A stretch of 64,000 bases of DNA from Terribacillus sp. DMT04 (lineage in GTDB: Bacteria > Bacillota > Bacilli > Bacillales > Amphibacillaceae), in the NCBI RefSeq assembly GCF_019056395.1, contig NZ_CP077639.1, forward strand, positions 1,924,001 through 1,988,000, in the 5' to 3' direction. The translations under genes were made by a program, and so were the position numbers. Shown one piece after another: positions 1 to 64,000 of this stretch (its first letter is position 1; each line of letters begins with the position of its first letter). The notes under the pieces were generated by a model. It was not told the DNA's origin. It made no database searches and saw only the letters and a list, made by a program, of their open reading frames with translations.

Positions 1-96
1 GCAGCGCTTCTGCGAAAAAAAGGATATCAAGATCTTAATCAGCTAAAAGGCGGTTTCAAAGCCTGGAGCGGTAAGATCAAACGAAAAGGCGACTAA
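1..96 (+). CDS. yqhL: Rhodanese-like domain protein, C-terminal end (partial)
   Basis: The frame is open from the first base and encodes the last 31 residues of a protein ending in LKGGFKAWSGKIKRKGD and a TAA stop. The GG(F)xAW element is the typical last helix of a rhodanese (sulfurtransferase) domain. In B. subtilis the rhodanese-like yqhL lies next to gcvPB in the same convergent arrangement, which supports the name. The active-site cysteine would lie outside the window, so activity cannot be judged. A bidirectional terminator follows directly. Confidence 0.75.
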   Translation, partial: AALLRKKGYQDLNQLKGGFKAWSGKIKRKGD

Positions 97-135
97 AAAG
101 AAGCTTTGCACGCTGGTGCAAAGCTTCTTTTTTTA
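97..135. terminator. Bidirectional terminator between yqhL and gcvPB
   Basis: A 13-bp perfect stem (AGAAGCTTTGCAC with GTGCAAAGCTTCT, loop of 4) has a T run on its right and an A run on its left, so it can end transcription from both sides. It overlaps the last codons of gcvPB. Confidence 0.85.
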
Positions 136-1596
136 TTCTGGAATATACCGCAGAATAGGCTTTCTAGCCGCTGTTGTTTCGTCCATTCTGCTTACAATCG
201 TTGTATATGGGGCTTCTTGGACAATTTCTGGATTCTCTTCTGCATCTTTTGCAATTTCCAGCATCGTATCTATAAAGCTGTCTAGTGTTTCTTTAGCTTC
301 TGTTTCGGTCGGTTCAATCATCAATGCCTCTTCTACATTCAGCGGAAAGTAAATGGTCGGCGGATGATACCCGAAGTCAAGCAATCGTTTGGCAATGTCG
401 AGTGTACGCACCCCAAGTTTTTTCTGTTTGCGCCCTGACAGCACGAACTCATGCTTACAATGCTGTGTGTAAGGCAATTCAAATACTTCACTAAGGCGGC
501 GCATCATATAATTGGCGTTCAGAACCGCATATTCACTCACTCGCTTCAGTCCCTCTGGCCCCATCGTCCGAATGTACGTATAAGCACGTACATTGATACC
601 AAAGTTTCCGTAATAAGGCTTCACCCGCCCGATTGATTCGGGACGATTGTCATCAAGTATGACGATGCCATCTTGTTTGCGGACAACAGGTTTTGGCAGG
701 AAGGCAGCCAGTTCTTCAGAAACACCGACCGGGCCGGAACCTGGGCCGCCGCCTCCATGCGGTCCGGTAAATGTTTTATGCAAATTTAAATGCACCACAT
801 CAAAGCCCATATCGCCAGGACGGGTATAGCCCATAATGGCATTTAAGTTGGCACCGTCATAATAAAGTTTTCCGCCAGCTTCATGTACAATTTCAGCCAT
901 TTCCAAAATATCTTTCTCAAAAAGTCCAAGTGTATTTGGATTGGTCAGCATCAATGCAGCTGTATCTTCTCCAACAAGACGCCTTAAATCAGCCAAATCC
1001 ACAAGTCCCTGTTCATTTGATTTCACTGTGACAGCTTCGAAACCTGCTACAGTAGCAGAAGCAGGATTTGTACCGTGCGCGGTATCCGGTACAATCACTT
1101 TCGTACGCTGTGTCTCCCCGTTCTTTTCGTGAAGTGCTCGAATCATCATTAAACCAGCCCATTCGCCATGTGCACCAGCTGCTGGCTGTAAGGACACTTC
1201 GTGCATGCCGGTAATTTCCTTGAGCTGTTCCTGCAAATCAAACATCAGCTCCAGCGCACCTTGCGCCGTTTTTGGATCTTGATACGGATGTACATGACTG
1301 AAACCGTCCATCCGAATAATATCTTCGTTTATCTTCGGATTGTATTTCATCGTACAAGAACCAAGTGGGTAAAAACCCGAATCGACGCCGTAATTTCTTC
1401 TTGATAATGCCGTATAATGCCGGATGATTTGCAACTCACTCAGCTCAGGCAGTGCTGCAGGCTCTGTGCGGATATATGCCGAATCAAATGCTTCTGTTGT
1501 GTCCGTTTCCGGTACATCAAGCGGCGGCAAGCTATATCCTGTTCTTCCAGGTTGAGAAAGTTCGAATAGCAACGGGAAATCAGTTTTATTTTGCAT
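133..1596 (-). CDS. gcvPB: Glycine dehydrogenase (decarboxylating) subunit 2, P-protein
   Basis: The 487-residue product is the C-terminal half of the split P-protein of the glycine cleavage system. With GcvPA it decarboxylates glycine and passes the aminomethyl group to the lipoyl H-protein. The PLP-binding lysine lies in the motif [16 protein letters not shown] around residue 273, followed by the glycine-rich loop typical of the family. Length agrees with other Bacillus GcvPB proteins (about 488). The start overlaps the end of gcvPA by 11 bp, so the two subunits are translationally coupled. It is the last gene of a riboswitch-controlled gcvT-gcvPA-gcvPB operon. Confidence 0.96.
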
Positions 1597-2938
1597 GGAA
1601 AGCCGCCACCTCTCTTACAAATGTGTCAATCTGTTCTTTTGTACGCTGCTCCGTCACAGCGACTAGCATATAGTTTTTCATTCGATCATCCGTCCGTCCC
1701 AAGTGATACCCCCCGATAAACCCTTGTGCCAATAGATGATCTTGCAAAGCTTGTATATCACCAGTTACTTTGAAAACAATTTCGTTGAAAAAGCTATGGT
1801 GAAACACAATTTCCAGCCCGTGTGCTTCAAGCTGCTTTTTCATGTATTGCGCTTTTTGTACATTTAAGTAAGCCATATCAGCTAAGCCCTGTTTCCCTAA
1901 TGCGCTCATTGCCACAGAAGAAGCCAAAGCATTCAGCGCTTGGTTGGAACAAATATTGGATGTTGCCTTGTCTCGGCGGATATGCTGTTCACGTGCTTGC
2001 AGCGTCAAGACGAATCCGCGCCTTCCTTCTTCATCCTTTGTTTGTCCGACCAGTCGTCCAGGCAGCTTTCGCATCAATTTAGCTGAGCTGGCAAAATAAC
2101 CGCAATGCGGCCCGCCGAATTGTGCGGGTATACCAAACACTTGAGTATCACCTACAACGATATCAGCTCCGAAATTACCTGGTGGTGTTAAGAAGCCTAG
2201 TGCTAGCGGATTGCTGGAAACAACCATCATTGCTTTCGGCTGTGTATCAAGCATCGTACGAATGTCCGCTAGTGCTTCTACTTGGCCGAAAAAGTTCGGA
2301 TACTGCACAATGACACTCGCAGTTTCCTCATCGATAGCTTCTTGCAGTGCTTCTAAATCTGTTACACCGTCTTGATGCGGAATTGTGACTACTTCCAAGT
2401 GCTGCCCTCTGCAGTAAGAATCAATTACCTGTCGCGATTCCGGGTGGACGGCTTCCGATACGATAATCTTTTTCTTTTTGGTGTGACCAGCACTTAATGT
2501 TGCAGCTTCTGCAAGTGCCGTTCCGCCATCATACATCGAGCTGTTCGCCACATCCATTCCTGTCAGTTCGGCAATCATCGTTTGGAACTCAAAGATAGCT
2601 TGAAGTTCGCCTTGCGATATTTCCGGCTGGTACGGTGTATAAGCTGTATAAAACTCCGACCTGGAAATGACGTGATCGACGATGGAAGGAATGTAATGAT
2701 CATACACGCCCGCACCTAAGAAGGATGCATGTGTTTTCATCGTCACATTTTGATTGGCCAGTATGGCAAGTTCTGCTTTTAATTCGCCTTCACTTTTTGG
2801 CTCCTTAATCTGAAGGGGCTTCTTAAGCCGTACTGCATCTGGAATATCTGCAAAAAGCGCTTCGGTATCCATTACACCTATCGTTTGCAGCATGTCTTTC
2901 TTATCTTGCTCTGTCATCGGTAAGTATCTGAAATCCAT
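1586..2938 (-). CDS. gcvPA: Glycine dehydrogenase (decarboxylating) subunit 1, P-protein
   Basis: The 450-residue product starts [17 protein letters not shown] and matches the N-terminal half of P-protein, which pairs with GcvPB and lacks the PLP lysine. I chose the ATG at 2938 because a GGGGG Shine-Dalgarno sits nine bases upstream and the length then fits the family (about 448). The open frame runs 36 codons further upstream into gcvT, but that extension is low-complexity readthrough. Seen: conserved segments such as [12 protein letters not shown]. It lies 13 bp behind gcvT in the glycine cleavage operon. Confidence 0.95.
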
Positions 2939-2951
2939 GGCTAATATCCCC

Positions 2952-4052
2952 CTATGTCCGCTTATAAAATGGTAGTGTAACAACCTTGGCTTGCAGCCGT
3001 TTCTTTCTAATCTGCACGTTGACGATGTCACCTCCTTTGGCTGCATCGGTACGTAACAGCGCCAGTCCGATCGATTTATCCAGCGTTGGTGACTTGGTTC
3101 CTGTAGTTACGTGACCTATTTGTTCTTCGCCGGCATAAATTGGATAGCCATGACGCGGTATTCCTTTATCCAACATCTCAATGCCTACAAGCTTTCTTGC
3201 TGTTCCGTTCTCTTTTTGCTCTTTTAAGACTGCCTTGCCAATAAAGTCAGCGTCGATGTTCGTTTTCACAGCAAACCCAATACCTGCTTCAATTGGCGAA
3301 ATATCCTTTGTCAGTTCGTTTCCATACAAAGGTAAATTTGCTTCAAAGCGAAGTGTATCTCTGGCTCCCAAACCTACTGGGCTAAGACCAAACGCCGTTC
3401 CCGCCTCCAGCAACTTTTCCCAGACAGCCTGGCCGCTAGAAGCCGGTCCATAAATTTCAAAGCCATCTTCACCTGTGTAACCGGTACGGGAAATCAAAAA
3501 TTCTCCCTCGACACCAGTTAGCTGAACTGGATAAGCAAAACGGAAAAATGAAATTTCCGATAATTTCTCATCCGTAAGCTGCTGCAAAATCTTCTCCGCA
3601 TGTGGTCCTTGTAAAGCAACTTGCATATAAGCTGCTGATTGGTTTTCAATCTCTACGCCATCACGCTTATGCGAAAGCAGCCATTGGTAATCCTTTTCTG
3701 TGTTTGCAGCGTTCACGACTAGCAAATACTGATTTTCGTCCAGCATATATACAATCAGATCATCCACCGTACCGCCATTTTCATAGCACATCATACTGTA
3801 TTGTGCTTTATTTGGAACGAGCAGTTCGATATTATTCGTCAAAACATATTGCAAGAAGTCCTTGCTATTCGGTCCATGAACAAGTATTTCACCCATGTGA
3901 GATACATCGAATAAGCCAGCTGTTTTGCGAACTGCATGGTGCTCTTCTTGGATGCCGCTGAACTGAACAGGCAGATCCCAACCGCCAAAATCAATTGTCT
4001 TGCTGTTTGCCTGATAGGCAGGATAAATTGGTGTTCTTTTCAACTCACTCAT
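2952..4052 (-). CDS. gcvT: Aminomethyltransferase, glycine cleavage T-protein
   Basis: The 366-residue protein transfers the methylene group from aminomethylated H-protein to tetrahydrofolate, releasing ammonia. Family hallmarks are the N-terminal [10 protein letters not shown], the folate-binding VSHMGEI segment and [11 protein letters not shown] near residue 190. Two adjacent ATG codons (4055 and 4052) are available; the second has better spacing from AGGAGAAGG. It is the first gene of the gcv operon, directly downstream of the tandem glycine riboswitch and its terminator, so it should be induced by glycine. Confidence 0.96.
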
Positions 4053-4084
4053 CATCCTTCTCCTCTCTTATGTACCTCGCAACA

Positions 4085-4127
4085 TAAAAACAGAGCCCAT
4101 CTCAAATACTGCTTGAGGGGCTCTGTC
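4085..4127 (-). terminator. Riboswitch expression-platform terminator of the gcv operon
   Basis: On the minus strand an ACAGAGCCC arm pairs with GGGCTCTGT around an inner stem CTCAA/TTGAG and ends in TTTTTA. The first arm contains the 3' end of the second glycine aptamer (GGACAGAG). Glycine binding would hold that segment in the aptamer and prevent termination, giving an ON switch. The last bases lie about 33 bp before the gcvT start. Confidence 0.85.
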
Positions 4128-4296
4128 CATTTACCAGAAAGTTTCTTAGTCGTCAAGAGACGATAATTGCTTCTTGGGTGGCTTCCGCGGAAGCACTCTC
4201 CAGAGTTGCGTCGTGCTGGAGTTCTTTTGCCTGAGAGATTCACTCAATATTTGCTCCTTCGGCGCCGCATAAACGCGGTCTCTCCTCCAACATTCA
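4128..4296 (-). ncRNA. Tandem glycine riboswitch
   Basis: Read on the minus strand, two glycine aptamers follow each other. Aptamer 1 begins GGAGGAGAGACCGCG, contains GCGCCGAAGGAGCAA and closes with CTCTCAGGCAAAAGAAC. Aptamer 2 begins CTCTGGAGAGTGCTTCC, contains CACCCAAGAAGCAA and closes with TTTCTGGTAAATGGACAGAG. These are the consensus blocks of the cooperative two-aptamer glycine riboswitch, which normally turns on gcv genes when glycine is high. Its place directly before gcvT and the overlapping terminator agree. Exact ends are approximate. Confidence 0.93.
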
Positions 4297-4495
4297 CTCG
4301 CGATTTATGAAATTAGGAAAACGCGGGCATACTAACAGACAATCAACTTATTAAAAAAGCAAAATCCAAACATTCTAATAAATTTATTGAATAATGTTTG
4401 GTTTCAGCATCATTATAACACAACATTTTGGGAAAGTGTCGATCTTTTTATAGTTTTTCCTCTGAAACTCCGAAGAATAAGGAGATGAAACCATT
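4297..4495. other. Divergent intergenic region, gcv operon and yqhH
   Basis: This is AT-rich sequence between the riboswitch leader and yqhH. On the minus strand a TATAAT (4412-4417) with a GACACT or TCGACA 17-19 bp upstream is a plausible vegetative promoter for the gcv operon. I see no clear promoter for yqhH. Its ribosome binding site AAGGAGATG lies at about 4480. Confidence 0.4.
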
Positions 4496-6151
4496 ATGCA
4501 GACGCATGTAAAAGATGATCAATTATTCATCGAAAAGATGCATGATATTGTACAGCAAGAAGCAGAAACAGTGTCATGGGAACATTTCCAAATGGCCTAC
4601 ACAGCTGCTAAAGCAACGAATATTGATACATTTACCGGTTTAGTCGCACCTGGCTATCTTCCCCATATGACCTTTCACCCCCATCAGCTGGAAGCAAGCC
4701 GACGGGTTGTAGAAGACATGAATGGCCGCGCAATCCTGGCGGACGAAGTTGGTCTTGGAAAGACAATTGAAGCCGGACTTGTGTTAAAGGAATTGATGAT
4801 TCGCGGTTTGGTAAAAAAGGTTCTATTACTCGTTCCTGCATCGCTTGTTAATCAGTGGGTAAATGAGCTGAACAGCAAATTCCATATTCCTGCTGCTTCA
4901 CAGCGCAAGCAATATGTCTGGGAACATTATGATGTGATTGTCTCTTCCATTGATTTAGCAAAACGTACGCCGCACAGGGAAATCATTCTGCAACAAGATT
5001 ATGATTTTGTACTGATTGATGAAGCACATAAATTGAAAAACAGCCGAACAAAGAATTATAGCTTTATTCAATCACTAAAAAAGAAATATTGCCTGCTTCT
5101 TACCGCTACACCTGTACAAAATAAGCTTAGCGATATTTATAACCTTGTATCTCTTTTGAAGCCTGGTTACTTAGGCAGTTACAAACAATTCAAAGATACA
5201 TACGGAGACGACCGCAATGATTTAGAGCAGCATCATTATTTAAAAGAGCTGATTCGTAAAGTGATGGTCCGCAATCGCCGCGATGACACAGGGCTTCAGT
5301 GGACGAAACGGAAAGTTGAGACCGTTTGGATTGATTTTGAAGATGCAGAAAGAGACGTTTACGATACGATGCAAGACACTACTAGCGCCGCTGCCACTTT
5401 CGCTAGAATCACTTTGCTTCGTGAACTATGCAGTTCCAGAGAAGCAGCTTATCTGTCGATGAAGAAAATGGTTGAGGAGAATCCGCAATCAAGCGATGTG
5501 TATCTTCCACTCATGCAAGCTATTGAAAAACTGCCTCATCACAGCAAAGCATTGAAAGTGATTGAACTCATTAAAGCAGCACCGGCGGGAGAAAAGTTTA
5601 TCATCTTCACCGAATATCGCGCTTCGCAGTTTTATCTGCAATGGATGTTAAAGCAGCATGACATCTCTTCCGTTCCGTTCCGCGGCGGTTTTAAAGCAGG
5701 TAAAAAAGATTGGATGCGCGAATTGTTTGAGAAACATGCTCAAGTATTAATTGCTACTGAAGCTGGCGGCGAAGGAATCAACTTGCAATTTTGCAGCAAT
5801 ATGATTAACTATGATTTGCCATGGAATCCGATGCGGCTGGAACAGCGCATTGGACGAATCCACCGTTTTGGCCAAGCAAATGACGTCCAAATCTATAACT
5901 TTGCTGTGCGAGATACATTAGAAGCACATATTCTTGAATTGTTATATAAAAAGATCAATCTATTTGAACGAGTTATTGGCAATCTAGACCACATTCTTGC
6001 CGAACTGCAAGTGTCGGATATGGAAAAAGAAATCAAACGTATTTTCGCTGATTCCAGGTCAGACGGCGAAATCAAAGTGAAGCTTGATAATCTGACTGCC
6101 GTGATCAGCGAAACTGGCGAGCAGCTCGAAAGGAGTAAAATGCATGGATAG
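4496..6151 (+). CDS. yqhH: SNF2-family DEAH helicase YqhH
   Basis: The 551-residue protein has the two RecA-like domains of a SNF2 / RapA-like ATPase. Motif I (DEVGLGKTIEAGL) is near residue 80, motif II DEAH near 175, motif III LLTATPVQN near 203, and motif VI (QRIGRIHRFGQ) near 450. Such enzymes use ATP to move along double-stranded DNA and remodel bound proteins; the specific target of YqhH is not known to me. Length agrees with B. subtilis YqhH (about 557). The gene overlaps yqhG by 8 bp, which suggests a functional pair. Its position divergent from gcvT is conserved in Bacillus. Confidence 0.9.
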   Translation: MQTHVKDDQLFIEKMHDIVQQEAETVSWEHFQMAYTAAKATNIDTFTGLVAPGYLPHMTFHPHQLEASRRVVEDMNGRAILADEVGLGKTIEAGLVLKELMIRGLVKKVLLLVPASLVNQWVNELNSKFHIPAASQRKQYVWEHYDVIVSSIDLAKRTPHREIILQQDYDFVLIDEAHKLKNSRTKNYSFIQSLKKKYCLLLTATPVQNKLSDIYNLVSLLKPGYLGSYKQFKDTYGDDRNDLEQHHYLKELIRKVMVRNRRDDTGLQWTKRKVETVWIDFEDAERDVYDTMQDTTSAAATFARITLLRELCSSREAAYLSMKKMVEENPQSSDVYLPLMQAIEKLPHHSKALKVIELIKAAPAGEKFIIFTEYRASQFYLQWMLKQHDISSVPFRGGFKAGKKDWMRELFEKHAQVLIATEAGGEGINLQFCSNMINYDLPWNPMRLEQRIGRIHRFGQANDVQIYNFAVRDTLEAHILELLYKKINLFERVIGNLDHILAELQVSDMEKEIKRIFADSRSDGEIKVKLDNLTAVISETGEQLERSKMHG

Positions 6152-6983
6152 ACATATACTGCATCAATTCCTGCGCAAGTTCTTTGTCTCAAATGGCTGT
6201 CAGCTGTTAGAGGAAAACGACGGTTTGCTTCGCATTCAGCTTACACCTGCACTGGATGAAGAATTGATGAACCGCCCCTTTTATTGGCGTTATAAAAAGA
6301 AGCTCGGACAAGAAGGCGAGCCAATGGAGCTCACTCTGCTAACGGATCCAGAACAGACAGCCGAAAAAGCAGAGCAAATCCATTTTGGCAGTCCACGTCT
6401 GCATCAAATTTTTCGTCTTATTCGCTCTTCTGCTCAAGTGGCCCGGCTTTATGAGAAACTAGACACCAATTCCAGGACCGCTTTATATCCATGGCTAATC
6501 CGCAACATGAGTGTGCATTTTTCCGGTAAACGCAAACGAACGGAAACGCACTCTGTCGGTTTGCAGCTCTTAAACGGGCAATTCATGACCAATGCAATGG
6601 AAAACTTTACAGAGGTAGATTTCAAGCAGCAGATTAGTGATCATTGCTACTGCTTATCCCCTATTATCCGCTACCCGAGCGGCTACCAGCGGATCAGCAG
6701 CTACATGCAAGCGTATTTGGATACACTTGACACAGACTGGGTGACGGAAACGACTAGCGTACTCGAACAAGAAAAAAGTTTATTAGCCCACTTTTTTGAT
6801 CCAAGCAGCCAAGAAGAACAGGATGAGGAAATTCGGCAAGAACGAGCAGCTTTATACGATAACGAGCTAGCAGCCTTAAGCCGGCGGCTAACGCCTACCA
6901 TCCACATCGAAACGATTAATGCCGGCATCTTTTACTTATCAGAAGATACAACCCGGCAGCTGCTTCAAAGGAAAGAGGCCTGA
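6144..6983 (+). CDS. yqhG: Conserved protein of unknown function YqhG
   Basis: The 279-residue soluble protein has no domain that I recognise and no signal peptide or membrane segment. The ATG is set by AAAGGAG eight bases upstream, inside the last codons of yqhH, so the two are translationally coupled. The middle contains the aromatic run FYWRYKKKLGQEGEP (residues ~46-60), and a charged helix QEEQDEEIRQERAALYDNEL lies near 225-245. Size and position match B. subtilis YqhG (about 263). A role with the YqhH helicase is inference from coupling only. Confidence 0.8.
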   Translation: MDRHILHQFLRKFFVSNGCQLLEENDGLLRIQLTPALDEELMNRPFYWRYKKKLGQEGEPMELTLLTDPEQTAEKAEQIHFGSPRLHQIFRLIRSSAQVARLYEKLDTNSRTALYPWLIRNMSVHFSGKRKRTETHSVGLQLLNGQFMTNAMENFTEVDFKQQISDHCYCLSPIIRYPSGYQRISSYMQAYLDTLDTDWVTETTSVLEQEKSLLAHFFDPSSQEEQDEEIRQERAALYDNELAALSRRLTPTIHIETINAGIFYLSEDTTRQLLQRKEA

Positions 6984-7010
6984 ACGTAGCGTTCGGGCCT
7001 CTTACTTTTT
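6975..7010 (+). terminator. Terminator after yqhG
   Basis: GAGGCCTGAACG pairs with CGTTCGGGCCTC around a 4-base loop and is followed by TTACTTTTT. The stem includes the yqhG stop codon. It also overlaps the 3' end of the convergent yqzE. Confidence 0.8.
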
Positions 7011-7169
7011 GCGACGGAATAATAGTTTAAATGCGAACGGCAAGACACCGAACCACTTTCCGTGCAGCTGATGTTTTTCCTTTTCTTTTAGCTTCTTTTC
7101 AGGTTTTGGTGTATCCATTTTTTTCACCAGTTCCTGGGTCACGAATCGGAAGTAATCATTCGAAGACAT
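7002..7169 (-). CDS. yqzE: Small conserved protein YqzE
   Basis: A 55-codon frame on the minus strand starts MSSNDYFRFVTQELVKKMD and ends KLLFRRKK. It has a good GGGGT ribosome binding site. The N-terminus SSNDYxxxxTQ and the basic C-terminus with a WFGxxPF segment match the YqzE family found next to comG in Bacillus. The function is unknown. It is convergent with yqhG and divergent from comGA. Confidence 0.85.
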   Translation of the reverse strand: MSSNDYFRFVTQELVKKMDTPKPEKKLKEKEKHQLHGKWFGVLPFAFKLLFRRKK

Positions 7170-7236
7170 AGACAGTACCCCTTCTTACTTTTACTTGTAG
7201 GGTAACCAATTTCGTTCTCCTCTATACCAGAATGGT

Positions 7237-7272
7237 AAAACGGCATGTTTTGTTATTAAAATTAACATTTTT
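7237..7272 (+). promoter_or_regulatory. Putative ComK-box pair upstream of comG
   Basis: Two AT-boxes about 21 bp centre to centre are seen: AAAACGGCATGTTTT (7237-7251) and AAAATTAACATTTTT (7258-7272). The ComK consensus is AAAA-N5-TTTT repeated at helical spacing, and comG is a classical ComK target. The inner spacings here are 6-7 rather than 5, so the match is imperfect. A weak promoter (GTGACA at 7310, TATTGT at 7334) lies downstream. Confidence 0.4.
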
Positions 7273-7361
7273 ACCATGCGAGTACCATAGAAACGGTTCA
7301 TTTCATAAGGTGACAAACTTATTGTCTTTCGAGTATTGTATGCTCAAAGGAGGTGATGCTC

Positions 7362-8417
7362 ATGCAGGAAAGTCCTTCCGTGATTGCAGAAAGTTTAATG
7401 GAAAAAGCAATTGAGCAGCAAGCATCTGATATTCATTTCACACCAGATACCAATGAAACAAATGTTTACATGCGGATTCACGGAAAAAGAGTTCTTGCAA
7501 ACCGCATCTCTACGTTAACATTTCGAAAGCTGATTGCTTATTACAAATTTATTAGCGGCATGGATATTGGAGAAATGCAAAAACCCCAGGATGGAGCGAT
7601 GCCATTTACGTATAAAGGCCAGCAGCACTATTCACTTCGATTATCTACCTTGCCCCTAAAACAGTTAGAAAGCTTAGCCATTCGCATTCTGCCTCAAAGT
7701 GATGCCCCCATGCTAGAAAAACTTTTCCTTTTTCCATTTCAATTGCAGTTACTGCGGCATCTATTAACGGAGCGGACAGGCATTATATTGTTTACTGGGC
7801 CAACTGGCAGCGGTAAAACAACAACGATGTATGCTATTCTCCAAGATCTGCTTCGCAGCAAAGCATGCCAAGCCATTACGTTAGAAGACCCTATCGAGAA
7901 AAAGATGGACAATTTACTGCAAGTACAGGTGAATGAGAAAGCTGGACTCACGTACCAAGCAGGATTGAAAGCAGCACTTCGCCATGATCCAGATGTGTTA
8001 ATGATTGGCGAAATAAGAGATGAATCTACCGCCAGCTTTGCTTTTGAAACAGCACGCACCGGCCATCTCGTCATCAGCACCTTGCATGCACGAAATGCAG
8101 CAGGCGCTATTCATCGTTTGCAAGAAATGGGAATTCCGATGGCAGATCTCCAGCACACGCTAATTGGTGTTGCCTCACTGGAGTTACTTTCGATTCAGCA
8201 GCCGTATCAGTCTCGTGCCGCTATTATGGAACTAGCAAATGCCCAGCAAATACATTGCCTGCTACAGCGTTCAACGTCTTCTTTCCTGACTTTCGCTGAA
8301 CTTAGGAGGAAAGCCTATGCATACGGTTTCGTTAAAGAAGAAATGGATCACAATCAAAAAGACAGACAAGCTTCTATCTACGGAGCAGCAAATACAGTTT
8401 CTAAAGCAGCTCCATAG
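7362..8417 (+). CDS. comGA: Competence pseudopilus assembly ATPase ComGA
   Basis: The 351-residue protein belongs to the PulE/PilB traffic ATPases. It powers assembly of the transformation pseudopilus at the inner face of the membrane. Walker A GPTGSGKTTT is near residue 146, the Asp box LEDPIEK near 174, the Walker B-like PDVLMIGEIRD near 208, and the His box STLHARNA near 239. The ATG at 7362 is placed by a perfect AAAGGAGGTG eight bases upstream; GTG and ATG codons a few bases earlier overlap that site. Its last 33 codons overlap comGB. It is first in a seven-gene comG operon. Confidence 0.95.
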   Translation: MQESPSVIAESLMEKAIEQQASDIHFTPDTNETNVYMRIHGKRVLANRISTLTFRKLIAYYKFISGMDIGEMQKPQDGAMPFTYKGQQHYSLRLSTLPLKQLESLAIRILPQSDAPMLEKLFLFPFQLQLLRHLLTERTGIILFTGPTGSGKTTTMYAILQDLLRSKACQAITLEDPIEKKMDNLLQVQVNEKAGLTYQAGLKAALRHDPDVLMIGEIRDESTASFAFETARTGHLVISTLHARNAAGAIHRLQEMGIPMADLQHTLIGVASLELLSIQQPYQSRAAIMELANAQQIHCLLQRSTSSFLTFAELRRKAYAYGFVKEEMDHNQKDRQASIYGAANTVSKAAP

Positions 8418-9381
8418 GCTGCGAACACGAGGATATGATATGGCGCGTTCGCTGGATTTTCTCCACTGGCAGCCGCAATGGCAAGCTGTTACCAAAAAGC
8501 TGCAAGCGGGACTGCAGCAAGGGATGAGACTGGATGAAGCTTTTTCTTTCGCCCGCTTCTCGGAAGTCATTGTTATTCATCTATACGTTGCACATCATGA
8601 TGGCAATCTGGAAGAAGCCCTTGCCAGGAGTTACGGTACCTTACAAAAACAAATGCAGCAGTTGAACAAGTTTAAGAAGGTTACCCGTTATCCACTGTTT
8701 CTGCTGGCCAGTATCTTTATGCTGCTGCTATTTGTGAAGCTATATGTTTACCCTTCTTTTCTTAACCTCTTTACTTACTCAGCTGAGTCAGCAGATCTTC
8801 TGCGTTTCTTCTCTGGTCTTGTCAATTTGCTGCTCATTGGAAGTCTTCTTCTCGCAATTGCTGCTGTTTGTTCCTTCCTATTTCAAAGGTACATCCGAAG
8901 AAACTGGACGGCCGCAAAGAAACGTCCATATTTGGAAAAGCTTCCTCTGATAAGCCGGATTTTTCGCACACAAACTAGTTTTCAATTTGCTATTCAGCTA
9001 GGCAACCTTCTCACCGCAGGTCTATCTTTTTACGAAAGTCTGCAGCTGCTAAGTAAGCAGCATTATCATGATATCCTCCAATTGTATTGCAGTTCCTTAC
9101 TTCATCAGCTCACCTCCGGTCATACGCTAACCGAATGCCTTCCTGCTTACCCGCTTCTGGATGCACAGCTTCAGAATATTTTGCGCACGCAAGAAGATGT
9201 TGATTCCCAAGCAGAAGATTTACTTATGTATGCCGAAATTACGACTTCTAAAATGGAAGAGAATATGAAAACGGTCCTACACCTTCTTCAACCTGCACTG
9301 CTTTGTATTATGGCTCTATGTATTATTATTGTTTATTTGTCACTGCTGCTTCCGATGTTTCAAATGGTTCATACATTATAG
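8317..9381 (+). CDS. comGB: Competence pseudopilus inner-membrane platform ComGB
   Basis: The 354-residue polytopic protein belongs to the GspF/PilC family, the membrane platform on which the pseudopilus is built. Membrane segments are seen at about 129-150 (FLLASIFMLLLFVKLYVYP), 170-190 and near the C-terminus (ALLCIMALCIIIVYLSLLLP). The ATG at 8317 follows AGGAGGAAAGCCT, a strong site, so the 101-bp overlap with comGA looks real. The protein is slightly longer than B. subtilis ComGB (about 323), with an extra basic N-terminus. Confidence 0.92.
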   Translation: MHTVSLKKKWITIKKTDKLLSTEQQIQFLKQLHRLRTRGYDMARSLDFLHWQPQWQAVTKKLQAGLQQGMRLDEAFSFARFSEVIVIHLYVAHHDGNLEEALARSYGTLQKQMQQLNKFKKVTRYPLFLLASIFMLLLFVKLYVYPSFLNLFTYSAESADLLRFFSGLVNLLLIGSLLLAIAAVCSFLFQRYIRRNWTAAKKRPYLEKLPLISRIFRTQTSFQFAIQLGNLLTAGLSFYESLQLLSKQHYHDILQLYCSSLLHQLTSGHTLTECLPAYPLLDAQLQNILRTQEDVDSQAEDLLMYAEITTSKMEENMKTVLHLLQPALLCIMALCIIIVYLSLLLPMFQMVHTL

Positions 9382-9396
9382 AAGCGAGGGATAATC

Positions 9397-9708
9397 ATGA
9401 AGAATGAAAAAGGATTTACTTTAATTGAAATGCTTATTGTCCTGCTAGTCATTTCTGTGCTGATGATTCTAATTGTTCCCAATTTAGCCGATAAAAATGA
9501 ACACGTGCAATCAGAAGGCTGTGAAGCCCTTGTAAAATTAGCCGAAAGCCAAGTTGAAACATATCGGATTGACCATGGCACAGCACCGACATCTATTTCT
9601 CAGTTAGAAGACGGTTACTTGACTGAAAGTACGTGTCAAGGCGGCAAGCGTCAGCTCACAATCAGCTCTGCCGGTGAGGTTTCTTTAATTGATGTGCCAA
9701 CTTCCTAA
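9397..9708 (+). CDS. comGC: Major pseudopilin ComGC
   Basis: The 103-residue type IV prepilin-like protein has a short leader MKNEKG followed by FTLIEMLIVLLVISVLMILIVP. Prepilin peptidase ComC would cut between G6 and F7 and methylate F7; E11 is the conserved glutamate. It forms the main shaft of the competence pseudopilus that brings DNA to the cell surface. Cysteines near residues 43 and 83 could form the disulfide described for ComGC. It lies 15 bp after comGB. Confidence 0.95.
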   Translation: MKNEKGFTLIEMLIVLLVISVLMILIVPNLADKNEHVQSEGCEALVKLAESQVETYRIDHGTAPTSISQLEDGYLTESTCQGGKRQLTISSAGEVSLIDVPTS

Positions 9709-10135
9709 AGAAGAACAAGGATTCAGTTTACTAGAATTAACCATTGTCCTCGGACTTGCTTCTCTCTTGATTGCAATTGGTGCAGGTGTAAACCAGCATT
9801 TGCTAGAGGAGGCAGAAGTGAAGCAATTTAAAAAGCAGTTTGAACAAGATTTATTGTTTCTCCAGCAATATAACCAGTTCGATCACTCCGCAAAACTTTA
9901 CTTGGAAAAAGACAGATATGAAATCTACTCTGCCCGAGACGAGAAAAATATCTTGGTACATCCTATACCTGATAACATTCGCATTCGCACCTACACACAC
10001 GCTGGTAATTTTTCATTCAGTAAATATGGTTCGATACATTTAGCAGGCAGTTTTTTAATGGATACACCAAACGGAACAGAGATGCTTATTTTTCCACTCG
10101 GGAAAGCACGAGGCTATTATGAAGAAGAAATTTGA
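9692..10135 (+). CDS. comGD: Minor pseudopilin ComGD
   Basis: The 147-residue minor pseudopilin has prepilin motif QGFSLLELTIVLGLASLL after a short leader. Cleavage is expected before F, and the conserved E is at +5. The ATG at 9692 lies inside the end of comGC, so translation is coupled. A TTG three bases earlier is an alternative start. Length fits ComGD (about 143 in B. subtilis). Confidence 0.88.
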   Translation: MCQLPKEEQGFSLLELTIVLGLASLLIAIGAGVNQHLLEEAEVKQFKKQFEQDLLFLQQYNQFDHSAKLYLEKDRYEIYSARDEKNILVHPIPDNIRIRTYTHAGNFSFSKYGSIHLAGSFLMDTPNGTEMLIFPLGKARGYYEEEI

Positions 10136-10442
10136 TCAAGCAGGCTTCCTTATGTTGGAGAGTTTGATTGCGTTCGCAATATTCATTGTTTTATGTACCT
10201 TGCTGCTGCCTTTACTGTTGGATTATAAAAAAGAGCTGCATCTACAGGAAAAGCGTTCCTACTATTACAGTTTACTTCAAAATGAATTAGCAAAAAACAG
10301 TCCAAACAATCAAGAAATAATTGAAGATGATTTTACTATTTCTCTCCGCTTTACAAACGAAGATGGCCTAAAAAAAGGTTGTATGGAGATAACGGCAAAA
10401 GAACGTAATGAGAGGCGCTGCTTATATGGGTATCTCGAATGA
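10119..10442 (+). CDS. comGE: Minor pseudopilin ComGE
   Basis: The 107-residue protein has the prepilin-like N-terminus QAGFLMLESLIAFAIFIVL, including the glutamate at +5 after the predicted cleavage site. It overlaps comGD by 17 bp and comGF by 35 bp. Position in the operon and length agree with ComGE, one of the minor pseudopilins needed for transformation. Confidence 0.85.
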   Translation: MKKKFDQAGFLMLESLIAFAIFIVLCTLLLPLLLDYKKELHLQEKRSYYYSLLQNELAKNSPNNQEIIEDDFTISLRFTNEDGLKKGCMEITAKERNERRCLYGYLE

Positions 10443-10836
10443 TAAAGGGTTTACGTTATTAGAAGCATTGATTAGCTTAGGGGTTCTTGTTTTAATTGTT
10501 TCCTCACTTCCGCTCCTATTGACTCCTTTAAAGCACGAACCTAACGCAGAGGCTGTATCAATAAGACAAGGCCTGTACTTTATCTCCCTGGAGATTTATA
10601 AAGGAAGTAATATAAAAGCAGAAGATGGTAAATTATATATTCAAAACCAGCAAGGGCAAACAGCGGTCTTCGAGAAATATAAAAATATGATTCGCAGGCA
10701 AGTGAATGGCAAAGGACACGAAGTTTATCTGCACCGTATAAAGGATTGGAAGGTCATGCAGCATGGTGACACTATTGTCATAACCATTAAAGCAAATAAG
10801 GATGAATTATATGAAAAACGACTTTCTATTCAATGA
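10408..10836 (+). CDS. comGF: Minor pseudopilin ComGF
   Basis: The 142-residue protein contains NDKGFTLLEALISLGVLVLIV, a class III prepilin signal; the rest matches the ComGF family (YFISLEIYKGSN, LYIQNQQGQTAVFEKYKNMIRRQ). Two in-frame ATGs are possible (10408 and 10426); the second gives the more usual short leader. It lies in the comG operon between comGE and comGG with overlaps on both sides. Confidence 0.87.
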   Translation: MRGAAYMGISNDKGFTLLEALISLGVLVLIVSSLPLLLTPLKHEPNAEAVSIRQGLYFISLEIYKGSNIKAEDGKLYIQNQQGQTAVFEKYKNMIRRQVNGKGHEVYLHRIKDWKVMQHGDTIVITIKANKDELYEKRLSIQ

Positions 10837-11179
10837 AAGGGGGTTTCTGCATCCATTTCTGCTATTTGTTACTGCATTCTTTCTTTTGCTGCTTACTTCA
10901 GGCACCTTGCTGCTTCAAACCAATGTCAAATCAACCGACCTGTTATTTGAACAATACAGATTGGAGCAAGCTATCTCCATTGCAGTGCAAACCGTTGAAC
11001 AGCACTATCTCCCTCATTTGGATGCAGACGAAGAAAAATGGACAATTACTAATCAAGCAGTAACTGCATTGATTACAGCCAACAAAAAAGAGCAGCAAAT
11101 ACTCGTTATGTATGTTGTACAAGCAGATAAAAATGCTGAACCCCTCGAATTTACAAAAATATATCCAGCTGATGTATAA
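10811..11179 (+). CDS. comGG: Minor pseudopilin ComGG
   Basis: The 122-residue product starts MKNDFLFNERGFLHPFLLFVTAFFLLLL. This is a prepilin-like segment without the usual +5 glutamate, as known for ComGG. I chose the ATG at 10811 because AAGGA lies eight bases upstream; an ATG three codons earlier is also open. It is the last comG gene and overlaps comGF by 26 bp. Confidence 0.82.
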   Translation: MKNDFLFNERGFLHPFLLFVTAFFLLLLTSGTLLLQTNVKSTDLLFEQYRLEQAISIAVQTVEQHYLPHLDADEEKWTITNQAVTALITANKKEQQILVMYVVQADKNAEPLEFTKIYPADV

Positions 11180-11215
11180 TTCGTCCAGCATTGTACACAA
11201 TAATAGATGTACTGA

Positions 11216-11286
11216 TGGGCTATAGCCAAGTGGTAAGGCAGCGGGTTTTGGTCTCGTTATCGTTGGTTCGAATCCAGCTAGCCCAG
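11216..11286 (+). tRNA. tRNA-Gln (anticodon TTG)
   Basis: The acceptor TGGGCTA pairs with TAGCCCA, the T arm contains GGTTCGAATCC, and the anticodon loop TTTTGGT carries TTG, reading CAA/CAG glutamine. No CCA is encoded. It lies 37 bp after comGG and ends at a strong terminator. Confidence 0.93.
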
Positions 11287-11288
11287 TA

Positions 11289-11325
11289 AAAAGATCCTGC
11301 ACCAGTTTGTGCAGGATCTTTTCTT
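11289..11325. terminator. Bidirectional terminator, tRNA-Gln and yqgX
   Basis: AAAAGATCCTGCAC pairs perfectly with GTGCAGGATCTTTT around a 6-base loop, flanked by A and T runs. It serves the comG/tRNA-Gln side and the convergent yqgX. Confidence 0.87.
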
Positions 11326-11944
11326 ATGTTAAAAATGGATTTTTTGCTTTTTCTTCGCCTATTGTTGTTGTCGGCCCATGACCTGGGTAAACGACAGTAT
11401 CTTCCGGCAGCGTCAAAAGCTGTTCAGTAATGCTAGTCATTAGCGTAGGTAAATCACCGCGGTACAAATCGGTACGACCAATCCCGCGTTGGAATAAAGC
11501 ATCCCCCACGATAGCACATCCTTCTTTATGGAATACGAGAGAGACACTGCCAGGTGAATGTCCTGGCGTATGACGAACTTCAAAATGAAAATGATCAACC
11601 TGCATATCGCCAAGCTTCCATGTTTCATCACAATCTCTTGCCGTAATTTGCTTAACAGGAAACATCTTTGATCCATTTTTACCGGGATCTCCAAGCCAAT
11701 CTGCTTCTTCCTCATGCAGATATACCGGGATATGATAAACATCTCGGACATCATCTACTGCACCAATATGATCAAAATGAGCATGTGTCAGCAAGATTGC
11801 CTGTGGACGCAATTCCTTCTGTTTAATCCACTCGATTAATTTCACGCTGTCTCCACCTGGGTCGACGATAAGGCACTCATTCTTCGCTTCTACTATGTAA
11901 CAATTTGTCCCCATGGGTCCTAGACTTAATGTATGTATTTGCAT
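11324..11944 (-). CDS. yqgX: MBL-fold hydrolase YqgX
   Basis: The 206-residue metallo-beta-lactamase-fold protein is of the glyoxalase II-like group. The zinc motif LTHAHFDHIG (HxHxDH) lies near residue 59, and RHTPGHSPGS and YPGHGPTT carry further ligands. The start at MQIHTLSLGPMGTNCY is preferred over an upstream frame extension because of the GGAG site and the family length (about 211). The substrate is not known from sequence; thiolester hydrolysis is typical of relatives. Confidence 0.88.
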   Translation of the reverse strand: MQIHTLSLGPMGTNCYIVEAKNECLIVDPGGDSVKLIEWIKQKELRPQAILLTHAHFDHIGAVDDVRDVYHIPVYLHEEEADWLGDPGKNGSKMFPVKQITARDCDETWKLGDMQVDHFHFEVRHTPGHSPGSVSLVFHKEGCAIVGDALFQRGIGRTDLYRGDLPTLMTSITEQLLTLPEDTVVYPGHGPTTTIGEEKAKNPFLT

Positions 11945-12136
11945 TTTTTCGCCAGCTCCTTTCCATTTGGAATCTTCTGAAAAGACTCGGCAAGCAACCA
12001 TGGAAGCATGCCAAACTTTTCCTTATCAGTATAGCAGGAAACCAGCAAATTTGCCCATTGTGAAACAATAACTGATTTCAACGTAATACTTGAATGTTAA
12101 AGTATTTAAAGGCGAAGAATACAAAACCCCCACCAA
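11945..12136. other. Intergenic region upstream of yqgX
   Basis: About 190 bp lie between yqgX and the yqgS terminator. Short frames on the minus strand have no family resemblance and no clear ribosome binding site. I see nothing else of note here. Confidence 0.5.
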
Positions 12137-12176
12137 ACTAAAAGGATCGCTGCACGAGGCAGCGATCCTTTTAGTT
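12137..12176. terminator. Terminator of yqgS
   Basis: ACTAAAAGGATCGCTGC pairs with GCAGCGATCCTTTTAGT around a 5-base loop, a 17-bp perfect stem overlapping the end of yqgS. It is rich in A and T on both flanks, so it may work in both directions. Confidence 0.85.
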
Positions 12177-14102
12177 TGTTTTCTCTTTTCCTTTTTCAAA
12201 ATCATAGAAGCGCAGTAAATCTCCATAAATGATCCGGTCAGAGTAATTAAGCTCTTTTGTCACCTGTTCCTGAATTGGCTCACAGACACTTTCTATCTGT
12301 TCTCCTGTTTCCCCGGAAAGCTCAGCTTCTTCCCCTTCTAATTCATCTGCTGGTTCACCAGTCTGACGGTCGTAGCACATATCATTGGTGTACACGTAGT
12401 CTTCACTAATAAAGTCACCATTTCGCAGCGCTGTGTATTCTTTTCGATCTTCCGTGAACAAATCATTTCCAAACTGTATATCATGCTCTGCTTCAATTCC
12501 TAATAAGCTAAGAATTGTTGGCTTCACATCTATTTGTCCGGCTACTTGTTCCATGACCTGCCCATTGTCATCTCCTGGAATATGAATAAAGAACGGCACA
12601 CGCTGATTTTGCACCTGCTGATAAGGGGTAATATCTTTGCCCAAGTACTGACTCATGGCTTTATTATGGTATTCACTAATGCCATAATGATCGCCCATCA
12701 TCACGATAATTGAATCTTCATATTCTCCAGCTTCCTTCAGCTGATTAAAAAATTGTTCCACAGCCTCGTCTGTATACCGAGCTGTTTGGAAATACTTGTT
12801 TAATGTCTGGGAGTTAGAATCAAATTGATCGATGGACGCGTCTTCTTCCGGTAAATCAAATGGATGATGATTTGTTAAGGTGATGAATTTTGAGTAATAA
12901 GGCTTTTCCATCTCCTGCAAATACGGAATAGACTGTTCAAAGAAAGGTTTATCCAACAAGCCCCAGCCTACTACATTTTTGTCTTCTCCATCTGAAACGA
13001 CGTTATAGCTGTTTTCATCATAAAATGTATCGTAACCTAAGCTGTCGTACATAACATCACGGTTCCAGAAACTAGAATTATTAGAGTGGAATACAGCAGT
13101 CTTGTATTCTTCTTGTCCTAAGATCTCGGGTGTACCGTTATATTCATTCTGACCGTGGGTGAAAAATACAGCCCCGCGAGGCAGCGGATAAATCGAATTC
13201 TCCACCAAGAACTCCGAGTCAGATGTTTTGCCTTGCTCCGTCTGGTGATAGAAATTCTCGAAATAATACGTATCTTTGTCTTTTGTTAAACTGTTAAGAA
13301 AAGGTGTCACTTCTTCGCCGTTCAGTGTGTTATGAATCAAAAAGCTTTGCATGGATTCTAAGGAAATGAATATTACATTTTTTCCTTCCGCTTGCCCGAA
13401 CTTTGCCGATTTCTCCGTCTCGACTTCTTCATTTACATACGAAAGAATTTCCGGGAGCTCATTCCCATCGGCAAAAACACGCTGGGCTTCTGTTTTAGAT
13501 TGCATGACTGCATCATAAGCATGGAAATTGAATACGCCAATGTTTTTTACAAGGTATTCTCTGTCAAAGCCTCGTGTAAACAGTTGCGGTCGTTCTGCTT
13601 CGGCAAGACCTACATTTACGACGATGAGTGCGGCAATTGCTGCCATGGTAGATATTTTCTTTCTTCGCAGGTAGTTAACCGTCATTTTTTCTTTATAACG
13701 GAAGCTTAGGAACCAGATGATGCTAACATCCAGTAATAGCAAAATATCTTGTGGATAAATAAGGTTCAGTATACTGCCGCCAAGATCTGCTGCATTACTT
13801 CCTTGCATGAGGACCGGCACTGTTAAGAAATCACTAAAGTGACGGTAAAAAATTAAGTTGATGTACAAGATGATGGAGCCTGCTAAACTGATGAATCGAA
13901 TGTAATGCATCTGCCACTTCCGCGAAATCAATACGCTAAGTCCAAAAGCAAAAAATGCACTGACAAACGGGTTTAGGAACAGAATAAATTCCTGCATAGC
14001 ATTATCTAAACTAATATTAAATAAGAAGCGATAAACAATGTACGTCTTTAAACCAAACAAAACTGTCGCCAATATATATAATGGTGCAGCAGATCGTTTC
14101 AA
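12171..14102 (-). CDS. yqgS: LTA synthase family protein YqgS
   Basis: The 643-residue protein has five N-terminal membrane helices (to about residue 165) followed by an extracellular sulfatase-like domain. Motifs are NVIFISLESMQSF (metal-binding E), the catalytic threonine in QGKTSDSEF, and GDHYG with the late metal ligands. The family polymerises glycerol phosphate from phosphatidylglycerol onto a glycolipid to make lipoteichoic acid. Length and synteny with glcK match B. subtilis YqgS (about 638), one of several LtaS paralogues. The start codon is TTG behind GAGGAGG. Confidence 0.9.
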   Translation of the reverse strand: MKRSAAPLYILATVLFGLKTYIVYRFLFNISLDNAMQEFILFLNPFVSAFFAFGLSVLISRKWQMHYIRFISLAGSIILYINLIFYRHFSDFLTVPVLMQGSNAADLGGSILNLIYPQDILLLLDVSIIWFLSFRYKEKMTVNYLRRKKISTMAAIAALIVVNVGLAEAERPQLFTRGFDREYLVKNIGVFNFHAYDAVMQSKTEAQRVFADGNELPEILSYVNEEVETEKSAKFGQAEGKNVIFISLESMQSFLIHNTLNGEEVTPFLNSLTKDKDTYYFENFYHQTEQGKTSDSEFLVENSIYPLPRGAVFFTHGQNEYNGTPEILGQEEYKTAVFHSNNSSFWNRDVMYDSLGYDTFYDENSYNVVSDGEDKNVVGWGLLDKPFFEQSIPYLQEMEKPYYSKFITLTNHHPFDLPEEDASIDQFDSNSQTLNKYFQTARYTDEAVEQFFNQLKEAGEYEDSIIVMMGDHYGISEYHNKAMSQYLGKDITPYQQVQNQRVPFFIHIPGDDNGQVMEQVAGQIDVKPTILSLLGIEAEHDIQFGNDLFTEDRKEYTALRNGDFISEDYVYTNDMCYDRQTGEPADELEGEEAELSGETGEQIESVCEPIQEQVTKELNYSDRIIYGDLLRFYDFEKGKEKTN

Positions 14103-14142
14103 GAATTAAAAGCCTCCTCATAGTAGAACAAAGCGTAAACGA

Positions 14143-14172
14143 ATGACAGCAGCTTGCGCTGCTGTCATGCAC
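14143..14172 (-). terminator. Hairpin after glcK
   Basis: GACAGCAGC pairs with GCTGCTGTC around TTGC. On the minus strand it is followed by ATTCGTTT, a poor T run, so termination may be partial. Confidence 0.45.
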
Positions 14173-14183
14173 GCGTCTCTTTT

Positions 14184-15167
14184 TTATTGCGCTATTTCAT
14201 CTAAATGCTGTTTAACAAGATAAGCGGCACCGTAAACGCCAGCATCATTGCCAAGCTGTGCCGGTACAATTTCACATTCATAGGTTGTTCGAGGTAAAGC
14301 AGCTTGGTTAAAAGCCGCTTTAATAGGATCTAGCAATGCATCACCCGCTCTCGAAACGCCGCCCCCGATAATGATGCGGGCTGGGTTCGTAAGTATAGCC
14401 GCACTTGCTAGAACCTTTGCCAGAACTGTTGTAGCTTTGTTTACAACGGCTATTGCACTTTCGTCTTTAGCCGCAGCGAGCTCGAACACGTCTTTAGCAG
14501 ATACTTCTCCGTTCTCATCCAGACGTTTTCCCAGTTCGCTTTCAGGTTGTTCCTGCGCGGCTTCTGACGCTAAGCGGCTGATGCCTGTTGCAGAAGAAAC
14601 TGTCTCTAAGCAGCCTTTTCGTCCACAATTGCACGGTGCGCCATTTTCTTCTACTGTAATGTGTCCTATTTCACCAGCTGTGCCATTAATGCCATTTACA
14701 ATATGTCCATTTGAGATAATACCAGCGCCTACTCCCGTACCGAGTGTAATGGCGATAATATCTTCTTTCATCGCGCCAGCACCTTTCCAAACTTCACCAA
14801 GTGCTGCTAAGTTCGCATCGTTATCAATATAAACTGGCAAGCCGGACAAAACACCAAGCTCAGCCGAAAGAGGAAAATTACGCCAGCCAACGTTAACCGC
14901 TTCTGCAATAACACCATTGCGCGGCACAATAAATCCTGGCGCTCCAACACCAATCCCTCTTACACGATCTTTCTCGATCCCAAGTTCAGTCAGCTTTGAC
15001 TGAACGGTTTTCCAAATCTGTTTTGGAATGTGTAAACCTTGTTCTTGCTTATCTGTTTTAATTTCCCACTTTTCCACAATATCGCTTGCCTCATTAATGA
15101 GAGCAAGTTTGATTGTTGTTCCGCCGATATCAACACCGACTAAAATACGCTCTGCTTCCTTACTCAT
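14184..15167 (-). CDS. glcK: Glucokinase, ROK family
   Basis: The 327-residue cytoplasmic enzyme phosphorylates glucose with ATP. The N-terminal phosphate loop VGVDIGGTTIK, the ROK zinc motif CNCGRKGCLE near residue 175, and the catalytic segment DNDANLAALGE near 105 are all present. The start at MSKEAERILVG follows GGAGCGGGAAACA; the frame is open 12 codons further. It overlaps yqgQ by 8 bp, the conserved yqgQ-glcK arrangement. Confidence 0.94.
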   Translation of the reverse strand: MSKEAERILVGVDIGGTTIKLALINEASDIVEKWEIKTDKQEQGLHIPKQIWKTVQSKLTELGIEKDRVRGIGVGAPGFIVPRNGVIAEAVNVGWRNFPLSAELGVLSGLPVYIDNDANLAALGEVWKGAGAMKEDIIAITLGTGVGAGIISNGHIVNGINGTAGEIGHITVEENGAPCNCGRKGCLETVSSATGISRLASEAAQEQPESELGKRLDENGEVSAKDVFELAAAKDESAIAVVNKATTVLAKVLASAAILTNPARIIIGGGVSRAGDALLDPIKAAFNQAALPRTTYECEIVPAQLGNDAGVYGAAYLVKQHLDEIAQ

Positions 15168-15381
15168 TGTTTCCCGCTCCTTCATGACTATCCGATAAAG
15201 CACTTATCTCTTTTGTTAAAATCATATTCGCTTGTCCATATTCTTCCAAGGGCAGCAGATTATTGGTATACAGTTCTCGCAGTTCAGACTGCATCATCGC
15301 CAAATCTAGTTTACGATCTCCTATATATACAAAAATTCCAAATGTCTTTAATAGCTGCATAACATCATAAACCGTTTTCAT
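15160..15381 (-). CDS. yqgQ: YqgQ family protein (DUF910)
   Basis: The 73-residue protein MKTVYDVMQLLKTFGIFVYIGDR… belongs to the small helical YqgQ family. These proteins precede glcK in Bacillus and look like three-helix nucleic-acid-binding folds; the function is unproven. It is translationally coupled to glcK. Confidence 0.88.
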   Translation of the reverse strand: MKTVYDVMQLLKTFGIFVYIGDRKLDLAMMQSELRELYTNNLLPLEEYGQANMILTKEISALSDSHEGAGNNE

Positions 15382-15479
15382 TTATATCACCTAACACATT
15401 ATAACAACCTTCACTTAAAATTGAAAATGTTTTAAGACTGCGTTTACACCTTTTTAACATTATGCGTTCTTGAAAAAAA

Positions 15480-15513
15480 AATGACCTGAAGTTTATGAAC
15501 TTCAGGTCATATC
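15480..15513 (-). terminator. Terminator of the M42 peptidase gene
   Basis: ATGACCTGAAGTT pairs with AACTTCAGGTCAT. On the minus strand it runs into a nine-T tract. It sits just after the peptidase stop codon. Confidence 0.87.
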
Positions 15514-15523
15514 TTTAGCATGT

Positions 15524-16558
15524 TTACATGCTGCTCTTGAGATAAGCATTCAATAACGTATACGTAGCTGTTAAAGCTTGCTCATGTGTACGTTCATAAG
15601 CATGAGAAGCAGCAATGCCTGGTCCCACTAGACCGTGCCGGATATCGTAACCGGCGCGAATTGCTGCTGATGCATCTGAACCATAGTATGGATAAATATC
15701 CAGATTGTAGGAAAGGCTGTTTGTTTCAGATAGCTCAGCTAGCTTTTCTCTTAAAGCAAAATGATACGGTCCGCTCGAATCTTTCACACAGATAGAGACA
15801 TCATATTCCGTTGTCGCCTGGCCATCACCAATCGCTCCCATATCAACTGCAAGGTATTCTGTTACTTCGGCTGGTATGCTGGAATTCCCGCCATAGCCAA
15901 TTTCCTCATTGTTAGAGATAAGGAAATGCGTCGTATACGGCAGCTGGGTTTCCGTTTCCTTTAAATCCCGAAGTAGTTCCAGCAGAATAGCTACACTTGC
16001 TTTATCGTCTAAGTGCCTAGATTTAATAAATCCGGAAGAAGTGCGAGTGAATCGTGGATCGAAGGAAACAAAATCACCGACACGGATTCCAAGCGCTTCT
16101 GTTTCTTCCCCAGAGTGCGTTTGTTCATCAATGCGTACTTCCATATTGTTTTCATCCCGCTTGGCTTCCCCAGCATCCCGATACACATGTACAGATGTTT
16201 GATGCATAAGAATGGTGCCAGAGTACGTTTTATTTTTACTGTGTATTGTGCAATATTCGCCTTCCACGCTATTCCAGCGAAAACCGCCAATCATTGCTAA
16301 CGAAAGTGTCCCGTCTGCGTTGATTTCTTTCACCATTGCTCCTAATGTGTCCACATGCGCCGTTAAAAGGCGATGCTGCTTCTCGTCTGTTCCCGGAACC
16401 GTAATGAGCAAACTGCCTTTATTAGTGACATGGGAAGTAAGACGAAGTGAATCGGCAAAATCTTTACAAAATGCAATAGCCTCATCTGTATAGCCGGATG
16501 GGCTAGGTATATGTACTAGTTTCTTTAACGTACTTGCAATGCGGTCAATACGCTGCAT
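15524..16558 (-). CDS. M42 family metallopeptidase (aminopeptidase / endoglucanase-like)
   Basis: The 344-residue protein has the M42 zinc-peptidase pattern. First-metal histidine is in LTAHVDTLGAMV near residue 65, the bridging aspartate is in the RHLDDKASVA segment near 175, the general base is in SNNEEIGYGGNS near 212, then AVDMGAIGD, and a late histidine is in GIAASHAYERTHE. Family members are large oligomeric aminopeptidases. B. subtilis has related YsdC, YtoP and YhfE; I cannot say which is the orthologue. The start at 16558 has TAGGGGA upstream; an ATG six codons earlier is possible. Confidence 0.85.
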   Translation of the reverse strand: MQRIDRIASTLKKLVHIPSPSGYTDEAIAFCKDFADSLRLTSHVTNKGSLLITVPGTDEKQHRLLTAHVDTLGAMVKEINADGTLSLAMIGGFRWNSVEGEYCTIHSKNKTYSGTILMHQTSVHVYRDAGEAKRDENNMEVRIDEQTHSGEETEALGIRVGDFVSFDPRFTRTSSGFIKSRHLDDKASVAILLELLRDLKETETQLPYTTHFLISNNEEIGYGGNSSIPAEVTEYLAVDMGAIGDGQATTEYDVSICVKDSSGPYHFALREKLAELSETNSLSYNLDIYPYYGSDASAAIRAGYDIRHGLVGPGIAASHAYERTHEQALTATYTLLNAYLKSSM

Positions 16559-16638
16559 AAAATCCCCTACTTTCATAAAATATCGCTCTCTTACATAGTA
16601 TCAATAAGCTACAGTTTGTCCACTTAGGAGGCGAGCAA

Positions 16639-17466
16639 TTGCGTAAATGGCTTATTATTAGTTGTGTTTTCTTCTCGTGTGTCCTCTGCTCATTTTATTT
16701 CATACGACTTCAGCAGCCACAGCCGGTCATTCAGCACTTTCCGCTGAACACGTCTGCAGCATTTACAAATGCAGCCACTTCTCTGAAAAAAATCGATTTT
16801 CGGCGTATCCAGTTGCATATACAAAGTACACTTGAACAAGAAGCATATTTACGTCAGGATATTGGGCTTTTGTATGAGAATGGCGAATTAGTCGGCGTAC
16901 TGAACAAATGGCAGCAGCCAGCACGTACCGTGCAGCAGCAGACAACCCATACTCTGCATCCAAACAAACAGCTGGATGCTATTTCTTATCACTTTGCAGA
17001 ACTTCATCACAACGACATTACGAGTACATCCAAGATGACTGGTATTCGTACGTACACTTCAGATAAGTTTGAGCTGTTTTCTTTTCCCAAAAGCGATTCA
17101 GAAACGAATGCACAGCATCTGGCAGAATCCCAAACGAACAGCACCCTTCAGCACGTATGGACAGAGGCCAAACAACAGCTTTCCATCCCTGCTGCTACCT
17201 ATATTGAGGTTCCACTCACAGCACTCCCGACCGCTGATTTAACCGTTATAAACGGGCTTTCAGACGATAAAAAAAGACAGGAAATCATCAGCAGACTTTG
17301 GGAAGGGCTCTACCGAAATTATCTGCTGCCAATCGGTCCTGCAGTAGAAAAAGGAACAGTGAAAACGTATATTCCACTGCTCCTGTTTGATAAAAATGGC
17401 AAGCACTTACGCGTTATTTACCAGGACGAATTCGGTAAACACGCAGAGCTTCTGCAGTATTACTGA
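16639..17466 (+). CDS. Putative exported or membrane-anchored protein, not recognised
   Basis: The 275-residue product starts at a TTG codon behind a strong GGAGG with a 7-base spacer. It begins with a basic residue pair and a hydrophobic run (LIISCVFFSCVLCSFYFI, residues 4-21), which could be a signal peptide or an N-terminal anchor; no clear lipobox is seen. The rest is hydrophilic and glutamine- and threonine-rich. I do not recognise a family. It is the only plus-strand gene among minus-strand neighbours here. It converges on gluP with a 7-bp overlap at the stop codons and has no terminator between. Confidence 0.7.
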   Translation: MRKWLIISCVFFSCVLCSFYFIRLQQPQPVIQHFPLNTSAAFTNAATSLKKIDFRRIQLHIQSTLEQEAYLRQDIGLLYENGELVGVLNKWQQPARTVQQQTTHTLHPNKQLDAISYHFAELHHNDITSTSKMTGIRTYTSDKFELFSFPKSDSETNAQHLAESQTNSTLQHVWTEAKQQLSIPAATYIEVPLTALPTADLTVINGLSDDKKRQEIISRLWEGLYRNYLLPIGPAVEKGTVKTYIPLLLFDKNGKHLRVIYQDEFGKHAELLQYY

Positions 17467-19001
17467 GAAAGCTCTTGTACGAGCTGCTGATACTGTTTGT
17501 TGCTGGTCTCAAGCTCAGCCGCACGCTGCGCATGCTGCAAGCTCTCCTCTTCTTGCCCGTTTAGCTGGAGAATACGGGCAAGATTATAATGAACAGCAGA
17601 ATCTTCAGGTGTTAAACGGACGAGCCTGTCATAATCCTGAATCGCTTTCTCTAATTCTCCGGTTTGAGAATAAGCTAACCCTCGATAAAACAATGGCAGC
17701 CGAGCCGCATCACTGCTTCCTTTATCTAAAGCATCTGTAGCATGCTGTATGACCATTTGATAATCACCCTGCTTGTAGGCAGCTTCTGCTTTCAAACCTT
17801 CATGTAATGCTGTATTGACTGGTCCCAGCAGACCATAAACAATCAAACCGGCTATTAAGACAAGGCTTAATACAGCCCCGCCTACTCGCGCTATTAACAT
17901 CTTTTTACCTGGCAGACCAACGAGCAACGCACTGGCAAAGCCGCCAATTAACCCGCCTATATGCGCATAAACATCAATAACATGACTAGCAGCAAAGCTA
18001 ATCACTAGATTGATCAGCAATATGACAATCAATCCGTTTCCAATTGTCCGCCAGAATAACTTCGGATAAACAGTCCCAAAATAGAGCAATGCGCCGAACA
18101 AACCAAAAATAGCTCCGGATGCGCCTGCACTTAAGTTTTGCGAAAAAGCAAAACTGGCTAAACCGCCAATTACTCCACCAAGCAGAAAGACAATGAAAAA
18201 TCGTCGGTGACCGAATACTTGCTCGGTTAATGTTCCCAGATAATACAAAGAAAGCATATTCGTCATCAAGTGCAAAGCGCCGATATGCAAGAACATAGAG
18301 GTGATAATCCGCCACCATTGATTCTCAGCTAATATTAAGGGGTTATATTTGGCTCCAAGCTCAATGAGTACAGCAGAATTAGTTGAGCCTCCAAGTAGCA
18401 CCTCTAAAAGAAACAGAAGTAAACTAATGCCGATAAGAACATATACAAGCAATGGCTTCTTGCGGTGAAATACAGCTTGGTCTGCCTGCTGCTGCTGTAC
18501 AAGCAAACTCCGAAGTCTGCTTTTCTCCATTTCCAGCTTCTGTTCACTGTCTTCCTCGACTGATACAAGCGACACCGAATCGCTAAGCTTCAAATGGCGA
18601 AAGAGTTTCTCCATTTCAGACTGATAAGTATCGCGATCCAAGTAATACGTTTGCATCGGGATTGGTCTTCTGCTTTTAATAATCATTGGCTTCTTTAATT
18701 TTGACCATTCATCCGCAGGTCCTTGATCACCAAAATAGACATTATGTATCTGAACCTTCTTGGCGAAGATGCCTTTTGTCATTTGCTGTATATCGCTAGC
18801 TGCCCTTAGAATGTCCCGTTTCAAATGGTTGGCCCACGCGAAGGTGCGTGATGTTAATCTTACCATCTGCACAATTCCATTTCGCTTTCTTTCCAGCCAG
18901 CAAACACGCAAGTCTTCATTTGCTCTTACAAAAGTAAAATCATGCACGGCAATCAGATGATTAATCATTCGATAGTAAGCCGTTTCTTCGTTGTAGGTCA
19001 T
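17460..19001 (-). CDS. gluP: Rhomboid intramembrane serine protease GluP (YqgP)
   Basis: The 513-residue protein has three parts: a soluble N-terminal domain (about 1-175), a seven-helix rhomboid core (about 175-385) and a C-terminal TPR region (about 405-510, repeats such as LFYRGLAYSQTGELEKAIQD). The catalytic serine lies in GASGAIFGLFG and the histidine in HIGGLIGG. Length and architecture match B. subtilis YqgP (about 507), which cuts membrane proteins such as the magnesium transporter MgtE together with FtsH. It lies in a yqgO-gluP-yqgQ order close to that of B. subtilis. Confidence 0.94.
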   Translation of the reverse strand: MTYNEETAYYRMINHLIAVHDFTFVRANEDLRVCWLERKRNGIVQMVRLTSRTFAWANHLKRDILRAASDIQQMTKGIFAKKVQIHNVYFGDQGPADEWSKLKKPMIIKSRRPIPMQTYYLDRDTYQSEMEKLFRHLKLSDSVSLVSVEEDSEQKLEMEKSRLRSLLVQQQQADQAVFHRKKPLLVYVLIGISLLLFLLEVLLGGSTNSAVLIELGAKYNPLILAENQWWRIITSMFLHIGALHLMTNMLSLYYLGTLTEQVFGHRRFFIVFLLGGVIGGLASFAFSQNLSAGASGAIFGLFGALLYFGTVYPKLFWRTIGNGLIVILLINLVISFAASHVIDVYAHIGGLIGGFASALLVGLPGKKMLIARVGGAVLSLVLIAGLIVYGLLGPVNTALHEGLKAEAAYKQGDYQMVIQHATDALDKGSSDAARLPLFYRGLAYSQTGELEKAIQDYDRLVRLTPEDSAVHYNLARILQLNGQEEESLQHAQRAAELETSNKQYQQLVQELSQ

Positions 19002-19043
19002 ACCTCTCCCCCTCTTGCCTACAGTGTATCAAAAAAGTCATGG

Positions 19044-19072
19044 AAAAACGCTCAGTTTACACTGAGCGTTTA
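19044..19072 (-). terminator. Terminator after the yqgO-like gene
   Basis: AAACGCTCAGTG and its partner CACTGAGCGTTT form a perfect stem with a T run on the minus strand. It overlaps the end of the small gene. Confidence 0.8.
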
Positions 19073-19251
19073 AATAACATTGGCAGCATCCGGGAACGCA
19101 AGGGTCCGAATCCCATCGACAGCCGAATAAGTCCTTTTCGAAGAACCGTAACGGCTAAAATTGCATTCAGCACACGATAGCGCTCTCGTATTAAAAATAT
19201 CACACTGGCTGTGAGTGACACAGCCGTGATAATCGACTTCCACATCAGCAC
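19057..19251 (-). CDS. yqgO: Small membrane protein, YqgO-like
   Basis: The 64-residue protein has one hydrophobic segment (SIITAVSLTASVIFLI) followed by a basic tail. It lies between yqgN and gluP, the place of B. subtilis yqgO, and has similar size. Similarity cannot be tested here, so the name rests on position. GTG at 19251 is nine bases from GGAGG; ATG at 19245 is an alternative. Confidence 0.55.
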   Translation of the reverse strand: MLMWKSIITAVSLTASVIFLIRERYRVLNAILAVTVLRKGLIRLSMGFGPLRSRMLPMLFKRSV

Positions 19252-19300
19252 CCATCCTTTCCTCCGGGATAACCTTAGTGTGTCCCGAACCAGAAGGCTG

Positions 19301-19867
19301 CTATTCGGTTAAGTCAATAAAACCATCATCTGTCAGAAGATGCCCAACAGGCCGATCATAAAAACCAACAGGCAAAGATTGTCTCAGCTGCTGACTGCTG
19401 GCAATGGCAATGGTCGTATGACGATAATCGGCAATATACCGGTCATAATAACCGCCGCCATACCCTATCCGGTACCCTGAATTATCAAATAGAAGTCCAG
19501 GAACAAGGAGCAAATCGATGTCGTCTTTGAAAGCAGGTACGCATCGTTCGGGGACGGGCTCTTTAATTTGAAAAGCACCGTCTGTCAGCTGATTATAGCT
19601 GTCTACATAATAAAACTGCATTCCTCTATTTTCCAGCGTAAGCGGCACGCACACATTTTTCTTTTCCAACCAAGCTTGCTGAATAATCTTCGTGGTATCC
19701 CATTCATGCGGCAGCGCCATTGTGAGACCAATCGTGTTCGCATGTTTCCAGATAGCTGACGAAAAGAGAAACGAAGCCAATTGATGTTCTACACGGAGCT
19801 TTTCAGTTGGCGGCATTTCTCTCAGCAGCTGAATCGCTTCCTGACGAAGCCGTTTTTTCTCTTCCAT
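19301..19867 (-). CDS. yqgN: 5-formyltetrahydrofolate cyclo-ligase
   Basis: The 188-residue enzyme converts 5-formyl-THF to 5,10-methenyl-THF with ATP. The signature YRIGYGGGYYDRYIAD is near residue 132, and the phosphate-binding RLRQEA lies at the N-terminus. The ATG at 19867 is preceded by GGGAGG; a GTG three bases before is also open. Length fits the family (about 187). Confidence 0.94.
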   Translation of the reverse strand: MEEKKRLRQEAIQLLREMPPTEKLRVEHQLASFLFSSAIWKHANTIGLTMALPHEWDTTKIIQQAWLEKKNVCVPLTLENRGMQFYYVDSYNQLTDGAFQIKEPVPERCVPAFKDDIDLLLVPGLLFDNSGYRIGYGGGYYDRYIADYRHTTIAIASSQQLRQSLPVGFYDRPVGHLLTDDGFIDLTE

Positions 19868-19887
19868 CACGAAACCTCCCTGTATGC

Positions 19888-19921
19888 AAAAAAACTCCCG
19901 CCAATAGGGGGAGTCTTTTTA
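19888..19921 (-). terminator. Terminator of rpmG
   Basis: On the minus strand GACTCCC pairs with GGGAGT(T) around a short loop and is followed by seven Ts, just after the rpmG stop. Confidence 0.8.
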
Positions 19922-19928
19922 TACGAAC

Positions 19929-20078
19929 TTATTTTGTTTCGCGGTGCAGCGTATACTTTTTCAAGCGTGGGCTATATTTTCTAAGCTCCATGCGTTCTGG
20001 ATGTTTACGCTTGTTTTTTGTTGTAATGTAGTTACGATCTCCTGTTTCTGTGCAGGCGAGAGTAATGTTTACACGCAT
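19929..20078 (-). CDS. rpmG: Ribosomal protein L33 (bL33), cysteine-poor form
   Basis: The 49-residue protein starts [20 protein letters not shown] and ends [11 protein letters not shown], a typical bL33 of the 50S subunit. Only one cysteine (residue 9) remains. The usual CxxC…CxxC zinc ribbon is changed to CTET and SPRL, so this is the zinc-independent form. The position between yqgN and the pst region is that of rpmGA in B. subtilis. GGGAGGGA is the ribosome binding site. Confidence 0.95.
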
Positions 20079-20141
20079 GTATAATCCCTCCCAACAATCT
20101 TAAATAATTGTATGAAAACATAACGATCTTCAGACCACCTA

Positions 20142-20170
20142 ATAATAGCAGAATTACAGTGCTATATCAA
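20142..20170 (-). promoter_or_regulatory. Vegetative promoter of rpmG
   Basis: TTGATA (revcomp of 20165-20170), a 17-bp spacer and TATTAT (20142-20147) form a close match to the sigma-A consensus on the minus strand, about 65 bp before the rpmG start. Confidence 0.75.
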
Positions 20171-20283
20171 CCTTTATCCTCAACAATTTAATAAGAAAAC
20201 AGTATTTTGTCGAATTCTCTATATCCCTGTCAGCAGCAATATGATATAAATAGGATAGCAATAATTAGGAGGTAACACACATC

Positions 20284-20631
20284 ATGTTAATCGCTGCCAT
20301 CACCTTTCTTGCAGCAGGCATCATACTTTGGATTTTTTCTTTCTTTATGCAGGACAAATTTAAACATATGGATCAGCAAATCGAACAATTGACTTTATCT
20401 ACCATGCAGGAAAATTATACCATGAACAAAAAAATCAAAGTACTGGAAGAAGAATTGCTGCCGACAACTCAGCGCGAATTAAAACAAAGCCGCTCACAAA
20501 AACCAGCCATCTTCCAGAAGGTTCAGAATCTGCATCAACAAGGCTACAGCATCAAAGAAATTGCGAACGAGACAGGCTTAGCAGAGGACGATGTATACCG
20601 TGTTGCGAAACAAACAGGAGGACAACGATGA
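20284..20631 (+). CDS. yqzD: Membrane-anchored coiled-coil protein with HTH-like tail, YqzD-like
   Basis: The 115-residue protein has one N-terminal membrane helix (residues 2-22) and a charged, probably coiled-coil middle (25-70). Its C-terminal segment KVQNLHQQGYSIKEIANETG… (from about 80) reads like a helix-turn-helix. The layout resembles SwrB-type small membrane proteins. The function is unknown to me. Size and position match B. subtilis YqzD (about 117) beside yqzC and pst. It overlaps the next gene by 4 bp (ATGA). Confidence 0.65.
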   Translation: MLIAAITFLAAGIILWIFSFFMQDKFKHMDQQIEQLTLSTMQENYTMNKKIKVLEEELLPTTQRELKQSRSQKPAIFQKVQNLHQQGYSIKEIANETGLAEDDVYRVAKQTGGQR

Positions 20632-21089
20632 AGCAAGTAATCCAAGGCTTTGCTGCCGCTCTTCTGCTCGCAGGCGCATGCATGCTGGTTCTCTATTTCG
20701 CATCTGACGATGGAACAGCAAAAACAACCTCGGCAGCTCCAATAAAAAAGGAAGAACTCGACACAGAAGAAATGAAAACGCGTTTAGAAAAAGACGATTA
20801 TTATATTCTAAGCAGCAAAGACTATGAAGAACTTCAGAAAAAGACAGAAACGAAAGATAAGGCGAAAACAGCATCAGAACAAACGAAAAAGTTCCAACTG
20901 AAGCTTGAAAGCGGTATGACGAGTGATGAAGTTGCTCAACTATTAGAGAAAAAGAGCATTCTGGAAGACGGAGATGCTTTCCTCACTTATTTGAACGTTA
21001 CGAATGCAAGTAAATCATTACAAGTAGGAACCTATGATGTCAATTCTGACATGTCTTATGACGAAATTACAGACTTACTAACAAAATAA
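20628..21089 (+). CDS. yqzC: Membrane-anchored protein with MltG/LysM-like tail, YqzC-like
   Basis: The 153-residue protein has a single N-terminal anchor (QGFAAALLLAGACMLVLYF) and a charged linker. The C-terminal region (about 95-153) contains LKLESGMTSDEVAQLLEKKSILED, which resembles the LysM-like N-terminal domain of MltG/YceG proteins but without the transglycosylase domain. It is translationally coupled to the upstream gene. Position next to pst and length match B. subtilis YqzC. The function is not known. Confidence 0.65.
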   Translation: MKQVIQGFAAALLLAGACMLVLYFASDDGTAKTTSAAPIKKEELDTEEMKTRLEKDDYYILSSKDYEELQKKTETKDKAKTASEQTKKFQLKLESGMTSDEVAQLLEKKSILEDGDAFLTYLNVTNASKSLQVGTYDVNSDMSYDEITDLLTK

Positions 21090-21122
21090 AAAGCAGCGGC
21101 ATCCAGCAGCCGCTGCTTTTTA
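21087..21122. terminator. Bidirectional terminator, yqzC and phoU
   Basis: AAAAGCAGCGGC pairs with GCCGCTGCTTTT around an 8-base loop, with A and T flanks. It separates convergent yqzC and phoU and includes the ends of both. Confidence 0.87.
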
Positions 21123-21779
21123 TTTGTTTAAATCAATCGACGTACCTTTAACCAAATACAAGATACCTTCACCGATGTTTGTAATATGGTCCCCGACACG
21201 TTCAACGAAGCGCCCTACGAATACAAGCTGCATCATCTGCTGATGTTTGCCTGCTTCTGCCTTACGCTCATCCAGCATGTCACGGAATAATTCGCCGTAC
21301 ATACTGTCCACTACGTTATCAAGGTCCGCTAACTTTTTCGCTTTGCTAATATCTTCTTCCTCAAAGGCTTGTACAGCGCTATGAATCATTTTGCTGACAA
21401 CCTCCTGCATATCACGAATTGCCAAAGGAATTTCATACGGACTGAGCACATTTAACCGATTTACGCTTTTGGCAATATTCTTTGCGTGATCAGCCATCCG
21501 TTCCAAATCAGTGGATACACGGAGAAATGCCACCAATCGGCGCAAGTCAGTTGCTACTGGCTGCTGCATCGCAATAAGCTGGATTGTTGCCTCATTTATA
21601 TCTTGGTCCCGCTTATTCAAAATCTCATCATTCTCTATAACCTTATACGCAAGGTCACTGTTTCGTTCATACAATGCATCAATTGCTTGCTTTAATGCCG
21701 TATCTACCTCAAACGCAAATGAGATGATTAATTTTTGAATTGCTTCTAAATCTGCTGAAAACTGCTCTCTAGCTACCAT
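21120..21779 (-). CDS. phoU: Phosphate signalling protein PhoU
   Basis: The 219-residue all-helical protein has the two PhoU repeats with metal-binding motifs: DLERMADHAKNIAK near residue 90 and RFVERVGDHITNIGE near 190. PhoU couples the Pst transporter to the phosphate sensor kinase and tempers phosphate uptake. It is the last gene of pstS-C-A-B-B-phoU. Confidence 0.95.
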   Translation of the reverse strand: MVAREQFSADLEAIQKLIISFAFEVDTALKQAIDALYERNSDLAYKVIENDEILNKRDQDINEATIQLIAMQQPVATDLRRLVAFLRVSTDLERMADHAKNIAKSVNRLNVLSPYEIPLAIRDMQEVVSKMIHSAVQAFEEEDISKAKKLADLDNVVDSMYGELFRDMLDERKAEAGKHQQMMQLVFVGRFVERVGDHITNIGEGILYLVKGTSIDLNK

Positions 21780-21801
21780 ATGTTCTCCTCCAGTGCATCA
21801 T

Positions 21802-22575
21802 TTAACCGAAACGACCGCTAATGTAGTCTTCTGTGCGCTTATCTTCCGGATTTGAGAATAATTTACTTGTTTCTGTAGCCTCTACTACATGTCCATGCAG
21901 GAAGAAAGCCGTTTTGTCAGAAATACGGGAAGCTTGCTGCATGTTATGCGTTACAATAACAATACAATATTTTTTCTTCAGCTCTGTCATGAGCTCTTCA
22001 ATCTTCAACGTAGAAATTGGATCCAGTGCGGATGTCGGTTCATCCATTAATACAACATCTGGTGTTGTTGCAAGCGCACGTGCGATACACAAACGCTGCT
22101 GCTGTCCCCCAGACAGACCCATCGCAGAAGACTTTAGACGATCCTTTACTTCATCCCATAATGCTACATCTTTCAGCGTTGTTTCAACAATTTCATCTAA
22201 CTCACTCTTTTTCTTTATACCATGAATTTTTGGTCCGTACACAATATTATCGTAAATTGACTGTGGGAAAGGATTACCTTTCTGGAAAATCATACCGACA
22301 TTACGGCGTAAATCAACTAAGTCAACTCTGGAATCAAGGAGATTCTTTTCTTTATAGTTGATTTCCCCTGTCATTCGGACACCTGGTACCGTATTGATCA
22401 TTAAATTGAGTGTTTTAATAAAAGTGGATTTACCACAGCCAGATGGTCCGATAATGGCATAGATTTCGTTATTCAATGCTTCTAGGTTAACATCCTTCAG
22501 AGCATGATAATCGTCATACCATAAATTTAAATCATTCACTTGGAATATTGATTCTTTCGTTGCTGCCGCTTGCAT
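21802..22575 (-). CDS. pstB: Phosphate ABC transporter ATP-binding protein PstB (copy 1)
   Basis: The 257-residue ATPase has Walker [10 protein letters not shown] at 43-51, signature LSGGQQQR near 155 and Walker [14 protein letters not shown]. It drives high-affinity phosphate import through PstC/PstA. Two pstB genes in tandem (12 bp apart) are also found in B. subtilis (pstBA, pstBB). I cannot assign A or B names by sequence alone. Confidence 0.94.
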
Positions 22576-22587
22576 AGCTGTTGCCTC

Positions 22588-23415
22588 CTACCCGAATCTG
22601 CCGGAAATATATTCTTCTGTTTTCGTTTCAGAAGGATTAGTGAAGATTTTCTTTGTATCATCATATTCTACAATGTCTCCATTGAAGAAAAATGCTGTTT
22701 TATCTGATACACGTGATGCCTGGGACATATTATGTGTCACGATGACAATGGAATAATCCTCCTTGAGCTGAAGAATCAATTCTTCTATCTTAGCGTTAGA
22801 TACCGGATCTAGCGCAGAAGCTGGTTCATCTAACAGAAGGATTTGCGGCTCCATTGCCAAAGTACGTGCAATACAAAGCCGTTGCTGCTGACCGCCGGAT
22901 AAAGATAATGCAGATTGTTGCAAACGGTCTTTTACTTCATCCCATAGTGCTGCCTTACGCAAACTCTCCTCAACTATTTGGTCAAGAGCTTGCTTATCCT
23001 TCTGCCCGTTATACTTCAATGCGTGTGTAATATTATTGTAGATAGATTTAGGGAATGGATTCGGCTTTTGGAACACCATACCAATTTCTGCTCTTAATGC
23101 TACGACGTTGATATCTCTGCGAAGGATATTCAAGCCATCATAAATGATTTCTCCCTCAGCTCGACTGGAAGGAATCAAATCGTTCATTCGATTTATGGAA
23201 CGTATAAATGTAGATTTACCACAACCTGACGGACCGATTAATGCAGTTACTGCATTTTTCTCAATTCCCATATTAGCCCGTTTCACTGCTTCCTTGCTGC
23301 CATAGAAAATACTTAAATCCTTAACATCAAGTACAACCTCCTTATGGGAAGCTGTTTTTTTAGATATAGTCTCTTCGGTTTTTATTTTAGTTGGTCGATC
23401 TGCTGTATAGTTCAT
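22588..23415 (-). CDS. pstB: Phosphate ABC transporter ATP-binding protein PstB (copy 2)
   Basis: The 275-residue ATPase has Walker [10 protein letters not shown] at 61-69, LSGGQQQR and [13 protein letters not shown]. Compared with the second copy it has an N-terminal extension of about 20 polar residues ([20 protein letters not shown]). The ATG at 23415 has AGAGGAG eight bases upstream. It lies between pstA and the other pstB. Confidence 0.94.
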
Positions 23416-23435
23416 GTCGCGAACTCCTCTCTTCA

Positions 23436-24323
23436 TCATTTACCTGCTGTCAATTTCTTATGGATGACACTGCCCAACCAGCGCGCGAGGAGATTGAACA
23501 CTAAGACAGCAATAACTAGAACCGCAGCAGCACCGTTGGCTACTTCACGAATATCCGGAATCAAACCTTGTGTGTTAACTGCCCAAATATGAACCGCTAA
23601 TGTTTCCGCAGGTCGGAAAATATTCAAAGGTGAATCCTCAGCAAGTGGGTTCCAGTTTCCGTAATCTAATGTCGGCGTAGAAAGACCCGCAGTATAAAGC
23701 AAAGCTGCTGCTTCTCCAAATACACGTCCAGATGCTAGAATTGCACCCGTCAAAATACCAGGGAAAGCATATGGCAGTAACACTGTTTTGATTGTATGCC
23801 ATCTTGTAATACCTAACGCAAGACTCGCTTCTTTTTGTTCTTTAGGTACACTGTTAATTGCGTCCTCCGTAACTCGAACCATAACAGGAATGTTAAAGAT
23901 TGTTAAAGCTAAAGCTCCACCAATTATTGTATATCCCCAGCCTGTAATATTAACGAAAATTAATAGACCGAACAAACCAACAACGATAGAAGGCAAAGAT
24001 GCCAGCATCTCAATACATGTACGGATAAAGTTTGTGATCTTTCCAGGCTTTGCGTATTCAGCCATGTACACCCCGCCGCATACACCAAGCGGTACAGTAA
24101 TAATCATTGTAATGAATAGGATATAGAATGAATTAAATAGTTGGTCTCGAATACCGCCGCCAGCTTGATAAGCACTGGATGGGGACGTTAAGAAATCCCA
24201 TGAAATTTGCGGAATTCCATTAGATAAGATGAAATAGAAAAGATAAAGCAACAAAGCAACCATTATTGCTGCAATCGTGTAAAAAACTCCTGTTGCAATA
24301 CGATCTGTAATTCTGCTGTTCAT
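23436..24323 (-). CDS. pstA: Phosphate ABC transporter permease PstA
   Basis: The 295-residue inner-membrane permease has six predicted helices and the EAA-type cytoplasmic loop ([21 protein letters not shown]). With PstC it forms the phosphate channel. The start at [12 protein letters not shown] follows AGGAGGAAAGTTTA; it overlaps the pstC stop by one base (TAATG). Confidence 0.94.
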
Positions 24324-25252
24324 TAAACTTTCCTCCTGCCTGACAAGTAACGGACAATAAAGATGAATATGAATGAGATAACAAGTAAGATAAGACCCAT
24401 CGACCATAGTGTATTATTTTCAATACTTCCATATGTTGTGTGCCCAATATTAAGCGTTACGATAGTTGTTAATGTTGCGGAAGTGTCAAAGATGGTTTCC
24501 GGAATATCTCGTGAGTTACCGATTACCATCTGTACAGCTAATGCTTCACCAAAAGCTCGTGCCATACCAAGCACAATAGCTGTCAGCAGTGATGGCAATG
24601 CTGCTGGAATCAATACTTTACGAATTGTCTGCCAGCGTGTTGCGCCTAATGCCATAGATCCTTGTCGAAGACTATCCGGCAATGACCGCATAGCGTCAGT
24701 TGCTATAGTTGTAACCGTAGGGAGAATCATCACAGTCAAAACAACAACACCTGCAAACAAGCTAAACCCAATACCAGGTAAGTTATCCCTTACTAATGGC
24801 ACTAGCACGACAAGTCCTATAAAACCATAAACAACAGATGGTATACCAACTAGCAGTTCAATTACCGGCTGTAAAACCTTCTTACCAAATTTCGGTGAGA
24901 TTTCAGACATGAAGATCGCTGCACCAATACCGAGCGGTGCTGCTACCAATGCAGAAAGGAAGGTTACGGCTAGAGAACCGAAAATGAAAGGAAAGATACC
25001 ATATGAAGCTTCTCCACTGCCTACTGGATTCCAGTTTGTGCTGGTTAGATAGGCAATAGGATTAATATTATTAACAGTAAATGATTGCAAACCCTTTTGG
25101 GCTAGGAAAACAGTTACTGAGATTGTCGCAGCAATCATTATGATTGCACAAAACGTTACAAGTGAACGACCGCGCACTTCATCCCAGCGTCTGTTTTTAT
25201 TGGTCAGAATCAGCCTATCTTCAGCTGATGTGTTAACTGTTGCTTTTGCCAA
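24323..25252 (-). CDS. pstC: Phosphate ABC transporter permease PstC
   Basis: The 309-residue permease has an N-terminal cytoplasmic tail, six helices and the conserved loop DSLRQGSMALGATRWQTIRKVL. It partners PstA. It is separated from pstS by about 130 bp that hold a strong hairpin. Confidence 0.95.
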   Translation of the reverse strand: MAKATVNTSAEDRLILTNKNRRWDEVRGRSLVTFCAIIMIAATISVTVFLAQKGLQSFTVNNINPIAYLTSTNWNPVGSGEASYGIFPFIFGSLAVTFLSALVAAPLGIGAAIFMSEISPKFGKKVLQPVIELLVGIPSVVYGFIGLVVLVPLVRDNLPGIGFSLFAGVVVLTVMILPTVTTIATDAMRSLPDSLRQGSMALGATRWQTIRKVLIPAALPSLLTAIVLGMARAFGEALAVQMVIGNSRDIPETIFDTSATLTTIVTLNIGHTTYGSIENNTLWSMGLILLVISFIFIFIVRYLSGRRKV

Positions 25253-25339
25253 CTTCTACAACTCCTCTTAAAAAACAACAGAAAGGAACACGTACAATGT
25301 GCCTTCCGCTGCCTGTGATAGCTATTTTATAACCACAGT

Positions 25340-25372
25340 AAGGTAAATGCAGTTAAACACCGCATCTACCTT
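25340..25372 (-). other. Hairpin between pstS and pstC
   Basis: On the minus strand AAGGTA(G)ATGC pairs with GCAT(T)TACCTT around an 11-base loop, 13 bp after the pstS stop. There is no T run directly after it, so it is more likely a 3' stabilising or processing structure than a terminator. A second, weaker hairpin with a T run lies at about 25268-25300. Such elements would leave pstS mRNA more abundant than the transporter genes. Confidence 0.5.
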
Positions 25373-25384
25373 ATGTTTTACACA

Positions 25385-26311
25385 TTATTTATCAGTTTGG
25401 TTTCCTTCTGCATCACGTTCAACTTCCATCGCTGTCATTGGAACATAGCCTTGTTCAGGAACGATAGTAGTTTGAATTTCTTCGCTAAGCATGTAATCAA
25501 GGAATTCTTTAGCAAGACCTTCAGCTTCTCCATTTGTATAAGAATGCTGGTAAGCCCAGATTGGGAATTCGCCAGAACCGATTGTTTCATCAGTAGGTTC
25601 TACGCCATCAATGCTTGCTTTTGTTATAGAATCATCATCAAAGTAAGAAAGAGCTAGATAGCCAATCGCACCTGGTGTATCAGCAACGATTTGCTTAACA
25701 GTGTTGGAAGAATCCTCCGTAACACCTTCTGCTGGAGTTTCACCATCAAGACCAAACTTTACGAAAGTTGCACGCGTACCAGAAGAGTCTGGACGGTTTA
25801 CAAGTGTAATTTCTTGATCCGCTCCGCCAACTTCAGACCAGTTCGTGATTTTGCCAGTGAAGATATCTTTCAGCTGCTGTTTTGTAAGGTTATCTACGCC
25901 TACTTCTGGGTTGATTGCTGCTGTCATACCTACAACTGCAACTTTGTGATCAACTAGAGCTTCTGCGTCAATACCTTCTTTTTCTTCAGCAAATACATCT
26001 GAATTACCGATTGCAACAGAACCTTCCTGAACCTGACTCAGGCCAGCTCCGGAACCACCTGCGTTTACTTGGATGTCTGCATCCGGGTTTTCTTCCTTGT
26101 ACTTTTCAGCTGCTGCTGCTACTAAAGGCTGCATTGCACTGGAACCAGATACAACGATTGAGCTATCGGAAGTTTCTCCGCCTCCACTGTTGCTGTTCCC
26201 GCTGTTGCTGTCTTCAGATTGTTCGCCGCCAGCGTTTCCGCCACATGCTGCAAGTACACCAATTACTAGTGCAAACATTGCAAGCAATACAGATAGTTTC
26301 ATTTTCTTCAT
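25385..26311 (-). CDS. pstS: Phosphate-binding lipoprotein PstS
   Basis: The 308-residue protein has a lipoprotein signal peptide ending in LAAC (lipidated C23) and a serine-, asparagine- and glycine-rich linker. The PBP-like domain carries the phosphate-binding motifs SGSSAMQPL, GSGAGLSQV and RPDSSGTRATF. It captures phosphate outside the membrane for PstCAB. It is first in the operon behind a PhoP-box array, so it should be induced on phosphate starvation. Confidence 0.96.
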   Translation of the reverse strand: MKKMKLSVLLAMFALVIGVLAACGGNAGGEQSEDSNSGNSNSGGGETSDSSIVVSGSSAMQPLVAAAAEKYKEENPDADIQVNAGGSGAGLSQVQEGSVAIGNSDVFAEEKEGIDAEALVDHKVAVVGMTAAINPEVGVDNLTKQQLKDIFTGKITNWSEVGGADQEITLVNRPDSSGTRATFVKFGLDGETPAEGVTEDSSNTVKQIVADTPGAIGYLALSYFDDDSITKASIDGVEPTDETIGSGEFPIWAYQHSYTNGEAEGLAKEFLDYMLSEEIQTTIVPEQGYVPMTAMEVERDAEGNQTDK

Positions 26312-26362
26312 GTTTGATTTTCCCCCTACGAAATTCGATTAGTTCCTTTGCCTTACAACTAC

Positions 26363-26416
26363 ATAATAGCTTGTCATCATTAAGGAATAATAAACTCAAT
26401 GTAAAGGTTGTGTAAA
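26363..26416 (-). promoter_or_regulatory. PhoP-box array and promoter of the pst operon
   Basis: On the minus strand four hexamers follow each other with exact 5-bp spacers: TTTACA (26411-26416), TTTACA (26400-26405), TTTATT (26389-26394) and TTAATG (26378-26383). The PhoP consensus is TT(A/T/C)ACA repeated every 11 bp, so two are perfect and two degenerate. A TATTAT -10 box (26363-26368) follows at a distance usual for PhoP-activated promoters. Confidence 0.85.
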
Positions 26417-26439
26417 TTGAGGTCAGTTTTTGTAGAAAT

Positions 26440-26474
26440 AAAAAGAACCACCCGTTTGTTTGGGTGGTTCTTCG
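26440..26474 (-). terminator. Terminator of pbpA
   Basis: AAGAACCACCC pairs with GGGTGGTTCTT around an 8-base loop and is followed on the minus strand by TTTTTATTTC. It insulates pbpA from the PhoP boxes of pstS, which begin 24 bp later. Confidence 0.87.
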
Positions 26475-26482
26475 GCAATACT

Positions 26483-28558
26483 TTATTCAGCTTCTTCTTT
26501 ATCTTTGTCTTCTGGCGCTGTGTGCTCGTAGTAATATTTCAGTGCTTTGTTTACGATATTGTAGGTAATTGGGTACTGACCAGTGCCACCACTTACTATA
26601 CCTAAATTAGGAACCATTACGGCAAACGCGATATCTGGTGTTTCAGAATCTGCGTAGCCGATTAGAGTCCAGTTTTCTAAATTGGTACCGTCTATGTTTG
26701 TTTCTGCTGTACCAGTTTTTCCAGAAATATCGTAGGTTTTTGCTTCTTTAGTTAAATGACGATAAGCTGTTCCATCCGTTGTCTGAAATACCATCTTAAA
26801 TCCTTTTTTGACTCGCTCAATTTGGGCATCTGTTGCAGTAATCTTATTTAAAACTTCAGGGTTTATCGTCTCTGCAAGCGGACCAAGTTGGTCTTTTTCA
26901 TTTGATGGCTCATGAATCTCACTTACAAAATGCGGTTTGATTCGATAACCACCATTGGCAATTGTGGAAATATACTGCGCTAACTGCATAGTAGTATACG
27001 TATCATATTGACCAATAGAGAAGTCAAGCAGATTACCAGCTATTCCAGTAGATCCTTGATACCCCGTTGATTCTGAGGGAAGATCGATACCAGTTTCCAC
27101 TCCAAGTCCAACTTGGTTGTAGTAATTTCTTAATACTCTGAATGAATCAGGATCAAAAGAAACACTTTGATTGTACTGATAGTTGTATTCTCCACCGAGA
27201 CGCAAAGCAATATTAAACATATATACGTTTGAAGATTTCTGCAATGCTGTTAAATCATTTATCGTCCCCATATCTTTATAGGAAGATTTCTCTGGAGTCC
27301 CTTTAATTTTTACAGGTTTATCTACAAAGTAATCTCCTGGGTCCAGAACACCTTCCTGATACCCAGCAAGCAATGTCGCACCCTTAACGGTAGATCCAAC
27401 TTCACCGCCTGTAAAGACAGTATTCATATCTGCAGATTCATACTCATTATTTTCGCGGTCGTAATGCTGCCCACTGGCCGCATAAATTTCACCAGTATTA
27501 GGGTTAAGCATAACGGCCATAGCATTCTCCAAATAGCGGTTGGCACCAGGATATTTGTTAATTGCACCTTTCAACTCTTCCCGCACAATCTTATCCAATT
27601 CCTTCTGAAAGTCCATATTAATGGAAAGCTGCAGATCTTGTCCGCGCTGTCCATCTGAAATGACTTCTTGAGACACAATATTGTTATCATTATCTGTTAT
27701 ATAACGAACACGTTTTTTATCACCTTTTAGCAGGCTTTCGTATTCCATTTCGAGACCGCTTGTGCCAATTCGGTCATTCAGCTGATAGTTGCGGGAAAGA
27801 TAGTAATCCTTCTCGCCTTCTGGAATTCCCGTTTTAATACTCCCCAGAACACCTTGGAGAGAACCATCAAACGGATAGTAGCGTTTCCAGTCGGTGGCAA
27901 CATTGACGCCTGGCATTTGCTCCATATTTTCTGCTATGGTTGCGTATTCTTTCTCCGTAACGTTCTCATTTTTTATAACGTGAGGAACAAGCTCTGTCGC
28001 ACTGTCAAGTTCACGTTTTATCGCAATTATCTGTTTTGCCTGATCATCTGTCATGAGCTCTTTGTAATCGGCTTCTGTTATTCGCTCGAGCGTCAGGTTA
28101 TAGATTTCACTATCATCAAGCTTCTCTTTTTCAGCAGCAGTAATTCTGCCGTTTGCTTCTTCTGCATTCAGAAGATACCAATATTCCTTAAACTCTCTTT
28201 CCGTGATCTTCTCAATTGCTTCTTCATCCATCTTAATAATATCTGCTAGCTGTTTTGCAAGTTCTAATCGTTCGTCAGCAGAGTCGCCATTCTTAGGCGG
28301 TGTGTAAGTAATTGAATAAACTGGTTCATTACCGACAATTACTTTTCCTTCACTATCATAAATCATACCGCGCGGAACAGATATTTCTGCTATATCGTTT
28401 GTTGTTTTTTCTAGGACTGCCTGGTGTTCTTCTCCGTTGATGATCTGCACTACGCCAAGCTGCAGAATCAAAGCAGAGAACAGCAGGAAAACGATCGCAA
28501 ACAAGACATTGAGACGGAAAGGAAGCAGCGCACGCTTTTTCTTCCTTTTTTTAGACAT
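26483..28558 (-). CDS. pbpA: Class B penicillin-binding protein (transpeptidase), PBP2A-type
   Basis: The 691-residue protein has a basic cytoplasmic start (KKRKKKRALLPF), one membrane helix (about 16-38), a PBP dimerisation domain and a transpeptidase domain. Active-site motifs are STVK near residue 388, SSN near 443 and KTGT near 615. In B. subtilis pbpA, next to pst and sodA, encodes PBP2A, which cross-links lateral-wall peptidoglycan. Position and length support that role. Confidence 0.92.
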   Translation of the reverse strand: MSKKRKKKRALLPFRLNVLFAIVFLLFSALILQLGVVQIINGEEHQAVLEKTTNDIAEISVPRGMIYDSEGKVIVGNEPVYSITYTPPKNGDSADERLELAKQLADIIKMDEEAIEKITEREFKEYWYLLNAEEANGRITAAEKEKLDDSEIYNLTLERITEADYKELMTDDQAKQIIAIKRELDSATELVPHVIKNENVTEKEYATIAENMEQMPGVNVATDWKRYYPFDGSLQGVLGSIKTGIPEGEKDYYLSRNYQLNDRIGTSGLEMEYESLLKGDKKRVRYITDNDNNIVSQEVISDGQRGQDLQLSINMDFQKELDKIVREELKGAINKYPGANRYLENAMAVMLNPNTGEIYAASGQHYDRENNEYESADMNTVFTGGEVGSTVKGATLLAGYQEGVLDPGDYFVDKPVKIKGTPEKSSYKDMGTINDLTALQKSSNVYMFNIALRLGGEYNYQYNQSVSFDPDSFRVLRNYYNQVGLGVETGIDLPSESTGYQGSTGIAGNLLDFSIGQYDTYTTMQLAQYISTIANGGYRIKPHFVSEIHEPSNEKDQLGPLAETINPEVLNKITATDAQIERVKKGFKMVFQTTDGTAYRHLTKEAKTYDISGKTGTAETNIDGTNLENWTLIGYADSETPDIAFAVMVPNLGIVSGGTGQYPITYNIVNKALKYYYEHTAPEDKDKEEAE

Positions 28559-28627
28559 AATGTTCCCCCATTCTTACATACTGCTCCCATTATATCATCA
28601 ACTTCCGTCTCCTTCTACTAAAGTCTG

Positions 28628-29890
28628 TCAGCGTTTGTCATCTCCTGCAATTTCGTTTTTAGGCAGCTTTTTTATGGATGGTTCTGCAGTAAAGTTGGTA
28701 ATACGCCGGGTAAAGTAATAAATGAAAAATGGTCCAGCTCCTAATAGAAGCATCAAGTATGGGATAGAAGCATCTTTCCAAATACCAATCCCAACTAGCA
28801 GTGCCAAAACAGATAAAATTCTGCCTGCATTTGCAGCTGCATCATTTAATACGATGTATTCAACCCGTAAACTTCTTGCATCTTTTGCTTTGCCAATAAC
28901 ATCATAAGATAGGGATAAATAAGGCACATAGAGCACTGGGTAAAATGCGCCTATTAATGCTGCATATATCAACAAAGTAGTAAAATTAAGTTTTACAAGC
29001 AACAATACAATACTTAACGACAAGGCGACACCACTTAAGAAAATTGCCATCTTTCGCTGCGGACTTTTGATATATCGAGTTGCTATATAATAGAAGATTA
29101 ATGAAAAAGCGGAATACACAAGGTTAAATGTACCAAGTGACAGCTCACTGTTTGTGACAATGAAAATCCATACGGAAATGATGAACGTATAGATTCCTTC
29201 TCTAATTCCTTGAAAAACATGTGCAATAACAATATTGCGCCATGCTGGATCACGCCCTATTTCTTTCCAAGCAAGCTTGAGACCGAATTTTCCTTCTGCC
29301 CTTCTTCTGCCAAGTCCCGCTGTACATATAACAGCCAAAAGAAAAAGTACAAAACTCACAGCAAATATCAGCGTATAACCATGGCTATTGTTCATTCTGG
29401 TAATGATATACCCAGCCACAAAGGGTCCAATCATGCCTGTAAATGATTGCAATAAACCAGATACACCATTAAAGAAGTCCCGCGTCTCCGGTTCTGTCAC
29501 TTCAAAGGTTAATACGGAGTAAGCAAGCCAATACATGCCATAACCTACGCCTAGCACCGTACCAAGCAGTACATTATACGTGGCAGCTTTCTCTCCGGTA
29601 AACAAAACAAGAAGGAAAAAGATGCTGAGGAAGACTACGCCGATACGAAGGATGATGATACGGTCAATCCGCTTAGCCCAGCGTCCGGATAAGGTGAACA
29701 GCACTGCTTGCGCCACATATATTGCCAAGTTATACATGGCGATGTTAACTAAATCATTCGTCTGCTTCCATAAGTAAATATTAACGAACGTGTTCGATAG
29801 GAATATCCCGAGAGAATAAAGCGCTCCGATAATAAGGAGCATATTCAGTTCTTTTCTGCTCGAATCCAAGGTAAATAAGTTCGGCTTCAT
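28628..29890 (-). CDS. yqgE: MFS transporter YqgE
   Basis: The 420-residue polytopic protein has about twelve helices and is related to the major facilitator superfamily (GRWAKRIDRIIILRIG at the 2-3 loop). The substrate is unknown. Its position between pbpA and sodA, and its length, match B. subtilis YqgE (about 430). Confidence 0.82.
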   Translation of the reverse strand: MKPNLFTLDSSRKELNMLLIIGALYSLGIFLSNTFVNIYLWKQTNDLVNIAMYNLAIYVAQAVLFTLSGRWAKRIDRIIILRIGVVFLSIFFLLVLFTGEKAATYNVLLGTVLGVGYGMYWLAYSVLTFEVTEPETRDFFNGVSGLLQSFTGMIGPFVAGYIITRMNNSHGYTLIFAVSFVLFLLAVICTAGLGRRRAEGKFGLKLAWKEIGRDPAWRNIVIAHVFQGIREGIYTFIISVWIFIVTNSELSLGTFNLVYSAFSLIFYYIATRYIKSPQRKMAIFLSGVALSLSIVLLLVKLNFTTLLIYAALIGAFYPVLYVPYLSLSYDVIGKAKDARSLRVEYIVLNDAAANAGRILSVLALLVGIGIWKDASIPYLMLLLGAGPFFIYYFTRRITNFTAEPSIKKLPKNEIAGDDKR

Positions 29891-29944
29891 AATGCCATCT
29901 CCTTTTACTTCTAGTTAGTATTTTCTATTGAAAAGGAGATATGC

Positions 29945-29984
29945 ACAAAAAAAAGACACCAGCTTTTTTGCTGATGTCTTTTCG
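29945..29984 (-). terminator. Terminator of sodA
   Basis: AAAAGACA(T)CAGC pairs with GCTG(G)TGTCTTTT, followed on the minus strand by a T run. It lies right after the sodA stop. Confidence 0.83.
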
Positions 29985-29988
29985 TTAC

Positions 29989-30600
29989 TTATTTAGCTTC
30001 GCGATACAAGCGCTCTACTTCATCCCAGTTTACAACATTCCAGAAAGCACTAATGTAATCCGGACGTTTGTTTTGGTATTTCAAGTAGTAAGCGTGCTCC
30101 CAAACATCTAGTCCAAGAATAGGTGTTTTACCATCCATTACTGGGTTATCTTGGTTTGGAGTTGATACGATATCAACTTCACCGTTTTCTACAATAAGCC
30201 ATGCCCAGCCGGAACCGAAACGGCCAGCTGCTGCTGCTGCGAATTCTTCTTTGAATTTATCTAGTGTACCGTATTTATTAGCAATTGCAGTAGCTACTTC
30301 GCCAGTAGGCTCTCCGCCGCCATTCGGGGAAAGAAGTTTCCAGAATAGGCTGTGGTTGTAGTGACCGCCGCCGTTGTTGCGTACTGCTGTTTGTACGTCA
30401 GAAGGAAGGTCATTCACACCTGCAACAAGTTCTTCTAGGGATTTGCTTTCTAAGTCAGCTTTTCCTTCGATTGCACCGTTTAACTTTGTCACATATGTGT
30501 TGTGATGTTTCGTATGGTGGATGTTCATTGTTTCCTTATCGATATGAGGCTCAAGTGCATCGTATGCGTAAGGCAATTCTGGTAGTTCAAATTTAGCCAT
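29989..30600 (-). CDS. sodA: Superoxide dismutase [Mn]
   Basis: The 203-residue enzyme converts superoxide to hydrogen peroxide and oxygen. The Mn/Fe ligands are H27 ([15 protein letters not shown] region), H82 ([13 protein letters not shown]), and D and H in [13 protein letters not shown]. The GGG-GHYNH context and the GSGWAWL segment fit the Mn form. It has a strong AGGAGGAATAATC site and its own promoter and terminator. Confidence 0.97.
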
Positions 30601-30651
30601 GATTATTCCTCCTTAAGTGATATGTAATAAAAGGTTATCACCTTTTCGTAA

Positions 30652-30680
30652 AGCGTACCAAAGCTTGTCTGAAACAGCAA
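30652..30680 (-). promoter_or_regulatory. Putative sodA promoter
   Basis: TTGCTG (revcomp of 30675-30680), a 17-bp spacer and TACGCT (30652-30657) on the minus strand, about 50 bp before sodA. It is a moderate sigma-A match. Confidence 0.5.
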
Positions 30681-30731
30681 GTATTTTGCACGCAGTCCTT
30701 CCTTAAATTACTCGCAGCTTTTGTTTTAAAA

Positions 30732-30766
30732 CAAAAAAAAACAGCTGTTCAAAGGAACAGCTGTTA
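30732..30766 (-). terminator. Terminator of the tRNA operon
   Basis: AACAGCTGTTC pairs with GAACAGCTGTT around a 4-base loop; the minus strand continues with nine Ts. It follows tRNA-Phe directly. Confidence 0.88.
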
Positions 30767-30772
30767 CTGGAG

Positions 30773-30845
<73 letters not shown>

Positions 30846-30849
30846 AAGA

Positions 30850-30942
30850 TGGCGGAGGAAGAGGGATTCGAACCCCCGCGAGCCGTTAAGCCCCTGTCGG
30901 TTTTCAAGACCGATCCCTTCAGCCAAACTTGGGTATTCCTCC
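30850..30942 (-). tRNA. tRNA-Ser (anticodon TGA)
   Basis: Acceptor GGAGGAA pairs with TTCCTCC, discriminator G, CCA encoded. The long variable arm typical of serine tRNAs is present, and the anticodon loop CTTGAAA carries TGA. Confidence 0.95.
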
Positions 30943-30970
30943 GCGTTGCAATATGAAGTTGAAAATCGTA

Positions 30971-31047
30971 TGGTGGACCCTGCAGGACTCGAACCTGCGA
31001 CCGATCGGTTATGAGCCGATAGCTCTAACCAACTGAGCTAAGGGTCC
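30971..31047 (-). tRNA. tRNA-Ile (anticodon CAT, lysidine type)
   Basis: Acceptor GGACCCT pairs with AGGGTCC, discriminator A, CCA encoded, anticodon CAT. A fully paired first base pair rules out initiator tRNA, and a separate elongator tRNA-Met is present in the cluster. The body resembles the Bacillus tRNA-Ile2, whose C34 is changed to lysidine by TilS so that it reads ATA. Confidence 0.78.
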
Positions 31048-31061
31048 AATACTTTTTTCAA

Positions 31062-31136
31062 GGGCGATTGATGGGGATTGAACCCACGAATGCCGGAGCC
31101 ACAATCCGGTGCGTTAACCACTTCGCCACAACCGCC
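31062..31136 (-). tRNA. tRNA-His (anticodon GTG)
   Basis: Acceptor GGCGGTT pairs with AATCGCC (one G-T), discriminator C, anticodon loop TTGTGGC with GTG. CCA is not encoded. The base before the acceptor is T, so the G-1 needed by HisRS is not obvious in the gene if the stem is drawn this way. Confidence 0.93.
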
Positions 31137-31159
31137 ATGTTACAAATTATTAAGATTTA

Positions 31160-31236
31160 TGGTAGCGGCGGAGGGGATCGAACCCCCGACCTCACGGGTA
31201 TGAACCGTACGCTCTAGCCAGCTGAGCTACACCGCC
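31160..31236 (-). tRNA. tRNA-Met, elongator (anticodon CAT)
   Basis: The sequence starts GGCGGTGTAGCTCAGC and its anticodon loop TTCATAC carries CAT. The T arm GGGGGTTCGATCCCC and encoded CCA match Bacillus elongator tRNA-Met. Confidence 0.93.
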
Positions 31237-31237
31237 A

Positions 31238-31312
31238 TGGCTCCACAGGCAGGATTCGAACCTGCGACCGATCGGTTAACAGCCGATAGCTCTACCACTG
31301 AGCTACTGTGGA
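31238..31312 (-). tRNA. tRNA-Asn (anticodon GTT)
   Basis: Acceptor TCCACAG pairs with CTGTGGA, discriminator G, CCA encoded, anticodon loop CTGTTAA with GTT. It is the first gene of the tRNA operon; the Met gene follows after one base. Confidence 0.95.
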
Positions 31313-31346
31313 ATAATTAATATGTTATGTATTAGCGACGATATAT

Positions 31347-31375
31347 AATTTATCATGCATTCAATAACTTGTCAA
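31347..31375 (-). promoter_or_regulatory. Promoter of the six-tRNA operon
   Basis: A perfect TTGACA (revcomp of 31370-31375), a 17-bp spacer and TAAATT (31347-31352) lie 35 bp before tRNA-Asn on the minus strand. Confidence 0.85.
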
Positions 31376-31470
31376 TCATTTTTCTATAAGTTTTTGTTAT
31401 AATTTTTGCGTCCTTTTAACTGACAGGAATACTATAGCATGTCCTCTCCATCATTACAAGAGAAAAATAT

Positions 31471-31502
31471 AAAAGACAGAGAATTTAACTCTCTGTCTTT
31501 TC
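31471..31502 (-). terminator. Terminator of the Na/Pi cotransporter gene
   Basis: AAAAGACAGAGA pairs with TCTCTGTCTTTT around an 8-base loop and overlaps the last codons of the gene. The minus strand continues TATATTTTTC. Confidence 0.8.
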
Positions 31503-33119
31503 ATTCAGTATTAACTGTGCAATATTAACAGCATGATCTCCAATACGTTCCAAGTTGCTAATAATATCTACAAAAACAATTCCAGCTGAACCAGTACACT
31601 TTCCTTCATTTAATCGAATCAGATGCGTTTTGCGCAGGCTGCGTTCCATCCTGTCAATTTGATCTTCCTTCTGCAATACCGCAATGGCAACTTCCCGATC
31701 TTGTTTATCCAACGCCTCCACTGCCTGCTTCACTGTAATAATTGTCAAATCAAACATGCTGTTAAGTTCTTGCTGTGCTTCTTTGGTTAATTTAATATTA
31801 CTTGATAATTGAAAGTCGACAAATTCAACAATATTTTCGAAATGATCCCCGATACGTTCAATATCCCGAATAGCATCCAGTAAAGCTGCATGCCTTTCGC
31901 TTTCTTCATTGGAAAGCGTATTTGTAGAAATCTTAGAAAGATATTCGGTAATTTCACGGTCCTTTCGATTGACTTCCTTTTCCAGCTGCATGGCAAGGTC
32001 GGCAAATTGTCTTTCATGGTTGTTCGCATAAGTACTGGCCTGTTCTAAGCCGTCCACTGCCAGTCTTCCCATATGTAAGACTTCCAGCTTAGCTTGTTCT
32101 AATGCCAGCACAGGAGACTGCTGAATAAATAGCGGATCCAGATGGTTTGTCAGCGCCATCGGCCGTTCTTCTTCTCCTGGGATAACTTTTGTAATAAGCC
32201 AAACAAAGAAACCAAGGAACGGGAGCAATATAAATGTATTGGCAATATTATATAGTCCATGCGCACCAGCAATGGTTAATTTGTCATTCAAGTTGAATAT
32301 GTTCTGCATCCAGGCAACAACATCTACAAATAACGGCAGAATCAACAGGAAAACGACTGCACCAATTGCATTGAACATTACGTGGCTCAGCGCCGCTCGC
32401 TTTGCCTGGACGGTGGCTCCAATTGCCGCTAACATGGCTGTTAGTGTTGTGCCGAGATTATCTCCTAGCAATACCGGCAAAGCTCCTTGTAAATCAATAC
32501 CATTTTGCGCATACAGCTCCTGAAGAATCGCTACTGTAGCACCGCTGCTTTGTACAACAATTGTCATAAAAGTACCAATTGCCGCTCCAGCAATTGGATT
32601 GCTGTGCATACTGGCAGATAGCGATTGAAATGCCTCTATATTCAGTATAGGATGCAGTCCGTCCCCAATTAGCGTCAGGCCAAAGAAAATACCGCCTGCT
32701 CCAAAAAGCACTTTACCGATTTGCTGTGTTCGCTGATTTGCAAAGAAATAAATTAAAAATGCTCCGACCGCCATGATTGGAAGACCATATTGAATTAAGT
32801 TAATTCCAATAAAAAAGGCAGTTAATGTTGTACCTATATTTGCGCCCATAATAACAGAAATAGCCTGTCTTAATGTTAGATAGCTCGCATTCACCAACCC
32901 GACAACCAGAATGCTGGTCGCCGTGCTGCTCTGAACGAGTACTGTAACAATAAGCCCGGAAAGAATCCCAATTAGCGGATGTACCGTAAATCTGTGCATT
33001 GCCAGCTGCAGCTGCTTGCCGTATGCTCGCTGTAATCCATCGCCTAAATAACGAATGGAAAAGAGAAACAAGCCTAAGCCGCCTATAAATTCAAAGACGA
33101 TATATTCCCAATTAGACAA
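31485..33119 (-). CDS. Na/Pi-cotransporter family protein with PhoU-like tail
   Basis: The 544-residue protein has two inverted Na/Pi-cotransporter repeats, each with the QSSTATSILVVG or QSSGATVAIL signature (about residues 60 and 195). Helices run to about 315, followed by a C-terminal PhoU-like helical domain (about 330-540, with RDIERIGDHFENI and SNLERIGDHAVNIA). It probably imports phosphate with sodium. The TTG at 33119 (SNWEYIVFEFIGG) has AAGGAAGG six bases upstream; an upstream TTG at 33158 is open but lacks a site. B. subtilis YqeW is a relative. Confidence 0.88.
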   Translation of the reverse strand: MSNWEYIVFEFIGGLGLFLFSIRYLGDGLQRAYGKQLQLAMHRFTVHPLIGILSGLIVTVLVQSSTATSILVVGLVNASYLTLRQAISVIMGANIGTTLTAFFIGINLIQYGLPIMAVGAFLIYFFANQRTQQIGKVLFGAGGIFFGLTLIGDGLHPILNIEAFQSLSASMHSNPIAGAAIGTFMTIVVQSSGATVAILQELYAQNGIDLQGALPVLLGDNLGTTLTAMLAAIGATVQAKRAALSHVMFNAIGAVVFLLILPLFVDVVAWMQNIFNLNDKLTIAGAHGLYNIANTFILLPFLGFFVWLITKVIPGEEERPMALTNHLDPLFIQQSPVLALEQAKLEVLHMGRLAVDGLEQASTYANNHERQFADLAMQLEKEVNRKDREITEYLSKISTNTLSNEESERHAALLDAIRDIERIGDHFENIVEFVDFQLSSNIKLTKEAQQELNSMFDLTIITVKQAVEALDKQDREVAIAVLQKEDQIDRMERSLRKTHLIRLNEGKCTGSAGIVFVDIISNLERIGDHAVNIAQLILNEKTES

Positions 33120-33237
33120 TACAAGCCTTCCTTCCCTTCTCAAATATTCCCTCTTCAATTATTAAATTAGTTTGAAGGGTTGTAAAGGTCTTGTTAGGAA
33201 ATTTACGATTAAAATTACTTTATTTGGTTAAATACAG

Positions 33238-33864
33238 TTAGGGCTTTACTTTTTCTACCAGTATTCTTGCTCCGCTAACATGCTTCACCTTAATTCGGGT
33301 GCCGCGATCCAGCCATTTTCCATCTGTTATGGCGCTCAATTCCTTCCCATTCACTCGAATAGTACCTGAAGGGCGCATATCGGTAATGGTCTCGCCTTCC
33401 TGCTCCAAAAGTGCTGCATATGTTTCGTTTACGCTATTGTAGCCTTTATCAGAGCTTAATGAGTCCAAAAGCGCAATCTTGCCCCACATATCTCTTTTCG
33501 GAAATGCTTTCAAGAAAAGGAAAGAAGCGAATGCTCCAATAATGACACCTAGGATTGCATATATGCCCGCTGTCCAATTTGGCGCAGTAAACCCTACCGT
33601 TAATAGCATGGTTAACAACCCTATTACGCTAAGCGTGCCATCATTCAGTAATTTTCCATCAATAATAATCAGCAGCATCCCGACAAAGTAAAGCGGCAGC
33701 ATATACCAAATTGCCGATGGGTCGAGATAGCTAAGAAAGAACGTACCGATAAAGCCTGCACCTAATAAAAATAGTATTCCTCTAGCCTTTACAAGGATTT
33801 CCCCAATTAAAAACATTGTTCCAAGACCAGTCATAAATATCGAAACCCAATTATAGTCCAGCAT
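33238..33864 (-). CDS. NfeD-like membrane protein
   Basis: The 208-residue protein has four hydrophobic helices (about 7-125) and a C-terminal OB-fold-like domain (about 145-208: EQEGETITDMRPSGTIRVNGKEL), the mark of the NfeD family. It has no protease domain. NfeD proteins usually work with flotillin/stomatin-like proteins; no such partner is adjacent here. It is a second NfeD in the window besides the floA-linked one. ATG is well placed after AAAGGAG. Confidence 0.8.
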   Translation of the reverse strand: MLDYNWVSIFMTGLGTMFLIGEILVKARGILFLLGAGFIGTFFLSYLDPSAIWYMLPLYFVGMLLIIIDGKLLNDGTLSVIGLLTMLLTVGFTAPNWTAGIYAILGVIIGAFASFLFLKAFPKRDMWGKIALLDSLSSDKGYNSVNETYAALLEQEGETITDMRPSGTIRVNGKELSAITDGKWLDRGTRIKVKHVSGARILVEKVKP

Positions 33865-33991
33865 CTTTCATGCTCCTTTCTCCTACTATTTATATACGAA
33901 GACAGCGCTTTTTTGTTTCATATTAAAGGTTTTTTCTATCGGATATCTAATACTTTATAAAATGAATTGTAACGAGATCGGAGGAACTTCC

Positions 33992-34339
33992 ATGTGGAAA
34001 CGGATTGGTGTGTTTCTGTTTTGCTGTGCTTTAATTCTTAGTATTTGGAAGGATCTTACGATAGGAAGCCCCATCCCCGCCGCTTCTACTGCCGAGAATG
34101 AACCAACACAGCCCGACACGGCTACACAGAAAAATAATATAAAAAAGACGTTTCAGCCAGTCCTCCTGCAGGTAAAGCAAGGTGACACACTTCTTTCCAT
34201 TACAAATGAGTTGAACAATCACGAATTGCACGTTACGATGGAACAAGTGATCCAGGATTTCGAGGAATTGAATCCGGAGAAGGATCCATATGCACTGAAT
34301 GCAGGTTCAGCTTATTATTTTCCCCATTACCCAAGATGA
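33992..34339 (+). CDS. yqfZ: LysM-like domain protein YqfZ
   Basis: The 115-residue exported or anchored protein has an N-terminal hydrophobic segment (IGVFLFCCALILSIW), a low-complexity linker, and a C-terminal region LLQVKQGDTLLSITNEL… that reads as a LysM motif for peptidoglycan binding. GGAGG sits seven bases before the ATG at 33992. Its place upstream of ispG matches B. subtilis yqfZ. Confidence 0.78.
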   Translation: MWKRIGVFLFCCALILSIWKDLTIGSPIPAASTAENEPTQPDTATQKNNIKKTFQPVLLQVKQGDTLLSITNELNNHELHVTMEQVIQDFEELNPEKDPYALNAGSAYYFPHYPR

Positions 34340-34367
34340 AGATTTTATTAAACTTGAGCCTAGTTAC

Positions 34368-34396
34368 TTCTAATTTAGCAGTATTAGCATTATAAT
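34368..34396 (+). promoter_or_regulatory. Putative ispG promoter
   Basis: A perfect TATAAT (34391-34396) has TTCTAA 17 bp upstream; the -35 is weak. It lies 60 bp before ispG. Confidence 0.5.
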
Positions 34397-34456
34397 GGGA
34401 AAATATAAGGATATTTCTCTGTTTTTCCTCGCGATAATCAAAGGAGCGATATATAA

Positions 34457-35566
34457 ATGGCATTAATACACAGACAAGACACCCGTCCGGTTAAAGTAGG
34501 CGATCTTACAATCGGCGGTAAAAACGAAGTTGTTATTCAGTCGATGACAACAACAAAAACACATGACGTGGAAGCTACAGTGGCAGAAATCAACAGATTG
34601 GAAGAAGCAGGCTGCCAAGTTGTACGAGTTGCTTGCCCAGACCAGCGTGCTGCTGATGCAATTCCTGAGATCAAGAAACGCATTAACATTCCACTTGTAG
34701 TGGATATTCATTTCAACTATAAACTAGCCTTAAAAGCAATTGAAGGCGGAGCAGATAAAATCCGGATTAACCCTGGTAATATCGGTAAACGAGAAAAAGT
34801 TGAAGCTGTCGTAAATGCGGCGAAAGAAAAAGGTATACCAATTCGTATCGGTGTAAACGCTGGTTCCTTGGAACGTCATATCTTAGAGAAATATGGCTAT
34901 CCAACCGCTGAAGGTATGGTGGAAAGTGCATTGCACCACATTAAGATTCTTGAAGAACTTGATTTCCACGATATCATTGTTTCGCTAAAAGCGTCCGATG
35001 TATCGTTAGCGATTGAAGCCTACGAAAAAGCAGCTGAGGTTATTCCTTATCCGCTGCACCTGGGTATTACAGAGTCCGGTACATTGTTTGCCGGAACAGT
35101 GAAAAGTGCAGCTGGACTTGGCGCGATTTTAAGTAAAGGTATCGGAAGCACGATGCGTATTTCCTTGAGTGCCGATCCAGTTGAAGAAGTAAAAGTTGCG
35201 CGTGAACTGCTGAAGATCTTTAACTTGTCTTCTAACGCAGCAACGCTAATCTCCTGCCCTACTTGCGGCCGAATCGAGATTGACTTGATTAGCATCGCCA
35301 ATGACGTTGAGGAGTACATCAGTACGATAAAAGCTCCAATTAAGGTTGCAGTACTAGGCTGTGCGGTAAATGGCCCTGGTGAGGCTCGCGAGGCCGATAT
35401 CGGCATTGCCGGCGCCCGTGGTGAAGGCTTACTGTTCCGTCATGGAGAAATCATTCGTAAAGTACCGGAAGAAACAATGGTTGATGAGCTGAAAATTGAG
35501 ATTGACAAGCTTGCTGAAGAATACTTCGCCAAGCAAGCTGCAGAGAAAGAAACTGCAGAAGCATAA
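34457..35566 (+). CDS. ispG: 4-hydroxy-3-methylbut-2-en-1-yl diphosphate synthase (flavodoxin)
   Basis: The 369-residue iron-sulfur enzyme makes HMBPP in the penultimate step of the MEP isoprenoid pathway. The [4Fe-4S] cysteines lie in SCPTCGR near residue 270 and in [10 protein letters not shown] near 305. The N-terminal TIM-barrel contains VQSMTTTKT. Length is typical. The pathway's last enzyme, IspH, is encoded 3 kb away. Confidence 0.96.
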
Positions 35567-35604
35567 AAAGATCTGACTCCGTTTTGGAGTCAGATCTTTT
35601 TTTA
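35566..35604. terminator. Bidirectional terminator, ispG and yqfX
   Basis: AAAAGATCTGACTCC pairs perfectly with GGAGTCAGATCTTTT around GTTTT. It serves both convergent genes. Confidence 0.88.
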
Positions 35605-35925
35605 TACATATGGTGCTGTAAATAATGAAAGAACAATGGCGATGATACTTACAATTAAAGCGATATTCCCAAGTGCATTGGCACCTTTGCGTTTTGCTAA
35701 GACGCCAAAAACGATACCAGCCGCCCCGACAAGTATCGGTGCAATAAAGAAAGAAGCGATTGATAAAATTAAAGCAATATAACCGAACATCTTTCCAGAA
35801 CCTGTTGTTTGGTCCCCTTCCGTTTTTGCAGAACGCTGGTAACTATTTTCAGCTGGAGATATTTCAGCCGCTGTTTCAACATCATCTTTAGAATGAATGT
35901 CTTGCTCGTATTTTTCTTTATCCAT
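35602..35925 (-). CDS. yqfX: Small membrane protein YqfX (DUF4190-like)
   Basis: The 107-residue protein has a polar N-terminal half and two membrane helices (about 47-75 and 85-104) joined by a short basic loop GVLAKRKGANALGN, the DUF4190 pattern. The function is unknown. It sits convergent to ispG as in B. subtilis. ATG follows AGGAGG. Confidence 0.75.
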   Translation of the reverse strand: MDKEKYEQDIHSKDDVETAAEISPAENSYQRSAKTEGDQTTGSGKMFGYIALILSIASFFIAPILVGAAGIVFGVLAKRKGANALGNIALIVSIIAIVLSLFTAPYV

Positions 35926-36042
35926 ATGAAATCCTCCTTATCTGGGGTAAGGTATGGTTCTAGTTTGTGTACACAGGACATAAACTAACCAGGTAGATAA
36001 AGGAATCCACAGACCATTCCCATCTTAGAGCGGAGGTTTCAC

Positions 36043-36318
36043 ATGAATTTTATTGTTCACAAGCTTGTTCTGAATAAGCTGCGCAATTTAACCGTTGAAG
36101 AGATCATGGAGCAAAGCCAGGCTTATCAAGTACAGCTTACGCAGCTGCAGGCGTCTCAAATTGTACAATTTTTGCGCCAGAACAAATTAGATCCATTCAA
36201 GGAAGCAGACCGCATGCAAATGTTGAAAGCACTAGCACAGATTACAGATGCCGAAACTGCACAAAAAACGCATCAAATCTTCTTGCAGCTGGCAAAGGAA
36301 CATGGTATTAAATTATAA
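36043..36318 (+). CDS. yqfT: YqfT family protein (DUF2624)
   Basis: The 91-residue helical protein starts MNFIVHKLVLNKLRNLTVEE and ends LQLAKEHGIKL. Size and position next to nfo agree with B. subtilis YqfT (about 85). No function is known. GGAGG precedes the ATG. Confidence 0.78.
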   Translation: MNFIVHKLVLNKLRNLTVEEIMEQSQAYQVQLTQLQASQIVQFLRQNKLDPFKEADRMQMLKALAQITDAETAQKTHQIFLQLAKEHGIKL

Positions 36319-36322
36319 AATA

Positions 36323-36361
36323 AATACCCAGCTGTGAGGATTTAACCTCAAGCTGGGTATT
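36323..36361. terminator. Terminator between yqfT and nfo
   Basis: ATACCCAGCT pairs with AGCTGGGTAT around an inner TGAGG/CCTCA stem. On the minus strand it is followed by TTATTTTAT, so it mainly ends nfo; it can also serve yqfT. Confidence 0.78.
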
Positions 36362-36363
36362 AA

Positions 36364-37251
36364 TTATGCCATGATATGATCTTTTAATTTCGGATTAAAA
36401 CTGTTGTTCATCAGCATATCAATTTCATGCGCATACGGCGCTTTTTTATTTTTCTTGTCTTCTCCAACAAATGGTGTTTCCAATATCTTCGGAACTGTCA
36501 TCAGCTGTTCATGGTGCACGACATAACGAAGCGCATCGTAACCGATATGTCCAAAACCGATGTTTTCATGTCTATCTTTGCGTGCTCCGCATTCATTTTT
36601 GCTATCATTAATGTGCAGAACCTTTAATCGATCCAGACCAATTACTTTGTCGAATTGATTTAGGACACCATCAAAGTCGTTCACAATATCATAGCCAGCA
36701 TCATGCGTATGGCACGTATCAAAGCAAATGGAAAGCTTGTCATTATGATTAACCCCATCAATAATGCGCGCTATTTCTTCAAAGTTGGAACCAACTTCAG
36801 AACCTTTACCAGCCATTGTTTCCAATGCAATTTGAACTTTCTGTTCCGGCTCTAGCACTTCATTTAAGCCTTCAATAATCTTCTGAATGCCAGCTGCTGT
36901 ACCTTCTCCTACGTGAGCGCCTGGATGCAGTACGATCTGTTTCGCTCCGAGTGCTTCTGTGCGCTCAATTTCACTGCGGAGGAAGTTGACACCCAATTCG
37001 AAAGTCTCTGGTTTAATGGAGTTGCCAATATTAATAATATACGGCGCATGAACCACAATATCAGTGATACCATGCTCCTGCATGTGCGCACGGCCCGCTT
37101 CAATATTCAGGTCTTCAATGGCCTTTCTTCTCGTGTTTTGAGGAGCGCCAGTGTAAATCATCATAGCATTAGCGCCATAAGAATGCGCTTCTTCACTTGA
37201 TCCTAACAGCATTTTTTTGCCGCTCATACTTACATGTGATCCGATAATCAT
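36364..37251 (-). CDS. nfo: Endonuclease IV
   Basis: The 295-residue zinc enzyme cuts DNA at abasic sites. Signature motifs are the late [13 protein letters not shown] (near residue 173), [27 protein letters not shown] (in parts, near 210-235) and LETPF near 260. It lies 13 bp after cshB. B. subtilis yqfS/nfo acts in spore DNA repair. Confidence 0.95.
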
Positions 37252-37264
37252 AATCTCTTTCTCC

Positions 37265-38581
37265 TTACTTCCGCTTAAAACGGTCTTTACGGTCTAACTT
37301 TTTCTTGATTTTATCTTTTTCATATTTCATTTTTCGTTTATAGCCTGGTTTTACCTTTTTCGGTTTACGAACTTGTTTCCATGCTTGGTTTTCGTTGTCG
37401 GATTCCGTTTTCTTACGTGTAACCCGCTCGTTCCATGGCTTTAATTCTTTCCATTCGCCATTGCTGATATCATAGTTTGTGAATTCAAGGCCTTTTTTAT
37501 CAAGTTTCTGGATAAGCTCCAAATCATAATCATGATAAAGGTTAATCGCTGTTCCTTCCAAACCAGCTCGTGCCGTTCTGCCAACACGGTGCACATAGAA
37601 TGGCTCCTCTTTTGGAAGCTGCGCATTGATAACATGGCTGACACCTTTAATATCGATACCGCGTGCTGCCAAGTCTGTCGCAACAAGGTATTGGAAACGA
37701 AGTTCTTGAATGTCGCGAAGCACCCGTTTTCGTTCACGCGGCGTCAGACCGCCATGCAATAGACCGACTTCCAGTCCTTTATCCGTTAATTCAGCAGCTA
37801 ATCGATTGGCTGCATCTTTTCCATTTACAAAAATGATTGCCATATACGGCTGAATTACATCTGCTATTTTCATAATCAATTCGGCTTCGTCACGGTGACG
37901 CATCGGAATTAAGCGGTGCTCCATTGTTTCCGGTGAAAGGTGACCGCCAATTTCAAAGTGCTTCGGATTATCCAGATACTTTTTCAAAAATGGCTGCAGA
38001 CGCTCTGGAATTGTTGCTGAGAACACAAGAAGCTGAACATCTTGATTCATTCGCGCTAAAATTTGATCCACTTCTTTGATGAAACCAAGATCCAGCATTA
38101 AGTCTGCTTCATCGACAACAAAACTGGTAGCAGGATACAAATCAAGTGCCTGCTCTTCCATTAAATCCAAAATACGTCCTGGTGTACCGATAATAATTTG
38201 GGGCTGTGTTTTCAGTTTCTCAATTGACCGTTTTTTATCTGTACCGCCGATAAATAGCTTTGTATGCCAATCGTTCTCTTTTCCAGCAAGTTTAATAAAA
38301 TGACGAGCTTCTTCATAAATTTGAATAGCTAACTCGCGCGTTGGTGCTGTCACTACAAATTGAGCGTTCTGATCCTCTTCTTTCAGTTTGCTGAACAGAG
38401 GAATCAAATAAGAATGTGTTTTACCCGATCCAGTATGTGACTGACCAATAACACTTTCTCCACGCAAAACTGCAGGAATGACTTTCTCTTGAATTGCAGT
38501 TGGTTTGGTAAAGCCTAGTTTATCAATCGCTTCATTGATGACTGGCTGAAGCGCGTATTGTTTAAAATGATGATTTTTCAT
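37265..38581 (-). CDS. cshB: DEAD-box RNA helicase CshB
   Basis: The 438-residue helicase has Q motif GFTKPTAIQ (about 23), motif [11 protein letters not shown] (about 47), motif II DEAD (about 153), motif III SAT and motif [12 protein letters not shown] (about 325). A lysine- and arginine-rich tail follows (from about 390). Position and length identify it as CshB (YqfR), linked in B. subtilis to cold-shock mRNA handling. Confidence 0.94.
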
Positions 38582-38671
38582 GTGTAACTCCTTTTGGGCA
38601 TTCTCTTACTTCTTTCATTATAGAGGACTTTGTCTTATTTTGCACGATTGCATGCGGATAATAAACAATCT

Positions 38672-38700
38672 TTGTCATATTCTTTAATTGCCTTTATAAT
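38672..38700 (+). promoter_or_regulatory. Promoter of ispH
   Basis: TTGTCA (38672-38677), a 17-bp spacer and a perfect TATAAT (38695-38700) lie 55 bp before the ispH start. Confidence 0.8.
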
Positions 38701-38755
38701 AGAGTAGACCCAGAAATAGATGAACCGTGCAAACGGAGAAGGGGGAAACACACGA

Positions 38756-39703
38756 ATGAACATAATAAAAATAGCACCTCGAGGTTATTGCTACGGTGTG
38801 GTAGATGCTATGGTAATTGCTCAGAATGCCGTGCGGGATGAGAATTTGCCCCGTCCAATCTACATTCTTGGCATGATCGTGCACAATGCGCATGTGACCA
38901 ATGCATTTGAAACGGAAGGTGTCATCACGCTTGATGGGCAAAACCGGATGGAGCTTTTAGAACAAATAGAAAGCGGTACGGTTGTATTTACCGCTCATGG
39001 TGTTTCACCTGAAGTAAAACAACGCGCGCATGAAAAAGGTTTGACTGTCTTGGATGCTACTTGCCCGGACGTAACTCGCACACATGACCTAATTCGCGAA
39101 AGAGTAGCGGAAGGATATGAAGTTGTCTACATCGGTAAAAAAGGTCACCCGGAGCCTGAAGGCGCTGTAGGCGTTGCACCTGGCAAGGTTCACCTTGTGC
39201 AAACCGAAGAAGACGTACAAGCACTTGAACTCGATGCAGACAAGCTAATCGTTACGAATCAAACGACAATGAGTCAATGGGACGTATACGATGTCATGCA
39301 GCTTGTAAAAGAGAAATTCCCGCAAACAGAGATGATTCAAGAGATCTGTATGGCAACACAAGTACGTCAAGAAGCTGTTGCTGAGCAGGCAAAAGAAGCT
39401 GACCTCACTTTAGTTGTCGGCGATCCGCGAAGCAATAACTCCAACCGTCTTGCCCAAGTATCAGAAGAAGTTGCTGGTACAAAGGCTTATCGTATTGAAG
39501 ACCTTTCTCAGTTGAAACTGGAATGGTTAGAAGGCGTTGAAACAGTTGCCATCACAGCAGGTGCTTCTACTCCTACTCCGGTAACAAAAGAAGTTATTAA
39601 CTTTATTGAAAAATTTGATCCAGCTAATTTGGAAGATGTAAAATTAGAGTTCAGTGTTGACCCGAAAAAGATACTTCCAAAAGTAAAAGTGAAAAAAGCA
39701 TAA
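38756..39703 (+). CDS. ispH: 4-hydroxy-3-methylbut-2-enyl diphosphate reductase
   Basis: The 315-residue enzyme reduces HMBPP to IPP and DMAPP. Cluster cysteines are C12 (GYCYGVVDA), one in DATCPDVT and one in [10 protein letters not shown]. The HGVS and NNSNRL substrate-binding motifs are present. I start at [10 protein letters not shown] (38756) rather than 12 codons upstream because AAGGGGG lies just before it and family members begin here. Confidence 0.95.
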
Positions 39704-39737
39704 AAAGACCGAGTCCAGCTGGACTCGGTCTTTTTAT
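39702..39737. terminator. Bidirectional terminator, ispH and yqfO
   Basis: AAAAAGACCGAGTCC pairs perfectly with GGACTCGGTCTTTTT around a tight AGCT loop, between convergent genes. Confidence 0.88.
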
Positions 39738-40843
39738 ATACATTGAAATGGATTCGTATCTGTTTCCGAAACATGTACTGCTACATCACTGAACGCAGTT
39801 TGAACGTAATCAGCTACCTTTTTCTTCATAATCTGTTCCGCATAGTGGCCTGGGTCGATTAGCTTCAAGCCCGCTTCCACAGCATCCTGTGTTTCATGGA
39901 AGATTAAATCGCCTGTGATGTAAACATCAGCCTGCTGCAGCGCCTGATCAACGTAATCTCTGCCGCTGCCGCCAAGAATTGCAACCGTCTCTACCGTGGC
40001 CGATGCATCTCCTGCAAAGCGAACATGTGGGACGTTATACCGCTGTTTTACGTGTGACGCTAAATCCTTCAGCGTTGTAGGTGCAGGCAGTTCGCCGACA
40101 CGCCCTAACCCAAAAGGTTTACCTTTTTTCTCGTCTGCAAATATATCGTAAGCCACTTCTTCGTATGGATGAGCAGCAATCATTGCTTTCACCGCTTGGT
40201 TTACATGCTTACTTGGAACAAGCACTTCAATGCGTACTTCTTCTACTTTTTCCAACTTGCCAGCTTCTCCAATAAAAGGCTGCGCCTCTGCATTAGGCTG
40301 AAAGTAACTATTCCCTTGTGAAACAAAGGTTACTTTCTCATAGTTGCCAATGTTACCCGCACCGTTTGTATGCAGGGCATCTTTTACTACTTGTTCGTGT
40401 GTAGCGGGAACAAAAACGACTACCTTTTTATAAGTGTCATGTCCTTCAGGGAGAAACACGCGAACCTCTTTCAAATCTAGGGCATCTGCCATTAAGTCAT
40501 TAACGCCGCCTTCTACAATATCCAAATTCGTGTGCGCTGCATATACTGTAATATCATGCTGCATCAGTTTCTTTACTACGCGCCCTTTTGGTGCAGTGGT
40601 GTCCAGTTTTTTGGGAGCTGCAAATAAAAGCGGGTGGTGCGCGATAATAAGATTTGCGCCTAGTTGGATTGCTTCGTCCACTACTGCTTCGGTTACATCA
40701 AGAGTCGTTAGTACCCCTGTCACCTCTTGATGCAGCTCTCCAACCTGCAAACCAACGTTATCCCACTTATAAGCCAACGATGGCGGACACCAAGACTCAA
40801 AATGCGTCACCACATCCGCTATACGTAATCGCTTATCAGTCAT
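39734..40843 (-). CDS. yqfO: Nif3-like dinuclear metal protein YqfO
   Basis: The 369-residue protein has the Nif3/GTP-cyclohydrolase I type 2-like fold split by a PII/CutA-like insert (about 135-235). Metal ligands are visible in LIIAHHPLLF near residue 65, TNLD, and HYAEQ near the C-terminus; the family binds two metals. Its function is uncertain. The start at MTDKRLRIAD follows GAGGAGG and overlaps trmK by 8 bp. Length matches B. subtilis YqfO (about 373). Confidence 0.92.
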   Translation of the reverse strand: MTDKRLRIADVVTHFESWCPPSLAYKWDNVGLQVGELHQEVTGVLTTLDVTEAVVDEAIQLGANLIIAHHPLLFAAPKKLDTTAPKGRVVKKLMQHDITVYAAHTNLDIVEGGVNDLMADALDLKEVRVFLPEGHDTYKKVVVFVPATHEQVVKDALHTNGAGNIGNYEKVTFVSQGNSYFQPNAEAQPFIGEAGKLEKVEEVRIEVLVPSKHVNQAVKAMIAAHPYEEVAYDIFADEKKGKPFGLGRVGELPAPTTLKDLASHVKQRYNVPHVRFAGDASATVETVAILGGSGRDYVDQALQQADVYITGDLIFHETQDAVEAGLKLIDPGHYAEQIMKKKVADYVQTAFSDVAVHVSETDTNPFQCI

Positions 40844-41546
40844 CCAATTCCTCCTCAAGCCATATAAGTTCGGTTTTGAAAGATGCCAGTTTTGCTTCAT
40901 CGACTTGCTGTGCGCGCTGCATATTTGCAACGTTTCGCTCTAGCTTTCGTTTGTATTCTTGCCACTTAGCTCGGAAAGCTGCATTTTTCTCTTGCAGCAG
41001 CTGTGGACCAAATAAGAGCTGCTTATCACGGATGATCGCGTCTTCATCATACAGTTCCTTACCCGCTCGTACGGCCACCAACACTTCGTAAATATGTCCA
41101 GCTTCTTCTAGGATTTCTTCTGTTTGCAAGACGAATCCATTTGCTAGGAACCATTTGCGTAATACTCTGGCGTCTATATTAGGCTGTACAATTAGCTGTT
41201 CTACTTGGCCAAGCTTATCCTTACCTTGCTCTAATATAGAGGCAATCAGCGGTCCGCCCATCCCAGCGATTACAACTTGCTTCACTTCATTCGGCTCTAC
41301 GACTGCAAGTCCGTCTCCTTTACGCACCTCAATTCGATCGGTTAACCCCTGTAGCTTTACCTGCTTTTCGGCACTCTTGTATGGGCCATGGTTGATTTCA
41401 CCAGCAATTGCACGGCTGGATGGATCCTGCAGGCACACATAGCAAGGCAAATAGGCATGATCAGAGCCAACATCGACAAAATGCGCCGATTCTGGCAAAT
41501 GTGCTGCAACCGCTGTAAGCCGCTCTGACAACGATAAAACGTTCAT
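40836..41546 (-). CDS. trmK: tRNA (adenine(22)-N(1))-methyltransferase TrmK
   Basis: The 236-residue Rossmann-fold methyltransferase methylates A22 in bacterial tRNAs. The SAM motif FVDVGSDHAYLP is near residue 25 and the catalytic-region motif VIAGMGGPLIASIL near 87; a C-terminal coiled-coil follows (from about 180). ATG at 41546 follows AAAGGAG. It is coupled to yqfO as in other Bacillus. Confidence 0.93.
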   Translation of the reverse strand: MNVLSLSERLTAVAAHLPESAHFVDVGSDHAYLPCYVCLQDPSSRAIAGEINHGPYKSAEKQVKLQGLTDRIEVRKGDGLAVVEPNEVKQVVIAGMGGPLIASILEQGKDKLGQVEQLIVQPNIDARVLRKWFLANGFVLQTEEILEEAGHIYEVLVAVRAGKELYDEDAIIRDKQLLFGPQLLQEKNAAFRAKWQEYKRKLERNVANMQRAQQVDEAKLASFKTELIWLEEELDD

Positions 41547-41649
41547 TATGTCCAACTCCTTTGTCACATATACGTGTTTTTTGTAATATATCCTCTTATA
41601 CTTTTTCCCGCGGTAATTTGCAATCGACTATCAGATTCTGTAAAATATA

Positions 41650-41718
41650 TGTATCCCAAGGCAATAAGAAAGCCCAGCCATATGCGGTTAAAAACGCATA
41701 ACAGCTGAGCGCAGCCTT
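41650..41718 (-). terminator. Terminator of rpoD
   Basis: On the minus strand GCTCAGC…TATGCG pairs with CGCATA…GGCTGGGC (a small bulge in the stem) around a TTTTTAAC loop and is followed by TTTCTTATT. It follows the rpoD stop. Confidence 0.65.
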
Positions 41719-41719
41719 C

Positions 41720-42841
41720 TTATTCTAGGAAATCTTTCAACCGCTTGCTTCGGCTTGGATGACGAAGCTTACGAAGTGCTTTCGCTTCAATCTGACGAAT
41801 ACGCTCTCTAGTAACGCCGAACACTCTGCCGACTTCTTCCAGTGTTCTCGTTCTGCCATCGTCTAAACCGAAACGAAGGCGAAGAACGTTCTCTTCTCGG
41901 TCCGTTAACGTATCCAATACATCTTCCAGCTGTTCTTTCAGCAATTCATATGCTGCATGGTCAGAAGGAGAAGTTGCTTCTTGGTCTTCAATGAAATCAC
42001 CAAGATGGGAATCGTCTTCTTCACCGATTGGCGTTTCGAGTGAAACTGGTTCTTGCGCAATCTTAAGGATTTCTCTTACTTTTTCAGGTGTAAGTTCCAT
42101 TTCTTCACCGATTTCTTCTGGAGAAGGTTCACGGCCTAAATCCTGCAATAGCTGACGCTGCACGCGGATTAGCTTGTTGATTGTCTCCACCATGTGTACC
42201 GGAATACGAATCGTACGAGCTTGGTCCGCAATGGCACGCGTAATAGCTTGTCGAATCCACCATGTTGCATACGTACTGAATTTGAAACCTTTACGATAGT
42301 CAAATTTTTCTACCGCTTTAATTAGTCCCATGTTACCTTCCTGGATTAAATCCAAGAACAGCATACCGCGACCAACATAACGTTTTGCAATACTAACGAC
42401 TAGTCGCAAGTTGGCTTCCGCCAAACGGCGTTTCGCCATCTCATCTCCGGCTTCAATTCGTTCAGCGAGTGCAATCTCCTCTTTCGCTGACAAAAGATCC
42501 ACGCGGCCGATTTCTTTCAAATACATACGAACAGGATCATTAATCTTAATACCAAGCGGCACACTAAGATCATTCAGATCAAATTCTTCTTCTTTTGCTA
42601 TTTGCTTCATATTAGGGTCTTGGTCAGATTCTCCGATTACTTCTACACCTTGTTCGTTCAAGTGTTCGTAAATCTCATCCATCTGATCGGAATCCAATTC
42701 AAAGTTCGCCAAACGCTCACTTACCTCTTCATAAGCGAGAACTCCGCGCTTCTTACCCATTTCAACAAGGAGATCTCTTGCTTGCTCCAATGTCATTTCA
42801 GTCTCATTCACTTTAGAACCTGCTGGCTTATTCTCTGCCAT
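41720..42841 (-). CDS. rpoD: RNA polymerase primary sigma factor SigA
   Basis: The 373-residue sigma factor has region 1.1 at the N-terminus, region 1.2 [13 protein letters not shown], region 2 ([36 protein letters not shown]), region 3 and region 4 with the -35-reading helix [18 protein letters not shown]. It directs vegetative transcription. The start at MAENKPAG follows AAGGAGGAGG. It is last in yqxD-dnaG-rpoD. Confidence 0.97.
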
Positions 42842-42880
42842 TAGTCCTCCTCCTTCCAAAACATCAAAAGCTATCTATTA

Positions 42881-44704
42881 TTACAGAGAACTTTTTAAAG
42901 TTCTACGTATTTCCATGATCTTCATGGCTATTTGAGCTGCCCGTATCGGGTCATTCTCTTGTTCCGCCTGCCGCTGTTCGGCAAGCAGTTGGCCAATATC
43001 TGTTTTATTAACCTGTTCGCGCTTAATCGTACGAATATAATCACTAATTTCCTGGTCACTTACATCTTCGGTCACCGGCAGCATAGCTGTCTGGATAACC
43101 AGCTGCTGCAAGCTTGGATCTTCCAATGTTGAAACGAACTGACTGACATCCGCTTCATTGCCTTCTTCATAAAAAGCATACAGATGTGTGACAATTACTT
43201 GAAACTGATCGGTTATGAAAGAAGCGCCAACTTCTTCTTGCACCTTATCTGCAATTGTCGCTGTTCTAAGCATATGCGCCAACAGCTGTTTTTCTGCCGC
43301 TTGAAATGCAGATGGCATTTTTTTTTCATAATGACGCGATTTCTGCTTCGCTGCCGGAGTAGCCTCCGGAATGCTCACTTGCTTTTTCGCAGCACGTTTT
43401 CGGAGCCGCGGCTCCAAATCAGAGGCGAGCGTCTCCAGGGATAGATCCATTGCATGAGAAAGCTCCCGCAAATAGTGTTCCCTTTCTACAGAGCTTTCAA
43501 TCTGCGCAATCTCATCCAACACTTTTTCTACATACTGGAGACGATCTCCTTCTACCGCTAAGTTGAAGTCCTGTTTCAAATATTGCATCATAAAGGACGT
43601 CGCCGTCAGTCCGGCCTCAATAATGGAGCGTTTAAATTTCTCTGCTCCATGCTCACGAATATAATCATCAGGGTCAAGCCCGTCTCGAAGCATGGCGACG
43701 CGCACATGATTGCCTGTCTTTTTTAGGATTTGCAGCGCTCTGTAAGACGCTTCAAACCCTGCCTTATCACCGTCGTAGCAAATGACAACTTGCTCAGCAT
43801 ATCGTTTCAAAAGCCGTGCCTGCGTTTCAGTAAGAGAAGTACCGAGCGTTGCCACTCCATTCCGTACGCCAGCTTGGTGAGCGGCAATCACGTCATTATA
43901 GCCTTCAAATACGACAACTTGTCCAGTTTTGCGAATTTCACTCCGAGCCAAATCAAAATTGAACAGCATTCTTCCTTTTTGGAAAAGATCGCTCTCCGCA
44001 CTATTCAAGTACTTTGGTTCTTGTCCATCTCCCAAAGTACGTCCGCCGAACCCGACTGTTTTCCCGAGATGATTCCGAATTGGGAAAATAACTCTCCCGC
44101 GAAAGCGATCTTGAGGGTTGCCTTCTTTATCGGTTGAGAACAGACCGGTATGAAGCAAATCATGCGGCTTGTACCCTTTCCCATCGAGGAATTTCACCGT
44201 AAAGTCTCGGCTGTTCGGAGCAAAACCAAGCTTAAACGTGTCAATTGTTTCCTCCGTTAACCCTCGGCCGAGCAAGTATTCATAACCAGACTTACCTTCT
44301 TTTGTATTGCGAAGCAAGTTATGATAAAGTTTTACAACCCATTCATTCGCTTCTAAGGCTGTTTGTTCTTCACGAGAGGTCCCGCTATCCTGCTGTTGTA
44401 CCACATGGTCTGGAATTTCTGTTCCGCTTCTTTGTGCAAGCTGCTGAACAGCTTGTGAAAAGGAAAGACCTTGCAGTTCCATTAGGAAAGTGAACACATT
44501 CCCGCCTTTACCGCACCCAAAACAATGGAAAATCTGCTTTTCTTGTGTAACGGAAAAAGATGGGGATTTCTCCCCGTGAAAAGGACACAAACCAAAGTAG
44601 TTACGGCCTTGTTTTTTCAATTGAACATGCTCGCCGACAATGTCGACAATATCATTCGTTTTACGGACTGTTTCCACAAACTCCTCTGGTATTGTACCAG
44701 CCAT
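42881..44704 (-). CDS. dnaG: DNA primase
   Basis: The 607-residue primase makes RNA primers for replication. The CHC2 zinc finger has C40, H43, C61 and C64. The toprim core carries FEGYNDVIAA near 265 and ICYDGDKAG near 308. The C-terminal domain (from about 450) binds the DnaB-type helicase. It is followed 39 bp later by rpoD. Confidence 0.96.
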   Translation of the reverse strand: MAGTIPEEFVETVRKTNDIVDIVGEHVQLKKQGRNYFGLCPFHGEKSPSFSVTQEKQIFHCFGCGKGGNVFTFLMELQGLSFSQAVQQLAQRSGTEIPDHVVQQQDSGTSREEQTALEANEWVVKLYHNLLRNTKEGKSGYEYLLGRGLTEETIDTFKLGFAPNSRDFTVKFLDGKGYKPHDLLHTGLFSTDKEGNPQDRFRGRVIFPIRNHLGKTVGFGGRTLGDGQEPKYLNSAESDLFQKGRMLFNFDLARSEIRKTGQVVVFEGYNDVIAAHQAGVRNGVATLGTSLTETQARLLKRYAEQVVICYDGDKAGFEASYRALQILKKTGNHVRVAMLRDGLDPDDYIREHGAEKFKRSIIEAGLTATSFMMQYLKQDFNLAVEGDRLQYVEKVLDEIAQIESSVEREHYLRELSHAMDLSLETLASDLEPRLRKRAAKKQVSIPEATPAAKQKSRHYEKKMPSAFQAAEKQLLAHMLRTATIADKVQEEVGASFITDQFQVIVTHLYAFYEEGNEADVSQFVSTLEDPSLQQLVIQTAMLPVTEDVSDQEISDYIRTIKREQVNKTDIGQLLAEQRQAEQENDPIRAAQIAMKIMEIRRTLKSSL

Positions 44705-44727
44705 CTCACATCACCAACTTATATAAT

Positions 44728-45198
44728 TCAACAACGCTCGTCGAATTCCTGCATTTTTCGACAATATGACGAAAAAAAATCAAGAAATCTTTGTTTATCT
44801 GCTGCTGTAAGCTTGGAAGGTCCTTTTATCCGTTTGCCTTGCCGCTGGTTTTGGATTCGCATATGCTTTCGCAAAAGTATCTCATCTGCATCTGCATCCG
44901 TTATCTGCTCACCGCGCGGTGTAATAACTGTTACATCCTTGGCAGTAAGCAAGGTAGCCAGGGCAAGATCCTGCGTTATCACACATGCACCAGGGCGAAC
45001 GCGATTTAAGATATACCAATCCACTGCCTGGTCCATTGGATCAAGCACGATCCAATTTTCATCAGATTCACCGCTCAAATGATTGATTGTTGTTACGAAA
45101 CGTACGGGGACGTGATAGGCTGCACATGTGGAGATAATCTCCTGTTTAACAGGACAGCTATCCGCATCCACATAAACAAAAGGCTTATGCAATTTCAT
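44728..45198 (-). CDS. yqxD: YaiI/YqxD family protein (DUF188)
   Basis: The 156-residue protein has a PIN/NYN-like fold with the family start FVYVDADSCPVKQEI, plus VITQDLALA and VITPRGEQI. A nuclease role is suspected from the fold but not shown. It heads the dnaG-rpoD operon as in B. subtilis. Its ribosome binding site is weak (GTGAG). Confidence 0.88.
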   Translation of the reverse strand: MKLHKPFVYVDADSCPVKQEIISTCAAYHVPVRFVTTINHLSGESDENWIVLDPMDQAVDWYILNRVRPGACVITQDLALATLLTAKDVTVITPRGEQITDADADEILLRKHMRIQNQRQGKRIKGPSKLTAADKQRFLDFFSSYCRKMQEFDERC

Positions 45199-45368
45199 GA
45201 CTCACTAATTCTACAATAAATTGCGGAATCCTTCCTTTTTCGTAAAATTTTTATAAAGCTTTTTAACACAAGCGTTGCCATTTATACGTAAATCATACTA
45301 ACAACATTTTTTCACAAAAATCAATTATAATACAAACTAATTAAAATTACCATCATTTTAACTAATTA
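45199..45368. other. AT-rich intergenic region upstream of yqxD
   Basis: It separates the acyltransferase from the yqxD-dnaG-rpoD operon. Several -10-like boxes are seen on the minus strand (for example TAGAAT close to the gene), but no pair with a good -35 and spacing. I see no clear terminator for the acyltransferase gene. Confidence 0.4.
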
Positions 45369-46469
45369 TCAAGATGCTTTATCCTGCTCGTTCTGCTTGC
45401 TCCGCCTCGGTAATTTTCCAAAAAAAAGTGCCGAATACGGAACAAAGCGGTGAAATAGGTAGATAATAATAAAGCAGGTTCCCATCGTAAGCAGATAACG
45501 CAGCAAAATCTGTACGTGAAAAAGATAGTTGCTGTACGCTGGTATACTTCTTGATACATAATCTAATACAAGCGGATGCAATAAGTAAAACCCGAAGGAA
45601 TAACTCGCGACTTGCTGTAATTTTGACATTGCTGAAACGGAAAGAATGTCAGACAGTGTCTCTGCCAGCCTAAAGATTCCATAGCATCCCGCTGCCAAGA
45701 AAATATAGTTCACTGTTTCATACGGAATATTGTCCCATTCCATTTTATTAAGTGTTCCGGCATGATAATAGTATATTGCGATAGCAGAACCTGCTAATAA
45801 GCTGACAGATAGCCAGCCTGCTGTTGTCCAGCTGCGGCTTTTCGCTCTTTCCCTATCATAGTGGAGCCCAATCCAACCGCCAAGAAGAAGCGTGCCCATA
45901 AGCTGAAGAAACAGTGGAAATGGACTGACAGGATAATATGTTGTAAGAGCAATATAGCCAAGCTGCAAGAAACATCCAAAAACAAACATGTATTTTCGAA
46001 AGAAAGCCACCTTGTGATCCAGCCAAATGAACAGCGGCAGCACCAGATAAATTTGAACGATTAGAAAGATAAAATGCAGCTGATAATAGCTTTCGCCAAA
46101 AAAGATACGTTTAGCGACAGCTGCCGGATTTAAATCTCCGAAACCAAGCATCACTTTATGCAGCTCATAAACAAGTGCCCAAATAATGTAAGGAATCAGT
46201 ATAAAGCTAACCCGCTTCTTATAATAATCTTTCCATAATTTCTTCGTTAGTGTCTTATGCTTGTATTGATAAAAGAAGACCAATCCAGTGATTGCGATAA
46301 ATAAACCTGCTTCGATCCGGATAATTCGGTTAAAGAAGTGGTACTTTTCATATGCATCACCTGCAAACGGCAATACACTCGCATAGGCACCCGTAACGTG
46401 AACAAGTACGACGAGTGACATTGCTAACAGCCGCATTAAGTAAATGGATTGAATCTGTTGTTTTTTCAT
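45369..46469 (-). CDS. Acyltransferase 3 family membrane protein
   Basis: The 366-residue protein has about ten membrane helices and the acyltransferase-3 start YLMRLLAMSLVVLVHVTG, with the conserved R and H in helix 1. Other motifs are KRVSFILIPYIIW and YSFGFYLLHPLVLDY. Such enzymes O-acylate polysaccharides, teichoic acids or peptidoglycan; no SGNH domain is present, so it is closer to IcaC/WecH-type than OatA-type. It lies inside the otherwise conserved yqfL-yqxD junction, with its own upstream terminator, so it looks inserted. The substrate is unknown. Confidence 0.82.
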   Translation of the reverse strand: MKKQQIQSIYLMRLLAMSLVVLVHVTGAYASVLPFAGDAYEKYHFFNRIIRIEAGLFIAITGLVFFYQYKHKTLTKKLWKDYYKKRVSFILIPYIIWALVYELHKVMLGFGDLNPAAVAKRIFFGESYYQLHFIFLIVQIYLVLPLFIWLDHKVAFFRKYMFVFGCFLQLGYIALTTYYPVSPFPLFLQLMGTLLLGGWIGLHYDRERAKSRSWTTAGWLSVSLLAGSAIAIYYYHAGTLNKMEWDNIPYETVNYIFLAAGCYGIFRLAETLSDILSVSAMSKLQQVASYSFGFYLLHPLVLDYVSRSIPAYSNYLFHVQILLRYLLTMGTCFIIIYLFHRFVPYSALFFGKLPRRSKQNEQDKAS

Positions 46470-46502
46470 GTTTGGGTCTCCTCACCAAGCGCGTTTACGA
46501 AA

Positions 46503-46540
46503 AAGAAAAGGTAACAACAGCCTGCCTGTCGTTACCTCTT
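46503..46540 (-). terminator. Terminator of yqfL
   Basis: AGGTAACGACAG pairs with CTGTTGTTACCT (one mismatch) around 5 bases, then TTTCTTTTTC on the minus strand. It separates yqfL from the acyltransferase. Confidence 0.83.
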
Positions 46541-46615
46541 CTGTTGGTATCATAAAATTCGAGCTAGGTACCGTCAACACGAATTACAAAATCTTAACAA
46601 TAACTTTATTGGTTC

Positions 46616-47431
46616 TTAATCAGAAAACAGCTGGCTGCGGACTGTTAAGATGCTATTCGCTGTTTCCTCAACTGCTTTATTGGATACATCGATTACGCGG
46701 CATCCAATTCGATCCACAATCTTATCAAAATGCTCCAATTCATGGTTGATGCGATCAATATTAGCATAGCTCGCTTGATCACCAAGTCCAAGTGCTTTCA
46801 GACGTTCTTTGCGGATGTTGTTCAACTTTTCCGGACTGATACGAAGACCGATGCATTTAGCCGGGTCAACTTGAAACAATTCTCGAGGCGGTTCGACTTC
46901 CGGGACAATTGGGACATTGGCTACTTTCAATCGCTTATGTGCTAAATACTGAGAAAGCGGCGTTTTAGATGTACGAGATACACCGATAAGCACAATATCC
47001 GCACGAGAGATACCGCGCGGGTCGCGGCCATCATCATAGCGCACAGCAAACTCAATTGCTTCAATTCGGCGGAAATAATCTTCATCCAGACGGTGAACAA
47101 GACCAGGCTGGAGCTTTGGTTCTTGATGGAACATATCCGCCATTGCATCCATGAGCGGTCCCATTAAATCAATGCAAGCAATTCCTTGTGCTTTTGCTTC
47201 ATTGGTAAGGTATGAGCGAAAATCTGGGTTCACCATTGTGTATGCAATGATGGATGGTCGTTCACTGGCTTGCCTTAGCGTCTCTTCTAGTATCGTCGTG
47301 TTTTCTACATAAGGAACCCGCAGCAATTCAAAAGGCTCTTCCATGTGAAATTGGCTGAGCGCCGCTTTCACAACTAACTCCGCTGTTTCCCCTACTGAGT
47401 CTGATACAACAAAGACAATTGGTTTCTCCAT
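46616..47431 (-). CDS. yqfL: Pyruvate, water/phosphate dikinase regulatory protein (DUF299)
   Basis: The 271-residue protein belongs to the bifunctional kinase/phosphorylase (PSRP) family. The start [15 protein letters not shown] and the P-loop-like [14 protein letters not shown] near residue 150 are diagnostic. Relatives phosphorylate and dephosphorylate pyruvate phosphate dikinase or PEP synthase. In B. subtilis YqfL is co-transcribed with ccpN and affects CcpN activity. ATG at 47431 follows GGGAGG. Confidence 0.93.
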
Positions 47432-47452
47432 CGGTTTCCCTCCCGGATTCAT

Positions 47453-48085
47453 TTACATAAGTTCATTTCTAGCAAGTTCAACGAATGCTTTTGTGATTGT
47501 CGTTTTTGTAATACGGCCAACTACCTTGGCACCTGCTTCACTCGATCTCTCGATAACAGGCAAACTATCGATTTGTTTTTCAATCAAACGATTAGCCGCT
47601 TCAACTAATAGCTCATCTGGATAGCAGACCGCCACGTTTGGCATCCGCGTCATGATAATATGGACTGGAATTTCCTGCAGTACTTGATTCCCGATACTCG
47701 CTCGCAGCAAATCTTTCCGAGAAACTACCCCAACAAGATTGTTATCCTGGTCCACCGCAAACAATGTACCGACATCACTGAGGAACATGGCACTGATGGC
47801 ATCATAAGCAGAATCATCTTCCTTTACGACGATAGGCATTGATTGGAATGCATCCACTTTGTATTTCATCAGTTTTTCTGTAATGATCTCCGAGCCTGTC
47901 TTGCCTGTATAGAAGTAACCAACACGAGGTCTTGCATCAAGGAAACCGACCATCGTGAGAATTGCTAAATCTGGACGAAGCGTTGCTCGAGTCAGATTCA
48001 AACGTTCCGCGATCTGTTCACCCGTTATCGGACCTGCTTCTTTTACAATCGCAATTATTTGCTGTTGTCGTTTAGACAAATCCAT
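47453..48085 (-). CDS. ccpN: Gluconeogenesis repressor CcpN
   Basis: The 210-residue regulator has an N-terminal winged helix (SKRQQQIIAIVKEAGPITGE, residues ~4-60) and two CBS domains (about 75-205). CcpN represses gapB and pckA under glycolytic conditions in B. subtilis. Of three in-frame starts the ATG at 48085 has the best distance to AGAGGTG. The gene lies between glyS and yqfL as in B. subtilis. Confidence 0.93.
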   Translation of the reverse strand: MDLSKRQQQIIAIVKEAGPITGEQIAERLNLTRATLRPDLAILTMVGFLDARPRVGYFYTGKTGSEIITEKLMKYKVDAFQSMPIVVKEDDSAYDAISAMFLSDVGTLFAVDQDNNLVGVVSRKDLLRASIGNQVLQEIPVHIIMTRMPNVAVCYPDELLVEAANRLIEKQIDSLPVIERSSEAGAKVVGRITKTTITKAFVELARNELM

Positions 48086-48113
48086 GTTCATCACCTCTAT
48101 CCAAGAACTGCCC

Positions 48114-50201
48114 TCATTGGACCTGCTTCCACTGTATTTTTGTCACATCTGCATAGCTTAAAATCAATGCAGCCAATTGATTTAACAGCGACAAGCGGTT
48201 TGTTTTTAGATTCTTATCTTCGGTCATTACCATCGTATGGTCAAAGAATGCGTGAATGCTGTCAGTAAATGACGCAAGCGTATCCAGCGCTTCTTTCGCC
48301 TGTCTGTTCGCAGCCGCATCCATGTATACACTACGCTTTTCTTGCAGCATACGATATAGCTCTTTTTCATATTCGTTTTCGAATAGAGCTTCATCTACTC
48401 CTTCATCTGATCCTTTTTTCGCCAAGTTAATAACTCGGCCAAGCGCTTCTTGGACAGATTTAAAAGCTTCATCTTGACGCAGCGGTTCAAGCGCCTTCGC
48501 TCTGGCAAGCGCATATGGATAATTGCCAATCTGAACGGCCAGTACGGCATCAATTACATCATACGTTATCTGTTCTTCTTTCAACAGCTGGTTCGCACGC
48601 TGATAAAAGAAGCTGCGAATATCCTCTGTGTATTTTTCTCTTTCTACAGTTGGCAGCGATTGTTCCTCGAATAATGCAATCGTGCGCTCTACTAGTTCTT
48701 CAACCGTAACCTGCCAATCGGTTTTCAAAAGCATCTGGATAATACCAGCTGCTTGACGGCGCAACCCGTATGGATCTTGGGAACCTGTCGGAACATTGCC
48801 GATGACCATGCTTCCAATAATCGTATCGAGTTTGTCTGCGATACTAACAATTGTACCTTCTGTTGACTCTGGAAGCGCGCCATGAGAGGAGTTCGGCATA
48901 TATTGTTCCCGAATGGCTTGTGCTACCTGTTCGTTTTCTCCGAAATGACGGGCATACTTTTCCCCCATGATTCCTTGAAGTTCAGTAAATTCATTTACCA
49001 TGTTCGTTACAAGATCAAATTTAGCAATACTTGCTGCGCGTTCGGCGCGAGCAGCAGTCTCTTTGTCTACGCCTGCAGCGTCACTGATCATGCTTGCAAT
49101 CTTCGTCACGCGATTGACTTTATCCTGCAAAGTACCAAGCTCTACTTGATAAATCATCTTAGAAAGCTTTTCTAAGTTTTTCTCAATTGACTGTGCTTTA
49201 TCTTCGGCGTAGAAAAATTCCGCATCTTGAAGTCTTGCACGTAATACTTTCTCGTTACCGCGTGCAACGTTTTCCAAGTGGTCACTATTCCCGTTACGCA
49301 CACCGATAAAATGCGGAAGCAGCTTGCCAGCAGTATCTCTGACTGGGAAATAACGCTGATGTTCCTTCATGCTTGTGATTAGTACTTCTTGCGGCAATTC
49401 TAAGAATTCCGCTGCATAATCACCATGAAACACGGTTGGATATTCAACCAGATACAATACTTCTTCCAACAAATCCTCATCAATTGGAATTTGCCAGCCA
49501 TTCGCTGTTTCCAATTGATGAATAGCATCTACAATCATCTCTTGGCGTTTCACTTGATCTACAATAACAAACTGATCTGCCAATACCTTTTCATAATTAG
49601 CAGGCTCATCAATTGTTGCTGTCTCTCCAAGGAAACGGTGGCCATACGTCAAATTGGATGCTTTCGTTCCAGCAACCTCCATTGGAATGACTGATTCACC
49701 ATAAAGCGAAACAATCCAGCGTATTGGACGTGCATAACGCAAACTGCCAGAGCCCCAGCGCATATTTTTCGGGAAGTGCAGGCTTAAAAGCACATCCTTA
49801 AACGATGGCAGCAGCTCTTCTGCATGCTGTCCTTTTACGAATTTCTTCACAAAAATATATTCTGTTCCCTCTACGTCTTTTGTGTAAATATCTTCGACAG
49901 TCGCGCCTTGTCCGCGTGTGAAGCCTTGTGCTGCTTTTGACCATTCACCTGCGTCGTCTTTCGCGATACGAAGTGCTGGTCCTTTTACTTCTTCTTCAAC
50001 ATCGGGCTGCTTTTCAGATAGAGACAAAATAGATACTGCGACACGTCTTGGTGTTGCCTGTACCTTTACTTTATCAAAGGAAAGACCTAGATTTTTCAGC
50101 CATTCTGCTGTTTTCGCCTCTAGCTGGCTAATTGTTCCAGGCAAGAAACGTGCCGGCATTTCTTCTAAACCGATTTCGAATAATACATCCTTATTCTGCA
50201 T
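48114..50201 (-). CDS. glyS: Glycyl-tRNA synthetase beta subunit
   Basis: The 695-residue subunit starts [21 protein letters not shown], typical of the beta chain of the alpha2beta2 enzyme that charges tRNA-Gly. An HD-like region and a C-terminal anticodon-binding domain follow. It overlaps glyQ by 11 bp; the ATG at 50201 is spaced correctly from GGAG, the one at 50207 too close. Confidence 0.96.
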
Positions 50202-51081
50202 GCTCATCCGCTCCTTCTTTCAGCATCGGGAAGCCCAATCGCTCCCGCTCTGCTACATAGCTCTTCGCGATAGATCTAGCTAGGTTTCGCACTCTGCCAA
50301 TATAACCGGTACGCTCTGTTACAGAGATAGCTCCCTTCGCATCAAGTAAGTTAAATGTGTGCGAACATTTGAGTACATAGTCATAAGCTGGGAAAACAAG
50401 CCCTTGATCCATGATTCGCTTTGCTTCTTTTTCGTACATATCAAACAGCTGGAACAGCATATCCGTATCGGATTCCTTGAATGTATACGTAGAATGCTCG
50501 AATTCAGGCTGCTTGAAAATATCAGCAACCGTCACACCATCCGTCCACTCAAGATCAAATACATTTTCTTTGTCCTGAATGTAGGAAGCAAGACGCTCCA
50601 AACCATATGTAATCTCAACAGAGACTGGTTTTGCTTCTAGGCCTCCGATTTGCTGGAAGTAAGTGAATTGGGTAATTTCCATTCCATCCAACCATACTTC
50701 CCAGCCAAGTCCAGCAGCACCAAGTGTCGGGTTTTCCCAGTTATCTTCTACAAATCGAATATCGTGCTTTAATGGATCAATACCCAGTTTGCGAAGAGAC
50801 TCTAAATAAAGTTCCTGAATATTATCAGGTGATGGTTTCATAATAACCTGGAATTGGTGATGCTGATAAAGACGGTTTGGATTCTCACCGTAGCGACCAT
50901 CTGCCGGGCGGCGTGAAGGCTCCACATAAGCCACATTCCATGGCTCAGGGCCGAGGCTGCGCAATAAAGTCATCGGACTCATCGTTCCGGCACCTTTTTC
51001 TACATCATATGCCTGCATTAGAAGACAGCCTTGATCTGACCAATGCTTTTGTAATGTCAAAATCATATTTTGGATATTCAT
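50191..51081 (-). CDS. glyQ: Glycyl-tRNA synthetase alpha subunit
   Basis: The 296-residue catalytic subunit binds glycine and ATP. It carries the class II motifs, for example [20 protein letters not shown] near residue 52 and [10 protein letters not shown] near 137. It is the first gene behind a T-box leader and should be induced when uncharged tRNA-Gly rises. Confidence 0.97.
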
Positions 51082-51109
51082 TGGATTCCCTCCATCTTGT
51101 TTTCATCAA

Positions 51110-51338
51110 CGTCAGGATGGACGAAAAAATCCCGTCCTTATGCTGTTTGAACAGCATAGGGACGGGATTACCGCGGTTCCACCCTATTTGCCTCCAAAAG
51201 GAAGCCACTTTTTTGCCTTTTGCTCAGAAGTGCCTTCTCCGTCTGCCTTTGATCTGGCTCTCACTATCCCAGATTCGCTATTCAAAGGGGGGTAAGACGG
51301 ATACTACTCTTCTTCAACGCAAGCCGTCGATTTTGTCT
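51110..51338 (-). ncRNA. T-box leader of glyQS
   Basis: On the minus strand the T-box sequence AGGGTGGAACCGCGG (51171-51185) precedes a long terminator hairpin (51129-51168; ATCCCGTCC pairs with GGACGGGAT around a TATGCTGTT stem) and T run. The 5' part contains a specifier stem region. The downstream gene indicates a glycine (GGC) specifier, though I did not place it base by base. Uncharged tRNA-Gly would favour the antiterminator. Confidence 0.93.
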
Positions 51339-51340
51339 TA

Positions 51341-51370
51341 ATGATACTAAAATGCCATACTACTTGTCAA
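51341..51370 (-). promoter_or_regulatory. Promoter of glyQS
   Basis: A perfect TTGACA (revcomp of 51365-51370), an 18-bp spacer and TATCAT (51341-51346) on the minus strand, just upstream of the T-box leader. Confidence 0.75.
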
Positions 51371-51377
51371 CAAAGCT

Positions 51378-52121
51378 TTATTGCAGTTTATCTAGTTGAG
51401 ATAAAAACTTTTTGCTTTTCAGGAAGTATCCGCCATAACGTTCGTAATAGGCATCCAGCAGCTCATTGAGCAACCGTTTTGTTTCCGGCTTGACGGATAT
51501 ATTACCTATCCTGGTAATATCAATACTGGTAAAAAGCTGCAAAAGCTTTGTTACCTTATCGGATAAAACGTAAGCATCGTGGTCCAAATGCATACACCGA
51601 CGACAAAGCATGCCGCCCTCTGGTATAGAAAATTTGTAAGGCAATTCTGTATTTCCGCAATTTACACATTGATGCACGGCCGGTGCAAAGCCGCCGCGGC
51701 GGAACATCTTCAACTCATAAATAATACGTAATACATCTGCATCTTTTCCGTCATTGATCCATTCGAGCACTTGAAGCAGCTGACGGAACAAGTCTGGGTC
51801 AGGCTTATTGTTATCTGTCAGTTTATCTGTCATTTCTGCGATATAAGAAGCATAAGCTGTCTTTACGATATCTTCTCGAATGCCACGGAAACTTTGAAGC
51901 GGCTCGCCTTGCTGCATGGCTCCCATACCTGAACCAATTTGTACAAGAAACGATCCATAGATGAACGGCTGGGCAATAGCCGCCATCCGGCTCTTTGGTT
52001 TCTTCGCCCCTCGGGCCATCACAGCAACCTTGCCGCGATCTTCCGTAAAGATTGTAATAATCTTATGAGTTTCCCCGTAATCCTGCGTGCGCAGAATAAT
52101 TCCTTCTATGTTTTGGAGCAA
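51378..52121 (-). CDS. recO: DNA repair protein RecO
   Basis: The 247-residue protein loads RecA onto gapped DNA. It has an N-terminal OB fold (IEGIILRTQDYGETHKIITIF), a helical middle and a four-cysteine zinc site (CVNCGN … CRRCM, about 150-180). It lies between yqzL/era and glyQS as in B. subtilis. Confidence 0.95.
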   Translation of the reverse strand: MLQNIEGIILRTQDYGETHKIITIFTEDRGKVAVMARGAKKPKSRMAAIAQPFIYGSFLVQIGSGMGAMQQGEPLQSFRGIREDIVKTAYASYIAEMTDKLTDNNKPDPDLFRQLLQVLEWINDGKDADVLRIIYELKMFRRGGFAPAVHQCVNCGNTELPYKFSIPEGGMLCRRCMHLDHDAYVLSDKVTKLLQLFTSIDITRIGNISVKPETKRLLNELLDAYYERYGGYFLKSKKFLSQLDKLQ

Positions 52122-52144
52122 CGCTCTCTCCCCACTCCTGTTGC

Positions 52145-52303
52145 TTACATTTTCGATTGAAGCCGATTATAGTTCGGAAGTTCTATGATGTTATCTTGTC
52201 TTGGAGGTATGAGTGAATTGTACATCGTTTCAATTTCTTTCATCAATAAGTAGGTTTCAATACTCCCGGTCTTGCTAAAGATTTGCCAATGGAAATCAAT
52301 CAC
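52145..52303 (-). CDS. yqzL: Small conserved protein YqzL
   Basis: A 52-codon frame starts with GTG behind AAAGGTGG (7-base spacer) and reads MIDFHWQIFSKTGSIETYLL. The D-F-x-W … TG-x-I-x-TYLL pattern and the location between era and recO match B. subtilis YqzL (about 47). The function is unknown. Confidence 0.83.
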   Translation of the reverse strand: MIDFHWQIFSKTGSIETYLLMKEIETMYNSLIPPRQDNIIELPNYNRLQSKM

Positions 52304-52412
52304 AGGAAGTCCACCTTTCTATGTGTTTTTTTTAGAAATGAAATACAAAACTATCTCCTTCTTAGGATGACACCTTCTTCAGAATCCATGTGCTTCAAAT
52401 ATTACCATTGAC

Positions 52413-53321
52413 TTAATATTCGTCGCGGCTAAATCCGTAATCATTAAGCTGCGCTTGCTTGTTCCGCCAGTCTGGCTGCACTTTCACCCAAAGTTCAAGA
52501 AATACCTTACTACCAAGCAGCATTTCTATATCTCTGCGCGCAAGTTTACCAACTTGTTTCAGCATACTGCCTTGCTTACCAATAATGATTCCTTTTTGGG
52601 ATTTACGTTCCGTTACAATTGTCGCCTGAATGAAAACTTTCTCGGTTGTGCTATGACGATTCTCAATTGCTTCAATAACCACAGCAATTGAATGCGGTAT
52701 TTCTTCACGTGTTAAATGCAGTACCTTTTCACGAATCAATTCACTAACAATGAAACGCTCCGGATGATCTGTTACTTGATCTTCAGGGTAATACTGCGGT
52801 CCTTCTGGAAGATAGCCCTTTAACGTATCCAATAAATGAGCCGTGTTGTTTCCTTCCAGTGCACTAATAGGAACAATCTCTGCAAAATCCAACTTGTCCT
52901 TATACTGCTCGATAAGTTCAAAAAGCTTATCTGGGTGAATCTTATCAATTTTATTCAAAACAAGGAAAACTGGATTGTTAACCTTCTGCAGCCGCTCAAG
53001 AATGAACTGATCTCCCCGTCCATAGCCTTCCTCTGCATTGACCATAAACATGACAGCGTCCACTTCATTCATTGTGTTTTCTGCAGTCTTTACCATAAAA
53101 TCACCGAGCTTATGCTTCGGTTTATGGATACCAGGCGTATCAATAAAGATGAACTGTGCGTCATCTTGTGAAAGCACCCCTTGAATCCGATTACGCGTCG
53201 TCTGCGGCTTATCACTCATAATAGCAATTTTCTGCCCCACGAAACGATTTAACAAAGTTGATTTTCCTACATTCGGTCTCCCGATGATGGAAATAAAACC
53301 AGAACGAAATTCTTCTACCAT
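52413..53321 (-). CDS. era: GTPase Era
   Basis: The 302-residue GTPase matures the 30S subunit by binding the 3' end of 16S rRNA. G1 GRPNVGKST is at 14-22, G3 [10 protein letters not shown] near 61, G4 NKID near 124, and the KH domain ([21 protein letters not shown], residues 230 on) is C-terminal. The ATG at 53321 is preferred; a TTG six codons earlier overlaps the GGAGG site. Confidence 0.96.
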
Positions 53322-53440
53322 GCTGTTATATTCCTCCAAGTACTAGTACGACAATAACCTCAAGTACTATTAAAATGTTGTATCTCTATCTTACTACAAA
53401 TCCCCCGCCACTTCACCCATTCGACAAAAGGTCTTATTAA

Positions 53441-54185
53441 AATCAAAAGCGGAAAAGGCCGGTTAGAAACGGAACGATAAGTGAGAAGGCCCAGAGTAAG
53501 GCGATTTTCCTTACGCAGGGACTTATCGCTTATGGTGTAGTTTCTGGCCTTTGGAGCTAGACGACAATCAAAAGCGGAGAAGACCGTTTAGAAACGAAGT
53601 GGTAAGCAAGAAAGCCCAGAGTGGGTGCAGTTCCCACGTCGGGATTTATTGCTTACAACGCAGTTTCTGGTCTTCGGAGCTGGACGACAATCAAAAGCGG
53701 AGAAGACCGTTCAGAAACGAAGTGGTAAGCAAGAAAGCCCAGAGTGGGTGCTGTTCCCACGTCGGGATTTATTGCTTACAACGCAGTTTCTGGTCTTCGG
53801 AGCTGGACGACAATCAAAAGCGGAGAGAACCGGTTAGAAACGAAGAAATAAGTGAGAAGGCCCAGAGTAAGGCGATTTTCCTTACGCAGGGACTTATCGC
53901 TTATGGCGAAGTTTCTGGTTCTCGGAGCTAGACGACAATCAAAAGCGGAAAAGGCCGGTTAGAAACGGAACGATAAGTGAGAAGGCCCAGAGTAAGGCGA
54001 TTTTCCTTACGCAGGGACTTATCGCTTATGGTGTAGTTTCTGGCCTTTGGAGCTAGACGACAATCAAAAGCGGAAAAGACCGTTCAGAAACGAAGAAATA
54101 AGTGAGAAAGCCCGGAGTAAGGCGTTTTTCCTTACGCAGGGATTTATCGCTTATGGCGAAGTTTCTGGTTCTCGGAGCTGGATGC
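53441..54185. repeat. Six tandem ~124-bp units, each a long nested hairpin
   Basis: Units start at 53441, 53566, 53689, 53812, 53937 and 54062, each beginning AATCAAAAGCGG and (except the last) ending GAGCT(A/G)GACGAC. Units 1 and 5 are identical; 2 and 3 differ at two bases. Each unit folds as nested stems: outer arm (for example GAAGACC with GGTCTTC), AGAAAC with GTTTCT, an 8-bp stem (GTAAGCAA/TTGCTTAC or ATAAGTGA/TCGCTTAT), CCC with GGG, and a tip stem (GTGGG/CCCAC or GTAAGG/CCTTAC) with a 7-base loop. Symmetric internal loops separate them. Stem changes between units are mostly compensatory. No credible gene lies here. The array separates era from dgkA. Confidence 0.92.
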
Positions 54186-54245
54186 AGAAAACTAAATCCG
54201 AGAACACGTAAGAAACCCCAGCCTCTCTCCTGCCTCCTGTCCTCA

Positions 54246-54277
54246 CAAGAAAAACCGTCCATAAAGAACGGTTTTTA
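54246..54277 (-). terminator. Terminator of the phoH-region operon (after dgkA)
   Basis: AAAAACCGT pairs with ACGGTTTTT around a 9-base loop, overlapping the dgkA stop. Minus-strand transcription should end here, before the repeat array. Confidence 0.75.
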
Positions 54278-54655
54278 CAAAACAGAAAGCAATTCCGGTA
54301 TGAAAACAATCAAGCCGACACAAATAGCGGTAATGGCTGCAACAAAGACAGCACCCGCTGAGATATCCTTGATTAGGCCGACTGCTTTGCTTTGTTCTGG
54401 TGACAGGTGGTCCATCATGAGTTCGACGACTGTGTTAATCATCTCTGTCACGATGACAAAACCGATGCTTAAGAGCACAGCCGCCCACTCTGCTGCTTCT
54501 ATACGAAACAGCACGCCCGCTAACAGAACAAGGAACGTCGCTATTGTATGGATCCGAAAATTCCTCTCATGGACAAATGTCCATCGAATACCGTTCCACG
54601 CATAGCGAAATCCAATGCCGGTCTTAGTTTTCTTCTCGTTTGAGTCCGAAGCCAT
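54275..54655 (-). CDS. dgkA: Undecaprenol kinase / diacylglycerol kinase family
   Basis: The 126-residue membrane enzyme has three helices and the family motif TEMINTVVELMMDHLSPEQS near residue 70, with catalytic E and metal ligands. In Gram-positives this family phosphorylates undecaprenol. It overlaps ybeY by 32 bp. In B. subtilis cdd would follow; it is absent here. Confidence 0.93.
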   Translation of the reverse strand: MASDSNEKKTKTGIGFRYAWNGIRWTFVHERNFRIHTIATFLVLLAGVLFRIEAAEWAAVLLSIGFVIVTEMINTVVELMMDHLSPEQSKAVGLIKDISAGAVFVAAITAICVGLIVFIPELLSVL

Positions 54656-55097
54656 TCAAAATCTCCTCTTGTCTTCCGAACATCTTCTTTTCATCTGCTT
54701 CATTCATATGATCATAGCCAAGCAAGTGGAGGAATCCATGTAAAGCAAGAAAACCAAGCTCGCGCTCCAAACTATGCTCATATTCCTCCGCCTGCTCTTT
54801 CGCCATATCAACGGAAATAATTATATCCCCGTAGACGACTGGAAGTTCTTCTCCAATAATCTGTGTCTCGCCTTCTCCTTCTTCTTGCATGGCAAAAGAG
54901 ATAACATCTGTCGGGGTATCTTTTTGGCGATAATTTCGGTTAATCACCTGAATCTCCTCATTATCAACAAACGTAATAGAGATCTCCGCCTCCTTCGTAA
55001 TGTCCTCTGCATCTGCAGCGTATTGAATTAATCTGTCAATCAGATCAATATAGTCTTCTGTGACAGAATTTGTATTATCATGAAAATCAATATGCAT
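54624..55097 (-). CDS. ybeY: Endoribonuclease YbeY (rRNA maturation)
   Basis: The 157-residue metal-dependent RNase has the signature HGFLHLLGYDH near residue 122, giving three zinc-binding histidines. It acts in 16S rRNA 3'-end processing and quality control. It is coupled to pgpH through a TAATG junction. Confidence 0.95.
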   Translation of the reverse strand: MHIDFHDNTNSVTEDYIDLIDRLIQYAADAEDITKEAEISITFVDNEEIQVINRNYRQKDTPTDVISFAMQEEGEGETQIIGEELPVVYGDIIISVDMAKEQAEEYEHSLERELGFLALHGFLHLLGYDHMNEADEKKMFGRQEEILNGFGLKREEN

Positions 55098-57211
55098 TAA
55101 TTTGCCTCCTTCACTTTCTCTTCATCTGGGTATTCAATACGGGAATGGAATATCCCCGTAAGCGCCTGGCAGATTGCATCTTTTATCTCCTGCAAATCCT
55201 GCATGGTCAAAGGTGCACAATCAAGCTGGCCATCCATTAATTTGTCTTTGATAATAGAATCGACCAGACTGCGAATCTTCTCCTGTGTCGGTTCCTTCAT
55301 GGAACGTACAGCTGCTTCTACCGAATCACAAATCGACAAAACCGCAGTTTCTTTTGTAGCGGGTCTTGGGCCAGGGTAACGATACGTGTCTTCGGTTACA
55401 TCTTTATTATATTCCTTTTCTTTGTAATAAAAAAACTTCAATAACGACGTACCATGATGCTGTTTTGCCATATCCACAATTTCTTTCGGAAAATGGTTGT
55501 CCTGCAACATTTTGGCTCCATCATAAGGATGACGAATAATAATCTCTGCACTTTGGCGCGGTGATAAATGATCGTGCGGGTTTTTTCGGCCCATTTGATT
55601 CTCAATGAAAAGCTGCGGCTGTCTTGTTTTACCGAGGTCATGATAATAAGCACCTACTCTGGCGAGCAAACCATCGGCTCCGATGGCTTCGCATGCCGCT
55701 TCACTCAGATTTGCTACCATGATGCTGTGATGATATGTTCCTGGTGCGTCAGTCAAAATCTTTTTCAGCAGCGGATGATTTGGCTTCGAGAGCATGAGCA
55801 GTTTTGTCTCCGATAAAACGCCAAAACCTGTTTCAGCAAACGGTAGGATACCAGCAACAAGAATAACAGTAAGCAAGGCTGACAATGCTGCAAAACCGCA
55901 ATAAATGATTATTACATCCCAGGTATATTTCTCGAAAGCAAAGAATACAAATAACAAAACACTAATAATTTGTACACTTCCCAAGAATAATAGCGCCTTT
56001 GCCATTGCTCCTTTTTCTTTCACATAACGTATAGCATAAACTGCCGCGAGCTGCGCAAAGAGAAAGTAAAGCGCAGCCTCCATATTGAGTGAACCGGGTA
56101 TCTCATCATTCAGGATAACCCCAGCCAGTATACTGTAGACGATGCTGTAACAGATAGCAAATCGCTCACTTAATAAATGTCGAAACAGCACAGCGGCAAC
56201 TGCAGTTGGCAGCAGCAAATAATAATGCGTTTCGGTAGATCCTATCACACTAATTAACTTAAGCAGGATAACAGATACGCAAATTAGCAAGAATACAAAT
56301 AGCAGTACCGATTTATTTGCTTTCGTGTTTTTCTTTGTTGTATGTATGGTTTCAAATGATAATATGCCAGTCAGGAGTGCTAGCAGCAAGACGAGTCCAA
56401 TCAGTGGCAGCACATTTCTCGTTGAATTTAACAAACCAACAAGCTCTAATTCCTCATATACATCATTTGTAATTGTCTGGCCTTCTTGTACAATTATCTC
56501 TCCTGCACGGATCATAACAGATGCAACGTTTTGCCGAGCTTCTGCTTTTTGAGAAGCAGTTGCTTGCGCATCAAATGAAGCATTCTGCACAATTGCAAAA
56601 CTTGTCAGAGAACGCAGGGCTTCCTTCGTATTGCTGGAAACATCCGCATAGTTAATTCGCTCGCGCATTTCTTCCTGTCTCTTCTGCACCTCATCCCGTT
56701 TTACACCATCCTCCAAAAAGTCTGTCATCGCATCCGTAAAGACCTTTTCACTGATCTGTCTTTCTTCTGTTGGTATTTGGACAAGCTGGGCGATTTGCCG
56801 ATCAGTCAGCTCTTCCTTAATCGATTCCGAAAGCAGCTGCTTGATGTCCTCGACTCTTTTATCTGTCGACTTTTCACTATCATTGACTTGCCCAATTGCA
56901 GTGAAAATTTCATCTACAGCATCTGTCTTCGCTTCGGTGATCTCTGCGGAAACGGTGTAGCGATCGTCTATTTGCTGTCCCGCTTCCTGCCGCTGCCTTT
57001 CTGTCTCTGCTTCGTTCTCAATTGTAATAGGCGACCGGATTGTTTCACTCGCTGTATCATAGATCTGCACATCATAATTTCTCGTCATTACGTTAGAAGC
57101 TGTCGCAATAAAGAAAAAGCACCCAAGCAGTAAAGCTCCGATTAGGATAATCGTACGATTACCGGTTTTGGCTTTCCTTTTGAACAGATTTGTGAACTTT
57201 TTACCAGCCAC
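55097..57211 (-). CDS. pgpH: c-di-AMP phosphodiesterase PgpH (7TMR-HD)
   Basis: The 704-residue protein has an N-terminal helix, an extracellular 7TMR-HDED domain (about 45-265), seven membrane helices (about 270-465) and a cytoplasmic HD domain. HD residues are visible in TYHHSIMVANLSEAA, YYHDLGKT and AKQHHGTSLL. The family hydrolyses c-di-AMP to pApA. The extracellular part is charged and helical. Confidence 0.94.
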   Translation of the reverse strand: MAGKKFTNLFKRKAKTGNRTIILIGALLLGCFFFIATASNVMTRNYDVQIYDTASETIRSPITIENEAETERQRQEAGQQIDDRYTVSAEITEAKTDAVDEIFTAIGQVNDSEKSTDKRVEDIKQLLSESIKEELTDRQIAQLVQIPTEERQISEKVFTDAMTDFLEDGVKRDEVQKRQEEMRERINYADVSSNTKEALRSLTSFAIVQNASFDAQATASQKAEARQNVASVMIRAGEIIVQEGQTITNDVYEELELVGLLNSTRNVLPLIGLVLLLALLTGILSFETIHTTKKNTKANKSVLLFVFLLICVSVILLKLISVIGSTETHYYLLLPTAVAAVLFRHLLSERFAICYSIVYSILAGVILNDEIPGSLNMEAALYFLFAQLAAVYAIRYVKEKGAMAKALLFLGSVQIISVLLFVFFAFEKYTWDVIIIYCGFAALSALLTVILVAGILPFAETGFGVLSETKLLMLSKPNHPLLKKILTDAPGTYHHSIMVANLSEAACEAIGADGLLARVGAYYHDLGKTRQPQLFIENQMGRKNPHDHLSPRQSAEIIIRHPYDGAKMLQDNHFPKEIVDMAKQHHGTSLLKFFYYKEKEYNKDVTEDTYRYPGPRPATKETAVLSICDSVEAAVRSMKEPTQEKIRSLVDSIIKDKLMDGQLDCAPLTMQDLQEIKDAICQALTGIFHSRIEYPDEEKVKEAN

Positions 57212-57237
57212 TTTCTATCCTCCTGTCCGCTCGAACG

Positions 57238-57265
57238 GAAAAAGACCCGATATCGGGCCTTTCGC
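57238..57265 (-). terminator. Terminator between phoH and pgpH
   Basis: AAAGGCCCGAT pairs with ATCGGGTCTTT (one G-T) and runs into TTTTTCC on the minus strand. It probably ends part of the phoH transcripts before pgpH. Confidence 0.7.
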
Positions 57266-57268
57266 TTT

Positions 57269-58225
57269 TTATTCTGATTCGTATGCGTCAATGATACGTT
57301 GTACAAGCGGGTGACGCACAACGTCTGTCTGTTTCAAGTAAGTGAAAAAGACACCTTTTACATTGCTAAGCCTTGTTTCCACAGAGCGTAAACCAGAAGC
57401 TGCGCCTTTTGGCAAGTCAATCTGTGTAATGTCGCCTGTAATAACCATTTTAGAACCAAAGCCAAGTCGTGTCAGAAACATCTTCATCTGGGCATTCGTT
57501 GTATTCTGAGCTTCATCCAAAATGACAAATGCGTCATCCAACGTACGTCCGCGCATATATGCAAGCGGCGCAATCTCTATTGTACCGCGCTCAATCAGTC
57601 TTGTTGTCTGCTCCAGTCCCATAACATCATGCAGTGCATCGTACAGAGGACGGAGATACGGATCTACCTTCTCCTTTAAATCACCCGGGAGGAATCCAAG
57701 GCTTTCCCCAGCTTCCACTGCTGGCCGGGTCAGGATAATCCGTTTGACAATACCTTTTTTCAAAGCATTGACGGCCATGACAACTGCCAAGTAGGTTTTA
57801 CCCGTACCGGCAGGACCAATACCGAAAACTAAGTCATGCGATTTGATGCCATTCACATAGCTGCGCTGACCTAACGTTTTGACTCGAATTGATTTTCCTT
57901 TTGCATTCTTTGTTATTTCATCATCAAATAATGTTTCAAATTGATCAAGGCTGTCCTTTTTAGCCAATTCGACTGCATATACAACATCACGTTCCCCAAT
58001 TGGGATTCCACGTCTAATGACAGCTGACAGGGCTTGCAGCAGCTCTTCGGTTAATCGTACATCTTCTTCTCTTCCGGTTACCCGAACTTCTTCACCGCGA
58101 GTCACGATGGATACTTGAAATTGTTCTTCAATTTGCTTAAGATGACGGTCTTCTGTACCGAATAAAGCTAATGTTTCATTGGTATCTTTTAATTGTAAGT
58201 TCACACGTTTCACGTCTTCGGGCAT
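57269..58225 (-). CDS. phoH: PhoH-like ATPase
   Basis: The 318-residue protein has an N-terminal KH-like region and a PhoH ATPase domain with Walker A GPAGTGKTYLA near residue 118 and Walker B FVILDEAQNTT near 218. Its link to RNA metabolism comes from neighbours such as ybeY. The ATG at 58225 uses AAGGAGATTGATT that lies in the end of yqfD; the two genes are 2 bp apart. Confidence 0.94.
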   Translation of the reverse strand: MPEDVKRVNLQLKDTNETLALFGTEDRHLKQIEEQFQVSIVTRGEEVRVTGREEDVRLTEELLQALSAVIRRGIPIGERDVVYAVELAKKDSLDQFETLFDDEITKNAKGKSIRVKTLGQRSYVNGIKSHDLVFGIGPAGTGKTYLAVVMAVNALKKGIVKRIILTRPAVEAGESLGFLPGDLKEKVDPYLRPLYDALHDVMGLEQTTRLIERGTIEIAPLAYMRGRTLDDAFVILDEAQNTTNAQMKMFLTRLGFGSKMVITGDITQIDLPKGAASGLRSVETRLSNVKGVFFTYLKQTDVVRHPLVQRIIDAYESE

Positions 58226-58227
58226 AA

Positions 58228-59463
58228 TCAATCTCCTTGAGATAAAGGTTGAGATGTTGCAATATCTTCATTAACTTGAAAGTATAAGATTAATTTAACT
58301 TTACCATTCTCGACAGTCTCATGTAAAATTTTTTGAGAAATAATGTCAGACTCTTTGCCGATTTGCAGCTGAAGATCTTGATTAGCCAGCTTTACCGCCT
58401 GCGCTTTGGCTTCTTCTTTCGTCCGCTTCACCTGTTTGGAGACCCGCTCATATTCGGTAGTTTTCGTAACTCCTAAAGGAAGCTTCCAGCGGAGAAAACG
58501 TAAATAACGGGTAGAGGTTTGTTCTTGTGCGTCTTGATAGCCGGAATCACCGAACCCCCAAAACGGCACTCGAAACTTTTCACCAAACTGTGCAGCGTAT
58601 TTGGTCTTCTGGTTGCCGCTCAGTACGGTATACGTTTCGTTAAGCGGAACAGATACAGATACATTATACCACGTACGAGCAATAACATTGCCTGTAGCAG
58701 CAACCTGTTTACGCGTGTCTTCCGGTTTTTCTGCTTCCTCTTCATCTGTTGCAGCAGGCGGATCCTTACCAATTAAACCGGATACTAAAACATCTCCAGG
58801 TTCCACATAATCATGGACTCCAACTTGCGGCGCCCCTTCTGAGACAAACATGTCCACAATGACACCCTTTTTTTTCGCAACAAGATGACGTGGTCCAGGT
58901 TGTTCCTTTTCTTTTACAATCGTCTTTGGCACACCTTCTAATGCATAGGTTGTCCCTTTTTCTTGCACTCCTATCCATAAAAGCTCAGGAATATCCTGTA
59001 ATAACCGCTGCTGAATATCAACCGGCGCACCTAAAGTCAATTTGAATGCTCCTAGACGTACGCCATATTCGTCGAGCTGCGTTTCAATTTGATGCTCCAA
59101 TTCGGGACTAACGCCTTTAATATCAATCTTCCAGACGGTATTGGAAAGGAGAAAGATACTTAATATGCTTATAAGAATACCTAGCAGCAAAGGTTTTTTA
59201 CGCAAAATTGAAGTGAAGAGAAACGGAAAGCCATGCTTTGAACGAAATTGAACTTTATAGCCTGTCCTCCTTCGTTTCATGCGAAGCTTACTTATATCCT
59301 GCTTTCTGATTTTCGCTTCGCATGTTTGATGGTCCTGCTTGACGATATCCCAGACCAGAACCTTCTCCTGAACAAGCTGATTAAAAAACAGCTCTGGTCT
59401 ATCGCCTTTTATTAGGACTGTTACATATCCAGTAAAGTAGATGTCCTGTGTGTGTTTCTTCAT
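58228..59463 (-). CDS. yqfD: Sporulation stage IV protein YqfD
   Basis: The 411-residue protein has one membrane helix (about 84-104) and a large outer domain matching the YqfD family (IKGVSPELEHQIETQLDEYG, VSEGAPQVGVHDYVEPGDVL in parts). It is required for normal spore formation in Bacillus and is made in the mother cell under sigma-E. ATG at 59463 follows GGGGAGG. It is downstream of yqfC by 23 bp. Confidence 0.9.
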   Translation of the reverse strand: MKKHTQDIYFTGYVTVLIKGDRPELFFNQLVQEKVLVWDIVKQDHQTCEAKIRKQDISKLRMKRRRTGYKVQFRSKHGFPFLFTSILRKKPLLLGILISILSIFLLSNTVWKIDIKGVSPELEHQIETQLDEYGVRLGAFKLTLGAPVDIQQRLLQDIPELLWIGVQEKGTTYALEGVPKTIVKEKEQPGPRHLVAKKKGVIVDMFVSEGAPQVGVHDYVEPGDVLVSGLIGKDPPAATDEEEAEKPEDTRKQVAATGNVIARTWYNVSVSVPLNETYTVLSGNQKTKYAAQFGEKFRVPFWGFGDSGYQDAQEQTSTRYLRFLRWKLPLGVTKTTEYERVSKQVKRTKEEAKAQAVKLANQDLQLQIGKESDIISQKILHETVENGKVKLILYFQVNEDIATSQPLSQGD

Positions 59464-59486
59464 ACGTACCTCCCCGCTCCGCATGC

Positions 59487-59768
59487 TTATGATTCGATGA
59501 ATTTAAATTCCTTCATTTTTCCCTCAAGCAGTATTTCCTCCGGCAGCATGACCTTCAATACGAAGGACTCTCCTGTTATGAGCAGGAAACCTGTGTTAAG
59601 CCGCAGTCGAAGTTCGTTATCGGAAAAGAGGATTAACCCTCTGTGATTCTCGATATAGGCGTGAAAGTGACCAATGGTCGTTATACGAGGGAGTTCCAGC
59701 ACCACATCAGCAGGCATATCTAGGTGCTCAGTGAACCAGTTTCCGATCCGCTGTTGCCATTTTTTCAT
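59487..59768 (-). CDS. yqfC: Sporulation protein YqfC
   Basis: The 93-residue protein MKKWQQRIGNWFTEHLDMPA… belongs to the YabP/YqfC family of sporulation proteins. The ATG at 59768 is nine bases from GGGGAG and gives the same length as B. subtilis YqfC; an ATG two codons earlier is too close. It forms an operon with yqfD. Confidence 0.9.
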   Translation of the reverse strand: MKKWQQRIGNWFTEHLDMPADVVLELPRITTIGHFHAYIENHRGLILFSDNELRLRLNTGFLLITGESFVLKVMLPEEILLEGKMKEFKFIES

Positions 59769-59790
59769 CCTCATCAGCTCCCCTCAGCAC

Positions 59791-59798
59791 ATTCTATG
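59791..59798 (-). promoter_or_regulatory. Possible sigma-E -10 box of yqfC
   Basis: CATAGAAT on the minus strand resembles the sigma-E -10 (CATA-n3-T), 22 bp before the yqfC start. I see no convincing -35 at 14-16 bp, so the call is weak. Confidence 0.3.
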
Positions 59799-59831
59799 TT
59801 GCAGAGAAGCAAGAAAGAACAATTGATGGGC

Positions 59832-59965
59832 AGATCTGGAAGGCAATCTGGAAGGCAATCTGGAAGGCAATCTGGAAGGCAATCTGGAAGGCAATCTGGA
59901 AGGCAATCTGGAAGGCAATCTGGAAGGCAATCTGGAAGGCAATCTGGAAGGCAATCTGGAAGGCA
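59832..59965. repeat. 12-bp minisatellite, about 11 copies
   Basis: The unit GGAAGGCAATCT repeats from 59838 to 59957 ten times without a single change, with a partial copy at each end (GATCTGGA before, GGAAGGCAA after). The unit length is a multiple of three, so it reads as SGRQ or PSRL repeats in chance frames, but no gene is supported. It lies between the yqfB terminator and the yqfC promoter region. Confidence 0.95.
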
Positions 59966-59997
59966 AAAAAGCGAGCCCTTAGCGGACTCGCTTTTTA
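59964..59997 (-). terminator. Terminator of yqfB
   Basis: On the minus strand AAAAAGCGAG(T)CC pairs with GG(G)CTCGCTTTTT, including the yqfB stop codon, and is followed directly by the minisatellite. Confidence 0.8.
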
Positions 59998-60422
59998 AAT
60001 GCTTGATGCGGTTTTTTTGCTCGCGATTCTCCCAGTATTTCAGACCAGATGACCTGTTCTGCCAGTTGTCTGCTACTTGGGCGCGTTATACGAATTGGTT
60101 TGGCAGCAGAATTGTTGGCATGCTGACGAGCAGGAACGGCTTTCTGAACTGACTTTACCTGTTCAATCGCATTATCAGCTCTGTGTATCAGCTCTTCTGC
60201 TGTCTGCTCTGCTTGCACTAATTCAGGTGCTTTTGTTTGTGTATGCTGCGCTGCGGGGCGCTCCTTGCTTTTGCTAGACTGTTTCTCCTGCCAGTTTTTC
60301 ACTGGAGGCTGCGTCCGCCTTGGATCTTGTTTTTCTTGGTCACCTTTTTTACCAGCTTGATTGACCAAAAATACAATGCCAGCAATTACGAGCGGAACAA
60401 GAAACTGCAGTAAGTCGGACAT
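59979..60422 (-). CDS. yqfB: YqfB, flotillin-operon protein of unknown function
   Basis: The 147-residue protein has a short N-terminal membrane helix (LLQFLVPLVIAGIVFLV) and a hydrophilic, glutamine- and lysine-rich tail. It lies 22 bp after floA, like yqfB in the B. subtilis yqeZ-floA-yqfB operon. No domain is recognised; the name rests on position and layout. Confidence 0.65.
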   Translation of the reverse strand: MSDLLQFLVPLVIAGIVFLVNQAGKKGDQEKQDPRRTQPPVKNWQEKQSSKSKERPAAQHTQTKAPELVQAEQTAEELIHRADNAIEQVKSVQKAVPARQHANNSAAKPIRITRPSSRQLAEQVIWSEILGESRAKKPHQAFKKRVR

Positions 60423-60444
60423 GTTCCCGCCACCTTTCTAAAGC

Positions 60445-61437
60445 TTACAGCTCGTTATCTTCTTTGTCGCCTTGCGGTAAACCGCCGATGCTGTCTCGCA
60501 TCGTCGTATCAGCATTGATATTTTGATAGTTCATATAATCCATTACACCCATGTTCCCGGAACGAAGCGCTTCAGCAAGGGCAAGTGGTACATCAGCTTC
60601 CGCTTCCACAACTTTTGCACGCATCTCTTGTACACGTGCCAAGTTTTCTTGCTCTTGTGCGACCGCCATTGCCCGGCGCTCTTCTGCTTTTGCTTGTGCG
60701 ATATTTTTATCCGCCTCAGCTTGGTCTGTCTGCAGTATTGCGCCAATGTTTTTGCCAATATCAATATCAGCAATATCAATAGACAGAATTTCAAAAGCTG
60801 TTCCGGAATCCAAGCCGCGGTTCAATACATTATGAGAAATTTTATCTGGATTTTCCAAGACATTGGAATGGTTCTCCGAGCTACCAATTGTACTAACAAT
60901 ACCTTCCCCAACACGTGCGATGATCGTATCTTCACCGGCACCACCGACTAGACGGTCGATATTCGCTCGTACAGTAATTCGGGCTTTCGCTTTTACTTCG
61001 ATACCATCAATCGCAACACCAGAGATAAAAGGTGTTTCAATTACTTTTGGATTAACACTCATTTGAACAGCTTCCAGCACATCACGGCCTGCCAAGTCAA
61101 TTGCTGCAGAGCGTTCAAATGGCAATTCAATGTTCGCACGATGCGCTGCAATGAGTGCGTTGACGACACGGTCTACATTACCTCCAGCCAAGTAATGACT
61201 CTCCAACTGGTTGGTATCGACCTTCAGTCCCGCTTTATGTGCTTTAATGAGCGGGCTGATAACACGTGATGGTATAACACGTCGCAACCGCATTCCAACA
61301 AGCGTAAAGATGCTGATTTTAACACCCGCAGCTAAGGCACTAATCCACAATGCCACTGGTACGAATGTAAACAGGATGATCAATGCAATCAAAATGACTG
61401 CAGCGATAATAATTGGTACAAGAATTTCTTGGTTCAT
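60445..61437 (-). CDS. floA: Flotillin-like protein FloA
   Basis: The 330-residue protein has an N-terminal membrane hairpin (about 3-45), an SPFH/PHB-like domain ([21 protein letters not shown] region, about 135-230) and an EA-rich coiled coil (about 230-300: [20 protein letters not shown]). It scaffolds membrane microdomains. It overlaps nfeD by 4 bp (ATGA). Confidence 0.94.
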
Positions 61438-62135
61438 TTGTTTTCCTCCTCATTCGCCAAAGAGCTGACGATGATTTTCGTTCCCTCTGTACGAATAACA
61501 ACTATTTCTTCTCCACTGGCAATGTATCTTCCGTCGGTGATCACGTCCAGCTTTTTGTCTTCGATCTCTGCCACACCTGTTGGACGCAAAGGCGTAGTCG
61601 TTGTGCCACGTTTGCCAATAAGCGAATCCAAACTGGGGATGCTATCGGGTCTTAGCGTATCTTGGAGAATCATCGGTTTGAACATGCCTTTTTCAAATCC
61701 GACAATGCGGATAACATAAACAACAGCCACAACGGTTACAATAAATGCAATGCTTATACTTATCATCATATCCGTTTTGTCTGCCGCTATGCGAAATAAA
61801 ACCCAAAGCAGACCGATCATACCAAGCAGTCCCATCATGCCGCCTGGTACGAATAACTCCAGGACAAGTAAAATAATAGCTGCAGTCAAAAGAAGTATAT
61901 CCGTACCGGATAAGAACCCTCCTGCAATGTGACCATAAAGGAAAACTCCAGCAGCGGCTACTCCAAGTATCCCTCCTGCTCCAAAACCAGGAGTGAACAG
62001 TTCAACCGCTAGTCCAGCAAATGCGATGGACAAAAGAATTGTTACAATAATTGGTGATGTAATCCACGACGCGATAGTATCGCCAAAAGAGAATGTTGCC
62101 GTTTGCAGGGTACTAACCTCAATATAGTGCAGCAT
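61434..62135 (-). CDS. yqeZ: NfeD family protein without the protease domain
   Basis: The 233-residue protein has several membrane helices (about 25-170, with [17 protein letters not shown] and LFVPGGMMG) and a C-terminal OB domain (about 180-230: [19 protein letters not shown]). B. subtilis YqeZ (about 437) also has an N-terminal ClpP-like serine protease domain; it is missing here. The ATG at 62135 has a perfect AGGAGG, so the short form looks intact rather than broken. It is coupled to floA, its expected partner. Confidence 0.88.
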
Positions 62136-62240
62136 GTGAATCCTCCTGAACGACTTGTTTGTTGCAGTTGTTATGTACAGTTTACTCTTACGTCTCAAAT
62201 AAGAAAAGGTTTCATTTTTGGCGGCAGTATTTTCTAAAAG

Positions 62241-62273
62241 AAAATCCCAGCCACATTAGTGACTGGGATTTTC
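62241..62273 (-). terminator. Terminator of rpsU-yqeY
   Basis: AAAATCCCAG pairs with CTGGGATTTT around a 12-base loop; the minus strand continues TTTTAG. It lies after yqeY. Confidence 0.8.
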
Positions 62274-62296
62274 TCAGATATTCATATAACTATCAG

Positions 62297-62743
62297 TTAA
62301 GACAAGTGCTTATTCACGATTTTATTAACTAAAGAACCATCAGTTTTACCTTTTACTTTCGGCATGACAGCACTCATTACTGAGCCCATGTCTTTCTTGG
62401 AAGTAGCTCCTACCTCCGTGATGGTTTGTTTAATGACGTCTTCAAGTTCTTCTTCCGAAAGCTGTTCCGGCATATAACCTTTTAAAACTTGAAGCTCAGC
62501 TTCTTGTTTTTGTACCAGGTCATCGCGTCCAGCTTCTTGGAATTCTTGGAGGGAATCTTTTCGTTGTTTTACCTCTCGAGATAAAACGGTAAGTTCTTCA
62601 TCTTCTGACAGCGTGTCATTACCAGTACGAATTGCTTCGTTTTGCAAGCTGGCTTTCACCATCCGGATTACGCTAAGCGTTTCCTTGTCCCTTGCTTTCA
62701 TCGCAGTCTTCATATCCTGGTTCAGACGTTCTGTTAATGACAT
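62297..62743 (-). CDS. yqeY: GatB/YqeY domain protein
   Basis: The 148-residue helical protein starts [20 protein letters not shown] and ends [13 protein letters not shown], the YqeY family related to the tail of GatB. A link to tRNA amidation is suggested by the fold only. The chosen start gives the B. subtilis length. It follows rpsU by 21 bp. Confidence 0.92.
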
Positions 62744-62764
62744 ATCTCTTTGCACCCTCTTTAC

Positions 62765-62938
62765 TTACTTACGCTTTCTAGCCGCCTCAGATTTTTTCTT
62801 GCGACGAACACTAGGTTTTTCGTAGAATTCACGCTTACGGTATTCAGATAGAGTACCGCTTTTAGAAACTGTGCGCTTAAAGCGACGAAGAGCATCTTCA
62901 AGAGACTCGTTTTTGCGAACGCGAGTAGTGTTTGACAT
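62765..62938 (-). CDS. rpsU: Ribosomal protein S21 (bS21)
   Basis: The 57-residue basic protein starts [20 protein letters not shown] and ends [10 protein letters not shown], a canonical bS21 of the small subunit. GGAGGGAGGG precedes the ATG. It is co-transcribed with yqeY from a near-consensus promoter. Confidence 0.97.
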
Positions 62939-63009
62939 GCTAATTTCCCTCCCTCCGAAGCATACAACAATGTGCTATCTCATATGCACTGCTGCATATG
63001 TCTTTGCTC

Positions 63010-63038
63010 ATTATAATATAATGCTAAATCCTGGTCAA
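63010..63038 (-). promoter_or_regulatory. Promoter of rpsU-yqeY
   Basis: TTGACC (revcomp of 63033-63038), a 17-bp spacer and a perfect TATAAT (63010-63015). The leader contains a perfect hairpin CATATGCAG / CTGCATATG-like palindrome at 62981-63000. Confidence 0.87.
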
Positions 63039-63079
63039 TAGAAAGGTGCATAATACAGCATATTTCATGAAAAATACTA

Positions 63080-63745
63080 TTAATAGTCGCTTGTACCTGC
63101 ACCGCCGGCAATAATTTGTACGCCTGCGCTAGCACCAATTCGAGTAGCACCTGTCTCAATCATCGCCAGTGTAGCTTCACGATCACGAACGCCGCCGGAA
63201 GCTTTGACGCCGATATCTGGTCCGACAGTTTTACGCATCAAGGCGATATCAGCCACTGTCGCTCCTCCGCCGGAAAATCCAGTAGACGTTTTAACATAGT
63301 CTGCTCCAGCTTTTACGGCAAGCTCACAAGCTGTTACTTTTTCTTCTTCTGTCAGCAAAGCTGTTTCAATGATAACCTTTGTCAAAACGCCGTTAGCTGC
63401 TTCTGTAACCGCACGAATATCAGACTCAACCGTTACCAAATCACCTGATTTTAAAGCACCAATATTAATGACCATATCAATTTCTCCAGCGCCTTTTTCA
63501 ATTGCATCCTTTGTCTCCAGCGCTTTTACAGCGCTAGTTGATGCACCAAGCGGGAAGCCAATAACCGTACAAACTTTTACATCTGTGCCTTGCAATTTAT
63601 CTGCACAATAAGAAACCCAGTATGGATTTACACAAACAGAAGCAAACTTATGTGCTGCCGCTTCCTCGACAATGACATCAATCTGTTCTTTCGTAGCATC
63701 CGGTTTTAAGAGTGTGTGATCAATATATGCTGCAATGTTTTCCAA
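63080..63745 (-). CDS. deoC: Deoxyribose-phosphate aldolase
   Basis: The 221-residue TIM-barrel enzyme splits deoxyribose-5-phosphate to glyceraldehyde-3-phosphate and acetaldehyde. The Schiff-base lysine is in [15 protein letters not shown] near residue 155 and the second catalytic lysine in [11 protein letters not shown] near 180. The TTG at 63745 ([16 protein letters not shown]) follows AAAGGGG; length fits the family (about 223). It follows mtaB closely and is not in this place in B. subtilis. Confidence 0.94.
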
Positions 63746-63770
63746 GTGAACTAACCCCTTTATAGTCAAG

Positions 63771-64000
63771 TTAAATAGATACGCTTGTTTTTTCCTCTTC
63801 CATGACGCGGACAAACTGGCCTTCGTTATATGGATAACCGGCTTTTGTCAGTTTTACGCGGACAATTTTACCGATCATATCTGGTGTTGCTTCAAATTTC
63901 ACTTTCAGATAGTTGTCTGTATAGCCAACATATACTGTATTTGATTCGTTCTCATCATAAAGTTCTTCCGGAATAACTTCTAACACTTCATTTTCAAACT
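63771..64000 (-). CDS. mtaB: tRNA methylthiotransferase MtaB, C-terminal part (partial)
   Basis: The frame is open to the window edge and encodes the last 75 or so residues, from [13 protein letters not shown] to [22 protein letters not shown] and [14 protein letters not shown] are typical of the TRAM-like tail of MtaB (YqeV), which adds a methylthio group to t6A37 in tRNA. The radical-SAM core lies outside. The name is supported by rpsU-region synteny. Confidence 0.85.

Follow-up and report, generated by a model that had tools for sequence, protein, structure and literature searches.

A many-copy folded repeat of Terribacillus sp. DMT04 and its occurrence across the order

The genome of Terribacillus sp. 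DMT04 carries a folded repeat that is spread order-wide, in about half of the sampled genera, stands behind every 23S end of DMT04 and lacks an Rfam entry. Six units of it form an array in the stretch of 64,000 nucleotides analysed here (contig NZ_CP077639.1, positions 1,924,001 to 1,988,000; hereafter the window). We propose, with moderate confidence, that the units are an old non-autonomous folded element, which was once spread by a putative enzyme and is now resident in the host genus. Each unit would be one copy of a non-coding interspersed element of about 115-150 nt, the plus strand of which would fold alone into a long hairpin. Within the host genus the spread would have largely stopped, the arrays being inherited at the same loci and altered by local duplication, loss and exchange of units through recombination. 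Where the element is transcribed, i.e. behind 23S and at mRNA 3' ends, the hairpin may act as an RNase road-block or as a cleavage site, and such a role would contribute to the upkeep of the fold; RNases should encounter early on any hairpin placed immediately after 23S or a stop codon. Cleavage of the hairpin, or a block to RNases by it, would have consequences for the maturation of 23S and for the 3' ends of mRNAs in many species.

The array of the window and the fold of its units

The array (53441-54184, + strand) consists of six head-to-tail units of 123-125 bp each and sits between the genes of Era and diacylglycerol kinase. Tandem Repeats Finder reported a single array (53441-54179; period 125, 5.9 copies, 85% matches), and the covariance model found six units, all on the + strand: unit 1 (53443..53563 by the model span, 53441-53565 by the repeat period; 133.6 bits; folded singly), unit 2 (53568..53686; 128.7 bits), unit 3 (53691..53809; 128.0 bits), unit 4 (53814..53934; 131.0 bits; folded singly), unit 5 (53939..54059; 133.6 bits) and unit 6 (54064..54184; 120.6 bits). 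Each is one long hairpin. The six tandem hairpin units of ~124 bp described in the initial annotation are thus confirmed by the repeat finder, the model and the folds, and the stem variants that it quoted are present in the sequence. Units 1 and 5 are identical, units 2 and 3 are 98% alike and units 4 and 6 are 91% alike, so that the array holds about three kinds. The outer arms of unit 6 belong to different kinds (left AAAGACC, right GGTTCTC), so that its outer stem pairs incompletely and the unit has the look of a recombinant between two kinds.

The gene for the Era-type GTPase (52413..53339, - strand; MMR_HSR1 and KH_2 Pfam domains) starts 103 nt from the array. On the other side, the prokaryotic diacylglycerol kinase gene (54275..54655, - strand; Pfam domain) ends in a terminator-like hairpin recognized by eye (54250..54276, - strand), the loop of which exceeds the limit of 8 in our terminator scan, where it is not listed; because of this hairpin the array is probably outside the kinase transcript. 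The promoter scan gave one match against 0.7 expected. A possible remnant directly to the right of the array (54185..54205, + strand) forms an inverted repeat with the right end of unit 4, 14 bases being inverted-complementary (86%), which may be chance. Elsewhere the window holds a 12-bp tandem repeat (59829-59966; 11.4 copies, 99% matches) inside open frames beside a 147-aa frame, as well as an ordinary glycine riboswitch (4209-4297, - strand) and an ordinary cluster of six tRNA genes (30773-31312, - strand).

Three units folded singly were far more stable than shuffled sequence, with z-scores of -5.1 to -6.0 as RNA and of -5.2 to -7.1 as DNA; the minus strand of unit 1 also folds (RNA z -5.5, DNA z -4.1). 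The initial annotation had described the stems of the six units as covarying. These are not six independent cases, therefore the claim rests on wider sets of units, and in these paired change does keep the fold. In alignment A1, which comprises 24 units of the DMT04 genome with a 37-pair structure and is the basis of covariance model R1, 97.1% of the cells of the fold pair (86.3% in shuffles) and 24 of the 37 pairs show double-sided changes (14.4 in shuffles); on four of five measures 0/500 shuffles reach the observed value, and on the measure "further pair types" 487/500 are as high. Sliding the structure by 1 to 3 columns lowers the pairing to 27-47%. Thirty distinct units from a genome of another genus (G015), with quite different stems, are 97.5% paired with 19 double-changed pairs, and 0/500 shuffles are as high on any of the five measures, in an alignment that was fitted to the covariance model, which favours its pairing result. 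In both sets, paired change goes beyond that of shuffles which do not allow for relatedness.

The strand on which the fold is maintained was addressed in 101 distinct sense units of the host genus (3712 pair cells, 53 nearest-neighbour pairs). The non-Watson-Crick cells comprise 161 G-U, 56 A-C and 122 other mismatches. Between nearest neighbours, 56 single changes lead to G-U, 30 to A-C and 26 to other mismatches, and 16 double changes keep a Watson-Crick pair; the difference between 56 and 30 has a binomial p of 0.007 if the events are independent, which is not assured. As G-U exceeds A-C, albeit modestly, selection seems to favour the plus strand folded as a single strand (RNA or DNA), not as a cruciform. 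The A-C and other single changes (30 and 26), together with the 122 other-mismatch cells against 56 A-C cells, count against the reading proposed here. Three symmetric internal loops keep the form G-N-A on each side, the middle base being free to vary, while the stems change; the left and right counts are 107 and 101, 103 and 92, and 88 and 84 in 107 sense units, and 29 and 30, 24 and 27, and 17 and 19 in 31 units of G015. The second loop of the commonest unit kind in genome G198 is, by eye, without this form. The outer arms of the units pair; the outermost bases do not.

Copies in DMT04 and across the order

BLASTN with unit 1 as query gave 25 matches in the DMT04 genome and R1 gave 47, of which 30 are strong (E <= 2.5e-26), 12 are opposite-strand readings of strong units and five are weak, i.e. 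four part-units in or beside arrays and one match apart (C1:973967). The strong copies comprise 23 units in six arrays (of 2, 6, 2, 6, 3 and 4 units) and seven single copies. R1 matches were found in 80 of 120 genomes and 32 of 46 genera of the family (E <= 1e-3) and in 92 of 199 genomes and 48 of 98 genera of the order (E <= 1e-5), genome G015 alone having 96 (E <= 1e-6). The many-copy family postulated at the outset is therefore borne out by the covariance model search in DMT04 and in its relatives. A phylum-wide draw matched in one of 149 genomes, DMT04 itself; among the genomes listed from this draw only one other belongs to the order and three to the class, hence it mainly shows that R1 does not fire on random hairpins. 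The family, order and phylum searches used stricter filters, which lose weak matches. In most units read from other families, the ends still resemble AAAAGCG and AGCTRGA. A search of genome contigs with an 18-base pattern gave ten stretches, eight from Virgibacillus and Oceanobacillus and two from metagenome bins under other labels, possibly as contaminants.

The seven single copies of DMT04 stand directly behind the seven 23S ends (located by pattern search), one behind each; at locus L012 the order is 23S, element, 5S (rRNAs by Rfam). In the family, AAAAGYG lies within 26 nt of a 23S end in 22 of 120 genomes and 10 of 46 genera (one match in the reversed control), two of the 22 genomes (G054 and G108) looking like chance by eye. 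Of ten such 23S loci displayed, five have a unit that looks complete, three have one that is shrunken or reduced to a remnant (L170, L172 and L178), and the other two are the matches that look like chance. Genome G119 has a further copy between a tRNA and 23S (L037). The 23S-linked site is old or repeatedly hit, and it is not always kept. The rRNA operons of G119 (L046 and L037) hold Bacillaceae-1 RNA (RF01690) and the element together.

Where the upstream gene reads in the same sense, its stop codon is often immediately next to the left end of the element; the frames behind the following counts came from a simple caller. Eight of the 20 sites in genomes G198 and G155 have a sense upstream open frame, and in seven of them the left edge lies -2 to +2 nt from the stop codon, the eighth frame being of 73 aa and 212 nt off; none of the right edges is within 15 nt of a facing stop. 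In G015, ten of 21 sites have a sense upstream frame, four within 3 nt and three more within 12 nt, and the right edge is 35 nt from the nearest facing stop. This right-edge control is blurred, since part-units often follow right edges. Seven of 12 representative sites of the host genus have a sense upstream frame, three within 3 nt, in a count that leaves out a 169-aa frame at L010, three orthologous loci being without that frame. At the other loci from the G015 and order searches, 12 of 22 sense upstream frames are within 3 nt, some of the others being rRNA loci or later units of an array. At 19 of the 41 sites in G015, G198 and G155, as in the window, the neighbours on either side both read against the element, and the orientation of the element to genes is accordingly not fixed. 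The dinucleotide TA precedes the left end at 11 of 21 sites in G015, at 4 of 12 in the host genus and at 4 of 20 in G198/G155; given the latter two counts, a TA target is at best a hint.

Several neighbours of the element serve translation, which may be chance. Era, peptidyl-tRNA hydrolase and YceD adjoin arrays in DMT04, and in three genera (L045, L048 and L053) the gene in front of copies has a ribosomal protein leader of the L31 type. One flanking gene, at locus L011, encodes an aldehyde dehydrogenase. At L073, L088 and L014, terminator-like hairpins behind a D-Ala-D-Ala carboxypeptidase gene lie just to the right of units; by eye, they seem to consist of the element's left end together with the complement of that end, possibly a domestication as terminators.

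Inheritance, dispersal and rival explanations

In the host genus, most units match best at the same locus of another species or within the same array, and orthologous units stand in a different order between species, which together suggest that arrays are inherited and that their units are locally duplicated, lost and exchanged. CRISPR-like growth of the arrays at the left end is unsupported there, as the order of orthologous units differs between species. Arrays of G198 are composed of units that differ in length (about 115, 117, 120 and 146 bases) and in interior but resemble one another at their ends, and at L111 of G015 an array alternates two unit kinds with unlike central stems (period about 241). 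After the last unit, a left-end part-unit was found by strict motifs at 18 of 20 sites in G198/G155, at 5 of 12 in the host genus and at 2 of 21 in G015; by the same motifs, right-end pieces stand in front of one, none and none, respectively. Many last units of G015 are followed instead by a shared tail of about 28 bases, and a second repeat (TTGGCTTGTCGCCAAGAACTAATGGCGAAAGCC...) lies after the tail of several copies, to the right of the unit (L109, L113 and L120). The longer unit kind of about 146 bases (L182 900-1505, also L179, L050 and L051) has an inner stretch, GATAAAGGAAACACGATGAACG...ATGTTGACTTATC, which is common to different genera, and a possible short frame.

One site of G015 has no element at the orthologous position in G074, the genome of a congener, where the gene and terminator are otherwise present; as two genomes were compared, this may be a loss instead of an insertion, and the site is too diverged to show a target duplication. 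In a synteny comparison of G015 with 400 kb of G074, 19 of 20 query loci gave no long match. Outside the host genus, the 96 matches of G015, the arrays of G198 with similar ends and unlike interiors and the one empty site are signs of dispersal. Between the YceD and HIGH_NTase genes, an element is present in two families of the order (L020 and L184); a hot spot or old inheritance would explain this as well as dispersal does. A search for Y1_Tnp gave no enzyme tied to the element, neither an excision product nor a target duplication was found at the sites examined, and plasmids and phages gave no match to one G015-type unit used as query, which counts against mobility, since a still-mobile element might be expected there.

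The element may also not be selfish at all. That it is a host RNA element, i.e. a hairpin which protects or processes RNA 3' ends, is selected by the host and is multiplied by recombination, is possible, if doubtful: its presence at 7/7 23S ends in DMT04, the 23S-adjacent pattern in 22/120 genomes and 10/46 genera of the family (two looking like chance), the plus-strand G-U bias, the left ends at stop codons and the loci conserved across species of the host genus speak for it; however, both neighbours read against the element at 19 of the 41 sites, three of the ten displayed 23S loci hold a remnant or shrunken unit only, and genera differ strongly in copy number and in positions. Selection on the fold would not be needed if palindrome arm-copying at replication (templated mutation) mimicked covariation. 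The excess of double changes is also expected from such copying, which we nevertheless consider very improbable as the whole cause, because it would erase the conserved G-N-A loops, which stay non-complementary in most of the 107 sense units; it also leaves the preponderance of G-U over A-C without explanation.

A new class of cassette-like selfish hairpins with a common fold and common ends but unlike interiors, docked head to tail and left end first on gene 3' ends (stop codons and 23S) by a putative enzyme that would read the folded single strand, RNA or DNA, is an unlikely account of the units; if an enzyme does move them, a new system that reads folded single strands is indicated by arrays whose units are unlike but end similarly. 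Highly improbable is integron-like, site-specific recombination, in which the units would be folded single-strand attachment sites exchanged as cassettes: it agrees with head-to-tail arrays that mix unlike units with similar ends and with a fold kept while the sequence varies, but there is no gene between abutting units, and the common trailing part-units are not predicted by cassette exchange. An element of the REP/RAYT kind, moved by a Y1 tyrosine transposase, is hardly credible. The element is palindromic, intergenic and many-copy, and genes for Y1_Tnp proteins occur in several relatives, some as frames of 180-304 aa; however, Y1_Tnp is absent from DMT04 and from 8 of 10 genomes of the genus, 0/16 stretches around the Y1_Tnp genes of relatives hold a copy, and the unit has several times the length of REPs (20-40 bp) and stands head to tail, not in inverted pairs. 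In the stretches examined, Y1_Tnp is thereby excluded as a general partner. The initial annotation had left the choice between a structured RNA and a mobile repeat; both keep support, and it is the REP/RAYT-like form of the latter that is not borne out. An old, formerly spread element that is now resident in the host genus is the reading that we retain.

Comparison with known families

No family of Rfam release 15 reaches its gathering score over the unit in the whole window, in the array or at 20 of 61 loci, and at E <= 10 the array gave four matches (E 1.3-8.7), far below the gathering scores; the initial annotation, which did not recognize a named family, thus holds for Rfam in the window, in the array at a permissive threshold and at the 20 loci. 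Text searches of the literature, the coverage of which mostly excludes subscription papers, gave no description of the repeat, and an earlier naming is possible. Ends of the type of the DMT04 element presumably also occur, without a name, in Bacillus genomes.

The BOX elements of Streptococcus pneumoniae are modular folded repeats with modules A, B and C, the inner part of which can be tandem. The DMT04 element shares with them a modular folded build; the other host and the separate modules set BOX apart by description. Integron attC sites keep a single-strand fold while the sequence varies and occur in head-to-tail arrays, but they belong to gene cassettes, whereas units of the DMT04 type abut without genes between them. 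Bacillaceae-1 RNA (RF01690) also lies beside rRNA genes; its 67-position model, however, has no match to the unit.

The bcr1-bcr3 repeats of the Bacillus cereus group are short, non-coding, intergenic and MITE-like; they frequently lie within UTRs or operon spacers, are reported to be confined to that group and are tied to a TTTAT motif (PMC3446304, PMC6542083). About half of the bcr copies in that group were found in transcripts, and the decay rate was tied to bcr3 only (PMC3446304). The DMT04 element is likewise short, non-coding, intergenic and present in many copies in Bacillus relatives, but, by these descriptions, it is set apart by its order-wide occurrence, its sites at stop codons and 23S ends and its arrays of unlike units. 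REPs are palindromes of 20-40 bp, mostly in inverted pairs, and GTAG- or CGTC-tagged (PMC3733652). Like them, the DMT04 element is a palindromic intergenic repeat with varied stems. As to the tag, the right ends in the window read GACG (CGTC on the other strand), but those of most other arrays GACA (by reading). Unlike REPs as described there, its units are of about 115-150 bases, stand head to tail and are without a Y1_Tnp link. GTAG/CGTC REPs are thus ruled out on length and transposase link. The stem-loop families of an earlier survey include Bhal-1 of 74 bp (PMC2267715). In size and in the absence of a conserved frame, as judged by eye, the unit falls within the bounds given for MITEs (70-300 bp, no coding capacity). 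Short folded interspersed repeats are a well-known kind of element, to which the DMT04 repeat adds a family without an Rfam entry.
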